Positions 1 to 47,493 of a DNA stretch of 47,493 bases are shown in pieces; position 1 is the first letter of the stretch; each line of letters starts with the position of its first letter. A model generated the notes under the pieces. The model did not search any database. It saw nothing but the letters and a program-made list of their open reading frames with translations, and had not been told where the DNA came from. The DNA is from Lysobacterales bacterium (lineage in GTDB: Bacteria > Pseudomonadota > Gammaproteobacteria > Xanthomonadales > SZUA-36), in NCBI GenBank assembly GCA_021648125.1, contig JAKITK010000020.1:1-47493 (forward strand). Direction: 5' to 3'. Both the position numbers and the translations under genes were made by a program.

Positions 1-691
1 CTTCATGTGCGCCGGTAAAACTGCCTTTGGTATGTCCGAAAAATTCACTTTCCATTAAATCGGCGGGTATCGCCCCGCAATTTACAGGCACGAAGGGTCC
101 TTCTGCGCGTGGCCCTAGCTGATGTATGAAGTGCGCAACCAGTTCCTTGCCGGTGCCGGAATCGCCGCTGATAAATATCGGTGCTTGGCTGCGGGCAAGT
201 TTTATAGTCAAACGCCGGACTTTATCCATTGCTGGTGATTTTCCGATAAGACCTTTAAGTTTTTGTGCATGTGCCGATGAGATCGACTCTTGTTGTTTCT
301 GGCTTCCTGGCGGGTGGAGTTTAAGCGCAACCTCTACAAGGCGGCGCAGGTCTTTAATGTTGACAGGTTTGGAAACAAAATCGAATGCGCCCAATTTTAG
401 GGCGGTAACGGCATCCTCAATACTGCCATGGGCGGTGAGTACGGCTACCGGTAGGTCGGGGTATAGTTTGGATATTTCTTTAACTAGGTCTAGGCCATTG
501 CCATCGGGAAGTTTCATATCTGTCAGGCAAAAATCGAAAGTTTGCTGTTCCAGTTTTTCTCGAGCTACGGTTAAATCCTCGGCAGTGGTAACGGCAAGCC
601 CCATCCGCGAAAGGGTCATATCCAGTAGTGTAAGAATATCCGGCTCATCATCTATGACCAAAATTCGTTGTTTTATTGCTTTAGACATCAT
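1..691 (-). CDS. pilR: Sigma-54-dependent response regulator PilR (5' part, runs off the window)
   Basis: NtrC-class response regulator that activates RpoN-dependent promoters, classically the pilin gene. The visible 230 codons hold a receiver domain (start near ILVIDDEPD, phospho-acceptor Asp in CLTDMKLPDG, Lys in FVSKPVN) and the beginning of the AAA+ sigma-54 activation domain: Walker A-type SGDSGTGKE followed by the GAFTGA-like sequence GSFTGAH at the window edge. The rest of the ATPase and the DNA-binding helix-turn-helix lie outside. Two adjacent ATG codons (691 and 688) can start it; no strong ribosome site is seen. It lies 89 bp downstream of pilS on the same strand, the usual pilS-pilR order, so the pair assignment rests on family plus context. 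Another NtrC-type regulator paired with a membrane kinase is the alternative. Confidence 0.85.
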   Translation of the reverse strand, partial: MMSKAIKQRILVIDDEPDILTLLDMTLSRMGLAVTTAEDLTVAREKLEQQTFDFCLTDMKLPDGNGLDLVKEISKLYPDLPVAVLTAHGSIEDAVTALKLGAFDFVSKPVNIKDLRRLVEVALKLHPPGSQKQQESISSAHAQKLKGLIGKSPAMDKVRRLTIKLARSQAPIFISGDSGTGKELVAHFIHQLGPRAEGPFVPVNCGAIPADLMESEFFGHTKGSFTGAHE

Positions 692-780
692 GCCCCAGTA
701 TTAGTGAATTTTTTTATTTTGACTTTTACAGTTTATCTTTTTATTCATTATAGCTTTGAATCAATCGAGTTACAGCCTGC

Positions 781-2439
781 TTATTGATTATGCGCCTGTT
801 TCGCGAGTTTTTGTTCATGGCTGGCGCTTGGAATAACCAGGCGAAACAGTGCACCACTGTCAGAGGAGGAAATCACGCTAAGTTCCGTCTGATTAATATT
901 GCAGAGTTGCTGGGTAATATATAAGCCCAGCCCGGATCCCTGCTGGTGACTAGAATAAAAGGGTTCAAATATTTTTGCCAGCATATTGGTTGATATACCC
1001 GGTCCGTTATCTTCGAAATCGAGAATGATATGCCCGGAACCGTGTTTTGTATCAAGCGAGATGGTGACTTCAGTTTCCTGGTCAGCCTGACTAGCATGGG
1101 TTAACGCATTTTCTAGTAGTTGATGAATCACTTGCTGAAATTGGCTACGATCAAACAACACATAGGCGGGTTGAGGGAGCAAATTCAGGGTGATTTTCAA
1201 ACCGTTTTCAGGCATCATCTGACGATATTCAGACACCAGACTTTGTAGTTCGAGATTAAGTTGTATCACTTCGGGCCGGGAGCGTTTTTGGCGTGCGAGT
1301 TGCAGTATATTTTCGATAATATTGTTTATTCGTTCGCCTTGGTTAGTGATAATCGCTAAAAGCTGTTTATCCTCTGTACTAGTTTTCTCAGACTCTTGCA
1401 TCAGTTCGCTGGCGTTAACCATTGCTGCCAATGGATTGCGAATTTCATGGGCGATACTCCCAGATAACTTAGCCAGGGTTTCGGTGGCGATGGTACTTGC
1501 CTGGCGGGATACTTTGCTGGTGTCCTGTAAAAACACCAGGGTCGCTTCGCTGTGGGTGCCGGGGATTGTAATAAACTGTGGAATCACCGGAGAATGCCCC
1601 GGAATCAGCGACTCGGGCTCATCAATGACTTTTTTACCTGTATGCCAACGGCCTAGCAGCTTCATTAATCGCGGAGCAACCGCCGATAAATTCGTATTAG
1701 AAGTGCTGGGAGATCCGAGTAAAAACCAGGCAGATTCATTCATCAAACGAATTTCACCCGCATGATCGACCACCACAACACCGGCTCTCATCCGGCGGAT
1801 AACAATTTCGTTGATCTGCTCCATATTACGGAGATCAACAACATTTTGCTCTGCCAGTAGCTCGTATTGTTGGCTCCAGCGAGCCAGTGCGCTAAAAATC
1901 AGTGCACCGAAGAAGCAACTGGCCGCATAGATGCCCGCGCTGAGCAAGTCGTGGCTTGCGTTACCGAGAAGCAGGTCCCAAGCGGTAAAGGTGATTATGA
2001 AGATGCTCGAAAAAGCCGCGAGCGTGAAAGCGAAGCCGCGCGGCAGGATAACCGCAGCGGCACAGCACCAGAAAACCAGAAGCATGCCGGTACCTATGCT
2101 GAGACTATCGAGGGTATAAATTAAAACCATGGCGACAATAATGTCGACAATAAAAGCAAATCTCCCAAGCATGTGGGGCTGATCGGGGTTACGATTGAGA
2201 AGGGCGATCATTAACAGGCTGTCAGCAAAGTAGACAATCGCCGCAGATCTGGCGAGATTCAGTAACTCAGCCTGAACAATTTGAGTCGTGCTAGAGAACA
2301 CCAAAAACAAAATTACGCCGGCGACAATAAAGCGAAAAATATTAAAGTAAACCATCACCCGCCGAGCCAGCGCTCTGGAACTAGGGTAGTTACTAACTTT
2401 CCAGTGGCGTTGTGTGCTGTCCTGCAGGCCTGGGGTCAT
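781..2439 (-). CDS. pilS: Membrane sensor histidine kinase PilS
   Basis: 552-residue sensor kinase, partner of the downstream PilR. The N-terminal part (about residues 30-185) contains about six hydrophobic membrane segments, as in PilS, which senses pilin in the inner membrane. A PAS-like region follows (about 210-310). The dimerisation/phospho-acceptor box has His331 in SIAHEIRNPL. The ATP-binding domain has an N box (LLENALTHAS), G1 (DNGPGIS) and G2 (GSGLGLYI) motifs near the C terminus. Length is typical of PilS (about 530-550). A short purine stretch precedes the ATG. The PilS name depends on the six-segment membrane domain and the adjacent NtrC-type regulator. Confidence 0.86.
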   Translation of the reverse strand: MTPGLQDSTQRHWKVSNYPSSRALARRVMVYFNIFRFIVAGVILFLVFSSTTQIVQAELLNLARSAAIVYFADSLLMIALLNRNPDQPHMLGRFAFIVDIIVAMVLIYTLDSLSIGTGMLLVFWCCAAAVILPRGFAFTLAAFSSIFIITFTAWDLLLGNASHDLLSAGIYAASCFFGALIFSALARWSQQYELLAEQNVVDLRNMEQINEIVIRRMRAGVVVVDHAGEIRLMNESAWFLLGSPSTSNTNLSAVAPRLMKLLGRWHTGKKVIDEPESLIPGHSPVIPQFITIPGTHSEATLVFLQDTSKVSRQASTIATETLAKLSGSIAHEIRNPLAAMVNASELMQESEKTSTEDKQLLAIITNQGERINNIIENILQLARQKRSRPEVIQLNLELQSLVSEYRQMMPENGLKITLNLLPQPAYVLFDRSQFQQVIHQLLENALTHASQADQETEVTISLDTKHGSGHIILDFEDNGPGISTNMLAKIFEPFYSSHQQGSGLGLYITQQLCNINQTELSVISSSDSGALFRLVIPSASHEQKLAKQAHNQ

Positions 2440-2727
2440 TTTCCCATATCCCTCTAACCCGTATTAATCGATTCCCCTCGATCAATGGGCGTTCCTCCCT
2501 TATACGCTGGCCATGATGACAGCTTGGATGAAGTTATCAAAGACCTGTCAGGCCAATTGCAATATACCACAAGTGGCATTAGCAGCGCTTGTGCATTTTC
2601 TCAAGCGTGTGGTTATCACGACATTCATGAGTTTGTGCCCGACTGATGTTTTCAGGTTTTTTTATTGGAAGCTAAAGATTTATCAAGTCACTGTGTATTA
2701 AGCATATAAGTTGCAAGCGCCTTCTGG
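2440..2727. other. Intergenic region between pilS and the toxin gene
   Basis: About 290 bp without a supportable gene. It must carry the pilS promoter (reading leftward). I see no tRNA, strong hairpin terminator or repeat here. The short open frame on the plus strand has no recognisable product and is dismissed. Confidence 0.5.
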
Positions 2728-3003
2728 TTAATAGACTTGGCCGTAATCTCCAATATTGATCAGAATTATTTCTTGATCCTGAATGACAAACTCCAGAACG
2801 ATGCGGTAGTGCATGTTAATCGATACAGAGGATAAATGTTTCAGACGCCCCTTAAGTTTATGTAAACGCAAAGATGGGTGGCGTGGGTTAAGTTCCAAAA
2901 GCTGAAGCGTTTTGCGATATTGCTTATGAATATCAGGGTGTTTGCGCAAGAATATTTTGGTTTTTTTAATATAAGTTTCGGGGTAAATAAGGGTGTATGT
3001 CAT
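2728..3003 (-). CDS. RelE/ParE-superfamily toxin of a type II toxin-antitoxin pair
   Basis: 91-residue protein with the RelE/StbE/YafQ-like pattern: N-terminal basic helices (KKTKIFLRKHPD), the segment HPSLRLHKLKG, then SINMHYRIVLEF and a C-terminal IGDYGQVY resembling the family's IGDHDxVY ending. Members usually cleave mRNA on the ribosome (RelE/YafQ type) or poison gyrase (ParE type); the sequence alone does not decide which. Its ATG overlaps the antitoxin stop codon in a TAATG junction, implying coupled translation from one transcript. Length is normal and no damage is visible, so it may be active. Confidence 0.85.
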   Translation of the reverse strand: MTYTLIYPETYIKKTKIFLRKHPDIHKQYRKTLQLLELNPRHPSLRLHKLKGRLKHLSSVSINMHYRIVLEFVIQDQEIILINIGDYGQVY

Positions 3004-3254
3004 TAACTGCTTACACGCTTCATGTGGTCATCCACACTTTCTTGGTGAACACGACCTGCTGCTATATCCGCTTTTGCCTCAAGCACTGCAATTTCCAGTT
3101 CATACTCTCTGATTTTATTGTATTTTTCGAGATTGATAACGACAAATTTTTCCTTGCCTCGAACGGTAATAACCGCTTCGTCTGCATCAATAAGCGTATT
3201 TTCGAGTATGGAAACACCCTTGGTTTTTAATTCATTAGCCGTAATAGTGGGCAT
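3003..3254 (-). CDS. Phd/YefM-family antitoxin
   Basis: 83-residue antitoxin. The N-terminal MPTITANELKTKG with VITVRGKEKFVVI is the Phd/YefM DNA-binding fold; the C-terminal part from about residue 50 is charged and helical (EYELEIAVLEAKADIAAG), as expected of the toxin-binding tail. It is the first gene of the pair and overlaps the toxin start by one base. Such antitoxins bind their own promoter, and an imperfect palindrome lies just upstream. The function is inferred from family and pairing. Confidence 0.87.
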   Translation of the reverse strand: MPTITANELKTKGVSILENTLIDADEAVITVRGKEKFVVINLEKYNKIREYELEIAVLEAKADIAAGRVHQESVDDHMKRVSS

Positions 3255-3270
3255 AGCTTGCTTCGTTAAA

Positions 3271-3300
3271 GTGTTATTAATCGTACTATTAATGATACAC
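3271..3300 (-). promoter_or_regulatory. Imperfect palindrome upstream of the toxin-antitoxin pair, candidate operator
   Basis: The 30-bp AT-rich stretch begins GTGTTATTAAT and ends ATTAATGATACAC, giving GTGT/ACAC ends and internal ATTAAT half-sites in inverted order. It starts 17 bp upstream of the antitoxin ATG, where Phd-type antitoxins usually autoregulate. Binding is inferred, not shown. Confidence 0.45.
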
Positions 3301-3474
3301 TAAAATACCCACTAAAGTAATTGCAGCATTACCCTTTGCTAACAAGTCGTTTTTAAGCGAAAATATCCCCTGATTTAATCGCTTTGTCTGCAATGCAGTT
3401 TTCTTGTTCAGATTTAGCCGCCCCCGGACTTCGCAGTTGACTGTCATAAGTTAGCTGACAATAGAGGTAAGACT

Positions 3475-4635
3475 ATGAATTTCCATGAATATCAGTCAAA
3501 AGAACTGTTTGAGCGTTACGCCATACCCGTACCCGCAGGTGAAATTGCCAGAACTGCCGATGAGGCCGTTGAAGCTGCCAAGAAGGTGGGTGGTGAGATG
3601 TGGGTGGTAAAAGCGCAAGTACATGCAGGCGGTCGCGGTAAAGCGGGTGGGGTTAAGCTGGCGAATTCGTTGGAAGAAGTGCGGGACCTTGCTGAAAAAA
3701 TGCTGGGAATGACCATCACTACTTATCAAACCGGCGGGCGGGCGTTGCCGGTAAATGAAGTGTTAATCGCTGAGGCCACAGATATTGCCGCTGAGTTATA
3801 TCTATCGGTATTGGTCGATCGCGCCAATCGCTGCATTACCTTTATGGGCTCTGCCGCAGGTGGTATGGATATTGAACAGGTTGCTGAAACTGAGCCGGAA
3901 AAAATTATAACGGTGCAGGTTAATAATACCGCAGGCTTGATGCCTTACCAATGCCGGCAGATGGGTTTTGGTATGGGCTTGAATGCCTTGCAGGTTCGCC
4001 AGATGACCAAAATCATGATGGCTCTGTATCAGTTGTTTATTGATCTAGATTGCAGTCTGGTTGAAGTTAATCCATTGATTATAGATGGTGAGGGTAATCT
4101 TTGTGCCCTGGATGCCAAGATCAATTCTGATGATAACGCCATGTTCCGGCATCCAGACCTGGAAGCCATGCGTGATGATTCCCAAGAAGACTCTGTCGAA
4201 GTTGAAGCGATGAAACATGACCTCAACTATGTCACCCTCGAGGGTAATATTGCCTGCATGGTTAATGGTGCAGGCCTGGCGATGGCAACTATGGATGTGA
4301 TCAAGCTCAACGGTGGCGAGCCGGCTAACTTTTTGGATGTAGGCGGTACTGCTGATGCTGAGCGGGTTGCCAATGCGTTCAAACTGATTTTATCAAGCGA
4401 CACAGTCGATACCATTTTGGTCAATATTTTCGGCGGTATTGTTCGCTGTGACCTAATCGCCGAGGGTATTCTCCAGGCTATCAGGGATGTAGGTGTTGAA
4501 GTGCCGATCGTGGTGCGTCTGGAAGGCAATAATGCCAAAAAAGGCCTGCAGTTATTAGCAGATAGTGGTCAGGCGGTAATTACCGCATCAGATTTGAACG
4601 ACGCGGCAGCAAAAGCTATCGCGGCAGCGGCATAG
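3475..4635 (+). CDS. sucC: Succinyl-CoA synthetase (ADP-forming) subunit beta
   Basis: 386 residues, normal length. The beta subunit of the TCA-cycle enzyme that interconverts succinyl-CoA and succinate with substrate-level phosphorylation. It opens with [12 protein letters not shown], has the ATP-grasp nucleotide-binding region ([17 protein letters not shown] near residues 44-60), SLVEVNPLI and the CoA-ligase part with NFLDVGGTA and [11 protein letters not shown] good ribosome site (agaggtaag) precedes the ATG. It lies 10 bp before sucD, so the two are co-transcribed. sucAB and sdh are not adjacent here. Confidence 0.97.
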
Positions 4636-4645
4636 GGATTTCGGC

Positions 4646-5518
4646 ATGAGTGTATTAATTAATAAAGACACCAAAGTGATTTGTCAGGGTTTTACCGGCA
4701 AACAGGGTACTTTCCATTCCGAGCAGGCCATTGCCTACGGTACGCAACTGGTTGGTGGTGTTACGCCGGGTAAAGGCGGCAGTACGCATCTGGAATTACC
4801 AGTATTTGATACCGTAAAAGACGCGGTTAGTGAAACCGGCGCCAATGCCACAGTCATTTATGTGCCACCACCGTTTGCAGCCGATGCCATCCTCGAAGCC
4901 GCTGATGCCGGTATTCGAGTCATTGTGGCGATTACCGAAGGTATACCGGTACTGGATATGATTCGTGCCAAAGCAGTGATTTCAGAAATGGAAGATACCT
5001 GGCTGATTGGCCCGAACTGCCCGGGTATTATTACCCCAGGTGAATGTAAAATCGGCATTATGCCCGGTGATATTCACATGAAAGGTAAGGTGGGTGTGGT
5101 CTCCCGTTCAGGTACTTTGACCTACGAAGCGGTTTACCAGACCACTGTTGTTGGTCTGGGTCAGACCACTTGTATTGGTATTGGTGGCGACCCGATTAAC
5201 GGCATGAATTTTATCGATTGCCTGCGCTTATTCCAGGACGACCCAGAAACCGAAGGCATCATCATGGTTGGCGAAATCGGTGGCGATGCTGAAGAGCTGG
5301 CAGCTGAATTTATTTCTGATTATGTAACTAAACCAGTTGCCGCCTATGTGGCCGGTGTTACCGCACCTCCGGGTAAACGCATGGGTCATGCCGGCGCTAT
5401 TATCGCCGGCGGTAAAGGTACCGCAGATGCTAAGTATGCGGCGCTGGAAGAAGCCAATGTTTCTACCGTGCGCTCACCAGCAGATCTAGGCCAGGCAATT
5501 CTCGAGCGCCTTTCCTAA
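4646..5518 (+). CDS. sucD: Succinyl-CoA synthetase subunit alpha
   Basis: 290 residues, full length. It carries the CoA-binding Rossmann-like domain ([21 protein letters not shown]), the middle [20 protein letters not shown] and the active-site phosphohistidine at His248 in [11 protein letters not shown]. Together with SucC it makes the alpha2-beta2 enzyme in the cytosol. Nothing is unusual. A long imperfect hairpin lies just after the stop codon. Confidence 0.97.
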
Positions 5519-5534
5519 GCATCCAGTGTGTTCG

Positions 5535-5606
5535 CAAGCTTAACGCACCCTAGCCAAATATTACTCGGTGGTAGGGCGCTGTTAGCCGTAGGCGTAACGC
5601 ACCGGC
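5535..5606. repeat. Dispersed long-hairpin repeat, copy A
   Basis: Imperfect inverted sequence: left arm GCTTAACGCACCCTA (about 5538-5552), right arm TAGGGCGCTGTTAGC (about 5572-5586), continuing into GTAGGCGTAACGCACCGG. The right half, read on the minus strand (CCGGTGCGTTACGCC... to GCCCTA), resembles the left arm of the repeat after dapE at 14304-14385. It lies between convergent sucD and the decayed permease, so it may also act as a bidirectional terminator, though no clear T tract is present. Confidence 0.6.
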
Positions 5607-5680
5607 GCTCGGGGGCTTTTAAATTTTTAACGGCCTCTGCGACTACTGCGCTCGCACTTAGGAGGCCGCTTATAATCCGT

Positions 5681-6393
5681 TCATCCATGTTTAAGTCGCC
5701 ATTCGGGATTGCCTGGTGCCGCAGTAGGTATCATCCATGCACTCATAGTGGCAATTATCGCCATCGCCAAAACAATCAAGGGACCGGTGGGATAGTCAAA
5801 CCCTATCGACAAGCTGATTCCAGCTATATACCCAATAAAACCAATCAGCCAGGCGACTGGCAACTGCCGTCTATAGCTGAGATTTCTTGTTGCAAGCGCG
5901 GGAATAATTAGGCTGGCAAATACCAAATACACACCAACAAGCTGTACGGATGCAGTTATGGCGATGGCAAAAATAAGGTAAAAAACGATGGGAGATAGGC
6001 GCTTTTGTAGCTTGAACCAAACACCTAGTAATATGCTATAAATAGCAGCGATAGGAAGTAGTTGCTGGTAATTAACCCACAAAATTTGTCCCACTAACAA
6101 GTTTTTTAACTGCTCCCCGCCATGCGGGTTATCTGCCAGTAGCAGAACGCTGGCGGAGGATGCCAGCACAAATAAAACCCCAATTAATGCTTCTTGAATA
6201 TCCGGCCAGTGTTTTTCAGCCAGCTGTTGTTCCGCTTTTTGCAGTCGCATTTCGAGCGACTGGATCCGTTGTTCATACTGGTTTTTGATTTCATTGAGTT
6301 CAGCGCGGATAGCTGCAATGTTTTCATCGGCTATAGCAACCGGCGCAAATACAATGAGGCAGAGAGTTAGGGCATATTGTGTTATTTTCTAAT
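5681..6393 (-). pseudogene. Decayed fusion: secreted coiled-coil protein 5' end joined to ABC-3 (ZnuB-like) metal permease 3' part
   Basis: The open frame from 6250 encodes 189 residues, but the frame stays open upstream to about 6385. It first reads a signal-peptide-like core (QYALTLCLIVFAPVAIA) and a coiled coil (IRAELNEIKNQYEQRIQSLE) resembling the start of a secreted or outer-membrane protein. At about 6215 this changes into the interior of a zinc/manganese ABC permease: PDIQEALIGVLFVLA, NPHGGEQLKNLLVGQILW, then SVQLVGVYLVFASLIIPALA, with several membrane segments. About the first 90-100 residues of a normal permease are missing. The presumed original start is also lost: ATTAGAAAATAACA at 6393 looks like ATGAGAAAAATAACA with a G-to-T change and one A deleted. 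I read this as a deletion that joined two neighbouring genes, followed by decay. A translated 189-residue remnant from the internal ATG cannot be excluded, but it could not form a complete permease. Confidence 0.75.
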
Positions 6394-6475
6394 GCCACTT
6401 ATGTAGGTTACTAAGGAGTTTATAGGTACTGGTAATTTTCCTGTAACCGAACAAGACCAAGAACATAACTCAGGT

Positions 6476-8083
6476 TTAGAACTTATCCCGCCAACCTGAG
6501 GTAATCGGATAACGCCGGTCGCGACCGAATGCCCGGGCGGTAATCCGCACACCGGGTGCCGCCTGGCGGCGTTTATATTCATTCATTAATACCATCGCCG
6601 CTATCCGCTCAACTGTAGCTGGGTCAAAACCTTGGGCTACAATTTCTTTGACTGAGTGGTCTTGCTCTACATATTGCTCAAGGATCGCATCTAAAATAGG
6701 ATACGGTGGCAGCGAATCTTCATCTTTCTGATCCGGTGCCAGCTCTGCTGATGGTGGTCTGTCGATAACCGCCTGCGGGATTGCCGGGCTGATAGTGTTG
6801 CGAAAGTTGCAGAGTTCTACCACCAAAGTTTTAGCACAATCTTTAATCGGTGCGAAGCCACCGGCCATATCGCCATAAATAGTTGAATAGCCCACCGCAA
6901 GTTCACTCTTATTACCGGTGCTTAAAGGCAGCCATCCAAATTTATTAGACATCGCCATAACAATAACCCCACGGCAGCGAGCCTGGATGTTTTCTTCGGT
7001 AGTATCTGCCGCGTGATCTGCAAAGGCCGAATCCAATGAATCCAGAAATGCACGGAAGGATGGTTCAATTGAAATCGTGCGGTGGTCGATGCCAAGCAAG
7101 TCCGCCTGTTCAATTGCAAGGTCTAGGCTAAGTTGGCTGGTATGTCGGGAAGGCATCATTATTGTATGCACATTGTCTGCACCTAGGGCATCGTAGGCGA
7201 GGATCAGCGTTAGCGCAGAATCTATACCTCCGGATAAACCCAGTACAACTTCACTAAAACCATTTTTGTGTACATAGTCGCGCAGACCGGTCACCAGTAC
7301 CTGGTAAATTTCTTCTAACTCAGCTAGATCAGTCTGTGGCCAGTCGGCTTGTAGGTCAGATTTATCAAACTGACAATAGAGCAGTACATCTTCACATAAG
7401 GGGCCGCTTGCAATTAGCCCACCATCGGCACTGATTAACATACTGCGGCCGTCAAATACCAACTCGTCCTGCCCACCGGTCGTGTTGAGATAGATCATTG
7501 GGCAGTTAGTTTCTTGACAGCGCTGACCCATGTTATTAAGCCGGTGTGGGAATTTACCGCGTGCATAGGGCGAGGCATTCGCAACCAGCAATATTTCGGC
7601 ACCGGCATCGACACAGGTGTTAACCACCTGCCTCGACCAACTGTCTTCACAAACCAGTAAGCCAAGTTTATGCCCCTTGATGTCGATGACCAAAGCGTGA
7701 CTTCCCTGCTGGAAATAGCGGTGTTCATCAAACACCAAATAATTCGGCAGGCGTTGTTTTTGGTAGGTGGCGCGAATACTACCTGCAGATATCCAGCTGA
7801 GACAATTAAACCGTTGTCCTGAGCGGCTACTCGGGTGGCCGATAATGACATCAATAGTGTTTGTTTCTGCGGCAAGCTGTTTTAAGGCAGCTTCTGCAGC
7901 CTCAAGAAAACTCGGTCGTAGCAGCAGATCTTCCGGTGGGTAACCGCTTAGACTGAGTTCTGGGAAAAAGATCAAGTCAGCACCGTTTGCTGCGGCTTCA
8001 GCGATTAATTTCCGTGATAGCGCAAGGTTGTTGTCGATATCGCCAACCGCAAAATTGAATTGTGCCAGGGCAATTTTCAGCAT
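6476..8083 (-). CDS. nadE: Glutamine-dependent NAD+ synthetase
   Basis: 535 residues, the two-domain form. The N-terminal nitrilase-type glutaminase shows the triad Glu42 (FFPELSLSGYP), Lys109 (TYQKQRLPNY) and Cys145 (LLVCEDSW). The C-terminal synthetase has the PP-loop LSGGIDSAL (about 283-291) and STGNKSELAVGY. It amidates deamido-NAD with ammonia channelled from glutamine, the last step of NAD synthesis. It diverges from cysK across 194 bp. No abnormality is seen. Confidence 0.96.
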   Translation of the reverse strand: MLKIALAQFNFAVGDIDNNLALSRKLIAEAAANGADLIFFPELSLSGYPPEDLLLRPSFLEAAEAALKQLAAETNTIDVIIGHPSSRSGQRFNCLSWISAGSIRATYQKQRLPNYLVFDEHRYFQQGSHALVIDIKGHKLGLLVCEDSWSRQVVNTCVDAGAEILLVANASPYARGKFPHRLNNMGQRCQETNCPMIYLNTTGGQDELVFDGRSMLISADGGLIASGPLCEDVLLYCQFDKSDLQADWPQTDLAELEEIYQVLVTGLRDYVHKNGFSEVVLGLSGGIDSALTLILAYDALGADNVHTIMMPSRHTSQLSLDLAIEQADLLGIDHRTISIEPSFRAFLDSLDSAFADHAADTTEENIQARCRGVIVMAMSNKFGWLPLSTGNKSELAVGYSTIYGDMAGGFAPIKDCAKTLVVELCNFRNTISPAIPQAVIDRPPSAELAPDQKDEDSLPPYPILDAILEQYVEQDHSVKEIVAQGFDPATVERIAAMVLMNEYKRRQAAPGVRITARAFGRDRRYPITSGWRDKF

Positions 8084-8277
8084 ATAAAATAAATGATTGA
8101 ACCAAAGTTGAACTAAAGGTGGAATGATACCTCAAAACGATGAGCCTTTCTTTATCAACAACAGCTTCAAGACTTACAGTGATATGGCATGACCTTTTAC
8201 CCTGTTTTTATTGCTGAAAGAGGCTACACTGAACTTGTTGAATAGACTCTGGTGACCTAACAAAAGAGGCAAACGCT

Positions 8278-9237
8278 ATGATCCACGACTCAATATTAAC
8301 AACAATTGGTAATACCCCGGTGGTTCGAATTAATCGGTTGGCTCCGGTGCATGTTGACTTGTTTGTCAAAATTGAAGCATTTAATCCAATGGCATCAGTC
8401 AAAGACCGCTTGGCCTTTGCAATTATTCAAGATGCTGAAAATCGCGGGCTATTACGCCCCGGGCAAACTGTAATTGAAGCCACCTCAGGAAATACCGGCA
8501 TTGCCCTGGCAATGGTTTGTGCTGCAAAAGGCTATCAGTTTGTGGCGGTAATGGCTGAATCTTTTTCTGTGGAACGCCGTTCATTGATGCGTTTTATGGG
8601 TGCAAAAGTGGTCCTTACACCTGCCGCCGAGCGGGCGACAGGTATGTTGCGGGTGGCGGAGGAGTTAGCCGAAGCCAATGGTTGGTTTTTAGCCAACCAG
8701 TTTAACAATGAGGCTAATCCAGCCTATCATCGTAATACCACCGCCCCGGAAATACTGCGTGATTTTGCCAACCAACGGCTCGATTACTTTGTATCGGGTT
8801 GGGGTACCGGTGGCACCATGACCGGTACCGGCGGAGTACTTAAAGTGGCAAGGCCTGATATCAAGGTTATTACCTGTGACCCCACAGTTGCACCGGTGCT
8901 TTCCGGTGGTGATTGGCAGCCGCATAAAATCCAGGGCTGGACTCCAGACTTTGTCCCCTCGATTTTAAATAAAGATATTTGCGATGACACGGTATATATT
9001 GATGACGAGCTGGCTATCGCTACATCCCGTGAGTTGGCAACTGAAGAAGGAATATTCTGCGGAATTTCAGCTGGGGCCACACTGGCAGCGGCTATCAAGG
9101 TGGCAGAAACCGCTCCCAGTGGTTCCAGTATTCTAGCTATGCTTCCTGATACTGGCGAGCGTTACCTGAGCACACCGTTATTTGAAGGCATTCCGGAAGG
9201 CTCTGATGATGACCTACTCGAAACCCTGAACTCATAG
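8278..9237 (+). CDS. cysK: Cysteine synthase (O-acetylserine sulfhydrylase, CysK type)
   Basis: 319-residue PLP enzyme making cysteine from O-acetylserine and sulfide. Lys42 in NPMASVKDRLA is the PLP Schiff-base residue; TSGNTGIALA (69-78) binds the substrate carboxylate; the glycine-rich WGTGGTMTGTGGVLK holds the PLP phosphate; CGISAGA and the C-terminal LPDTGERYLSTPLF favour CysK over the shorter CysM. A purine-rich site (aaagaggcaaa) precedes the ATG. CysM is the alternative, but the function is essentially the same. It is convergent with oxyR. Confidence 0.9.
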   Translation: MIHDSILTTIGNTPVVRINRLAPVHVDLFVKIEAFNPMASVKDRLAFAIIQDAENRGLLRPGQTVIEATSGNTGIALAMVCAAKGYQFVAVMAESFSVERRSLMRFMGAKVVLTPAAERATGMLRVAEELAEANGWFLANQFNNEANPAYHRNTTAPEILRDFANQRLDYFVSGWGTGGTMTGTGGVLKVARPDIKVITCDPTVAPVLSGGDWQPHKIQGWTPDFVPSILNKDICDDTVYIDDELAIATSRELATEEGIFCGISAGATLAAAIKVAETAPSGSSILAMLPDTGERYLSTPLFEGIPEGSDDDLLETLNS

Positions 9238-9247
9238 GTTTTATTAG

Positions 9248-9295
9248 TAACTGTAGGGTGGACATAAATAAATGCCAATCCTACGGCTACAGTTT
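9248..9295. repeat. Imperfect hairpin between cysK and oxyR
   Basis: ACTGTAGGGTGGACAT pairs imperfectly with the later ATGCCAATCCTACGGCTACAGT. It sits between convergent stop codons and overlaps the last codons of oxyR. It lacks a T tract on either side. The TAGGGTG core is shared with the other hairpin repeats (5535 and 14304), but the relationship is weak. Confidence 0.4.
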
Positions 9296-10207
9296 ATCGC
9301 CTGTGTTGGTGGTTAATAATTCCTCGGGTAACTGGCGAATTAAGTCAGCTAGTTGTTCGAAGAAATCCGCCATGGCACTGCTGCGGCGCCAGCATAAAAC
9401 CAGGGTTCGTTTGGGTTCGGGAGGATGAAATGGCCGCAGCGCCAAGTTTTCAGTTTTTGGTACCGGGGGTTTAACTGACAGTACGGGTAACAGGGTGATC
9501 CCGACATCGGCGGCGACCATCATACGCAGCGTTTCTAGGCTGGTTGCCTGAAGGTTGAGTTTTTCGGTAGCACCTACCATCGAGCAAACCTCAAGCGCGT
9601 GATCGCGCAGGCAATGGCCTTCTTCTAGTAGCAACAAATCCTGTCCTCGGAGGTCGTTTACATAAAGGTATTTCGAATCAGCCAGCGGGTGACTTACTGG
9701 CATTGCTGCTACAAAAGGTTCATCGAACAAAACTTTAAAATTTAATTGCTCCTCATCAATGGGTAATGCAAGAATGCCGGCATCGAGTTTGCCGCGCTTT
9801 AGCAATTGCAATACATCGGCGGTTTTTTCTTCAAACATCTGTAATTGTAACTTTGGGAATGCCTTGCGGATGCCGGGGACAATATGCGGCAGGAGGTAGG
9901 GTGCCAAAGTAGGGAAGATACCCAGTCGTAAAATTCCTGCGCCGGGATCTGTAGCCCGCCTAGCTATTGCTTTCAGTTGGTCGATATCGTGGATAATCTC
10001 GGATGCGCGTTCGGCGATATCGATACCCACCTCTGTTAGCATAATTTTTCGCGGTGTGCGCTCAATCAATTGCACACCCAATTCGTCTTCTAATTTCCGT
10101 ATCTGGATACTGAGTGTTGGTTGAGTGACAAAGCAAGCCTCCGCCGCGCGGCTGAAATTGCGCAAGTCAGCGAGTGCGACGAAATATTGTAAAGCTCTAA
10201 TATTCAT
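9287..10207 (-). CDS. oxyR: Hydrogen-peroxide-sensing LysR-type regulator OxyR
   Basis: 306 residues. The N-terminal winged helix-turn-helix (AAEACFVTQPTLSIQIRKLE) is followed by a substrate-binding-like domain. The redox pair is exactly where OxyR has it: Cys199 in EEGHCLRDHA and Cys208 in LEVCSMVG, the same numbering as the E. coli protein. SLETLRMMVAADVGITLLP is also OxyR-specific in character. It switches on peroxide defence when the disulfide forms. The AT-rich region upstream (10208-10270, with ATAGATAATAGAT-type repeats) may contain its own binding site. No katA or ahpC gene is adjacent. Confidence 0.94.
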   Translation of the reverse strand: MNIRALQYFVALADLRNFSRAAEACFVTQPTLSIQIRKLEDELGVQLIERTPRKIMLTEVGIDIAERASEIIHDIDQLKAIARRATDPGAGILRLGIFPTLAPYLLPHIVPGIRKAFPKLQLQMFEEKTADVLQLLKRGKLDAGILALPIDEEQLNFKVLFDEPFVAAMPVSHPLADSKYLYVNDLRGQDLLLLEEGHCLRDHALEVCSMVGATEKLNLQATSLETLRMMVAADVGITLLPVLSVKPPVPKTENLALRPFHPPEPKRTLVLCWRRSSAMADFFEQLADLIRQLPEELLTTNTGDKL

Positions 10208-10352
10208 TTCTTTAGTATAGCATCTATATAGATAATAGATATGGAGTTTGTGTTTGGTATAAATAATAACTATTTATGAGCTCGTGCTGAAAAATAACAT
10301 CGCATTGTATGTAATTATAAGCACTTACAAATTGGATTGATTGAGGTCACAG

Positions 10353-10763
10353 ATGCCTAAGCAAAGCATAGAAGCACTAAAACAAAATGCCATTACCAAG
10401 GTGACTAAACAGGTTTTCCCGTTTACCACTAACAATCGTCAAACCCTGTTTGGTGGAATTGCCATGCAATGGATGGATGAAGTAGGTTTTATAACGGCAA
10501 CCCGCTTTACCCGCCAGAATATGGTCACTGTTTCAATGGATAAAATCGATTTTAAAGTACCCATACCATCGGGCTGTATTGTCGATTTGGTAGGCGAAGT
10601 AGAGCATGTTGGGCGTACCAGTGTAGGTATTCTGGTTACGGTAACCCGGGAAGATATGTATGCGGGTGGCCGGGTTGTAGCGATGACCGGAAAGCTATCG
10701 TTTGTTGCTGTTGATGATGATACCCGGCCTGTAATGCTATCGGTGCATACTGCGGAAAATTAG
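10353..10763 (+). CDS. Acyl-CoA thioesterase, hotdog fold (YciA/BACH family)
   Basis: 136 residues from the ATG at 10353, chosen because GAGG lies about 7 bases upstream; an in-frame TTG at 10341 is less likely. It has the single hotdog domain pattern of YciA-like acyl-CoA hydrolases: TLFGGIAMQWMDEVGFI (helix with the acidic catalytic residue), MDKIDFKVPIPSG and VGRTSVGILVTV. It hydrolyses acyl-CoAs to free acids and CoA; chain preference cannot be read. It stands 80 bp upstream of trpS. Confidence 0.85.
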   Translation: MPKQSIEALKQNAITKVTKQVFPFTTNNRQTLFGGIAMQWMDEVGFITATRFTRQNMVTVSMDKIDFKVPIPSGCIVDLVGEVEHVGRTSVGILVTVTREDMYAGGRVVAMTGKLSFVAVDDDTRPVMLSVHTAEN

Positions 10764-10843
10764 TTAGTCAAGCTCGGTCAATCTCAGAAAAATTCACCGA
10801 TGTCCTGTATTATCTCCTGTATTACCAGTAGCCGTTATTATAA

Positions 10844-11851
10844 ATGAAAAAACAAACCGTACTTACAGGCATTACCACCAGCGGCACTCCGCATCTTGGC
10901 AACTATGTCGGCGCGATTAAGCCGGCAATCGCTGTCAGCAAGGGTCCGGCCGTCAGCAGTTATTTTTTTCTTGCCGATTACCACTCGCTGATTAAGTCCG
11001 CAGATCCACAAAAGGTGAGGCAATCCACACTAGAAATCGCCGCAACTTGGTTGGCGTTGGGGCTGGATACTTCAGAAGCTGTTTTCTATAGACAGTCGGA
11101 TATTCCTGAAATCCCGGAATTAACCTGGTTTTTGAGCTGTTCGACGGCCAAGGGTTTAATGAACAGATCACACGCATACAAAGCTGCAGTGCAAGACAAC
11201 CAAACAGCCGGTGAGGATCTGGATCATGCTATCAACATGGGTCTGTTTAATTATCCGATATTAATGAGCGCAGATATTTTAATCTTCAATGCAAACAAAG
11301 TGCCGGTAGGTAAAGATCAACTGCAGCACTTGGAAATGGCGCGGGATATCGCTGCCCGTTTCAATCACAGCTATGGCAAAAACTTTACTTTACCTGAAGC
11401 GGTAATCGATGAAGATAGCAAATTGATCCCCGGCCAAGACGGCCGCAAAATGAGTAAGAGTTATAACAATACGATTCCATTATGGTTGCCGGAGAAGCAA
11501 CTGCGCAAAGCTATTATGAAAATAAAGACCAATTCGTTGGAGCCCGGTGAACCTAAAGACCCGAAGGATTCTACCCTGCTGACCATCTATTCGGCCTTTG
11601 CGAATGCTGGGAAAAAGGCAGAAATGATACAGGCATATCACGATGGCATCGCCTGGGGCGCTGCTAAACAGATCGTTTTTGAACATATAAATACAGAGCT
11701 TGGTGAAGCGCGCGAGCGCTATGAAACCTTGATCGCCAACCCTGCTGAAATTGAAGCTGAGTTAATAAAAGGTGCAGAAAAAGCGCGTGAATATGCCACG
11801 CCCTTTATGCGCAAGCTGCGACATGCGGTGGGCATACGCGCGCTTGCCTGA
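10844..11851 (+). CDS. trpS: Tryptophanyl-tRNA synthetase
   Basis: 335-residue class Ic aminoacyl-tRNA synthetase charging tRNA-Trp. The HIGH-type signature is TPHLGNYVG (15-23) and the KMSKS loop is present exactly (202-206, GRKMSKSYNN). The Rossmann fold has MSADILIF and VPVGKDQLQHLE, which are TrpRS hallmarks. Length is normal. The following small gene starts 12 bp after the stop, so the two may be co-transcribed. Confidence 0.96.
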   Translation: MKKQTVLTGITTSGTPHLGNYVGAIKPAIAVSKGPAVSSYFFLADYHSLIKSADPQKVRQSTLEIAATWLALGLDTSEAVFYRQSDIPEIPELTWFLSCSTAKGLMNRSHAYKAAVQDNQTAGEDLDHAINMGLFNYPILMSADILIFNANKVPVGKDQLQHLEMARDIAARFNHSYGKNFTLPEAVIDEDSKLIPGQDGRKMSKSYNNTIPLWLPEKQLRKAIMKIKTNSLEPGEPKDPKDSTLLTIYSAFANAGKKAEMIQAYHDGIAWGAAKQIVFEHINTELGEARERYETLIANPAEIEAELIKGAEKAREYATPFMRKLRHAVGIRALA

Positions 11852-11862
11852 GTTGTATTAAT

Positions 11863-12186
11863 ATGTTGGTTACCATCCTGCTAATGCTGCCGGTAGTTCT
11901 GATATTGCTGTTTGTATATCGGCTTATTGTGATCAAACTGCAGCAACGAAAACTTGATCGCGGTGATGGGATAGCGGTGGTGTTAGCTGTTACTTTAACG
12001 CTTATTTATATCTACTGGGTTTTAGCTCAGGACTGGTCTAGCAGCAGCCCTATCTGGCCGCATATTTTAGCTACGATGGGCGCTTATCATATATTTGCTT
12101 TTGGCCTTGCTGCCTATTTGTATTATCGAAAAATACGAGGAACATCAAATGTTCAAACTGGAGCATCCACAGCTAAAAACGACTGA
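11863..12186 (+). CDS. Small membrane protein of unknown function
   Basis: 107 residues that I do not recognise. There are three likely membrane segments: residues 2-25 (LLMLPVVLILLFVYRLIVI), about 37-55 (IAVVLAVTLTLIYIYWVL) and about 68-88 (HILATMGAYHIFAFGLAAYLYY), with a polar C-terminal tail. It follows trpS by 12 bp and overlaps the next gene by 38 bp, so it looks like a true operon member rather than a chance frame. No function is proposed. Confidence 0.6.
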   Translation: MLVTILLMLPVVLILLFVYRLIVIKLQQRKLDRGDGIAVVLAVTLTLIYIYWVLAQDWSSSSPIWPHILATMGAYHIFAFGLAAYLYYRKIRGTSNVQTGASTAKND

Positions 12187-12781
12187 AGGTAAATGGTTTC
12201 CTGTGCATCGTATTTATTGTGTGGCGAAAAACTACGCCGACCATGTGCGCGAAATGGGCTCGGAGCCTGAGCGTGACCCGCCGTTTTTCTTTTCTAAACC
12301 AGCCGATGCGGTAACCCAGTCGGACACAGTAAAATTTCCCCCGATGACGGACAACTTACACCACGAAGTCGAATTGGTACTGGCTTTGGGTGAACACGGC
12401 AGTATTTATGGTTACGCCGTAGGTGTAGACCTTACCCGCCGGGATTTACAGGCAGAAGCCAAACGCCGGGCGCGGCCCTGGGATATGGCCAAAGGCTTCG
12501 ACCAGTCGGCACCGATTTCCGTGATTATTCCAGCAATCGTGCCTTTCGAGCAACTCGAAATCCACTTGCAGGTGAATTCCGAGACCCGACAGCAGGGCAA
12601 TACCGCACAAATGATTTGGTCGACAGCTGAAATCCTTGAAACACTCGGAAAATATGTCGAACTAAAAGCGGGTGATCTGGTCTTTACCGGTACCCCTGCG
12701 GGTGTGTCAAAACTGCAGCGGGGTGATACCATTGAGATAAGCCTCGGAGATAATTTACGCCACGCTTTTAGTTTGGTTTAA
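12149..12781 (+). CDS. Fumarylacetoacetate hydrolase (FAH) family protein
   Basis: 210 residues from ATG 12149, chosen for the CGAGGA site just upstream; the longer frame to 12095 lies inside the previous gene. It has the FAH fold: YCVAKNYADHVREMG, PFFFSKPADAV, metal-ligand acidic residues in HHEVELVLALGE and GVDLTRRDLQ, and the C-terminal VFTGTPAGVSKLQRGD. Relatives hydrolyse or decarboxylate 2-oxo-dienoic acids (fumarylpyruvate, acylpyruvate or oxaloacetate). The substrate cannot be told, and no catabolic genes lie nearby. Confidence 0.87.
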   Translation: MFKLEHPQLKTTEGKWFPVHRIYCVAKNYADHVREMGSEPERDPPFFFSKPADAVTQSDTVKFPPMTDNLHHEVELVLALGEHGSIYGYAVGVDLTRRDLQAEAKRRARPWDMAKGFDQSAPISVIIPAIVPFEQLEIHLQVNSETRQQGNTAQMIWSTAEILETLGKYVELKAGDLVFTGTPAGVSKLQRGDTIEISLGDNLRHAFSLV

Positions 12782-12794
12782 GTAGTAATTAAAT

Positions 12795-13154
12795 ATGTCG
12801 ATACTAACTGTTTATGGAATCAAACAATGTGACACTGTTCGCAAGGCACTGCGTTGGCTGGATGCCGAGGGTATCGAATATCAATTCCATGATTTCAGGC
12901 AGGCGGGTTTCTCTAGTGAAACTTTGGAACGCTGGCTGCAATCAACATCTATCGACCTATTGCTGAATCGCCGCAGCACAAGCTGGCGAAATTTATCCGC
13001 TGCGGATAAACAAAATACTGATCCTGAGCATTTAAAAGCCCTGTTGCTGGAAAATCCGACGCTGGTTAAACGCCCGGTTTTTATTGTTGACGGGACTGTT
13101 ATCGGCCCCGGTTTTAATGCTGATGTGCAGGCTGCACTGGAGCAACGCAACTAA
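12795..13154 (+). CDS. yffB: ArsC/Spx-family thioredoxin-fold protein YffB
   Basis: 119 residues with the ArsC-like thioredoxin fold: VYGIKQCDTVRKALRWL (one Cys, at position 12, in a GIKQCDTV context), RRSTSWRNL and a C-terminal VKRPVFIVDG. True arsenate reductases carry a CX5R-type site; YffB-type proteins keep the single Cys and are probably glutathione-dependent reductases of uncertain role. Position immediately before dapE is the classic yffB-dapE arrangement and supports the name. Its stop overlaps the dapE start (TAATG). Confidence 0.85.
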   Translation: MSILTVYGIKQCDTVRKALRWLDAEGIEYQFHDFRQAGFSSETLERWLQSTSIDLLLNRRSTSWRNLSAADKQNTDPEHLKALLLENPTLVKRPVFIVDGTVIGPGFNADVQAALEQRN

Positions 13155-14293
13155 TGTCAATGGTGCTGGATTTAACCCGTGATCTTATTCGCAGGCCTTC
13201 TATCACGCCAGCAGATGAAGGCTGTCAGGTATTAATAGCAGACTATTTGGCCGCTTTTGGATTCACTTGTGAGTGGTTTAATCGCGGCGATGTAAGCAAT
13301 GTTCTGCTTAGCCATGGCACGCCGGAAAATGGACCAAGCATTTTAATGCTGGGCCATACCGATGTAGTTCCTGTTGGTGATGAGAACAGTTGGAAATACC
13401 CGCCATTTGCAGCGCGGGTAGATGAGGGTATACTCTACGGCCGCGGCAGCGCGGATATGAAAGGTGGAGTAGCTGCCATGGTGATTGCCTTGCAACGCCT
13501 AGTAGAGGAATTCCCCGATCATCCCGGCTGTGTGCAGTTGTTGCTTACATCCGATGAAGAGGGTCCGGCAACTGATGGAACCTGTGTCGTTGCCGATGCC
13601 CTAAAACAACAGGATAGAATCCCTGATTATTGTTTGGTTGGCGAACCCACAAGCTCCAAACGCCTGGGCGATATGGCCCGGGTTGGCAGGCGGGGCTCTA
13701 TTAATGTAAGGCTGATCATTGAGGGCGAGCAGGGGCACACCGCTTTTGGTCACCTAATCGAAAACCCGGCGCATAAGCTAGCCGCTTTTTTAGCCGTGGT
13801 TACTAATCTTCGTTGGGATGAGGGCGATGCTCTTTTCCCGGCAACCAGTTTGCAGGTTTCCGCATTGCAGGCAGGTGGCATTGCCACGAATGTCACTCCT
13901 GCGATTGCGGAGACCCGCTTCAATTTACGCAATGGCCCGGTATCCCCGCAGTCTGATCTCAAACAGCGAATGGAGTCGATCCTGGCTGATTTGAATATCA
14001 ACAACTATCAACTCGACTGGAATGTATCTGCCGAGCCTTTTTATACCCCTGCCGGTGCATTAACCGCTGTGGTTGAAGCGGCTGTTGCCGGCTTGCTAGG
14101 TTATTCCCCAGCAATGAACACTGGCGGCGGCACTTCCGATGGCCGTTTTATCGCACCACTAGGAACCCAGGTAGTTGAACTGGGCCTACTCAACCATTCG
14201 ATCCACAAAATCGATGAGCATACCCCAGTCGCCGATTTGGATTTACTAATGGCAGTATATTTTGACATTCTTAGACGCTTGCTCAAGCTCTAG
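13154..14293 (+). CDS. dapE: Succinyl-diaminopimelate desuccinylase
   Basis: 379-residue dinuclear zinc M20 enzyme of the lysine/peptidoglycan precursor pathway. It cleaves N-succinyl-LL-diaminopimelate. Metal and catalytic residues are visible: His in LMLGHTDVVPVG, Asp in YGRGSADMKGG, the Glu pair in TSDEEGPATDGT, Glu in LVGEPTS and the C-terminal His in NHSIHKIDEHTP. The TSDGRFIA segment is also typical. The start overlaps the yffB stop; a second in-frame ATG two codons later is possible. A long hairpin repeat follows the stop. Confidence 0.96.
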   Translation: MSMVLDLTRDLIRRPSITPADEGCQVLIADYLAAFGFTCEWFNRGDVSNVLLSHGTPENGPSILMLGHTDVVPVGDENSWKYPPFAARVDEGILYGRGSADMKGGVAAMVIALQRLVEEFPDHPGCVQLLLTSDEEGPATDGTCVVADALKQQDRIPDYCLVGEPTSSKRLGDMARVGRRGSINVRLIIEGEQGHTAFGHLIENPAHKLAAFLAVVTNLRWDEGDALFPATSLQVSALQAGGIATNVTPAIAETRFNLRNGPVSPQSDLKQRMESILADLNINNYQLDWNVSAEPFYTPAGALTAVVEAAVAGLLGYSPAMNTGGGTSDGRFIAPLGTQVVELGLLNHSIHKIDEHTPVADLDLLMAVYFDILRRLLKL

Positions 14294-14303
14294 CCTGATA
14301 GTC

Positions 14304-14385
14304 CCGGTGCGTCCGCTGCGCTTGACACACCCTAGGGATATCTCGTTTTTTGTAGGCTGTGTTAAGCGCAGGCCTAAGGCACCGG
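14304..14385. repeat. Dispersed long-hairpin repeat, copy B
   Basis: A nearly complete 82-bp hairpin: the left arm starts CCGGTGCGTCCGCTGCGCTT and ends ACACCCTA at 14334; the right arm starts TAGGCTGTGTTAAGCGCAGG at about 14353 and ends GGCACCGG. The arms pair with a few mismatches and an approximately 20-base loop that includes six T residues. It belongs to the same family as the element at 5535-5606. It may serve as a terminator for the yffB-dapE unit. Confidence 0.65.
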
Positions 14386-14435
14386 AAAGCTTAGTATACT
14401 CCCCGGAAATTAATGCATCCATAGCCTGTGGATAA

Positions 14436-14463
14436 CTTGAAAATTCCTTCCCAGCCCTCATAT
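14436..14463 (+). promoter_or_regulatory. Sigma-32 (heat-shock) promoter for clpB
   Basis: CTTGAAA at 14436-14442 is a perfect match to the RpoH -35 consensus; CCCTCATAT at 14455-14463 resembles CCCCATNT, with a 12-base spacer. It lies 38 bp upstream of the clpB ATG. The gene identity (a heat-shock disaggregase) makes the match convincing. Confidence 0.8.
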
Positions 14464-14501
14464 TAATACTATCGAAATCTATGTTTTAGGGGATTTATAG
14501 T

Positions 14502-17075
14502 ATGAGAATGGATAAATTTACATCTAAATTTCAACTCGCTTTATCCGATGCACAATCGCTGGCGGTGGGGCTGGATAATGCCATGATTGAACCGGCCCAC
14601 TTGCTACTTGCATTGTTGGATCAGGATGGCGGTAGTATCAGGAATTTACTCACCAAAGCCGGTATGCGGGTAAACAGTCTGCACTCGCGTTTGGGTGAAG
14701 TCATCGAGCAATTACCAAAAGTCGAAGGTGCCGCGGGTGAAGTGAGCCTTTCCAACGACACCATTAAACTTCTCAATGTAATGGATAAGCTGGCACAGAA
14801 GCGTGGTGACCACTATATTGCATCAGAAATATTTTTACTCGCCGTATTTGAGCGTAAAGCTGAACTGAGCCGTTTGTTAAAAGAATTTGGTGCTAATCAG
14901 GACGCCGTAGAAAAAGCTATTGAAGATATCCGTGGCGGCGAACAAGTGGTTGACCCGAATGCTGAGGAAAATCGTGAGGCATTGGAAAAATACACTGTAG
15001 ACCTGACAGCCCAAGCGGAATCTTCCAAGCTGGATCCAATTATTGGTCGTGATGAAGAAATTCGTCGTTGTATTCAGGTGTTACAACGGCGGACTAAAAA
15101 CAACCCGGTTTTGATTGGTGAGGCCGGCGTGGGTAAAACCGCCATCGTGGAAGGTTTGGCTCAGCGCATCGTCAATAACGAAGTGCCTGAGGGTATTCGC
15201 GGTAAGCGAGTGCTGTCCCTGGATATGGGTGCACTGATTGCCGGGGCAAAATATCGCGGTGAATTTGAAGAACGCCTGAAAGCGGTTTTGTCTGATCTTA
15301 AGAAACAAGATGGTCAGGTCATTCTGTTTATTGATGAAATTCATACCATGGTTGGTGCAGGCAAGGCTGATGGTGCTATGGATGCCGGTAATATGTTGAA
15401 ACCCGCACTGGCGCGCGGTGAATTGCATTGTATTGGTGCTACCACCACCGATGAATATCGCCAGTACATCGAAAAAGATGCTGCTCTGGAACGCCGTTTT
15501 CAAAAAGTATTTGTGGGCGAGCCTACGGTTGAAGACACTATCGCCATTTTGCGCGGCTTACAAGAACGCTATGAAATCCATCACGGGGTTGATATTACCG
15601 ATCCTGCACTGGTTGCAGCTGCAACTTTATCAGAACGATATATCAGCGATCGGCAGCTGCCGGATAAAGCCATCGACCTGATGGATGAAGCAGCTTCGCG
15701 CATTCGCATGGAAATAGACTCCAAACCCGAGTCATTGGACCGTTTGGAAAGACGCCTGATTTCACAAAAAATTCAACGGGAAGCCTTAAAGAAAGAAACC
15801 GATGATGCAACCCGTAAACGCCTAGGGCTATTAGAAGATGAAATAGCCGTGTTGGAAAAAGAGTTTGCTGATCTGAATGAAATCTGGAAATCAGAAAAAG
15901 CCGCAGTGCAGGGATCAACCCATATTAAAGAAGAACTGGAACGCAGCCGCGCAGAGTTTGAAAGCGCCCAACGGGCCGGTGACCTCGGGCGGATGTCGGA
16001 ATTGCAATACGGCAGGATTCCGGCACTGGAAAAACAACTTGAAGAAGTTGAAGCGCATCAGCAAACGGACTTTACCCTGTTACGCAATAAGGTAACAGAA
16101 AACGAAATCGCCGAAGTGGTTGCCAACTGGACGGGTATTCCGGTGAGTAAAATGATGCAGGGCGAACGGGAAAGACTGTTAGGTATGGAAGATGACCTAC
16201 ACAACAGGGTTATAGGTCAGGATGAAGCGGTCACTGCGGTATCCAATGCCATTCGCAGGTCACGCGCGGGTTTGTCTGATCCCAATCGTCCAAATGGTTC
16301 CTTCCTGTTTTTAGGGCCAACCGGTGTTGGTAAAACGGAATTGTGCAAAGCCCTGGCAGATTTCCTGTTTGATACCACAGATGCCATGGTACGGATTGAT
16401 ATGTCTGAGTTTATGGAAAAGCACTCTGTAGCTCGCCTGATTGGTGCGCCGCCGGGGTATGTAGGCTATGAAGAGGGTGGTTATCTTACTGAGGCAATAC
16501 GCCGCAGGCCGTATTCGGTAATTTTGTTAGATGAAGTAGAAAAAGCCCATCCCGATGTGTTTAATATTCTGCTACAAGTGCTTGATGATGGTCGCTTAAC
16601 TGATGGCCAGGGGCGTACGGTTAACTTCCGTAATACCATCATTGTAATGACCTCTAATCTTGGTTCAGAGCAAATCCAGACAATGGTTGATGCCCCCTAT
16701 GCGGAAATGAAGGCGGCAGTAATGGTAGAAGTCGATGAGCATTTCCGCCCCGAATTTATCAATCGGGTTGATGAAATTGTGGTTTTCCACAGCTTGAATA
16801 AATCGCAAATTCGTCAAATTGCTGGCTTACTGATTAGCACTCTGGAAAAACGGCTGATAGAGCGAGATTTGACTTTGCAGTTAAGCGATACCGCATTGGA
16901 CTTTATCGGCAATATTGGTTTCGATCCGGTTTACGGTGCGCGGCCACTTAAACGCGCTATCCAGCAGTACCTGGAGAACCCACTAGCAGAGAAATTATTG
17001 GCTGGTGAGTATCAGGCTGGAGATGTGATTAAAGTAGATACGGCGGATGGTGAATTAACCTTTGCCAAGGCATAA
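14502..17075 (+). CDS. clpB: ATP-dependent disaggregase ClpB
   Basis: 857-residue Hsp100 chaperone that, with DnaK, extracts polypeptides from aggregates. Order: N-terminal repeat domain (from [14 protein letters not shown]), first AAA+ module with Walker [10 protein letters not shown] and Walker [10 protein letters not shown], a long coiled-coil middle domain (about residues 400-520), second AAA+ module with GPTGVGKTE and [11 protein letters not shown], and the C-terminal ClpB domain ([16 protein letters not shown]). Full length. The ATG at 14502 is chosen because MRxD matches the family start. A sigma-32 promoter lies upstream. Confidence 0.97.
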
Positions 17076-17080
17076 AAACT

Positions 17081-17837
17081 CTACTTACCACGGTCGCTAG
17101 CGAAATCTCCCGATCTTTTCAAGCCCAATTGCCGTAGCCCTTGGCGAAAGTAGATATCGACTGGAATGTCAGCATCAGCTAAGCGGTCTAAGTCGGCTTG
17201 TCATTGGCTGCCAATCTTGCCGTTTTGTGCAATCAGTTTACTAGCCACCCGCGTAATCGCCATTGCCTTGCAGGGGTTAACAGGGTGTTAGATAAGGTCT
17301 TAATGGCTTTCTCAAAGTTTTCTACATTAACCCGATATTTGCCTGGTTGTTCCCAGGCGGCGAATTCCTCTTTAGTCATATCGGCCGGGGAGAAGTTTGC
17401 ACCGGCAGGTTTGGGGCCAATTCCATCCACAAATGATTTATTGCCATCGAGTCGATCCCAGGGGCCGTAATTTAGTTTCGCAAAACGACGCGTGTGGTTG
17501 TCTGGTAAAGACTTCACAAACGGGCCGCGCTCACCATATGCCTGTAGCCAAAACAGGCGACCCATAACCTTTGCTGCTTTGATAAGCAGAGGGATCATTT
17601 TTTCTGATTTTCGCTCAAATGGCTTAAATCTGCAGAAAGATTAACTGCTGTATATATGCCAAAACGGGGGATGACTGCAGTGGGTGCTTGAGAGTTCAGA
17701 GCGGCTTTAGTTTCTTCTACCGTAGGCATTGGCTCAGTTATTATAGTTAGAGGTTTGTCAGCGGGTTCACAGCCAGCTAAGGTTGCGAGCAAAATAACAA
17801 ATAAGGTAGCAAGTAGATAGCGGTGCAATTGCAACAT
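17081..17837 (-). pseudogene. Peptidase family M49 (dipeptidyl-peptidase III-like) lipoprotein gene, wrecked
   Basis: The 5' end encodes a lipoprotein signal (LLATLAGCEP) and the family's N-terminal part ending SADLSHLSENQKK, where the frame breaks: a run of six A at about 17597-17602 should be seven to continue into MIPLLIKAAKVMGRLFW. The second frame (from 17598) gives NYGPWDRLDGNKSFV and PADMTKEEFAAWEQPGK. At about 17338 it jumps to the family's extreme C-terminal region (YRVNVENFEKAIKTLSN). Two or three more frameshifts and a stop follow, with LQGNGDYAG, KLIAQNGKIGSQ and DLDRLADADIPVDIYF recognisable in different frames down to 17081. The centre of the gene, including the zinc site, is gone. 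The family is assigned from memory of M49-like sequences. It is convergent with clpB. Confidence 0.8.
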
Positions 17838-17955
17838 GTTGGTTTCTCGTATTCCTTCAATTAATGCGCTTAGGATACCAGGTATACCAATATACTTGGA
17901 AAACTACTCCCGCGCCCGCACTTATAGTTCAAGCCAAATAATTCTAGAGCACAAT

Positions 17956-18225
17956 ATGCCAATTTATGAATATCAATGTAATGCCTGCGGGTATCGTTTC
18001 GAGAAATTACAAAAAATGTCTGACGATCCAATTCGCGACTGTCCTGAGTGTTCGCAAGCAGATGTTAAGAAGTTAGTTTCAGCTGCCGGGTTTCGGCTAA
18101 AAGGCAGCGGTTGGTACGAAACTGATTTTAAGACTGGGAATAAGAAAAACTTGGCTGATGCTCCGAAAGAAGTCAAGAAATCAGATAAGGCGGGTAAGAA
18201 AACCAGTAAAGAGTCAGTTAAATAG
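17956..18225 (+). CDS. FmdB-type zinc-ribbon regulatory-like protein
   Basis: 89 residues. The N-terminal [16 protein letters not shown] followed by [13 protein letters not shown] supplies four cysteines (two CxxC pairs) for one zinc ribbon; the C-terminal half is lysine-rich and disordered. The start at 17956 is set by the family's invariant MPxYEYxC beginning; the frame extends upstream without support. FmdB-like genes often sit just before aspS, as they would here without the intervening debris. Molecular function is unknown. Confidence 0.88.
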
Positions 18226-18234
18226 CGCTATCAA

Positions 18235-18420
18235 TGATTACATATGTATTGCTATCAATGCTGCCAATATTCTTGACTTTTCGGCTACTGAAGCTCAGGT
18301 CTGGGGCAAATTGCGGGTTCCTCACCATCAAAATGCAATTGATAAGCTAATAGCAGCGACTGCTTTAACCTATGACCTTACCTTGGTTACTCGCAATACC
18401 CGAGATTTTCTTGCTACAGG
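18235..18420 (+). pseudogene. VapC-type PIN-domain toxin, 3' fragment
   Basis: About 60 residues match the C-terminal half of a VapC ribonuclease: FSATEAQVWGKLRVP, NAIDKLIAATALTYDLTLV, TRNTRDFLATGA. The N-terminal half with the first catalytic Asp is missing, and no start codon or antitoxin is seen. At about 18420 the sequence switches abruptly to a different gene fragment. It starts ten bases after fmdB. Non-functional remnant. Confidence 0.75.
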
Positions 18421-18667
18421 CGCGCGATGGCTGGGGGCGCGAACAAAGCTTGCCGGCTTTTAGTTTTAGCGTTTTGCCGTCCTGGTATCTGAGCCCGTTG
18501 GCCTGGTTCATGTATGCCGTTGGCCTGGTTGTGGCTCTGTTGTTAGCCACCTGGCTGGATCAAAGGTTGCGGAGCGAACCCTTGAGGTGCAGTCGAAGGT
18601 ACGCGAACTCAAGCAGACGCAGAAACTGAAAGACCGCTTCTTTGCTAATGTCTCGCATGAATTTAGA
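18420..18667 (+). pseudogene. Sensor histidine kinase, internal fragment
   Basis: The piece reads RDGWGREQSLPAFSFSVLP, a membrane helix (SPLAWFMYAVGLVVALLLA), a one-base frameshift near 18560, then VAERTLEVQSKVRELKQ and LKDRFFANVSHEFRKP. This is the boundary between a Y_Y_Y/propeller sensor domain, its membrane anchor and the HisKA box of a hybrid two-component kinase. The sensor and the ATPase parts are missing. It is joined directly to a VapC fragment on one side and a propeller-like fragment on the other. Confidence 0.75.
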
Positions 18668-18937
18668 AAGCCCCGCTATGGTCGTTTAACTGTAGATGAT
18701 CAAGCAGGTTTGCTCTATGTATCAGATTTCCCTGATTATGACAACGATGCCAGTACGCCTCGTCTGCCCAGAATCCAGTCCTTCAGCCTGGATACCGGTA
18801 ATTTTAACAATGAAACCATGTCCGATGGACAACCGGGTAAACTACTGAGTTTCCTCGACCCTGGTGACTTCACCGCAGTCAATGATATGGCAGTATTTGG
18901 TGATACATTCTATGTCGCCGAAAATTTCAGCTGTTGA
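18667..18937 (+). pseudogene. Beta-propeller-like protein fragment
   Basis: About 85 residues in frame with the kinase remnant but unrelated to a kinase: GRLTVDDQAGLLYVSDFPDY, PRIQSFSLDTGNF, NDMAVFGDTFYVAENFS. The repeated pattern of hydrophobic strands with Asp-rich turns suggests an NHL- or YncE-like propeller blade pair. The family is not certain. It ends at a TGA and lacks its own start. Confidence 0.5.
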
Positions 18938-19450
18938 TATAGTTGGTTCCGCAAAAAGGGGTTTTTTTGCAATACTAGTAAGGGTTTGAGTTAGGGATCG
19001 GGAGTATATCAAGGGGGGCGAGTTTGACTTGCGGACAGTGGCTTTAGAAGTGACAGGCAATGTTGCCGAGGGAACAAGTGAGCATTAAAATGAGCGTATC
19101 CATAGAAAGAGATGGCACGGGTATTTTTAGAAGCTAGCATTGAACGATTGGGTGTTCGCTTCGCAATAACTTATACTCAAGGGAAGACAGTTGACTGTGA
19201 TTGAAGCAATATTCGGGATTTCCGCAGTAAATATTTGGGCTGTGTTGGGTTTGTTGATACTGCTGAGTGGGGTGCTGTACTGTACTGTACCAGGAAATAC
19301 GTCGTAGAAGATAAAGCGTTTATTTGTATATAGTCGGGGAGCGGGGAATAAGGCGTACCAGGATGGTGCGCCTTTTCTATTTTCGGTATAATTTGCGCCT
19401 TAATCCAGCTTTTGTAATAAAGCTACATTGTGTTATTTCCGGAGTATCCC
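18938..19450. other. Debris and leader region upstream of aspS
   Basis: About 510 bp with no gene I can support. Short open frames exist (one at about 19112-19203; one hydrophobic frame at about 19198-19306 reading SAVNIWAVLGLLILLSGVLY), but neither is recognised. A triple CTGTA run occurs near 19276. A terminator-like hairpin is listed separately. The region probably continues the gene-fragment graveyard from the left. Confidence 0.5.
19352..19380 (+). terminator. Hairpin with T tract upstream of aspS
   Basis: GGCGTACC and GGTGCGCC form an 8-bp stem with one wobble pair around a five-base loop, followed by TTTTCTATTTT. The shape is that of a Rho-independent terminator, presumably for whatever was transcribed from the left. 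It could alternatively be a leader attenuator of aspS; nothing in the sequence shows an alternative fold. Confidence 0.55.
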
Positions 19451-21235
19451 ATGCGTAGTCATCTTTGCGGTGAAGTCACCGAACAACTTGCCGAACAAAC
19501 TGTCACTTTATGTGGCTGGGTCGATCGTTCCCGCGACCTTGGCGGCCTAGTTTTTGTTAGCTTGCGGGATTACCGCGGCATTGTTCAGGTTGTTGTAGAC
19601 CCTGATAATAAAGCCGCTTTTGCTGTGGCAACAAGCCTGCGCAATGAATTTTGTGTGCGTATTAGTGGTCAGGTCAGAATGCGCCCGGAACATCAGTGGA
19701 ATAAGAATATGGCCACCGGTAAGGTAGAGATTCTCGCAGCTAGCGTAGAAATTTTAAATACTGCAGCCCCCATTCCGATGTTAATGAACGATGATGACGG
19801 TGAAGATATTCGCCTGAAGTACCGCTATTTGGATATGCGTCGCCCACGCATGCAGCATAATATGCGAATTCGCGCGGCGCTGTATAAGGCTATTCGTAAG
19901 CAACTGGATGACCAGGCTTTTTGTGAGCTTGAAACCCCGATTTTAACCAAGGCAACCCCAGAAGGCGCACGCGATTACCTAGTGCCAAGCCGGGTACATG
20001 ACACCCAGTTTTATGCCTTACCGCAGTCGCCCCAGTTGTTTAAACAGCTGTTTATGATGGCCGGTATGGATCGCTACTACCAGATTGCCCGTTGTTTTCG
20101 TGATGAAGATTTGCGTGCTGATCGCCAGCCGGAATTCACTCAGTTGGATATGGAAATGTCCTTTGTTACTGAAGAAGAAGTTCAGGAAATCGCTGAAAAT
20201 TTAATCCGGGATGTATTTAAACAGGTGCTGGATGTTGACCTTGGTGATGAATTTCCGCGCATGACTTTTCATGCTGCGATGGATAAATACGGCTCGGATA
20301 AACCCGACTTGCGTAACCCAATGCAGTTAATTAGCGTTGATGAAATTGTAAAAGAGGTCGAGTTTAAGGTTTTCTCTGGTCCGGCGAACGACTCCAGCGG
20401 TAGGGTAGCGGTATTGCGGGTGCCGGGCGGGGCGGTATTTTCGCGTAAACAGATCGATAATTACACCCAGTTAGTAGGTAAATACGGCGGTCGTGGTCTT
20501 GCCTGGATCAAAGTCAATGATATTAATGCCGGGCGTGAAGGTGTGCAGTCGCCGATTGCAAAATTTCTTGATGATCAGGCCCTGCAGGCAGTACTTGAGC
20601 AGTCATCAGCTTGCAGTGGCGATATTCTTTTCTTCGGTGCTGGCGAATGGTTAGTAGTTTCTGCCTTTATGGGGGCATTACGACTGGCTTGTGGTAACGA
20701 CCTTGAGCTAGTAGAAGATAGCTGGAAGCCCCTATGGGTCACGGATTTCCCCATGTTTGAATGGGATGAAGAAGCCGGGCGTTACTTTGCCATGCATCAC
20801 CCGTTCACCTCTGCTCGTACCGACAGTATTAAAGAGTTGAAAGAGGCTGCTGGTACGGCTATTTCCAGCGGTTATGACATGGTTCTAAATGGTGCTGAAA
20901 TTGGTGGTGGCTCTATCCGTATTCATAAGCCAGAAATGCAGCAAGCGGTTTTTGAATTGTTAGGTATTGATGAGCAGGAAGCAGAAGATAAGTTTGGCTT
21001 CCTCTTGGAGGCATTAAAGTATGGTTGTCCACCACACGGCGGTATAGCCTTTGGGATTGACCGGATGGTGGCACTGATGACCGGGGAGCCCTCTATCCGC
21101 GATGTTATTGCCTACCCGAAAACCACTTCCGCACAGTGTTTGCTGACATCCGCACCCTCAAAAGTCAATGCCGAGCAACTTCAAGACCTGCATATACGGA
21201 CGGTTGTTAAAGCCAAAGAGAAAGCCTCAGACTAG
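19451..21235 (+). CDS. aspS: Aspartyl-tRNA synthetase
   Basis: 594 residues from ATG 19451, chosen because GGAG lies six bases upstream and MRSHxCGE matches the family start; a GTG at 19430 would add seven residues. Class IIb enzyme: OB-fold anticodon domain ([18 protein letters not shown]), motif 1 region ([13 protein letters not shown]), motif 2 ([20 protein letters not shown]), the bacterial GAD insertion (about 290-420) and motif 3 ([13 protein letters not shown]). It charges tRNA-Asp; whether it also charges tRNA-Asn cannot be judged here. It begins the conserved aspS-yebC-ruvCA block. Confidence 0.96.
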
Positions 21236-21275
21236 TTTAAAATATTGCCTATATAACGCTCATAAAAATGCGCTG

Positions 21276-21950
21276 ATGATGTCTAGAATAAACTCACAAA
21301 CTGGCCATGTTGTGCTGGTACACGGCCTGTTCCACAGGGGTGTCGCGATGTCGGTGCTCTCTCGGCGATTGCGCAATAAAGGTTTTACAAGCAGCGCTTA
21401 TACCTACCCCAGCAGGCGTCACGGGCTTTCAGCTCAGGCACATATCCTGCGTGAATACATTGATACTCAAAAATTTTCCGATGCCAAAGCACTGCATTTT
21501 GTCGGTCACAGCTTAGGCGGGCTAGTGCTTATGACAATGTTGGAAAAGTACGCTCGTGATCTACCACCGGGTCGTTTGGTTCTATTGGGTTCCCCGGTTA
21601 GTGGCAGCGCCAGTGCTAAAGCTTTAAGCTTAAAGCCAATGGGGCGAATGTTGCTTGGTTCAGCCTGCCAAAGTCTACAGTCCGGTTGCGGGGTACCCAT
21701 TGATCGTGAAATCGGCGTCATTGCCGGTACCGGCAGTATGGGCTTGGGTAGATTACTGAATAAATTATCTGGGCCGAACGATGGCACGGTAACTGTGACG
21801 GAAACCCGGCTTGATACAGCCGCTGATTCGGTGCAACTACAGGTAAGTCATTTTGGCATGTTGTTATCGCCTCTGGTGGCACAAAAATGCGTGACTTTTC
21901 TGCGACTCGGACGTTTCAATACTACCGCACAGTCTGCGGCTGAGTCTTAG
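21276..21950 (+). CDS. Alpha/beta-hydrolase (lipase/esterase-like)
   Basis: 224 residues from the tandem ATG at 21276/21279; the longer frame begins inside aspS. The fold shows an oxyanion segment (VVLVHGLFHRG), the nucleophile elbow Ser in HFVGHSLGGLV, an acid in SGPNDGTVTV and a late His in VSHFGML, a complete catalytic triad. Relatives are annotated as PGAP1-like or triacylglycerol-lipase-like. The substrate is unknown. It is inserted between aspS and yebC, 40 bp after aspS. Confidence 0.82.
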   Translation: MMSRINSQTGHVVLVHGLFHRGVAMSVLSRRLRNKGFTSSAYTYPSRRHGLSAQAHILREYIDTQKFSDAKALHFVGHSLGGLVLMTMLEKYARDLPPGRLVLLGSPVSGSASAKALSLKPMGRMLLGSACQSLQSGCGVPIDREIGVIAGTGSMGLGRLLNKLSGPNDGTVTVTETRLDTAADSVQLQVSHFGMLLSPLVAQKCVTFLRLGRFNTTAQSAAES

Positions 21951-22014
21951 GCTATGCTAAAATAAATACCATAACAAATACCATAACATTGGGTAACTGA
22001 TAGGAAGAAACTGC

Positions 22015-22752
22015 ATGGCAGGTCATAGTAAATGGGCAAATATCCAGCATCGAAAAAAAGCTCAGGATCAAAAACGCGGTAAAGTTTTTACCCGCTGCAT
22101 TCGAGAAATCAGTGTAGCGGCCCGTGAAGCTGGCGGTGACCCTGATTCCAATCCGCGTCTGCGCCTGGCGATTGATAAAGCCTTTGCGGCCAATATGCCA
22201 AAAGATACTGTAGAACGCGCGATTCAGAAAGCCACGGGTACTCTTGAAGGTGTGGTTTATGAAGAACTGGTTTACGAAGGGTATGCCCCGGGTGGGGTTG
22301 CTGTGTTGGTTGAATGCTTGACTGATAACCGCAATCGCACCGTTGCTGAAGTCCGGCATGCATTTACAAAGTACGGCGGTAATCTTGGAACGGATGGTTC
22401 AGTTGCTTATCTGTTTGCAAAAATTGGTGTGCTCAATTATCCGCCGGGTGCAGATGAGGACAGCATTATGGAAGCCGCCCTAGATGCAGGGGCAGAAGAT
22501 GTGGTATCTGCAGATGATGGCTCGGTGGAGGTGATTACCGATCCGGCGAGCTTTGCCAGTGTCGTGCAGGCGATGAAAGATGCAGGACAGGCAGCAGATA
22601 ATGCCGAGGTTATTATGCGTGCCTCCCTGGAGGTAGAAATGGATGTGGACACCGGGCGCAAAGTTCTTAATTTCCTCAATGCTCTGGAAGATCTGGATGA
22701 TACCCAAGAGGTGTACTCCAACGCAGATATCCCCGCAGAAGCATACGAATAA
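22015..22752 (+). CDS. yebC: YebC/PmpR (TACO1) family protein
   Basis: 245 residues, full length. Starts MAGHSKWANIQHRKKAQD, the family signature, with GDPDSNPRLRLAIDKA and DAGAEDVVSADDG further on. Members have been described as DNA-binding regulators (PmpR) and, more recently, as translation factors relieving stalling at proline-rich stretches. Which applies here cannot be told. It keeps its standard place immediately upstream of ruvC. A 13-base direct repeat (AAATACCATAACA twice) lies just before its ribosome site. Confidence 0.94.
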   Translation: MAGHSKWANIQHRKKAQDQKRGKVFTRCIREISVAAREAGGDPDSNPRLRLAIDKAFAANMPKDTVERAIQKATGTLEGVVYEELVYEGYAPGGVAVLVECLTDNRNRTVAEVRHAFTKYGGNLGTDGSVAYLFAKIGVLNYPPGADEDSIMEAALDAGAEDVVSADDGSVEVITDPASFASVVQAMKDAGQAADNAEVIMRASLEVEMDVDTGRKVLNFLNALEDLDDTQEVYSNADIPAEAYE

Positions 22753-22797
22753 GCATGAGGGTATTTCAGGCAGTATATTCAGGGAGTAAACTAAAAA

Positions 22798-23340
22798 ATG
22801 CGTATCCTTGGTATTGATCCCGGCTCAGTAAAAACCGGTTTTGGCCTAATCGAGTGCCGGGGCCAGCAGGTACGCGCCATTCATTATGGTGTGATTAAAA
22901 CTGGCAGCGGGGATTTCCCCAGTCGCTTAAAAGTTATTTTTCAGTCCATCAGCGAAGTGATCACTGAGTACCAACCGAATGAGTTTGCGATTGAGAGTGT
23001 TTTTGTGAGTAATAATGCAAGCTCCGCCCTCAAGTTAGGGCAGGCACGGGGTGCGGCAATATGTGCTGCGGTGGTCGCTGATTTACCGGTCGGGGAGTAT
23101 GCCCCGCGAGAGATTAAACAAGCTTTAGTAGGCAAAGGCAGCGCGGAAAAATCTCAGGTAGCCCATATGGTCGGTTTACTGCTGGGAATCAGCGAGAAGA
23201 TTCCGGAAGATGCGGCCGATGCGCTGGCTATTGCCCTTTGCCACCAGCACTCTGCCAGTGGTCAGGATCGCCTCGCGGCGGCAATCGGTAAACAGCACCC
23301 AGAAATTAATTTACGCAAAATCGGGAGAAGACGGCGATGA
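22798..23340 (+). CDS. ruvC: Crossover junction endodeoxyribonuclease RuvC
   Basis: 180-residue Holliday-junction resolvase, RNase H fold. The acidic catalytic set is visible: Asp7 in LGIDPGSVKTG, Glu in FAIESVFVSNN and the late pair in EDAADALAIALCH. Lys/Arg-rich segments (GKGSAEKSQV) contact DNA. The C terminus is slightly longer than E. coli RuvC. It overlaps ruvA by four bases (ATGA), indicating translational coupling. Confidence 0.96.
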   Translation: MRILGIDPGSVKTGFGLIECRGQQVRAIHYGVIKTGSGDFPSRLKVIFQSISEVITEYQPNEFAIESVFVSNNASSALKLGQARGAAICAAVVADLPVGEYAPREIKQALVGKGSAEKSQVAHMVGLLLGISEKIPEDAADALAIALCHQHSASGQDRLAAAIGKQHPEINLRKIGRRRR

Positions 23341-23936
23341 TAGGTCGTATTTCAGGCACACTTATAAGTAAAAATCCGCCACTCATAATGGTTGATGTTA
23401 ATGGTATCGGCTATGAAATAGAAGCGCCTATGTCGGTATTCTATAACTTACCCGCAGTGGGCGAGAAAGTAGCTATAGTTACCCACCTGCAAATCAAAGA
23501 CGATGCCCATACCTTAATTGGGTTTGCTACTGAGTCCGAGCGAGTTTTATTCCGGCAATTATTAAAAATCTCCGGCATTGGCGCCAAAATCGCCCTCAAT
23601 ATTCTCTCCGGTATTTCGGTTGAGGAGCTATCAGTATTGGTTGCAGATAACGATGCCATCGCACTAACGCGTCTGCCCGGAATCGGCAAGAAAACCGCCG
23701 AACGGTTAATCATTGAGTTACGCGACAAACTCAGCGCAATCCCCAGCTCTACCAGTACAACCCCAGACGCAACCAGCAGCAGCCAAAACCCACAGGCAGA
23801 AGCTAGCCAGGCACTAATCTCACTGGGCTACAAACCCGCCGATGTTAGCGTAATGGTAAGGCGGGTAAGCCAGCCTGATATGAGCGTGGAAGATATTATT
23901 CGTTTGGCTCTGCAAGCGCGGTTGAATCGGTCGTAG
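23337..23936 (+). CDS. ruvA: Holliday junction branch migration protein RuvA
   Basis: 199 residues, full length. Domain I OB fold (MIGRISGTLISKNPPLIMVD), two helix-hairpin-helix motifs in domain II (LLKISGIGAKIALNILSG and LTRLPGIGKKTAERLIIEL), an acidic/serine-rich linker and domain III (QALISLGYKPADVSVMV) that contacts RuvB. Normally ruvB would follow within a few tens of bases; here a 3.2-kb insert separates them, so ruvB may no longer share the ruvCA transcript. Confidence 0.96.
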   Translation: MIGRISGTLISKNPPLIMVDVNGIGYEIEAPMSVFYNLPAVGEKVAIVTHLQIKDDAHTLIGFATESERVLFRQLLKISGIGAKIALNILSGISVEELSVLVADNDAIALTRLPGIGKKTAERLIIELRDKLSAIPSSTSTTPDATSSSQNPQAEASQALISLGYKPADVSVMVRRVSQPDMSVEDIIRLALQARLNRS

Positions 23937-23964
23937 TGGTTGGGGTTGGAGCATTGTTCGTCGA

Positions 23965-24110
23965 CAGCTTATAGAAACAGCTTATAGGACACCAGCTTAT
24001 AGGACACCAGCTTATAGGACACCAGCTTATAGGACACCAGCTTATAGGACACCAGCTTATAGGACACCAGCTTATAGCAGCTTATCAGCTTATAGCAGCT
24101 TATAGGACAG
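23965..24110. repeat. 15-bp tandem repeat array (minisatellite) after ruvA
   Basis: Six perfect tandem copies of CAGCTTATAGGACAC span 23978-24067. Before them is a variant unit (CAGCTTATAGAAA), and after them shortened units CAGCTTATAG, CAGCTTAT, CAGCTTATAG and a last CAGCTTATAGGACAG. No spacers occur, so it is not a CRISPR. It begins 28 bp after the ruvA stop. The unit has no start codon and one frame contains TAG, so coding is unlikely. Copy number probably varies between strains. Confidence 0.93.
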
Positions 24111-24649
24111 GCGCTCACTAAAAAATAGCAGCTTACTACATGTCAGTTCCATCTTGTGGAAGGAACAAGTATAAATAAAAGAGGAATTATTACCCAGCGC
24201 GGATTTTGTTGGCTAAGTTGCACCACTCACTTTTTTGTCATCTCGAAAATGTATGCAGACCCAGCGTTCTCTCCTTTGTCGCCGTCTCTATTAGCAGATA
24301 CCACCGCGGTATAAGATGGTTTGGGACAGCCACATGCTTTTTTTGCAAATCACAACTTCGCGCTGCTGCTCGTAGTCGTCGTTATAGTGTAACCGACCAA
24401 GGCCTATCTGCAAATCACAGTTATCGGCTGGCAATTACGGTGCTGGCGTGCGGAGGTCGGAAAGAAACAATGTAATGTACAGCGTAGACAAGCGAGTTAA
24501 GAAGCGCGCGTACTTTTATGTTACCGCGAACGCTAGTTCTAATAACCGCTTGGGCTTCATATGCAAATAAAAGGATGCCGGCATTAATCCCGGACTTTTC
24601 TGGGGGAAAAATTGCAGTGCTTGATTGAGTTTCAGAGAACCCAGCCCGT
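24111..24649. other. Unexplained stretch between tandem repeats and RES toxin
   Basis: 540 bp without a recognised gene. A 10-base direct repeat GCAAATCACA occurs at 24345 and 24410. An open minus-strand frame beginning with GTG at 24663, just inside the RES gene end, runs to 24421 (80 codons, containing YEAQAVIRTSVRGNIKVRA and NSLVYAVHYIV), but I do not recognise it. No hairpin with T tract, tRNA or att-like site is evident. It could be degraded gene sequence. Confidence 0.45.
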
Positions 24650-25123
24650 CTATTGCGCACCAATCAAACCCATTCTTGGGTCCAGATCAAACTCGACCTG
24701 TTTGAATTGGATGCGTTTAAACTCATGGTGGTTAGGGTTAATTAGATAGTTGTGATCTACAGGGATAACTGCGCTTGGTGTGCGCAACGCCAGGCTTGAT
24801 TGAGATTGCAGCCACTCGGTACCAACAGACCGAATGGCGTGGGGTGCGGGAACATCGCGCCAGCGTGCCGGCAGGCTTTTAGTGTTTAGAGTTTGAATGT
24901 CAGCTGTGTTTATCGCCGCCTGGTATAAAACATAATTTTTAAGTTGCCGCGCGTTCAGTATGTGAACCAAGACTTCCAGAAAAGAAAGAGCGGCGGTGCC
25001 AGCGCAGTAAACACAGGCCTGCCCTTTGTGGTTCCAGCGCCCACCAAGCCGTTTAGCCGCGCTCCCGTCAAAAGACTGATCAAGGTGCTTGCTTTTAATG
25101 AGCCTATAAATCGTTGTAGTCAA
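24650..25123 (-). CDS. RES-domain toxin (NAD+ phosphorylase type)
   Basis: 157 residues, normal for RES toxins of Xre/MbcA-RES modules, which destroy cellular NAD+. Family landmarks are all here: Arg7 in IYRLIKS, FDGSAAKRLGGRWNHKG (Arg29), Glu50 in LSFLEVLVHI, then WLQSQSSLALRTPSAVIPV (Ser117), NYLINP and a C-terminal FDLDPRMG. The start is TTG at 25123, overlapping the stop of the antitoxin remnant (TTGA); no ATG is available nearby. TTG instead of the usual ATG could mean reduced translation. The toxin itself looks intact, which matters because its antitoxin is only a stub. Confidence 0.85.
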   Translation of the reverse strand: MTTTIYRLIKSKHLDQSFDGSAAKRLGGRWNHKGQACVYCAGTAALSFLEVLVHILNARQLKNYVLYQAAINTADIQTLNTKSLPARWRDVPAPHAIRSVGTEWLQSQSSLALRTPSAVIPVDHNYLINPNHHEFKRIQFKQVEFDLDPRMGLIGAQ

Positions 25124-25263
25124 ACAAGCACACCATATTCGAGCTGCCCAATAAGGTTGAGTACCATTTCGTGTCCGGCGGTAGAAGATATGAGGTCAAT
25201 AGGGCGTTTACCTCCCAGCCCCTCAATCGACGCCATTATTCTGTGTTGTCGGCACAACAGCAT
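25120..25263 (-). CDS. MbcA/ParS/Xre-type antitoxin C-terminal stub (47 residues)
   Basis: Too short for usual gene calling. It reads MLLCRQHRIMASIEGLGG and then KRPIDLISSTAGHEMVLNL, IGQLEYGVLV, stop. The second half is the conserved C-terminal module of RES antitoxins (LGGxxPxxLLxTxxG...IxYGV). The N-terminal helix-turn-helix and most of the protein are missing. In solved complexes of this family the C-terminal tail is what blocks the toxin active site, so the stub could still neutralise. Its ATG overlaps the stop of the upstream PIN fragment (TGATG), and its stop overlaps the RES start. It could equally be a dead remnant. Confidence 0.6.
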   Translation of the reverse strand: MLLCRQHRIMASIEGLGGKRPIDLISSTAGHEMVLNLIGQLEYGVLV

Positions 25264-25438
25264 CAGACAAGATAAGACTCAACGGCTTGGCTATTTTCTG
25301 GAAACTCCCGAAGAATCTTTTTGTCGGTTGTAATAAGAGGGGCATCAAGGTGCTGTGCTAAGGCAATAAACTCACAGTCATACGCCGAGCACTGGCTGTT
25401 TTGGACTAGCTGCATTATTGAATTGGTTTGTTTCAAGA
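25263..25438 (-). pseudogene. PIN-domain (VapC-like) toxin, 3' fragment
   Basis: The last 58 residues of a minus-strand frame match a VapC C-terminal half: QCSAYDCEFIALAQHLDAP, LITTDKKILREFPENS, ending ESYLV. The Asp in AYDCEF and in TTDKK are the later catalytic positions. The N-terminal half with the first acidic residue is missing; upstream the frame runs into the ATPase gene's opposite strand. Its stop overlaps the ATG of the antitoxin stub. Confidence 0.72.
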
Positions 25439-25503
25439 GAAACCAAGCATTTCTATAACAACATGTTAAAATATCAAGGTTCACGATAAAACAACGGCAT
25501 GTT

Positions 25504-26874
25504 ATGAGAAAAAAGGAACAAGATAAATTAGATAGATGGCTGCGTAGCGACGATCGTAAGCCTTTGGTTTTGCGCGGTGCCAGGCAGGTTGGGAAAACCT
25601 GGTTGGTGAGAGATTTGGCAGCACGGCATAAACTCGACCTAGTTGAGCTCAATTTAGAGCGCAACCCTCGTTTGGCGCAACATTTCGAATCGAATGACCC
25701 TCGGCAGATTCTGGAAAATCTTGAGGCGGAGTTTAGCCGCAGGTTTTCGTCTTCGCGCAGCTTGCTTTTTCTTGATGAAATTCAAGCGACGCCGGAACTT
25801 TTGGGCACTCTCCGTTGGTTTATGGAGGAGCTACCCAGCTTGGCAGTGATAGCCGCCGGGTCGCTCTTGGACTTCGCTCTGCAGAAGCATGAATTCAGTA
25901 TGCCGGTTGGCCGGATTACCTATGCCTATATTGAGCCGGTCTCCTTTCTGGGGTTTTTGCAAGCAAGTGGCAATACACCGTTATACGAACACCTCAGCAA
26001 CGCTACTATGGATAACCCTCCCGCCACTTCACTGCATGACAAATGCCTGCAATTTTACTTTGAATACTCTCTTGTTGGTGGAATGCCGGCTGTCGTTGCC
26101 AAGTGGTTCACCACTAGAGATTTCAGTGAATGTCTGAAGTTACAACAGGACTTGCTTACCACCTATCAGGATGATTTCAGCAAGTACTCTAAAAAGGCTG
26201 ATGTTCGCCTGCTTGTAAAAATCATCGATTCGGCAGCTAGGCAGCTGGGCAATAAGTTTGTTGCCTCCAGAGTGGAGGCAGGTGTCAGAGCAGCCGAAAT
26301 AAAAAGCGCTCTTTCCCTGCTTGCTAGCGCCAGGGTTTTAAGTTTCGTTAGGCACACAAGCGGAAACGGTATTCCAATGGGCGCTGAGTCCAATGATAAG
26401 TTTTATAAAATCTTATTTCTGGATACTGGCCTGGTATCCGCCTTGCTGCATCTTTCTCAGCTCAATATCAATGAGGTTAAAGCTCAGCTGTTCAAAAGCA
26501 AGGGGCCGTTGGCCGAACAATTCGTTGGTCAGCAATTACGCGCCGCGCTTTCGCAACTGGAAGATCCGGCGCTGTTTTATTGGCAGAGAACAGATGGGCG
26601 ACAGGGAGAAATTGACTATCTTATTCAGCATGGGAACAAAATTGTTCCCATTGAAGTAAAGTCAGGAGCATCTGGTGCGATGAAATCCCTGCACCAATTT
26701 ATGCATGATAAGAACCTTGACCTTGCCATTCGCTGCGACCTTAACCCTATGAGTATCAGTAATATAAAAGTCAAAACCACAACAGGTAAGGCAGTGTGTT
26801 ACAAACTGTTTTCTGTGCCTTTGTATCTGGCTGAAAGAATTCCGGATATTTTGCAACGGGCTATCCTTAAATAG
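25504..26874 (+). CDS. AAA ATPase with C-terminal DUF4143 nuclease-like domain
   Basis: 456 residues. Walker A is GARQVGKT (25-32), Walker B is LLFLDEIQ (Asp91, Glu92). A winged-helix-like middle (about 215-330) leads to DUF4143, with a PD-(D/E)xK-like arrangement GEIDYLI (Glu369, Asp371) and VPIEVKSG (Glu384, Lys386). Such ATPases are widespread, often solitary, and of unknown function. The start ATG has no good ribosome site. The TAG stop overlaps the target duplication of the MITE that follows, so the original C terminus may have been slightly different; the ending PLYLAERIPDIL looks close to natural. It is divergent from the RES/PIN pieces and is the longest gene in the ruvA-ruvB insert. 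Confidence 0.85.
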   Translation: MRKKEQDKLDRWLRSDDRKPLVLRGARQVGKTWLVRDLAARHKLDLVELNLERNPRLAQHFESNDPRQILENLEAEFSRRFSSSRSLLFLDEIQATPELLGTLRWFMEELPSLAVIAAGSLLDFALQKHEFSMPVGRITYAYIEPVSFLGFLQASGNTPLYEHLSNATMDNPPATSLHDKCLQFYFEYSLVGGMPAVVAKWFTTRDFSECLKLQQDLLTTYQDDFSKYSKKADVRLLVKIIDSAARQLGNKFVASRVEAGVRAAEIKSALSLLASARVLSFVRHTSGNGIPMGAESNDKFYKILFLDTGLVSALLHLSQLNINEVKAQLFKSKGPLAEQFVGQQLRAALSQLEDPALFYWQRTDGRQGEIDYLIQHGNKIVPIEVKSGASGAMKSLHQFMHDKNLDLAIRCDLNPMSISNIKVKTTTGKAVCYKLFSVPLYLAERIPDILQRAILK

Positions 26875-27032
26875 TGCCTGACCGAGAAAGGAATCGTAGC
26901 GAGGGAAAGGCTGGTTTGAAGCAAAATATTTCATTATTTGAGGAGAATAGCTGGCTATTTGACGAGAATAATGGAAAATTTTGGTCAAATCCAGCCTTTC
27001 CGCAGTAGATTACTTCTTTCTCGGTCAGGCAC
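26874..27032. mobile_element. Palindromic MITE with TAAATA target duplication
   Basis: A 159-bp element with terminal inverted repeats GTGCCTGACCGAGAAAG / CTTTCTCGGTCAGGCAC. Inner arms also pair (GGAAAGGCTGG with CCAGCCTTTCC, AAAATATT-like inner parts, central AATAGCTGGCTATT), so almost the whole element can fold as one long hairpin. TAAATA flanks both ends (26868-26873 and 27033-27038). It has no coding capacity, so it would need a transposase in trans. The parental insertion sequence is not in this window as far as I can see. Confidence 0.85.
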
Positions 27033-27123
27033 TAAATAGGTATTCGGGATAATTCACATGGACACCCAAAGCCACAGCCATGCAAACTCAACCGATGGCC
27101 CTACATGGTTTATGTATCTGTCT

Positions 27124-27129
27124 TATAAT
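27124..27129 (+). promoter_or_regulatory. Candidate -10 box for ruvB (possibly leaderless)
   Basis: A perfect TATAAT lies only eight bases before the ruvB ATG; no convincing -35 is visible at 16-18 bases upstream and no Shine-Dalgarno sequence precedes the ATG. If used, transcription would start within a base or two of the start codon. Weak evidence. Confidence 0.3.
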
Positions 27130-27137
27130 GATTTGCC

Positions 27138-28205
27138 ATGAGCAACGATACAAATATTCCATCTGCCACCACCGATAATCGGGTAATCAGCCCGCTGGAA
27201 TCTGTGGATGAATCCAGTGTTGATAAAAGCCTCAGGCCCACCACTCTAGATGAATATGTGGGCCAGGAGGTAATGAAAGAAAAGCTTTCTATTTACATTG
27301 AAGCTGCTCGCAGGCGCGCAGAATCTCTGGATCATGTGCTTATTTTTGGGCCTCCGGGCTTGGGTAAAACTACCATCGCGCATGTGATTGCCAATGAAAT
27401 GGGGGTTAATTTGCGCTCAACTTCAGGCCCGGTACTGGAGCGGGCCGGAGATTTGGCGGCATTACTTACCAACCTTGAAGCCGGTGATGTCTTGTTCATC
27501 GATGAAATTCATCGCCTCTCGCCGGTAGTAGAGGAAGTGCTTTACCCGGCAATGGAAGACTACCAGTTAGATATTATGATTGGTGAAGGCCCGGCGGCAC
27601 GCTCAATTAAACTTGATTTGCCCCATTTCACCTTAATCGGTGCTACTACCAGGGCAGGTTTATTAACTTCACCATTACGCGACCGTTTTGGCATTGTTGA
27701 GCGACTGGAGTTTTACAACGATGATGAATTGGCAACTATTGTAGGTCGTTCTGCCAGAATACTCGAAATTCCCTCCAATGATGCAGGCGCTTTTGAAATT
27801 GCCCGGCGTTCGCGCGGAACCCCACGCATCGCTAATCGGCTATTGCGCCGGGTTAGAGATTACGCGGAAGTTCGCGGTGATGGTCATATCGACCTTGAAA
27901 TTGCCGCCGCCGCCATGGAAATGCTAAAAGTAGATGACCAGGGCTTTGATACTATGGATCGGCGTTTATTACAGATTATTATCAAGAATTTTGATGGCGG
28001 CCCAGTGGGAGTAGATTCACTGGCGGCTGCACTGAGTGAAGAACGCGGTACGGTAGAAGATGTTCTAGAGCCTTACCTGATCCAGCAGGGTTATATTATG
28101 CGCACTTCTCGCGGGCGTATGGCAACGGCAAATGCCTGGCGTCATTTAGGTCTAGTGCCCCCGCAGTCGGTTAGCACGGCCGCAGATGATTTATTCAATT
28201 CGTGA
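27138..28205 (+). CDS. ruvB: Holliday junction branch migration helicase RuvB
   Basis: 355-residue AAA+ motor that drives branch migration with RuvA. Walker [10 protein letters not shown], Walker [12 protein letters not shown], sensor/arginine finger region [18 protein letters not shown] and the C-terminal winged helix ([21 protein letters not shown]). The N terminus has about 20 more residues than E. coli RuvB (acidic, no landmark). It is separated from ruvCA by the accessory insert and the MITE, so it must have its own promoter or depend on read-through. Confidence 0.96.
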
Positions 28206-28238
28206 TTGATCAGAAAAATGCCACAATGAGGCCGTATT

Positions 28239-28643
28239 ATGTCTGATTTTTCCTGGAAAATTCGTGTCTACTATGAAGATACCGATGCCGGCGGGGTGGT
28301 TTATCATAGCCAATATTTGAACTTTTTTGAGCGCGCGCGGACGGAATGGTTACGGGCCCGAAAAATCGATCAGTCGAGTTTGTCTGAGAATGAAGGCATA
28401 GTTTTTGTTGTACGCAATATGGATATAGAGTTTATTAAACCCGCAAAGCTTGATAATGAAGTCCTGGTGAGTGTCAGTCTCAAGCACACTGGGGCGGCAT
28501 CTTTGCAGTTAGCACAAACAATGATTCGGGATTCTGACCAGCAACTGCTGGCAAAGGCAGAGGTTCGCGTAGCCTGTTTGACTGCGGTAGAATTTAAGCC
28601 CACCCGAATTCCAAAAAACCTGAGGAAGGAAGTTCTCCAATGA
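28239..28643 (+). CDS. ybgC: Tol-Pal associated acyl-CoA thioesterase YbgC
   Basis: 134-residue 4HBT hotdog thioesterase. The family motif YYEDTDAGGVVYHSQYLNFFE with the catalytic Asp in DTDAGG is at residues 10-30. It is the standard first gene of the tol-pal cluster and overlaps tolQ by four bases (ATGA). It hydrolyses short acyl-CoAs in vitro and is linked to phospholipid metabolism; its role in Tol-Pal function is unclear. Confidence 0.94.
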   Translation: MSDFSWKIRVYYEDTDAGGVVYHSQYLNFFERARTEWLRARKIDQSSLSENEGIVFVVRNMDIEFIKPAKLDNEVLVSVSLKHTGAASLQLAQTMIRDSDQQLLAKAEVRVACLTAVEFKPTRIPKNLRKEVLQ

Positions 28644-29350
28644 ATATAGATATATCCCTGTGGCACTTAGTGATGGAAGCCGGCCTGTTGGTCAAAATGG
28701 TCATGCTCTCACTGCTGGTAGCCTCGATTGCTTCCTGGATGATAATTTTCCAGAAACGCCAGATGTTGCGCACAGCTAGGCTGCAAGCCGATCGTTTTGA
28801 AGAACACTTTTGGTCAGGTGCAGATCTAGCGCGCTTGTTTGAAGGCATCTCCAAAGGCGAACAACAGGCTCAGGGTATGGAACGGATATTTGAAGCCGGT
28901 TTTCGCGAATTTATGCGGATGTCGCAGCAAGGCGGCATGTCTGCCAGTGAAATGGTAGATGGTGCGCACCGGGCAATGCGGATTGCCTTAACCCGGGAAA
29001 TGGATAAAATCGACAACCACCTGACTTTTCTTGCCACAGTAGGCTCTATTAGCCCGTATGTGGGTTTATTTGGTACAGTCTGGGGGATTATGAACGCTAT
29101 GCGGGGACTGGCTACAGCTACTCAGGCGACCATTCAATCGGTTGCCCCCGGAATTTCTGAAGCCTTGATCGCAACTGCGATGGGTTTATTTGCAGCGATC
29201 CCAGCAGTAATAGCTTATAACCGTTATTCCAACCAGGCAGAACGGCTGGAGCTTCGCTATGATAATTTCAAGGAAGAGCTCTCCACCATCCTCCAGCGTC
29301 AGGCACATAGCCTGGCTAAAAGCGATCTAGCAGGTTCTGGCGAATTCTAA
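28640..29350 (+). CDS. tolQ: Tol-Pal system proton channel subunit TolQ
   Basis: 236-residue inner-membrane protein of the ExbB/MotA type. Three membrane segments: about 17-37 (VKMVMLSLLVASIASWMII), about 135-160 (TVGSISPYVGLFGTVWGIM) and about 170-195 (ALIATAMGLFAAIPAVIAY). With TolR it uses proton motive force to energise TolA during outer-membrane constriction at division. Its stop overlaps the tolR start (TAATG). Confidence 0.95.
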   Translation: MNIDISLWHLVMEAGLLVKMVMLSLLVASIASWMIIFQKRQMLRTARLQADRFEEHFWSGADLARLFEGISKGEQQAQGMERIFEAGFREFMRMSQQGGMSASEMVDGAHRAMRIALTREMDKIDNHLTFLATVGSISPYVGLFGTVWGIMNAMRGLATATQATIQSVAPGISEALIATAMGLFAAIPAVIAYNRYSNQAERLELRYDNFKEELSTILQRQAHSLAKSDLAGSGEF

Positions 29351-29790
29351 TGGCAACTCAGTATGATATTCGCAAACGCCGGCGGCCTATGGCTGAAATC
29401 AATGTTGTGCCCTATATTGATGTCATGCTGGTGTTGCTAATTATATTCATGGCAACAGCACCGTTATTAAACCTTGGTGTCCAGGTCGATTTGCCTTCAG
29501 CTGATGCTGAAGCGATGCAAATTGATGAAGACAATATCCCCATAATTATTACCGTCATGCAAACTGGCGATCTGTATTTAAATGCCGCCGGTGATGATAC
29601 CGGCCTGGTGACTGCTGAGGAATTAATCAGACAGGTCTCGGTGTTTGTGCGTAGAAACCCACAAATCGAAGTGCTGGTTGCTGGAGATGAAAACACCGGA
29701 TACGGCAAGATATACGAGACCATGGTGCTGTTACAGCAGGCGGGTGTAAGCAAGGTAGGGCTGATGGGCGATCCGGTCAATAAAAACTAG
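29350..29790 (+). CDS. tolR: Tol-Pal system protein TolR
   Basis: 146 residues, ExbD family. Short cytosolic start (RKRRRPMAEINV), one membrane helix VPYIDVMLVLLIIFMATAP with the proton-carrying Asp, and a periplasmic domain with DENTGYGKIYETMVLLQ. Partner of TolQ. tolA follows after one base. Confidence 0.95.
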   Translation: MATQYDIRKRRRPMAEINVVPYIDVMLVLLIIFMATAPLLNLGVQVDLPSADAEAMQIDEDNIPIIITVMQTGDLYLNAAGDDTGLVTAEELIRQVSVFVRRNPQIEVLVAGDENTGYGKIYETMVLLQQAGVSKVGLMGDPVNKN

Positions 29791-29791
29791 C

Positions 29792-30682
29792 ATGCAGGAG
29801 TTTGGCAAACCCTTACTGCTAGCAGTATTGATTCATCTGGGTCTACTGGCAGCAATGTTTATCGGTACCTGGAACAGCAACAAGTTCGAGAAACCCCGGC
29901 TGGCGGGTTTAAATATTGAAGCGGTGGTTATTGATGCCAGTGACCTTAATAAACAGATTGATAAAGTAAAGAAACAGGCCAAAACCCGGAAGCAACGAGA
30001 TGATGCTATCGCCAAACGCCAGCAACAACTGGCTGCTCAGAAACAACGCGAACAGCAACAGGCTAAGGATGCAGATAAACGCCAGCAGGTGCTGGCAGAA
30101 CAGCGTCGCCGAGCCAACTTGAAAAAGCAACAGCAGACTGAGGCAGATAAAAAACGCCGGGAAGATTTAGACCGACAGCGCAAAGCTCAGCAAGAGTTAG
30201 TTGAAAAACAGCAGGCTGAACTGGCAGAGATTACTAAGCAACGGGAAGAACAGCAGCGGAAAATTGAGGCTGAAAGTGCAAAACTAAGGAAGTTGGCCGA
30301 AGCGCGTAAAGCTCGCGAAAAAATGGCAGCAGATAAGCGCATGCGTGACCAAATGAATGCTGAAGCCAATGCGTTGGCGCAGGCACAGGTGCTGGGAACC
30401 CTGGCGGATCAGTATGTACTGGAGATTACCAACTCGGTAACTCGCAACTGGTATCGACCACCGACGGCTCAGGAAGGCTTGCGTTGTAGAATATCAGTAG
30501 AGCAAATCCCGGGCGGCGAAGTTATCAGTGCAACCGTGGTGAAATCCCAATGTAATGCGGATGAAGCCACCCGTCGCTCTATTCAGGCAGCAGTAATGCG
30601 TGCGGGTGTGCTCCCATACCGAGGGTTTGAGAAAGTATTTGTACGCGAGATTGAATTTGAATTTAAATATGACGGTGAATAA
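29792..30682 (+). CDS. tolA: Tol-Pal periplasm-spanning protein TolA
   Basis: 296 residues. N-terminal membrane anchor (LLLAVLIHLGLLAAMFIGTW), a long Lys/Gln/Glu/Arg-rich helical domain (about residues 50-190) that bridges the periplasm, and domain III (VTRNWYRPPTAQEGLRC to the C terminus) with two Cys, which binds TolB, Pal and also phage or colicin proteins. Domain II is shorter than in E. coli. The tolB ATG directly follows its stop. Confidence 0.94.
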   Translation: MQEFGKPLLLAVLIHLGLLAAMFIGTWNSNKFEKPRLAGLNIEAVVIDASDLNKQIDKVKKQAKTRKQRDDAIAKRQQQLAAQKQREQQQAKDADKRQQVLAEQRRRANLKKQQQTEADKKRREDLDRQRKAQQELVEKQQAELAEITKQREEQQRKIEAESAKLRKLAEARKAREKMAADKRMRDQMNAEANALAQAQVLGTLADQYVLEITNSVTRNWYRPPTAQEGLRCRISVEQIPGGEVISATVVKSQCNADEATRRSIQAAVMRAGVLPYRGFEKVFVREIEFEFKYDGE

Positions 30683-32020
30683 ATGAATAAGCAGTTGATT
30701 TACAAGCGTAGTAAAATCTCCCATCTATTAGCAAGCTTTAGCCTTGGCGTGATGGGCCTATTGTTTTTGGTTCAAAATAGTTATGCAAAGCTGGAAATTG
30801 AAATTCTCGAAGGGGTTTCCGGTGCTATTCCTATAGCTATCGTGCCACTGAAATGGGAGGCAACCACCCCGCCGCCATTAACTTTGCCCAACACCGTGGT
30901 TGCCGCTGATCTGTATCGGTCGGGCTTGTTTAATCCCTTGCCGGCTGAAGATATTATTGCTACCCCTGCCAGTGGTGATGAAATTCGCTTTGCCGCCTGG
31001 CAGGCGCTAAAGAACGATTATATTGTGGTCGGTAAAATCAGCGGTGATGTGGTTGATGGTTATGAAGTTAGTTTTGAGCTGTTTGATATTCATACCCAAC
31101 AACGCCTGTTGGCACGAGTTTTACCAGTAAAGCCCGGAGATCTGCGCTATGCAGCACACCGGATAGCCGATGCTGTGTATGAACGCATCATCGGTGTACC
31201 GGGAGCCTTTGCTACCCGGATCGCCTATATTACCGCTACCGGCACAGGCAATAATATCGAGTTCCAATTAATGGTTGCCGATGCTGACGGGTTTTCACCA
31301 CAGGCAATTGCCACATCGCCAGAACCACTGATGTCGCCGGCGTGGTCACCTGATGGTAATCAAGTTGCCTATGTATCATTCGAAAAAGGTAATTCTGCAA
31401 TTTATATTCAGAATATTCTTACCGGTTCGCGGCAGTTGATTTCATCCTTCAAGGGAATCAATGGGGCGCCCTCCTTTTCACCAGATGGTCGCCGCTTGGC
31501 AGTCTCATTGTCAAAATCAGGCAACTCGGAAATTTATTTACACACCCTCGGTAGTAGCGACTTTACCCGCTTGACCAATCACTGGAGTATAGATACAGAA
31601 CCTGTTTGGGATTCGAACGGACGCTATATTTACTTTACCTCTGACCGTGCCGGTCGCCCGCAAATTTATCGCATCAAGGTGACTGGTGGCAGCCCGGAAC
31701 GCATCAGCTGGGAAGGGGAATATAATGCCCGCGCCAGCATTTCGCCTAGGAACAACAAAATTGCGATGGTACAGGGGTCGAAAAACCGTTACCGCATAGC
31801 GATCCAGGATCTGGAAAACAACCGGCTTATCGTCGTTTCCAATGGAATTTTGGATGAATCACCAAGTTTTGCCCCTAACGGTAGCATGATACTGTATGCT
31901 TCAAAGGAGAATGGCAAAGGTGTGTTGTCTGCAGTATCTGTTGATGGCAGGGTAAAGCAGCGCCTGATTCTTTCTGAAGGCGATGTGCGTGAGCCTGCGT
32001 GGTCACCCATTATTCAATAA
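30683..32020 (+). CDS. tolB: Tol-Pal periplasmic beta-propeller protein TolB
   Basis: 445 residues. A signal peptide (hydrophobic LLASFSLGVMGLLFLVQNSYA, cleavage after about residue 35), an N-terminal alpha/beta domain (about 40-170), then six propeller blades with the WSPDGNQVAYVS / FSPDGRRLAVSLS / DSNGRYIYFTSDR repeats. It binds Pal and TolA in the periplasm. The signal region is longer than usual; a start inside it is possible. Confidence 0.95.
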   Translation: MNKQLIYKRSKISHLLASFSLGVMGLLFLVQNSYAKLEIEILEGVSGAIPIAIVPLKWEATTPPPLTLPNTVVAADLYRSGLFNPLPAEDIIATPASGDEIRFAAWQALKNDYIVVGKISGDVVDGYEVSFELFDIHTQQRLLARVLPVKPGDLRYAAHRIADAVYERIIGVPGAFATRIAYITATGTGNNIEFQLMVADADGFSPQAIATSPEPLMSPAWSPDGNQVAYVSFEKGNSAIYIQNILTGSRQLISSFKGINGAPSFSPDGRRLAVSLSKSGNSEIYLHTLGSSDFTRLTNHWSIDTEPVWDSNGRYIYFTSDRAGRPQIYRIKVTGGSPERISWEGEYNARASISPRNNKIAMVQGSKNRYRIAIQDLENNRLIVVSNGILDESPSFAPNGSMILYASKENGKGVLSAVSVDGRVKQRLILSEGDVREPAWSPIIQ

Positions 32021-32094
32021 ACTTGTTTCATAATTTATGAAAAACAATTTAAATATCACTACAATTACAAGCTTAATTTAAAAGGAATTTTAGT

Positions 32095-32625
32095 ATGAAT
32101 AGCATAACAAAATTACTACTCGCACTGATGTTAGTTATGGGTTTGACGGCCTGTAAAAAAGATGAGATCAAGGATGATACCGACTCAGCAGTCATTGTGG
32201 ATGATTCGACAACTCAGGATGTTACCACCAATGCAATTGACCCGCGCAATCATACCGATGCCCGCAATCTCGATAACCCCGAAAGCTTGCTCTCAAAGCG
32301 GGTTATTTATTTTGATTATGACCAATCTACCGTGCGCGCGGAGTTTCGTCCGGTAGTAGAGGCGCATGCAGCGTTTGTTGCTGCAAACTCAAGTGCCAGT
32401 GTAACCCTTGAGGGTCATGCCGATGAGCGCGGCAGTCGTGAGTACAATTTAGCCCTGGGCGAGCGCCGCGGTAATTCCGTCAGCGGGTTGTTTTCTGCCC
32501 AAGGCGTGCGTGGTTCACAGATGAGCGTTGTCAGTTATGGCGAAGAACGCCCTATTTGTCGTGAAACCAGTGATTCTTGCTGGGGAAGTAATCGCCGGGT
32601 AGAAATTGTTTATACCGCACGCTAA
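32095..32625 (+). CDS. pal: Peptidoglycan-associated lipoprotein Pal
   Basis: 176 residues. Lipoprotein signal with lipobox LTAC (Cys20) followed by a charged linker, then an OmpA-C domain: VIYFDYDQSTVRAEFRPVV and VTLEGHADERGSREYNLAL, the latter holding the Asp and Arg that bind the meso-diaminopimelate of peptidoglycan. Anchored in the outer membrane, it ties it to the wall. An AAGGA ribosome site precedes it. A strong hairpin follows. Confidence 0.95.
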   Translation: MNSITKLLLALMLVMGLTACKKDEIKDDTDSAVIVDDSTTQDVTTNAIDPRNHTDARNLDNPESLLSKRVIYFDYDQSTVRAEFRPVVEAHAAFVAANSSASVTLEGHADERGSREYNLALGERRGNSVSGLFSAQGVRGSQMSVVSYGEERPICRETSDSCWGSNRRVEIVYTAR

Positions 32626-32641
32626 GGGAAAATTCAGCTGT

Positions 32642-32660
32642 GCCCGGGGAATCCCCGGGC
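32642..32660 (+). terminator. GC-rich hairpin after pal
   Basis: GCCCGGGGA and TCCCCGGGC form a perfect 8- to 9-bp stem with a very small loop, 17 bp after the pal stop, followed by CTGTTTG rather than a clean T tract. It may stabilise the 3' end of the tol-pal message or attenuate transcription into cpoB. Confidence 0.55.
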
Positions 32661-32780
32661 CTGTTTGACCAAAGAATTTAGCAAAACTTCGGATGAACAG
32701 TCCGGCTTGTCGTGTATCGGGAACTGATTCCAGTTTCTGTGATCGAATCAACAATAGCAATCAATGAGTAACTGCCGTCG

Positions 32781-33566
32781 ATGAAATATTTCCAAACCAT
32801 GATTTTAGTTTTTAGCCTGTTTTTTAGCAGTGCTAGTTTTGCACAGGCTGACCAGTCGTTTGTTGCTGATCTGGTTTATCAGGTGCAGCAGTTACAGGAA
32901 GAAGTCAGGCAATTGCGCGGGCAGGTAGAGCAGCAATCGCATGAATTGAAAAACTTAAAGTCGCGCCAACGGGACCAATATCTGGATCTGGACACCCGCC
33001 TTGGTGAACTGCAGAAACCAGTAACTCAGATCGCAGCGCCAATTCCTGCGGTTGCAGTTAAGCCAGTGACTGAAAATAGTAACGGCGTAGTTGCAGACGC
33101 TGGTACGGATGCCCCGGCGTTATATTCTGCACCAAATTCGAGGGCCTCAATCCCGCAGCCAGAACCAGCCGTTGATGATAAGACCGCCTACCAGATGGCT
33201 TTCACCCATCTGAAAGAATTGCGTTACACCGAGGCTGCTGAGAGTTTTGATAATTTTCTTGAAACCTACCCGCAAAGCCCGCTAGCCGGTAACGCAGAAT
33301 ACTGGCTGGGAGAGTCCTATTATGTCACCCGAAATTACGATTATGCGCTTGAGTCATTCCAACGCTTGCTGGAAAAATACCCAGAGAGTAAGAAAGTCCC
33401 GGATGCTTGGTTGAAAATTGGTTATACCTACTACGAAATGGATAATCACCAAAAAGCCGCTGACATTCTGCAAAGGGTCAAGCAACAGTACCCTGGTACG
33501 ACGCTGGAAAAACTGGCAGATAGTCGATTGAAAACCATGCAACTGGAAAGCACCACAGGTCAGTAG
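32781..33566 (+). CDS. cpoB: Tol-Pal cell division coordinator CpoB (YbgF)
   Basis: 261 residues. Signal peptide (IFSLFFSSASFAQA type, about 1-21), an N-terminal trimerising coiled coil (VYQVQQLQEEVRQLRGQVEQ), a Pro/Ala-rich linker and a C-terminal TPR domain with AYQMAFTHLKELRYTEAAE, GNAEYWLGESYYVTRNY and DAWLKIGYTYYEM. In E. coli it coordinates peptidoglycan synthesis (PBP1B/LpoB) with Tol-driven constriction. Typical last gene of the cluster. Confidence 0.93.
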   Translation: MKYFQTMILVFSLFFSSASFAQADQSFVADLVYQVQQLQEEVRQLRGQVEQQSHELKNLKSRQRDQYLDLDTRLGELQKPVTQIAAPIPAVAVKPVTENSNGVVADAGTDAPALYSAPNSRASIPQPEPAVDDKTAYQMAFTHLKELRYTEAAESFDNFLETYPQSPLAGNAEYWLGESYYVTRNYDYALESFQRLLEKYPESKKVPDAWLKIGYTYYEMDNHQKAADILQRVKQQYPGTTLEKLADSRLKTMQLESTTGQ

Positions 33567-33590
33567 GCGGGGCTTAACTTGATGATAGCT

Positions 33591-33610
33591 CGTGGGCATT
33601 TATGCCCACG
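33591..33610. terminator. Perfect hairpin between cpoB and queE
   Basis: CGTGGGCAT and ATGCCCACG form a 9-bp perfect stem with a two-base loop, 24 bp after the cpoB stop. No T tract follows directly (TTTTAAAAAC comes eight bases later), so termination is plausible but not certain. Confidence 0.5.
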
Positions 33611-33648
33611 CGTCAGATTTTAAAAACTCTTTATTTAGATTTTAAGCA

Positions 33649-34338
33649 ATGAATAAAACTGCGAATCCCAACATAATCCAAACCCCGGAAAATCGCGATG
33701 GTTATCTGAAAATCACCGAGATATTTCTGTCTCTCCAGGGTGAAGCCCGCGATAGTGGTCGCCCTACAACTTTTATACGCCTCACTGGTTGTCCTTTACG
33801 CTGTAGCTACTGTGACAGCGAGTATGCCTTCTTTGGCGGTGAATGGTATAGCTTTGATGCAATCCTCGCCGCAGTCGAGGCTAATGGGGTCAAGTATGTC
33901 TGTGTTACCGGTGGCGAACCCTTAGCGCAAAAGCGTTGTGTGAAATTATTAGAGCTACTTTGCGATGCTGGATTAGATGTGTCACTGGAAACCTCAGGCG
34001 CAATAGACATCAGTAATGTAGACACTAGGGTGAGTAAGGTAGTTGATTTAAAAACTCCCGACTCTGGTGAATCCCAGCGCAATCTTTGGTCAAATCTTGA
34101 GCATATAAAGGCTAATGATCAGATTAAGTTTGTTCTCAATTCACGCGCTGATTATGACTGGGCTGTAACCCAACTGCATGAATATTCTTTGCCAGATTTA
34201 GCCGAGGTATTGTTTTCCCCCGTTTGGTCTGCGTTAAAACCTGTAGAGCTGGCAGACTGGATTATTGCGGATCGTTTGCCGGTTCGCTTTCAACTGCAAC
34301 TCCATAAAATTCTCTGGAATGACGAACCCGGTCGATAA
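33649..34338 (+). CDS. queE: 7-carboxy-7-deazaguanine synthase QueE
   Basis: 229-residue radical SAM enzyme making 7-carboxy-7-deazaguanine from carboxytetrahydropterin, a step towards queuosine in tRNA. The cluster-binding motif is [12 protein letters not shown] (CxxxCxxC). [20 protein letters not shown] and [11 protein letters not shown] are standard. queC follows 23 bp later, as in Pseudomonas. No preQ1-like riboswitch is seen in the short leader. Confidence 0.95.
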
Positions 34339-34361
34339 AACTTGGAGACTCCGAAGTTTTT

Positions 34362-35045
34362 ATGCATACTAAAATCAAAGCAAAAGCCGTTATTCTACTC
34401 TCAGGGGGGCTAGACTCTGCAACCTGCCTAGCCATTGCTGTAGCGGCAGGCTATGACTGTTATTGCCTTTCAGTTGATTATGGTCAACGGCATAGCGCGG
34501 AGTTGAATGCGGCTAAAAAAGTCGCCAAAAATTTATCGGCAAGTAGCTTTAAAGTAGTCCAGATGGATCTTAGAACCATCGGTGGCTCGGCCTTAACCGA
34601 TGACACTATCGCAGTTCCTGTAGAGGCAGAAGAGGGGATACCTTCAACCTATGTACCGGCGCGTAATACCATCATGTTGTCAGTAGCACTTGGCTGGGCT
34701 GAAGTGCTGGGTGCGGAGGCCATATACGCCGGTGTTAATGCGGTAGATTACTCAGGGTATCCCGATTGCCGCCCCGAATTTATAGCGGCTTTCCAACAAT
34801 TGGCAAATCTTGCCACAAAAGCGGCAGTAGAAGGTCATTGTATTAGCCTAAAAACGCCATTGATCAAACTGACAAAAGCAGAAATTATTGCCTGTGGAAG
34901 TGAGCTTGGTGTGGATTATTCGCTCACCGTATCCTGTTATCAGGCAGATGACCGGGGCAGGGCTTGCGGCTTATGTGATTCCTGTCGCATTCGTGCACAG
35001 GGCTTTAGCGATGCTGGGTTGCCTGACCCTACAGCTTATTTTTAG
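34362..35045 (+). CDS. queC: 7-cyano-7-deazaguanine synthase QueC
   Basis: 227 residues. PP-loop ATPase motif [17 protein letters not shown] (about 10-26), [23 protein letters not shown] and a C-terminal zinc site ([18 protein letters not shown], four Cys). It converts the QueE product to preQ0 with ATP and ammonia. Its last 17 bases overlap the end of the convergent DUF2304 gene. Confidence 0.96.
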
Positions 35046-35409
35046 AAAGCTCTTCGACCTGTTGTTTTAGTTCTCGAACTTCCTCTTCGAGAATGGTGAG
35101 CTTTTGTGCAATTTTTCTTTTTTTCAATTCATTGGTTGAGCCATTGATGCTCAATTGTAGTATCAGCAGATAGGCCACTACGATAGAAGTTAGAAACATC
35201 GCGTTCACTGGAAGTTCTATGCCCATTAGTTGCGTCAGGAACAGGGCGGCTCCCGGAGACAGCGCAAAAACCATATTAATCAGGCCGAGGAACAACCAGA
35301 GCAAGGCGTGTTTAAGCTGCAGCTTGCCGGAGCGAATGCCACGAATAACGAAAAAAAGCAATAAAATGGCAGCCAAAAAAACGGTGATTTGCAGTTTCAA
35401 AGTAATCAT
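35029..35409 (-). CDS. DUF2304 membrane protein
   Basis: 126 residues from ATG 35409, chosen because GAGAGGG lies just upstream and the ATG overlaps the glycosyltransferase stop (ATGA). Three membrane segments ([50 protein letters not shown]) and a C-terminal coiled coil ([16 protein letters not shown]). DUF2304 proteins are commonly found beside DPM1-like GT2 enzymes and are thought to help membrane glycosyl transfer; the role is unproven. Confidence 0.82.
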
Positions 35410-36128
35410 ATATCCCTCTCGTGACACTTGCGACCATGAAACATGATGAGTGCTAGGCTGACTTTGATAAAGTAGTAAAAACTATCGGTTGTGGATATTT
35501 TACTCTTACCGGCGAGCCGTTTGCGCATGGATGTCGGAATTTCGAGGATTCGCCCGTCACATTGTTTTACTCGCTGGATAGCTTCCGGCTCCGGGTAGTC
35601 ATAGGGGTAGTATTCAGCAAACCAGCGAATAACTTTTCGATTACAGCTGATAAAACCGGAAGTCGGATCAAATATTCGTTGCCCGGTCAGCAATTTTAAT
35701 AAGTGACGCAAGTAATATATCCCAAGGCGTCGTGGCAATGTGGATTGATAGCCGATGTTATGGGCTTTGAGAAAACGCGAGCCGATAATCATATCCGCCT
35801 GGTCTTGCTCTAAGGCCTTTAAATGCGCCGGAATATCCGCAGGCGGATGCTGACCATCGCCATCGAGGCGGATCACGGCATCGTAATCATTCTTCAGTGC
35901 CCATTGAAAGCCTGTTTGAACGGTGGCGCCGATACCGGTGTTGTAGGGCAGATTGAGCACTTTTACATGCGCGCGTTGACGGATCACATCTAGAGAATTA
36001 TCGGTTGAACCATCATTGATTACTAGCACATCGAGATGCTTGTGCAAATCTTTTATTTCATCCAGCAGATGACCAATGCTTTCTGATTCATTGTGACAGG
36101 GGATGAGAATAAGTACGCGCATATTCAA
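35406..36128 (-). CDS. Family 2 glycosyltransferase (DPM1/polyprenyl-phosphate type)
   Basis: 240 residues. GT2 nucleotide-sugar fold: ILIPCHNESESIGHLLDEI, VLVINDGSTDNSLDVI and the metal-binding IRLDGDGQHPPADI, similar to dolichol- or undecaprenyl-phosphate mannose/glucose synthases. There are no clear C-terminal membrane helices of its own; the coupled DUF2304 protein may supply the membrane part. It lies five bases downstream of the large membrane protein gene, so the three are one unit making or using a lipid-linked sugar. The sugar is unknown. Confidence 0.85.
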   Translation of the reverse strand: MNMRVLILIPCHNESESIGHLLDEIKDLHKHLDVLVINDGSTDNSLDVIRQRAHVKVLNLPYNTGIGATVQTGFQWALKNDYDAVIRLDGDGQHPPADIPAHLKALEQDQADMIIGSRFLKAHNIGYQSTLPRRLGIYYLRHLLKLLTGQRIFDPTSGFISCNRKVIRWFAEYYPYDYPEPEAIQRVKQCDGRILEIPTSMRKRLAGKSKISTTDSFYYFIKVSLALIMFHGRKCHERDI

Positions 36129-36133
36129 GTTAT

Positions 36134-37900
36134 TTATCGTTGGATGAGATAGATAGCGTACAGCTTAGAATCAGACACCTGTTGAATCAGGCCTTCTTCT
36201 TTGAGTTTTTGCAGATTCGGATAACCACCGCCATCCGGGAGTTTTTTCACCAACAGGACGCTGGCGCTGGAGTTTGCGAGTTTGTGTTTAAGCCGTTTAT
36301 ATTTCCCACCGAAGAGGTCGGCTTCGATACGCCCGGCTAAACTAGGCGCCCAACCCAGTGGTAAAACATTGGTCATTACCCCATAGTCAGCGGCTAATCC
36401 TGGAGGGGGTTTATTAAACATCATCCGTAAAGCTGGAGGAATAACTTCATTTTTGGCACTTATATTGAGTTCCTGCAAGCGGCTATCTCCGCTAAGAAAC
36501 ACCGGCACCAATAGGAGTAATGGCAGACTGACCAATAACACCCTGACCCAGTTACTATGGGGGTATTGCTCTTGCGCTTCTGGTTTTTCTGTGTTGTTGC
36601 CAGCAAATTTTTTCTGTTTGAAAAAACTCACGATTTTATGCACGATAACATCCAACCCTATGCTGGCGGAAAAAATAACCAGGATGAGAGACCAGTATAA
36701 ATTCCTTATGTCGTAGGAAGAAATAAACATCCAAATCAGAGCACCAATCATCGCTATCAACAAACTAAAGATTGATAAATAGCGCATTTTAGGTGTTGAA
36801 AAGTAGATTCCCAGCAGAAAAAACAAAGAGATAGGTAAAATAATTTTTAAAGGGAAATATGCGTACGCGATACTGAGTGCATGCGGTATTAACTCACTTC
36901 CGTTGGCCGCGTTTTCGGCGACTCGTTTAAGTCCGTGAAAGGAACCGGGGATTTGTTGAAAATCGTTGTATAGAAGAAAAAACGCAAGAAAGCTTAATGG
37001 TAATGACAGTCCTAAAAGAACCGCTTTCCAATGGTTTCGCATAAATTTCTTGAGGCCGCGGGCTTCAACCAATTTCATCAATATTGCGAGTAGCAGGAAA
37101 GCCAGGCCTGCCTGCTTTATCATGCTGGCTACCCCGCCTGAGAGCAGTGACAAACTGCCGGATTTTTCCTCTGTGGATTCTTTCCACAGCAGCAGGCAGG
37201 ACAACATACCAATAATAACAACGGCAATGTCCATCATCCCAGAGAGAAAGTAAGGTGTACGGAAAATAATCAAACCCGTACAGCTAATGATAAACACTAC
37301 AGGGAATAGGGAGCGGCGTTCGAGTGAGAGCGAAATAGTGTATATAAATAGGCTAAGAGGTGCTGCGACCAATGTGGCTTTGCTGATTAGCCAAAGAGTA
37401 GAATCATCCTGTAAACGATAGATGACTGACCAGAGCCCGGGATATAAAATGGGGTAGGCGGCACCACCAACGGTATATTTGCCTTCCTGTAGTTCGATAG
37501 CCCAGCGGTTGTAGGAGGCTACAGAGTCCCAGAAAGTGAATACTGGCATGTAGAATTTTTGTACATACAGGTAAGTGAAATATACTAAAACTGCGCCCAA
37601 TAGTAATATTAGTAGGCTAAGAATCAGGTTTTTGCCGCGAAATGCCCCGGTGGAAACTATCGCCGTTTTGTTCCCAAGCCAGTAGCAGCCAGCCGTTACG
37701 CCAATAATTAGGGCGGCAAGAGAGCCCATAGACAGGTTAAAAAAGTAGGCGCAGAGGAAAACCAGCCAGGAAATCAACATGGAATACAGGAATGAACTGG
37801 CAATCATTTCGCTGATGGTGTTACAGTTTCGACCACGCAGAGCGTAGCCGCTGTAAAACACTAGTAATAAAGTCAAAAAAGCAGTTGCCACTATTGGCAT
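36134..37900 (-). CDS. Polytopic membrane protein, probable GT-C glycosyltransferase
   Basis: 588 residues with about 11-12 membrane segments in the first 430 residues, then a soluble periplasmic tail (about 470-588). A segment after the third helix, FWDSVASYNRWAIELQEGKY, has the acidic residues expected in the first outer loop of GT-C enzymes (ArnT/PMT-like), and PILYPGLWSVIYRL follows. No close family is recognised. Context (GT2 and DUF2304 directly downstream) suggests it uses a lipid-linked sugar at the periplasmic face, e.g. to modify lipopolysaccharide or a protein. It diverges from the GT4 gene. Confidence 0.65.
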   Translation of the reverse strand: MPIVATAFLTLLLVFYSGYALRGRNCNTISEMIASSFLYSMLISWLVFLCAYFFNLSMGSLAALIIGVTAGCYWLGNKTAIVSTGAFRGKNLILSLLILLLGAVLVYFTYLYVQKFYMPVFTFWDSVASYNRWAIELQEGKYTVGGAAYPILYPGLWSVIYRLQDDSTLWLISKATLVAAPLSLFIYTISLSLERRSLFPVVFIISCTGLIIFRTPYFLSGMMDIAVVIIGMLSCLLLWKESTEEKSGSLSLLSGGVASMIKQAGLAFLLLAILMKLVEARGLKKFMRNHWKAVLLGLSLPLSFLAFFLLYNDFQQIPGSFHGLKRVAENAANGSELIPHALSIAYAYFPLKIILPISLFFLLGIYFSTPKMRYLSIFSLLIAMIGALIWMFISSYDIRNLYWSLILVIFSASIGLDVIVHKIVSFFKQKKFAGNNTEKPEAQEQYPHSNWVRVLLVSLPLLLLVPVFLSGDSRLQELNISAKNEVIPPALRMMFNKPPPGLAADYGVMTNVLPLGWAPSLAGRIEADLFGGKYKRLKHKLANSSASVLLVKKLPDGGGYPNLQKLKEEGLIQQVSDSKLYAIYLIQR

Positions 37901-38082
37901 TAGTATTCTCCCCCCCTTACATCCATGTTATATCGTTATTTCCTAGCTTCAGATACAATACATCCAGTTAGGGTGAGTTGGCACTAGCGGAATCACAATA
38001 TGATTCAGTGAATTATAGCAGATGCCTTAAGTTTAATCCGGGCGGGACAGAGTAATACGGTCACTATTAGCATGAAGTTCAT

Positions 38083-39234
38083 ATGAAAATCCTCCATATA
38101 GGAAAATATTTCCTGCCTTTCACTGGGGGAATAGAGTATTTCATGGGTGGTCTGATAGCCGAGCAGTGTAAGCAAGGCCATCTGGTGGCAGCCATAGTAC
38201 ATCATCATGGGCAAGCTGCCGACTCACAGATCAGTTATGAGGGCGCGGATATTCACTTGATGAAAACTTTTGGGCATATTCCTTTTGTCCCGATGAGCTG
38301 GGGTTTTCCAAGCAAACTCAAGCAGTTAGTGCAGGAGTTCAAGCCTGATATTATTCATCTTCACTGCCCGAATGTTGCCGCCTTTTGGGGCTTGTTCTCA
38401 CCAGCAGTACGCAAAATCCCCTGGGTTGTACACTGGCATTCAGACGTGCTGGATCATTCATCACCGCGGTTTATCAAATTGTTGTATCCCTTTTACCGAA
38501 AGTTTCAGGACGCTGTCCTGCGGCAGGCTAAAATTATTATCGCCACTTCACCACCTTATGCGGTATCCAGTGTGCCACTGAAAAAATACGCGAAAAAACT
38601 TGAAGTGGTGCCCTTAGGCCTCGATTTTAAGCCTTTTTCACCTTCATCGAAGCATAAAAGTGATACCCTAAAGCTACTCTGTATTGGACGCCTGACCTAC
38701 TACAAGGGCTATAGCCAATTGTTACAGGCGGTATCCTCAGTGGTTCAACAAGGGCTTGATATACAACTGGATATCATCGGCAGCGGAGACTTGCATGACA
38801 CCCTGTCAGCGCAGGTCGACCACCTTGGTCTTAGCGATCGGGTAGAGTTGTCAGGACAAGTTACCGATGCCTTTCGGGATGAAAAACTGCGTCAGTGCGA
38901 TATTTTATGCCTACCCTCCATAGAACGCACAGAGGCTTTTGGTCTAGTGTTGCTCGAAGCCATGAGTGCGGGGAAACCCTGCCTTGTCAGCGATGTAAAG
39001 GGCTCTGGTATGAGTTGGGTGGTGCTTGAAGATGTTACTGGCTTTGTATACCAGGCAGGTAACAGCCAGGCTTTGACCCGGAAACTGAATGAAATATCTG
39101 AGAAAATCGAGCAACTACCAGCCATGGGTCTGGCAGGGCGACAGCGCTTCGAGGCGTTGTTCCAGATAACGGTTATAGAAAATAAAATCTCCAGGCTGTA
39201 TCGGCAAATTTTAACCAAGCCAATCGACCGGTAA
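38083..39234 (+). CDS. Family 4 glycosyltransferase
   Basis: 383 residues, GT-B fold. N-terminal acceptor domain starts ILHIGKYFLPFTGGIEYF, with IIHLHCPNVAAFW and VVHWHSDVLDHSS. The C-terminal donor domain has LLCIGRLTYYKGYSQLLQAV and the EX7E-type ERTEAFGLVLLEAMSAGKP. Similar enzymes transfer hexoses in lipopolysaccharide or exopolysaccharide assembly. It is divergent from the other three glycan genes but probably belongs to the same function. The sugar donor cannot be read. Confidence 0.88.
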   Translation: MKILHIGKYFLPFTGGIEYFMGGLIAEQCKQGHLVAAIVHHHGQAADSQISYEGADIHLMKTFGHIPFVPMSWGFPSKLKQLVQEFKPDIIHLHCPNVAAFWGLFSPAVRKIPWVVHWHSDVLDHSSPRFIKLLYPFYRKFQDAVLRQAKIIIATSPPYAVSSVPLKKYAKKLEVVPLGLDFKPFSPSSKHKSDTLKLLCIGRLTYYKGYSQLLQAVSSVVQQGLDIQLDIIGSGDLHDTLSAQVDHLGLSDRVELSGQVTDAFRDEKLRQCDILCLPSIERTEAFGLVLLEAMSAGKPCLVSDVKGSGMSWVVLEDVTGFVYQAGNSQALTRKLNEISEKIEQLPAMGLAGRQRFEALFQITVIENKISRLYRQILTKPIDR

Positions 39235-39346
39235 GCGGTTTGGACGTTGACTGAATATAATCAAAATTCCTGCCGCTGAATTCCCAATTAGATTAAAAAT
39301 GGCTTGAGAAACTAGCCCGCTTCAGGTATCCTTTCGTGCCCTCAAA

Positions 39347-39422
39347 GGGTCGTTAGCTCAGTTGGTAGAGCACTGGACTTTTAATCCATTGGTCATAGGT
39401 TCGAATCCTATACGACCCACCA
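39347..39422 (+). tRNA. tRNA-Lys (UUU)
   Basis: 76 nt with CCA encoded. Acceptor GGGTCGT pairs with ACGACCC; D arm AGCTCAGTTGGTAGAGC; anticodon arm CTGGACTTTTAATCCATT with anticodon TTT; T arm ATAGGTTCGAATCCTAT. A terminator hairpin follows at 39436. In Pseudomonas this tRNA also follows queC and is a known island integration site, but no integrase is adjacent here. Confidence 0.97.
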
Positions 39423-39435
39423 TTTATTTGAATGA

Positions 39436-39465
39436 AACCAGCTACTTATAAAGGGCTGGTTTTTT
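39436..39465 (+). terminator. Rho-independent terminator after tRNA-Lys
   Basis: AACCAGC and GCTGGTT form a 7-bp stem around a 12-base loop, ending in a run of T bases. Correctly placed 13 bases after the tRNA CCA end. Confidence 0.8.
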
Positions 39466-39536
39466 CATTTCTGCAGATGTGAAAGCTTTTTCATTAATCG
39501 GGACCACACTCTCCGAATCTCATTTAAAATAGGCAA

Positions 39537-42500
39537 ATGACCGTGCCCAAATTTTACTACGATGAGCTGTTACCTATCAGTTCTCACCGGTTGGAGATTG
39601 TAGAGTCTCTGGCGGCCAATCAAGTGGTGGTAATTGCTGGTGAAACCGGTTCGGGTAAAACCACTCAATTACCCAAAATGTGCCTGCAAGCAGGATTGGC
39701 TGAGAATGGTCTGATTGGCTGTACCCAGCCACGCCGGATTGCTGCCCGCAGTGTGGCCGAGCGTGTGGCTGAAGAGATGCTGGTGCCGGTTGGCGGGTTG
39801 GTAGGGTATCAGGTGCGCTTTGCGGAGCGATTGGGAGCGCAGACTCGGGTTAAGTTTATGACTGATGGTATTTTGCTAGCTGAAACCCACCACGATCCCC
39901 TGTTGCGCAAATACAGCTGCCTGATTATCGATGAAGCGCATGAGCGCAGCTTGAATATTGATTTCCTGCTGGGTTACCTGCGCCGCCTATTACCTCGACG
40001 ACCTGATCTCAAGCTGATTATCACTTCAGCCACCATTGATACTGGGAAATTTGCCCGACATTTTAATCTGCAGAAAAAGCCAGCACCTGTTATTGAGGTT
40101 TCTGGGCGAGGTTATCCGGTAGAGCTGCGCTACCGACCACTGGAGCGCGAAGACGGCAAGATGCTTGAGTTAAATCAGGCGATCTATGCGGCGATCACAG
40201 AACTTGACCGAACTTCAACTGGCGGCGGTACAAGCGGTATACCTGGAGATGTACTGGTATTCCTCAGTGGTGAGCGGGATATTCGCGAAGCAGGGAAATT
40301 TCTTGGCAAAAGTAACTTGCGCGAAACGGAAATATTACCCTTACTGGCTCGATTATCTGCCGCTGAACAACAAAAAATCTTTCACCCGGGTAAAAAACGG
40401 CGGATTATTCTAGCAACCAATATTGCTGAGACATCCCTAACTGTACCCAGAATTAATGCAGTCATTGACTCAGGCCTAGCAAGGATTTCTCGTTACAGCA
40501 CCCGCAGCCGGGTATTACGCCTGCCAGTAGAACCTATATCGCAGGCTTCTGCTAACCAGCGGTCAGGGCGTTGTGGGCGCCTCGGGCCCGGGGTATGTAT
40601 TCGATTGTTTGCAGAAGATGATTTTAATCTGCGCGAAGAATTCACCCAGCCTGAAATCTTACGCACCTCTTTAGCGTCCGTAATTTTAAGAATGACAGCG
40701 ATGGAGTTGGGCACGATTGAAGATTTTCCTTTTGTGGATCAACCCTTGCCGCGGTCGATTAATGATGCCTGGAATCTATTACGCGAACTGGCCGCCGTTG
40801 ATCCGCAACGTAAAATAACAAAGCTGGGGAAACGCCTGGCCCATTGGCCGGTTGATGTGCGCATTGGGCGTATGTTATTAGCGGCTGGTAACGAAGGCTG
40901 TGTGAATGAAATGCTAACACTGGCAGCAGTGCTCTCCATTCAGGACCCGCGTGAACGACCACTGGAATTACAGCAGGCGGCAGATGAAAAGCACGCGCAA
41001 TTTAAAGATAACAACTCCGATTTTGTCAGCCTGTTGAATCTCTGGGGATGGTTGCAGGCGGAGCGCAAAACACTAAGCAATTCACAGTTCAGAAAATCTT
41101 GTCAGCGCAATTTTCTTGCTTGGCACAGAGTACGCGAATGGATGGATTTGCGCCGACAACTGGCAGATCTTACCAAGGGTGCGAAGTTAACCGAAAACCA
41201 AAGCCCGGCGGACTACGCGGCAATTCATAAAGCCTTACTGGCAGGATTGTTAAGCCATATTGGTTTAAAAGATGAAAACCACCAGTTTCAGGGTGCCCGT
41301 GGCACGCGTTTTATGTTGTTTCCGGGCTCAGCCCTGTTTAAAAAACCACCGCAGTGGGTGATGGCCGCAGAACTAGTGGAAACCAGTCGCCTGTTTGCCC
41401 GGGTTAATGCCGGCATTGACCCGCAGTGGTTGGAACAAGTAGGTAAGCACCTGTTGAAATCTCATGAGTTTGATCCCCACTGGTCGCGGCGGCAGGGTCG
41501 GGTGATAGCCTGGCAGCAGGTCAGTCTGTACGGTCTGGTGATTGTCGAAAAGCGCCGGGTGAATTTTGCCCTGAGGGATCCGCAGCAGGCGCGGGAAATA
41601 TTTCTGCGCGATGGTCTGGTTGCTAACGACATTAATACTCGCGCAGGTTTTCAGCAATCCAACCAGCTGTTAATAGCTGAAGTTAGTAGCCATGAAGACA
41701 AACGCCGCAGTCACGATGTGCTGGTGGATGAAAAAGTGCTTTTTGATTTCTTTGATGCACGCTTGCCGGAATCGGTCAATAGCGTAAAAACGCTCGAAAA
41801 TTGGCTGCAAGGCCTAGGGTCAAAGGGGCGTGATTTATTGGTCTATTCCCGTGAGCTATTGGTGCAGGAAAACGCAGGTTTGGCTGCAGAAGATGAATTT
41901 CCGAAGTTTTTGTCACTTGCCGGTCAGCAATATGAGCTTAGCTATTGTTTTGACCCCCGCGATGCCCGTGATGGTGTTAGTTTCGAGATACCCCTGCACC
42001 AGCTAAATACCATTAATGAAGCACAGTTGCAGTGGCTAGTGCCGGGTTTGTTACGGGAAAAGGTGATTGCTCTAATTAAAACGCTGGCGAAACCATTACG
42101 CCGGGGCTTAACCCCGGCACCGCAATTTTCAGATGCATTTCTGCAACGCGCCGGCTACCAATCTAAGCAGGCTTTATTGAGTGTGCTCAGTGATGAGTTT
42201 TCCGCGATTAGCGGCCTAGAAATTGTGGCAACTGACTGGGATGAAGCCCGGCTTGATAAACATTTGCGCTTTAATATTCAACTAACCGATAAATCTGGGG
42301 TAATTGAAGAGTCCCGCAGCCTGGCAGAATTAAAACAACAGTTTGGTATTCAGGCGCGGCAGAAATTTATGCATCGTGAAGGCCGTGAATGGCATCGTGA
42401 TGGCCTCAAAGAGTGGAGTTTCGGGGATGTACCCGGCACAGTCCAAACCCCTGGGGGTTCAAAGGCCTGGCCGGCATTAGTCGATCAGCAAAACGCTGTC

Positions 42501-43238
42501 GGTTTACGCCTGTTCGATAATCCGGCAGAGGCTAAAACCACGCAACAGGCAGGGATTACCCGTCTATTGTTATTGAAATTAACCGATAAATTGAAGTATC
42601 TACGAAAAAACAGCGGGCTTAGCCAGTCTGCTGAAATGATTTATCTGGCGCTTTCCGAAGACACAGTTACCGAGCCACGGGAGGATTTGTTACTAAGTGT
42701 GCTAAATGATCTGGTAAGTGATTTTGGCCGTGTCAGCAACGCGTCACAATTCGACCAGCTCGCGGCGTTGATAGGCAAACAATGGGTGCCGGAATGTAAC
42801 AAATTGGCACAGGTGTTTAACCAGGTCATGCGGGCTTACCAACAGGCTAGCTTGCAAGTGGATGCGCTACTGGCGGAAAAATTTCCGGCGGTTTGGGAAG
42901 ATGTCAACGCACAACTCGATGATATGGTTTATGCCGGTTTTTTAGAGGATGTCGATGCGGCGGTATTGCGTCACTATCCACGATATTTAGAGGCTATTGC
43001 CATTCGTTTGCAACGCCTGCAGCATGACCCCGCCAAAGATGCTCAGCGAATGCAACAAATCACGCCTTTCTGGCAGCGTTATCTGCAATGGTTGGAAGAG
43101 GAGGGGACATATACCCCGGAACTGGATAATTATCGCTGGTTGCTGGAAGAGTTTCGGGTTTCCCTATTTGCGCAGGAACTTGGTACCCAGCAAAAGGTCT
43201 CAATACAGCGCTTGGAAAAAGCCTGGGCCCTAGTTTGA
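39537..43238 (+). CDS. hrpA: ATP-dependent RNA helicase HrpA (DEAH box)
   Basis: 1233 residues, slightly shorter than E. coli HrpA (about 1300). Motif I GETGSGKTTQ (35-44), motif II DEAH (132-135), motif III ITSATIDTGKF, motif V ILATNIAETSLTVP and motif VI QRSGRCGRLGPG. Helicase-associated domains and the long HrpA-specific C-terminal part follow. In E. coli, HrpA has been linked to rescue of stalled ribosomes and to processing of fimbrial mRNA. The N-terminal extension of some HrpA proteins is missing; the helicase starts almost at once. relA follows 37 bp later. Confidence 0.95.
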   Translation: MTVPKFYYDELLPISSHRLEIVESLAANQVVVIAGETGSGKTTQLPKMCLQAGLAENGLIGCTQPRRIAARSVAERVAEEMLVPVGGLVGYQVRFAERLGAQTRVKFMTDGILLAETHHDPLLRKYSCLIIDEAHERSLNIDFLLGYLRRLLPRRPDLKLIITSATIDTGKFARHFNLQKKPAPVIEVSGRGYPVELRYRPLEREDGKMLELNQAIYAAITELDRTSTGGGTSGIPGDVLVFLSGERDIREAGKFLGKSNLRETEILPLLARLSAAEQQKIFHPGKKRRIILATNIAETSLTVPRINAVIDSGLARISRYSTRSRVLRLPVEPISQASANQRSGRCGRLGPGVCIRLFAEDDFNLREEFTQPEILRTSLASVILRMTAMELGTIEDFPFVDQPLPRSINDAWNLLRELAAVDPQRKITKLGKRLAHWPVDVRIGRMLLAAGNEGCVNEMLTLAAVLSIQDPRERPLELQQAADEKHAQFKDNNSDFVSLLNLWGWLQAERKTLSNSQFRKSCQRNFLAWHRVREWMDLRRQLADLTKGAKLTENQSPADYAAIHKALLAGLLSHIGLKDENHQFQGARGTRFMLFPGSALFKKPPQWVMAAELVETSRLFARVNAGIDPQWLEQVGKHLLKSHEFDPHWSRRQGRVIAWQQVSLYGLVIVEKRRVNFALRDPQQAREIFLRDGLVANDINTRAGFQQSNQLLIAEVSSHEDKRRSHDVLVDEKVLFDFFDARLPESVNSVKTLENWLQGLGSKGRDLLVYSRELLVQENAGLAAEDEFPKFLSLAGQQYELSYCFDPRDARDGVSFEIPLHQLNTINEAQLQWLVPGLLREKVIALIKTLAKPLRRGLTPAPQFSDAFLQRAGYQSKQALLSVLSDEFSAISGLEIVATDWDEARLDKHLRFNIQLTDKSGVIEESRSLAELKQQFGIQARQKFMHREGREWHRDGLKEWSFGDVPGTVQTPGGSKAWPALVDQQNAVGLRLFDNPAEAKTTQQAGITRLLLLKLTDKLKYLRKNSGLSQSAEMIYLALSEDTVTEPREDLLLSVLNDLVSDFGRVSNASQFDQLAALIGKQWVPECNKLAQVFNQVMRAYQQASLQVDALLAEKFPAVWEDVNAQLDDMVYAGFLEDVDAAVLRHYPRYLEAIAIRLQRLQHDPAKDAQRMQQITPFWQRYLQWLEEEGTYTPELDNYRWLLEEFRVSLFAQELGTQQKVSIQRLEKAWALV

Positions 43239-43275
43239 CCCTAGGTTAATATGACCAGTACAGAACGAGAATTTA

Positions 43276-45426
43276 ATGACAAGCCCTAACCAGAAAAAAC
43301 TCTATCAATTAATTCAAGATTACCAGCAATCTGCCGGTGCTGATGCAGTCAATTGCCTGCCGGTTGCAGAACAACTGGTATTGGATTGCAAAGGTGAACC
43401 TGAAACACTTGCGGCTGCGGTAGAGCTACTTGAAATCTTAGTGCCTTTATCGCCAGACCCAGATACCCTTGGTAGTGCGATGGCAATTGTGCCGCAGGTC
43501 ATGCTTGGGCGGGCAGTTAACCCCAATTTGCCCGCTGGGGTGCTGGCGCAAGTTAAAGAATTACAAAAACTGTTTCAGTTGGAAGCTGAGCACCTGGGCA
43601 GCTCCCAGACACCGGACAAACATCGTGCTGAAGGTCTTAGACGCTTGTTATTGGCACTGGTAGAAGATGTTCGAGTGGTGCTAGTTACGCTTTCATGGCG
43701 GCTTGTGCAACTGCGCAATGCGACTAAAAAATCAGTGGTGATTCAAAAGACCCTCGGCGAAGAAACGCTACTTATCCATGCGCCGCTGGCGAATCGCCTA
43801 GGTGTGTGGCAGCTTAAATGGGAGCTTGAAGATTATGCTTTCCGCTACACGCAGACCAAAGAGTATAAGCGAATTTCTAAATTGGTTGCCGAACGCCGGA
43901 TAGACAGGGAAGAATTTATCAGTGGTTTTCTTAGCCGCTTGAATGGCGTGCTTAGCGAGGCCGAAATTACGGCGGATGTACGCGGGCGACCAAAACATAT
44001 TTACAGTATTTGGCGAAAAATGCAGCAGAAGGGGCTGGATTTTCACGAATTGTTTGATGTGCGTGCAGTGCGCGTGCTGGTGGATGAAATACCCGATTGT
44101 TATAGCGTTCTGGGACTGGTTCACACCCATTGGCAGCCTATTCCGGGTGAGTTTGATGACTATATCACCCTACCGAAAGGTAATATGTATCAGTCCCTGC
44201 ATACAGCAGTGGTAGATAAAAAAGGCCGGGCGGTGGAAGTGCAAATACGCACTTGTAAAATGCATGATCATGCAGAATTGGGTGTGGCAGCGCATTGGCG
44301 TTACAAAGAAGGCGGGCCTCAAGACCCGGGTTTTGACCGTAAAATTGCCGCCATGCGCCAATTAATGGAAGGCGTTGATGTTGCCAATGATGATGCTAGT
44401 TTATTGGACAGCTTTACATCGGTTACCTCTGAAGAACGCATTTATGCACTCACACCGAATGGCGATGTAGTTGATTTAGTCGCCGGTGGTACGGTGTTAG
44501 ATTTTGCCTATCATGTGCACACAGAAGTTGGTCACCGTTGTCGCGGCGCAAAAATAGGCGGGCGCATAGTGCCGTTAACAACGGTGGTTAAAACCGGGCA
44601 GCGAGTAGAAATATTGACCGGCAGTGAAGCCCGTCCTTCGCGAGACTGGCTAAACCCCCGTCTGGGTTATATCCGTGGAGGTCGCGCTCGCGCCAAGGTG
44701 CGGCAATGGTATAAAAAAGTTAATTATGAAACCAATCTAGTGGATGGTCGTGATTTGCTGGAGGCAGCCTTAAGTCGCTTGTCTTGGAGCAGTCGAGACT
44801 TAAAACCTATGGTTGAGCGATTTTCACTGGGGAAACTGGACGACCTTTATGTTGCCATAGGTGCAGGTGACCTAACCGTTGCTCAGGTAGTCAATGCTCT
44901 GGAAAGAGAAAATAAAAGCGAAGATATTCCGCTGGGCTTGCCTAAGCGAAACCGCTCGCGGGAAACCCTAAAACACGCCCCCGATGAAATTGTTATCGAG
45001 GGTGTAGGCAATTTAATGATCAATATTGCCAAATGCTGCCACCCGGTACCCGGTGATCCGATTATGGGTTTTATCACCCGCGGAAGAGGTGTCAGTATTC
45101 ATCGGCTGGGTTGCCCGCATATCCTCAATTTGTGCAAGACTGAACCACAGAGGGTTATTCAGGTCAACTGGGGACAGGCGGTTTCTGAGTACGAGGTTGA
45201 TATCAATTTGATTGCTTTCGACCGGCGTGAATTACTTAAAGATATCTCCACAGTGTTGGCATCTGAAAATGTAAATGTAATGGATATGTCGAGTCGAGTA
45301 GATCAAAAAACGGATCAGTTTTACCTCAAGCTGAGTGTTCGAATTAAAGATTATGAACAGTTAAATGGCTTATTGAATCGCCTGAACATGATTCCTAATG
45401 TGATGGATGTTAGGCGCACCAGTTGA
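43276..45426 (+). CDS. relA: GTP pyrophosphokinase RelA, (p)ppGpp synthetase I
   Basis: 716 residues. The N-terminal hydrolase-like domain is degenerate: where SpoT has its HD metal site this has RLLLALVEDVRVVLVTLSWR, so it is a synthetase only. The synthetase domain shows RGRPKHIYSIWRKM and the EXDD-type GEFDDYITLPKGNMYQSLHT characteristic of RelA. TGS (IYALTPNGDVVDLVAGGTV), the zinc-finger region (IAKCCHPVPGDPI) and ACT domain at the C terminus complete it. It makes the alarmone on ribosomes with uncharged tRNA. Possibly read from the hrpA promoter as well. Confidence 0.96.
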   Translation: MTSPNQKKLYQLIQDYQQSAGADAVNCLPVAEQLVLDCKGEPETLAAAVELLEILVPLSPDPDTLGSAMAIVPQVMLGRAVNPNLPAGVLAQVKELQKLFQLEAEHLGSSQTPDKHRAEGLRRLLLALVEDVRVVLVTLSWRLVQLRNATKKSVVIQKTLGEETLLIHAPLANRLGVWQLKWELEDYAFRYTQTKEYKRISKLVAERRIDREEFISGFLSRLNGVLSEAEITADVRGRPKHIYSIWRKMQQKGLDFHELFDVRAVRVLVDEIPDCYSVLGLVHTHWQPIPGEFDDYITLPKGNMYQSLHTAVVDKKGRAVEVQIRTCKMHDHAELGVAAHWRYKEGGPQDPGFDRKIAAMRQLMEGVDVANDDASLLDSFTSVTSEERIYALTPNGDVVDLVAGGTVLDFAYHVHTEVGHRCRGAKIGGRIVPLTTVVKTGQRVEILTGSEARPSRDWLNPRLGYIRGGRARAKVRQWYKKVNYETNLVDGRDLLEAALSRLSWSSRDLKPMVERFSLGKLDDLYVAIGAGDLTVAQVVNALERENKSEDIPLGLPKRNRSRETLKHAPDEIVIEGVGNLMINIAKCCHPVPGDPIMGFITRGRGVSIHRLGCPHILNLCKTEPQRVIQVNWGQAVSEYEVDINLIAFDRRELLKDISTVLASENVNVMDMSSRVDQKTDQFYLKLSVRIKDYEQLNGLLNRLNMIPNVMDVRRTS

Positions 45427-45461
45427 TGCTGAATTACTCTCAAACCGCCAAGGAATAAACC

Positions 45462-46715
45462 ATGAGCTATGTTAAAAATCTACGCTGCACCTACTGTGGT
45501 ACGGAGTATTCAAGTGAGCAATTGATGAACCTTTGTCCCGAGGATAATCGCCCGCTGGAATTGATTATCGATATAGATCGAATAAGCGAGGATAAGCCTG
45601 GTTTTTCATGGTATCGGCCTGAAATAAAGTCCTTATGGCGTTTTGGCTCACTCCTAGGTTTAGATATTAATGATGCCGCTGATCAAAAAAATATTGTCTC
45701 ATTGGGAGAAGGTTATACCCCGGAGATTCATTTGCAGAACCACCCTATAGCCAGCAAATATAATTTTAATCTTTACCTCAAAGATGAAGGCCAGCCGCAT
45801 AAAGGCTGGGGTGCAAATCCTACCGGCAGCTTCAAAGACCGTGGCATGACCATGGCAATATCCATGGCAAAGCATTTTGGTGTATCTAAGGTCGTGGTGC
45901 CAACCCAGGGAAATGCCGGTGATTCATTACTTGAATATGCGATGAAAGCAGGTATAGAGTCCGTGGTTATCATGCCTGATGATACCCCAATGCCAATATT
46001 AGGCCGGGTTTCGGCCTTGGCAAAAATGCGCGATGATGTAACCATTGAACTAGTTAAGGGAACAATTCGGGAAGCCGCAGCCTTAATGAAAGAAAAGTAC
46101 CTGCCACAGGGGTATTTTAATATGGCAACCTTTCAGGAGCCTGGTTGGCGAATTGATGGCAAGAAAACCCTCGGCTATGAGCTAGCAGAGCCCGAAGATG
46201 GACTCACACAAGCCTGGCGTGTTCCCGATGTCATCTTATATCCAACGGGTGGTGGAACCGGCATATTGGGCATGTGGAAAGCCTTTGATGAATTAGAAGC
46301 ACTGGGGTTAATTGATGCTAAACGGCCAAAAATCATCTCTGTGCAGGCTAAAAACACAGCACCCGTAGTCGATGCCTTCAACAGGGGTGATGCTGACACC
46401 ACAGCGGTAGCAGCTGGTGAAACTCTAGCTGTTGGCTTAAATGTACCCGGTGGCGTGGGGCATTTTAAGGTTCTTGATATCCTCAGGCAAAGTGCTGGTA
46501 TGGCCATCGCGGTAGATGAGGAAGCGATCAGTCGTAACCTGACCGACATCTATAAAACCTATGGGATCTGGGTTTGCCCTGAAGGTGCTGCCACGATTGC
46601 CGCCTTGCAAGCTGTCATCGATCAAGGTCTGATTGCTGAAGGTGACAAAGTCGTTGCCTTTAACACCGGCTCTTTCGAGAAATATTTACCTAATGTTAGA
46701 GACTTAATTTTTTAG
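45462..46715 (+). CDS. Threonine synthase (PLP-dependent, with N-terminal zinc-ribbon-like segment)
   Basis: 417 residues. The start (LRCTYCGTEYSSEQ...NLCPED) has Cys9, Cys12 and Cys25, a ribbon lacking an obvious fourth Cys. The catalytic domain carries the PLP Lys125 in NPTGSFKDRGMTMAI, VPTQGNAGDSL for the substrate carboxylate, and the phosphate loop YPTGGGTGILGMW. It converts O-phosphohomoserine to threonine; a related threonine/serine-like beta-replacing enzyme is the alternative. It follows relA by 35 bp. The usual hom-thrC partner is not here, so I leave the symbol blank. Confidence 0.8.
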   Translation: MSYVKNLRCTYCGTEYSSEQLMNLCPEDNRPLELIIDIDRISEDKPGFSWYRPEIKSLWRFGSLLGLDINDAADQKNIVSLGEGYTPEIHLQNHPIASKYNFNLYLKDEGQPHKGWGANPTGSFKDRGMTMAISMAKHFGVSKVVVPTQGNAGDSLLEYAMKAGIESVVIMPDDTPMPILGRVSALAKMRDDVTIELVKGTIREAAALMKEKYLPQGYFNMATFQEPGWRIDGKKTLGYELAEPEDGLTQAWRVPDVILYPTGGGTGILGMWKAFDELEALGLIDAKRPKIISVQAKNTAPVVDAFNRGDADTTAVAAGETLAVGLNVPGGVGHFKVLDILRQSAGMAIAVDEEAISRNLTDIYKTYGIWVCPEGAATIAALQAVIDQGLIAEGDKVVAFNTGSFEKYLPNVRDLIF

Positions 46716-47069
46716 TTGAAGGCTACTACAAGCCCTCACAAAGCCATATCCCCTGGCAGGCCCCGGGTTCTTGTTGGGTGCCGTGCTATTCATCTGGAGA
46801 CCTCGGCTCGAGGGTCGGGAAGATAGTTTGTTTGGATTCGGGATAATCCGGTAGTTTTTAACTTTTATCTTGATATGAACTCTCAATACTAACAATTTGC
46901 ATTGCCCGCTCAAGTGATTGTCATAATTTAATTGCAGGTCTATTTATTTAGGTTGGCTCCAAATGTTATTTCCCAAACTCCAACCATAAGATACAGCACT
47001 TTCTAACCAATTTACAGTCGTAATTCCTTTGAGTACTTATAACGGTAATTTTGTAAAGTAAATTTCCGC
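46716..47069. other. Intergenic region before a transposase-like gene
   Basis: About 350 bp, AT-rich on the right half. I see no gene, tRNA or clear terminator. If the gene to the right is part of an insertion sequence, its left inverted repeat should lie here; I could not identify it because the right end is outside the window. Confidence 0.4.
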
Positions 47070-47493
47070 ATGCAAATTCTACTTGCTGATTTTCTCAAAT
47101 ATTGTTACATAGTCAGAATGCAGCGATTTTTTACCGACTTTGAATCAATTGACAAGTTTACCCTTTCTCTCGATTTCCATCAAAACAAATTAGAATGCAG
47201 CCATTGCTTAAAAAATGACCAGTTCATTTCTCATGGAATCATCTACAAACAACGCTCTATCCACCAGCTTGAGAAGGTTGGTAAACGAATCTTTTGCTCT
47301 AATCGCTATGGACATCGGGGCTGTGGCCGAACCTTTCAGTTATATGTATCCAAACAATTTCCGTCTTTTCGCTACCATGCCGCTCATTTGTTGGTTTTTA
47401 TTTCTTCGCTTTTAAATCAACTGCCAGTAAAAAGAGCCTATTTTGCTGCAACTGGCCAGTCATCTTCACGCAATGCCTGGCGCTGGCTTAATC
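47070..47493 (+). CDS. Transposase-like protein, N-terminal part (runs off the window)
   Basis: An open frame continues to the window end (141 codons), starting at ATG 47070 or more likely ATG 47118 (MQRFFTDFESIDKFTLSLDF). It has a zinc-ribbon pattern: LECSHCLKNDQFISHGIIYK followed by RIFCSNRYGHRGCGRTFQLY (CxxC plus C...C), then FRYHAAHLLVFISSLLNQLP and a helix-turn-helix-like ATGQSSSRNAWRWLN. This layout, with zinc ribbon then HTH, is common in insertion-sequence transposases and related uncharacterised proteins. The catalytic domain lies outside. The family is not certain. Confidence 0.65.
   Translation, partial: MQILLADFLKYCYIVRMQRFFTDFESIDKFTLSLDFHQNKLECSHCLKNDQFISHGIIYKQRSIHQLEKVGKRIFCSNRYGHRGCGRTFQLYVSKQFPSFRYHAAHLLVFISSLLNQLPVKRAYFAATGQSSSRNAWRWLN

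Follow-up and report, generated by a model that had tools for sequence, protein, structure and literature searches.

What kind of sequence is the almost fully palindromic stretch that lies just before ruvB in this Lysobacterales genome, and does its fold serve the sequence itself or the genes around it? Within the window, i.e., the whole stretch of 47,493 nucleotides of contig JAKITK010000020.1 that was analysed, the earlier note had described a 159-bp MITE with perfect 17-bp inverted ends and TAAATA on both sides (26868-27038), and this description is exact to the base (Table 1). The element is without a transposase gene. It folds end to end as RNA with 64 pairs, at -84.6 kcal/mol against -37.0 +/- 3.8 kcal/mol for 200 shuffles (z -12.6, 0/200 as low), and as DNA with a z of -11.2; the inner arms are 75% complementary, and between each of them and the TIR lie 13-14 nt that fall outside both ungapped repeats, some of which pair in the fold. 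The claim of a nearly complete palindrome with pairing inner arms therefore holds.

Table 1. Features of the element before ruvB and of its neighbours, in window coordinates
Feature	Position	Strand	Remarks
Left target duplication TAAATA (TANNTA class)	26868..26873	none	Sequence; like pattern at other copies
Right target duplication TAAATA	27033..27038	none	Sequence
159-bp MITE	26874..27032	+ ("sense" strand, folds best)	CGTAGCGAG motif on 5' arm
Left 17-bp TIR GTGCCTGACCGAGAAAG	26874..26890	+	ISNCY-type end
Right 17-bp TIR CTTTCTCGGTCAGGCAC	27016..27032	-	Exact complement of GTGCCTGACCGAGAAAG
Conserved motif TCGTAGCGAGGG, 5' arm	26894..26905	+	Partly internal loop; common to CTAG-type cousins
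Conserved 3' partner motif TTTCCGCAGTAGA	26997..27009	+	Same internal loop as TCGTAGCGAGGG
Inner arm, 5' side	26904..26951	+	Variable covarying helix; conserved loop motif TTTGA
Inner arm, 3' side	26954..27001	+	
Upstream gene, AAA_14/DUF4143 ATPase	25504..26874	+	TAG stop uses the element's first G; G also follows the right duplication and would complete a stop there without the element too
ruvB	27138..28205	+	105 bp from element end to start codon

The genome-wide search that the earlier note had proposed returned second copies. The window's own assembly (G000, a 3.23-Mb draft) holds three further full copies, which differ from the window copy at 2, 3 and 4 positions in 159 bp (98% identical), and one truncated end; such near-identical copies in the same assembly mean that the window hairpin is not a product of chance, and it is this identity (2-4/159 differences) that supports the recent transposition that the precise ends had suggested. 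Four genomes of the genus were available in all, G001, G002 and G003 being the others. The sister genome G001 has seven two-ended copies and two that are cut by contig ends, while G002 has cousins only, the first matches showing 69-73% interior identity; G003 gave no DNA match, yet the covariance search found in it a member of the CTAG class described below. Exact duplications, each of them TANNTA, flank the element at 9 of the 10 further G000 and G001 sites, and the tenth fits a 4-bp loss at the right junction because G000 has an empty TAGTTA site there. Copies with shortened tips (138, 141 and 78 bp) also retain exact duplications, the 78-bp one (L043, G001:C131 298-375) having lost the tip and lying between exact TAAATA repeats. 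Orthologous empty sites were found for three G001 copies, whose neighbours on a reading of the flanks are nth, mutS and sixA; G000 has no element at the corresponding positions. These sites concern other copies and not the ruvB site, at which ruvA adjoins ruvB in G002, only 21 bp upstream of ruvB can be aligned in G003, and a contig end cuts ruvB in G001. At the sixA-side site TAGTTA is intact in G000, the right flank of the G001 copy matching G000 for about 23 bp only and the remainder matching elsewhere in G000, and in a fourth comparison, that of C53 of G000 with G001, the alignment is good on the left only. The window element is a real MITE, a non-autonomous insertion: it is short and without transposase, it has TIRs, its dispersed copies carry duplications, and orthologous sites are empty (the three G001 sites, not the ruvB site), so that the MITE with a 6-bp target duplication of the earlier note is borne out. 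Contig C32 of G000 also has an 857-bp element (L078 521-1389) with TAACTA on both sides, in which no intact transposase was seen and whose ends, GTGCCAGACCGAAAAC and GTGTCCACCC, are unlike each other.

Naming the family by shared ends, as had also been proposed, succeeded to the level of ISNCY-type ends. A scan of genome contigs with TANNTAGTGCCWGACCGARAA returned at least 112 stretches, where about 7 would be expected by chance on a rough estimate of our own, and some of the 112 listed are known copies again (e.g., L091 and L174, which are G001 contigs). Among the matches listed, 23 have a second end (<=3 mismatches) with matching TANNTA; 22 of these two-ended loci measure 94-408 bp, and the other, L172, of 1879 bp, is a complete insertion sequence with an ISNCY transposase ORF (NF033593 at 1.7e-155), TATATA on both sides and the ends GTGCCTGACCGAAAA and GTGCCTGAACGATAA, coming from another organism and found with a pattern built from MITE ends. 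A related transposase lies beside the end in nine of the 112 matches listed; the three of these nine that were scanned (L172, L168 and L165) are all NF033593, and in L168 and L165 the two flanks of each insertion sequence differ from each other. NF033593 insertion sequences, which we take to belong to the ISDol1 group, resemble the window MITE in having ends of the form GTGCCTGACCGA.AA and, as in L172, a TANNTA 6-bp duplication; unlike the MITE they carry a transposase, and the covariance model R2 (see below) reported no family hairpin in L172 or L168. Because similar ends and TANNTA occur on a complete ISNCY-family insertion sequence, an ISNCY-type transposase is the likely mover, and judging by these ends an ISNCY-family DDE transposase probably moves the window MITE in trans. 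No NF033593 or other ISNCY transposase gene was found in G000. At two contig ends of this assembly, C11 and C56, one and the same 125-bp element end follows TATTTA and TAACTA, which is the pattern that a collapsed repeat should leave. When 12 short ISNCY-ended elements were folded, mostly in an arbitrary orientation, the better strand varied. In four similar short ISNCY-ended elements with TANNTA repeats (L118, L126, L127 and L146), however, it is consistently one and the same strand that folds better; three of them sit in Desulfobacula records, and L127 and L146 carry AACGCAGYAGATGGG, which resembles the 3' motif of the hairpin.

Beyond what the earlier note had claimed, the interior is that of a widespread family of strand-polar hairpins with ends of two types. 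Cousins from G002 and from a Pseudomonas plasmid are 158-160 bp long and have the same motifs with other ends, the plasmid cousin lying between two copies of CTAG and those of G002 between similar, imperfect flanks; that plasmid cousin, at 70%, was the one found in the plasmid and phage collections, the phage records searched having no member of the family. Two covariance models were built, R1 from 11 elements and R2 from 35. R1 matched in 45/398 genomes of the order (E <= 0.001) and R2 in 48/398 genomes of the phylum (E <= 0.0001), the window's own genome included in both, and 39 of the 48 phylum genomes belong to one family (f49) outside the class. Because no more than seven candidates were scored in each genome, the copy numbers are minimum values; when end patterns were counted in nine genomes, of which eight had matches, the fullest, G186, showed 34 forward and 26 reverse ends. 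From the best-scoring, mostly full-length model matches, 100 elements were fetched for the order search and 40 for the phylum search, a sample in which degraded or length-variant copies are under-represented (G162:C129, G016:C117 and G063:C116 are among those left out) and in which three pairs of elements each represent a single site sampled in two genomes. In this material 148 of 153 distinct loci are 157-161 bp long, and by their end letters 30 fall into the TANNTA class (class A) and 123 into the CTAG class (class B). Some copies (L185, L308 and L311) have an extra internal segment, GGATGTGGGCAAGTATCAGGACGATACGCG, in one arm.

The flanks follow the ends. Of the TANNTA-class elements with flanks, 21/29 have exact 6-bp repeats and 23/29 a left flank that reads TANNTA, and of 118 CTAG-class elements, exact 4-bp repeats flank 52, CTAG stands on one or both sides of 84, and an exact 6-bp repeat flanks none (L149, the same element as L296, is counted twice in the flank table and once in the 153-locus comparison; L308 and L311, whose matches do not start at the element end, are left out of the flank, fold-change, orientation, polarity and tree counts). 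One TANNTA-class site present in two genomes (L305 and L316; G063:C53 and G197:C176) has a 7-bp duplication, TATTGTA, so the length of the duplication in this class is not strictly six. CTAG-class ends with a CTAG duplication also occur on IS1182-family insertion sequences of 1530 bp (L430) and 1594 bp (L453), both on viral contigs, whose transposases match NF033551 at 2.5e-108 and 1.8e-109, respectively. The window copy is unlike class B, having GTGCCTGAC ends and TAAATA instead of [GC]AG[CT]CTGTC and CTAG, and it is the interior alone that the two have in common. A scan of 100 loci with R2 matched L149, L150 and L185, and weakly L134, L119, L191 and L161. L134 (1125-1281), in a Victivallales MAG, is a weak but plausible member (E 1.4e-7 over 640 kb) that would put the family outside the phylum, though a binning error is possible. 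A 1299-bp CTAG pair in G107, considered as a class-B insertion sequence, was rejected as a hairpin split by another element: by its ORF, L410 (G107:C7 40314-41612) is a CTAG-class hairpin split near the tip by an IS30-like insertion sequence, which suggests that hairpin tips can be targets. In Rfam 15 nothing scored above gathering for window positions 26700-27200 and 12 cousin loci, microRNA-precursor models alone appearing far below it, and the open-licence papers that were searched contained no description of the family, a negative that carries little weight.

Long palindromic MITEs are common, and the first alternative to be weighed is that this one is an ordinary MITE and a passive palindrome, whose arms are kept alike by arm-to-arm repair, template switching or a transposase preference for short palindromes, with no function of the folded strand. 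The tip-shortened copies with exact duplications speak for it, since they indicate that the whole interior is not needed to persist, and compensatory pairs alone can come from arm conversion. Such pairs are abundant: in an alignment of 35 sequences, with 50 pairs taken from RNAalifold structures, which together with the sampling of model matches favour paired and well-kept copies, 94.2% of cells are paired against 73.4% when shuffled, 329 cells against 85 are changed on both sides, and covariation reaches 0.600 against 0.205, the observed scores being attained in 0/500 shuffles. Changes on both sides affect 45 of the 50 pairs, and the signal is lost once the partners are shifted by 1-3 columns. 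What would not be expected from a symmetric DNA process is the polarity of the fold. The sense strand folds better in 120 of 121 elements oriented by the 5' motif alone, with a mean difference of 18.5 kcal/mol (of 151 elements, 10 without the 5' motif and 20 with it on both strands, 30 in all, were omitted), and in 150/151 elements oriented by the model, the exception being L389, with L395 near a tie. Because inherited G.U pairs could explain such a polarity, new changes were counted inside ten groups of related copies, with the state of most group members taken as the ancestral one: at Watson-Crick pairs, 73 distinct single changes led to G.T against 36 to A.C (p 0.0005), and the same classes of change at unpaired sites gave 17 against 31 (p 0.06 alone; Fisher p 0.0004 for paired vs unpaired). 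Double changes comprised 53 Watson-Crick, 2 G.T and 19 mismatched combinations. A mutational strand bias would shift paired and unpaired sites alike, whereas the observed trends are opposite; replication-strand bias, assessed by the GC skew of the flanks, gave no clear signal (42 positive and 57 negative of 100). The excess of G.T over A.C, reversed at unpaired sites, is the main argument against arm-to-arm repair as the source of the covariation, and the near-fixed length and the conservation of unpaired motifs count against a passive palindrome as well, unpaired or partly paired motifs (CGTAGCGAG / GCAGTAG, TTGAG and GAGG..AATA / TATTTAACGA) ranking with the best-conserved letters. The fold is selected and strand-polar, its pairing kept by compensatory change, and we regard a purely passive palindrome as unlikely, although it is the most probable of the alternatives.

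A selected fold could also act on the host, and the second alternative is that the insertion alters the expression of ruvB, through an RNA hairpin (as an RNase III site or by mRNA stability) or through a promoter. The element is flanked by ruvB and by an upstream gene that runs in the same direction, and its best-folding strand is the coding strand of both, so that a read-through transcript would carry the hairpin; precedents are found in Correia elements (PMC2649163) and in bcr elements within transcripts (PMC3446304). However, the promoter that the earlier note thought the element might bring finds no support, as 26700-27200 holds no promoter-like and no terminator-like site, where shuffles lead one to expect 1.3 and 0.5, respectively. 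The orientation of 106 elements to their host genes shows no preference either, with 28 in the same and 29 in the opposite direction as the upstream gene and 32 and 34 for the downstream gene (flank calls are missing for 49/106 upstream and 40/106 downstream). This random orientation indicates that selection probably acts on the element and not on its neighbours. The arrangement at ruvB speaks against such regulation too: ruvA and ruvB are separated in the window by a RES-domain gene and the AAA_14/DUF4143 ATPase gene (24650-26874), which look like an accessory insertion because ruvA adjoins ruvB in G002 without intervening genes. Regulation of the adjoining gene therefore appears improbable as the reason for the fold.

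How one interior came to have two kinds of ends can be approached through a tree made from interiors only. All 30 TANNTA-class elements (30/30) group in one clade (0.951), whose neighbours are three CTAG-class elements; these come from G150 and G197, two genomes that supplied samples of both classes. The tree is rooted by midpoint, and the node that joins class A to class B has a support of 0.776. The nearest CTAG-class ends, GAGCTTGTCCGAGAATAGG vs GTGCCTGACCGAGAAAGG, differ at few positions, which are changed on both arms. From these comparisons we infer what looks like a single end-switch in the window's class, from IS1182-type to ISNCY-type ends; on the simplest reading, one CTAG-class hairpin gained ends fit for ISNCY and then spread again. 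That the two classes are instead independent, with interiors alike by convergence on a palindrome, as their different ends and duplications might suggest, is hardly credible, given that the unpaired motifs and the length are common to both, that one covariance model scores both, that the first G002 matches have 69-73% interior identity, that the likeness is seen outside paired positions and that class A forms a single clade next to class-B elements from the same genomes.

Comparison with known systems places each class near a different group of elements. IS1182 insertion sequences and MITEs have ends of the form [GC]AG[CT]CTGTCGGA and a CTAG 4-bp duplication, as the class-B cousins do (L430 and L453), whereas in the window copy the ends are of ISNCY type and the duplication measures 6 bp. 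In Methanosarcina acetivorans, MITEs of 160 and 169 bp accompany ISMac2 (IS1182), and the columns of a table, as we read them, give the 160-bp one 4-bp direct repeats (PMC3852290); the likeness of the ISMac2 MITE to class B concerns length and repeats. The bcr repeats of the Bacillus cereus group, YPAL/RU-2 of Yersinia, ERIC and Correia/NEMIS are, like the window family, short repeats, several of them mobile, and their transcripts fold or can sit in mRNAs (PMC3446304; PMC2229807); in the available portions of these sources, and by description only, a core with two transposase end types is not seen for bcr, YPAL, ERIC or Correia. QMITE1 and QMITE2 of Coxiella burnetii are, like the window MITE, gammaproteobacterial MITEs with predicted folds, but by the description in PMC5896051 they are unlike it in size (about 400 and 190 bp) and, for QMITE2, in having 7-9 bp repeats.

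The explanation that we consider probable joins three parts: a non-autonomous MITE moved by an ISNCY transposase, a selected strand-polar fold that serves the element, and a single end switch. An ISNCY-family DDE transposase would act in trans on ends of the window type. The sense strand in its folded form, whether RNA or single-stranded DNA, would help the element itself rather than regulate the adjoining host gene, for example by being transcribed and bound, or by being extruded and recognised during transposition or replication. A CTAG-type, IS1182-ended hairpin would have acquired ISNCY-type ends once, by few paired changes, the same hairpin thus switching its transposase. More tentatively, and with somewhat less than even confidence, we propose that the interior represents a mobile structured RNA or single-stranded DNA, about 160 nt long and so far undescribed, found across Pseudomonadota, whose sense fold is selected for its own spread and whose transposon ends are interchangeable, so that transposase families would be changed by rebuilding the ends only.

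MITEs are usually viewed as passive leftovers of insertion sequences. Here the hairpin family, a large repeat without an Rfam match, presents a MITE interior that outlives its ends, its length, its loop motifs and the pairing of one strand persisting from genus to genus and outside the class. That the interior is kept while the ends and the target site differ points, for a non-coding transposon, to a folded strand whose function is under selection, and makes the family a natural, testable case of transposase switching.
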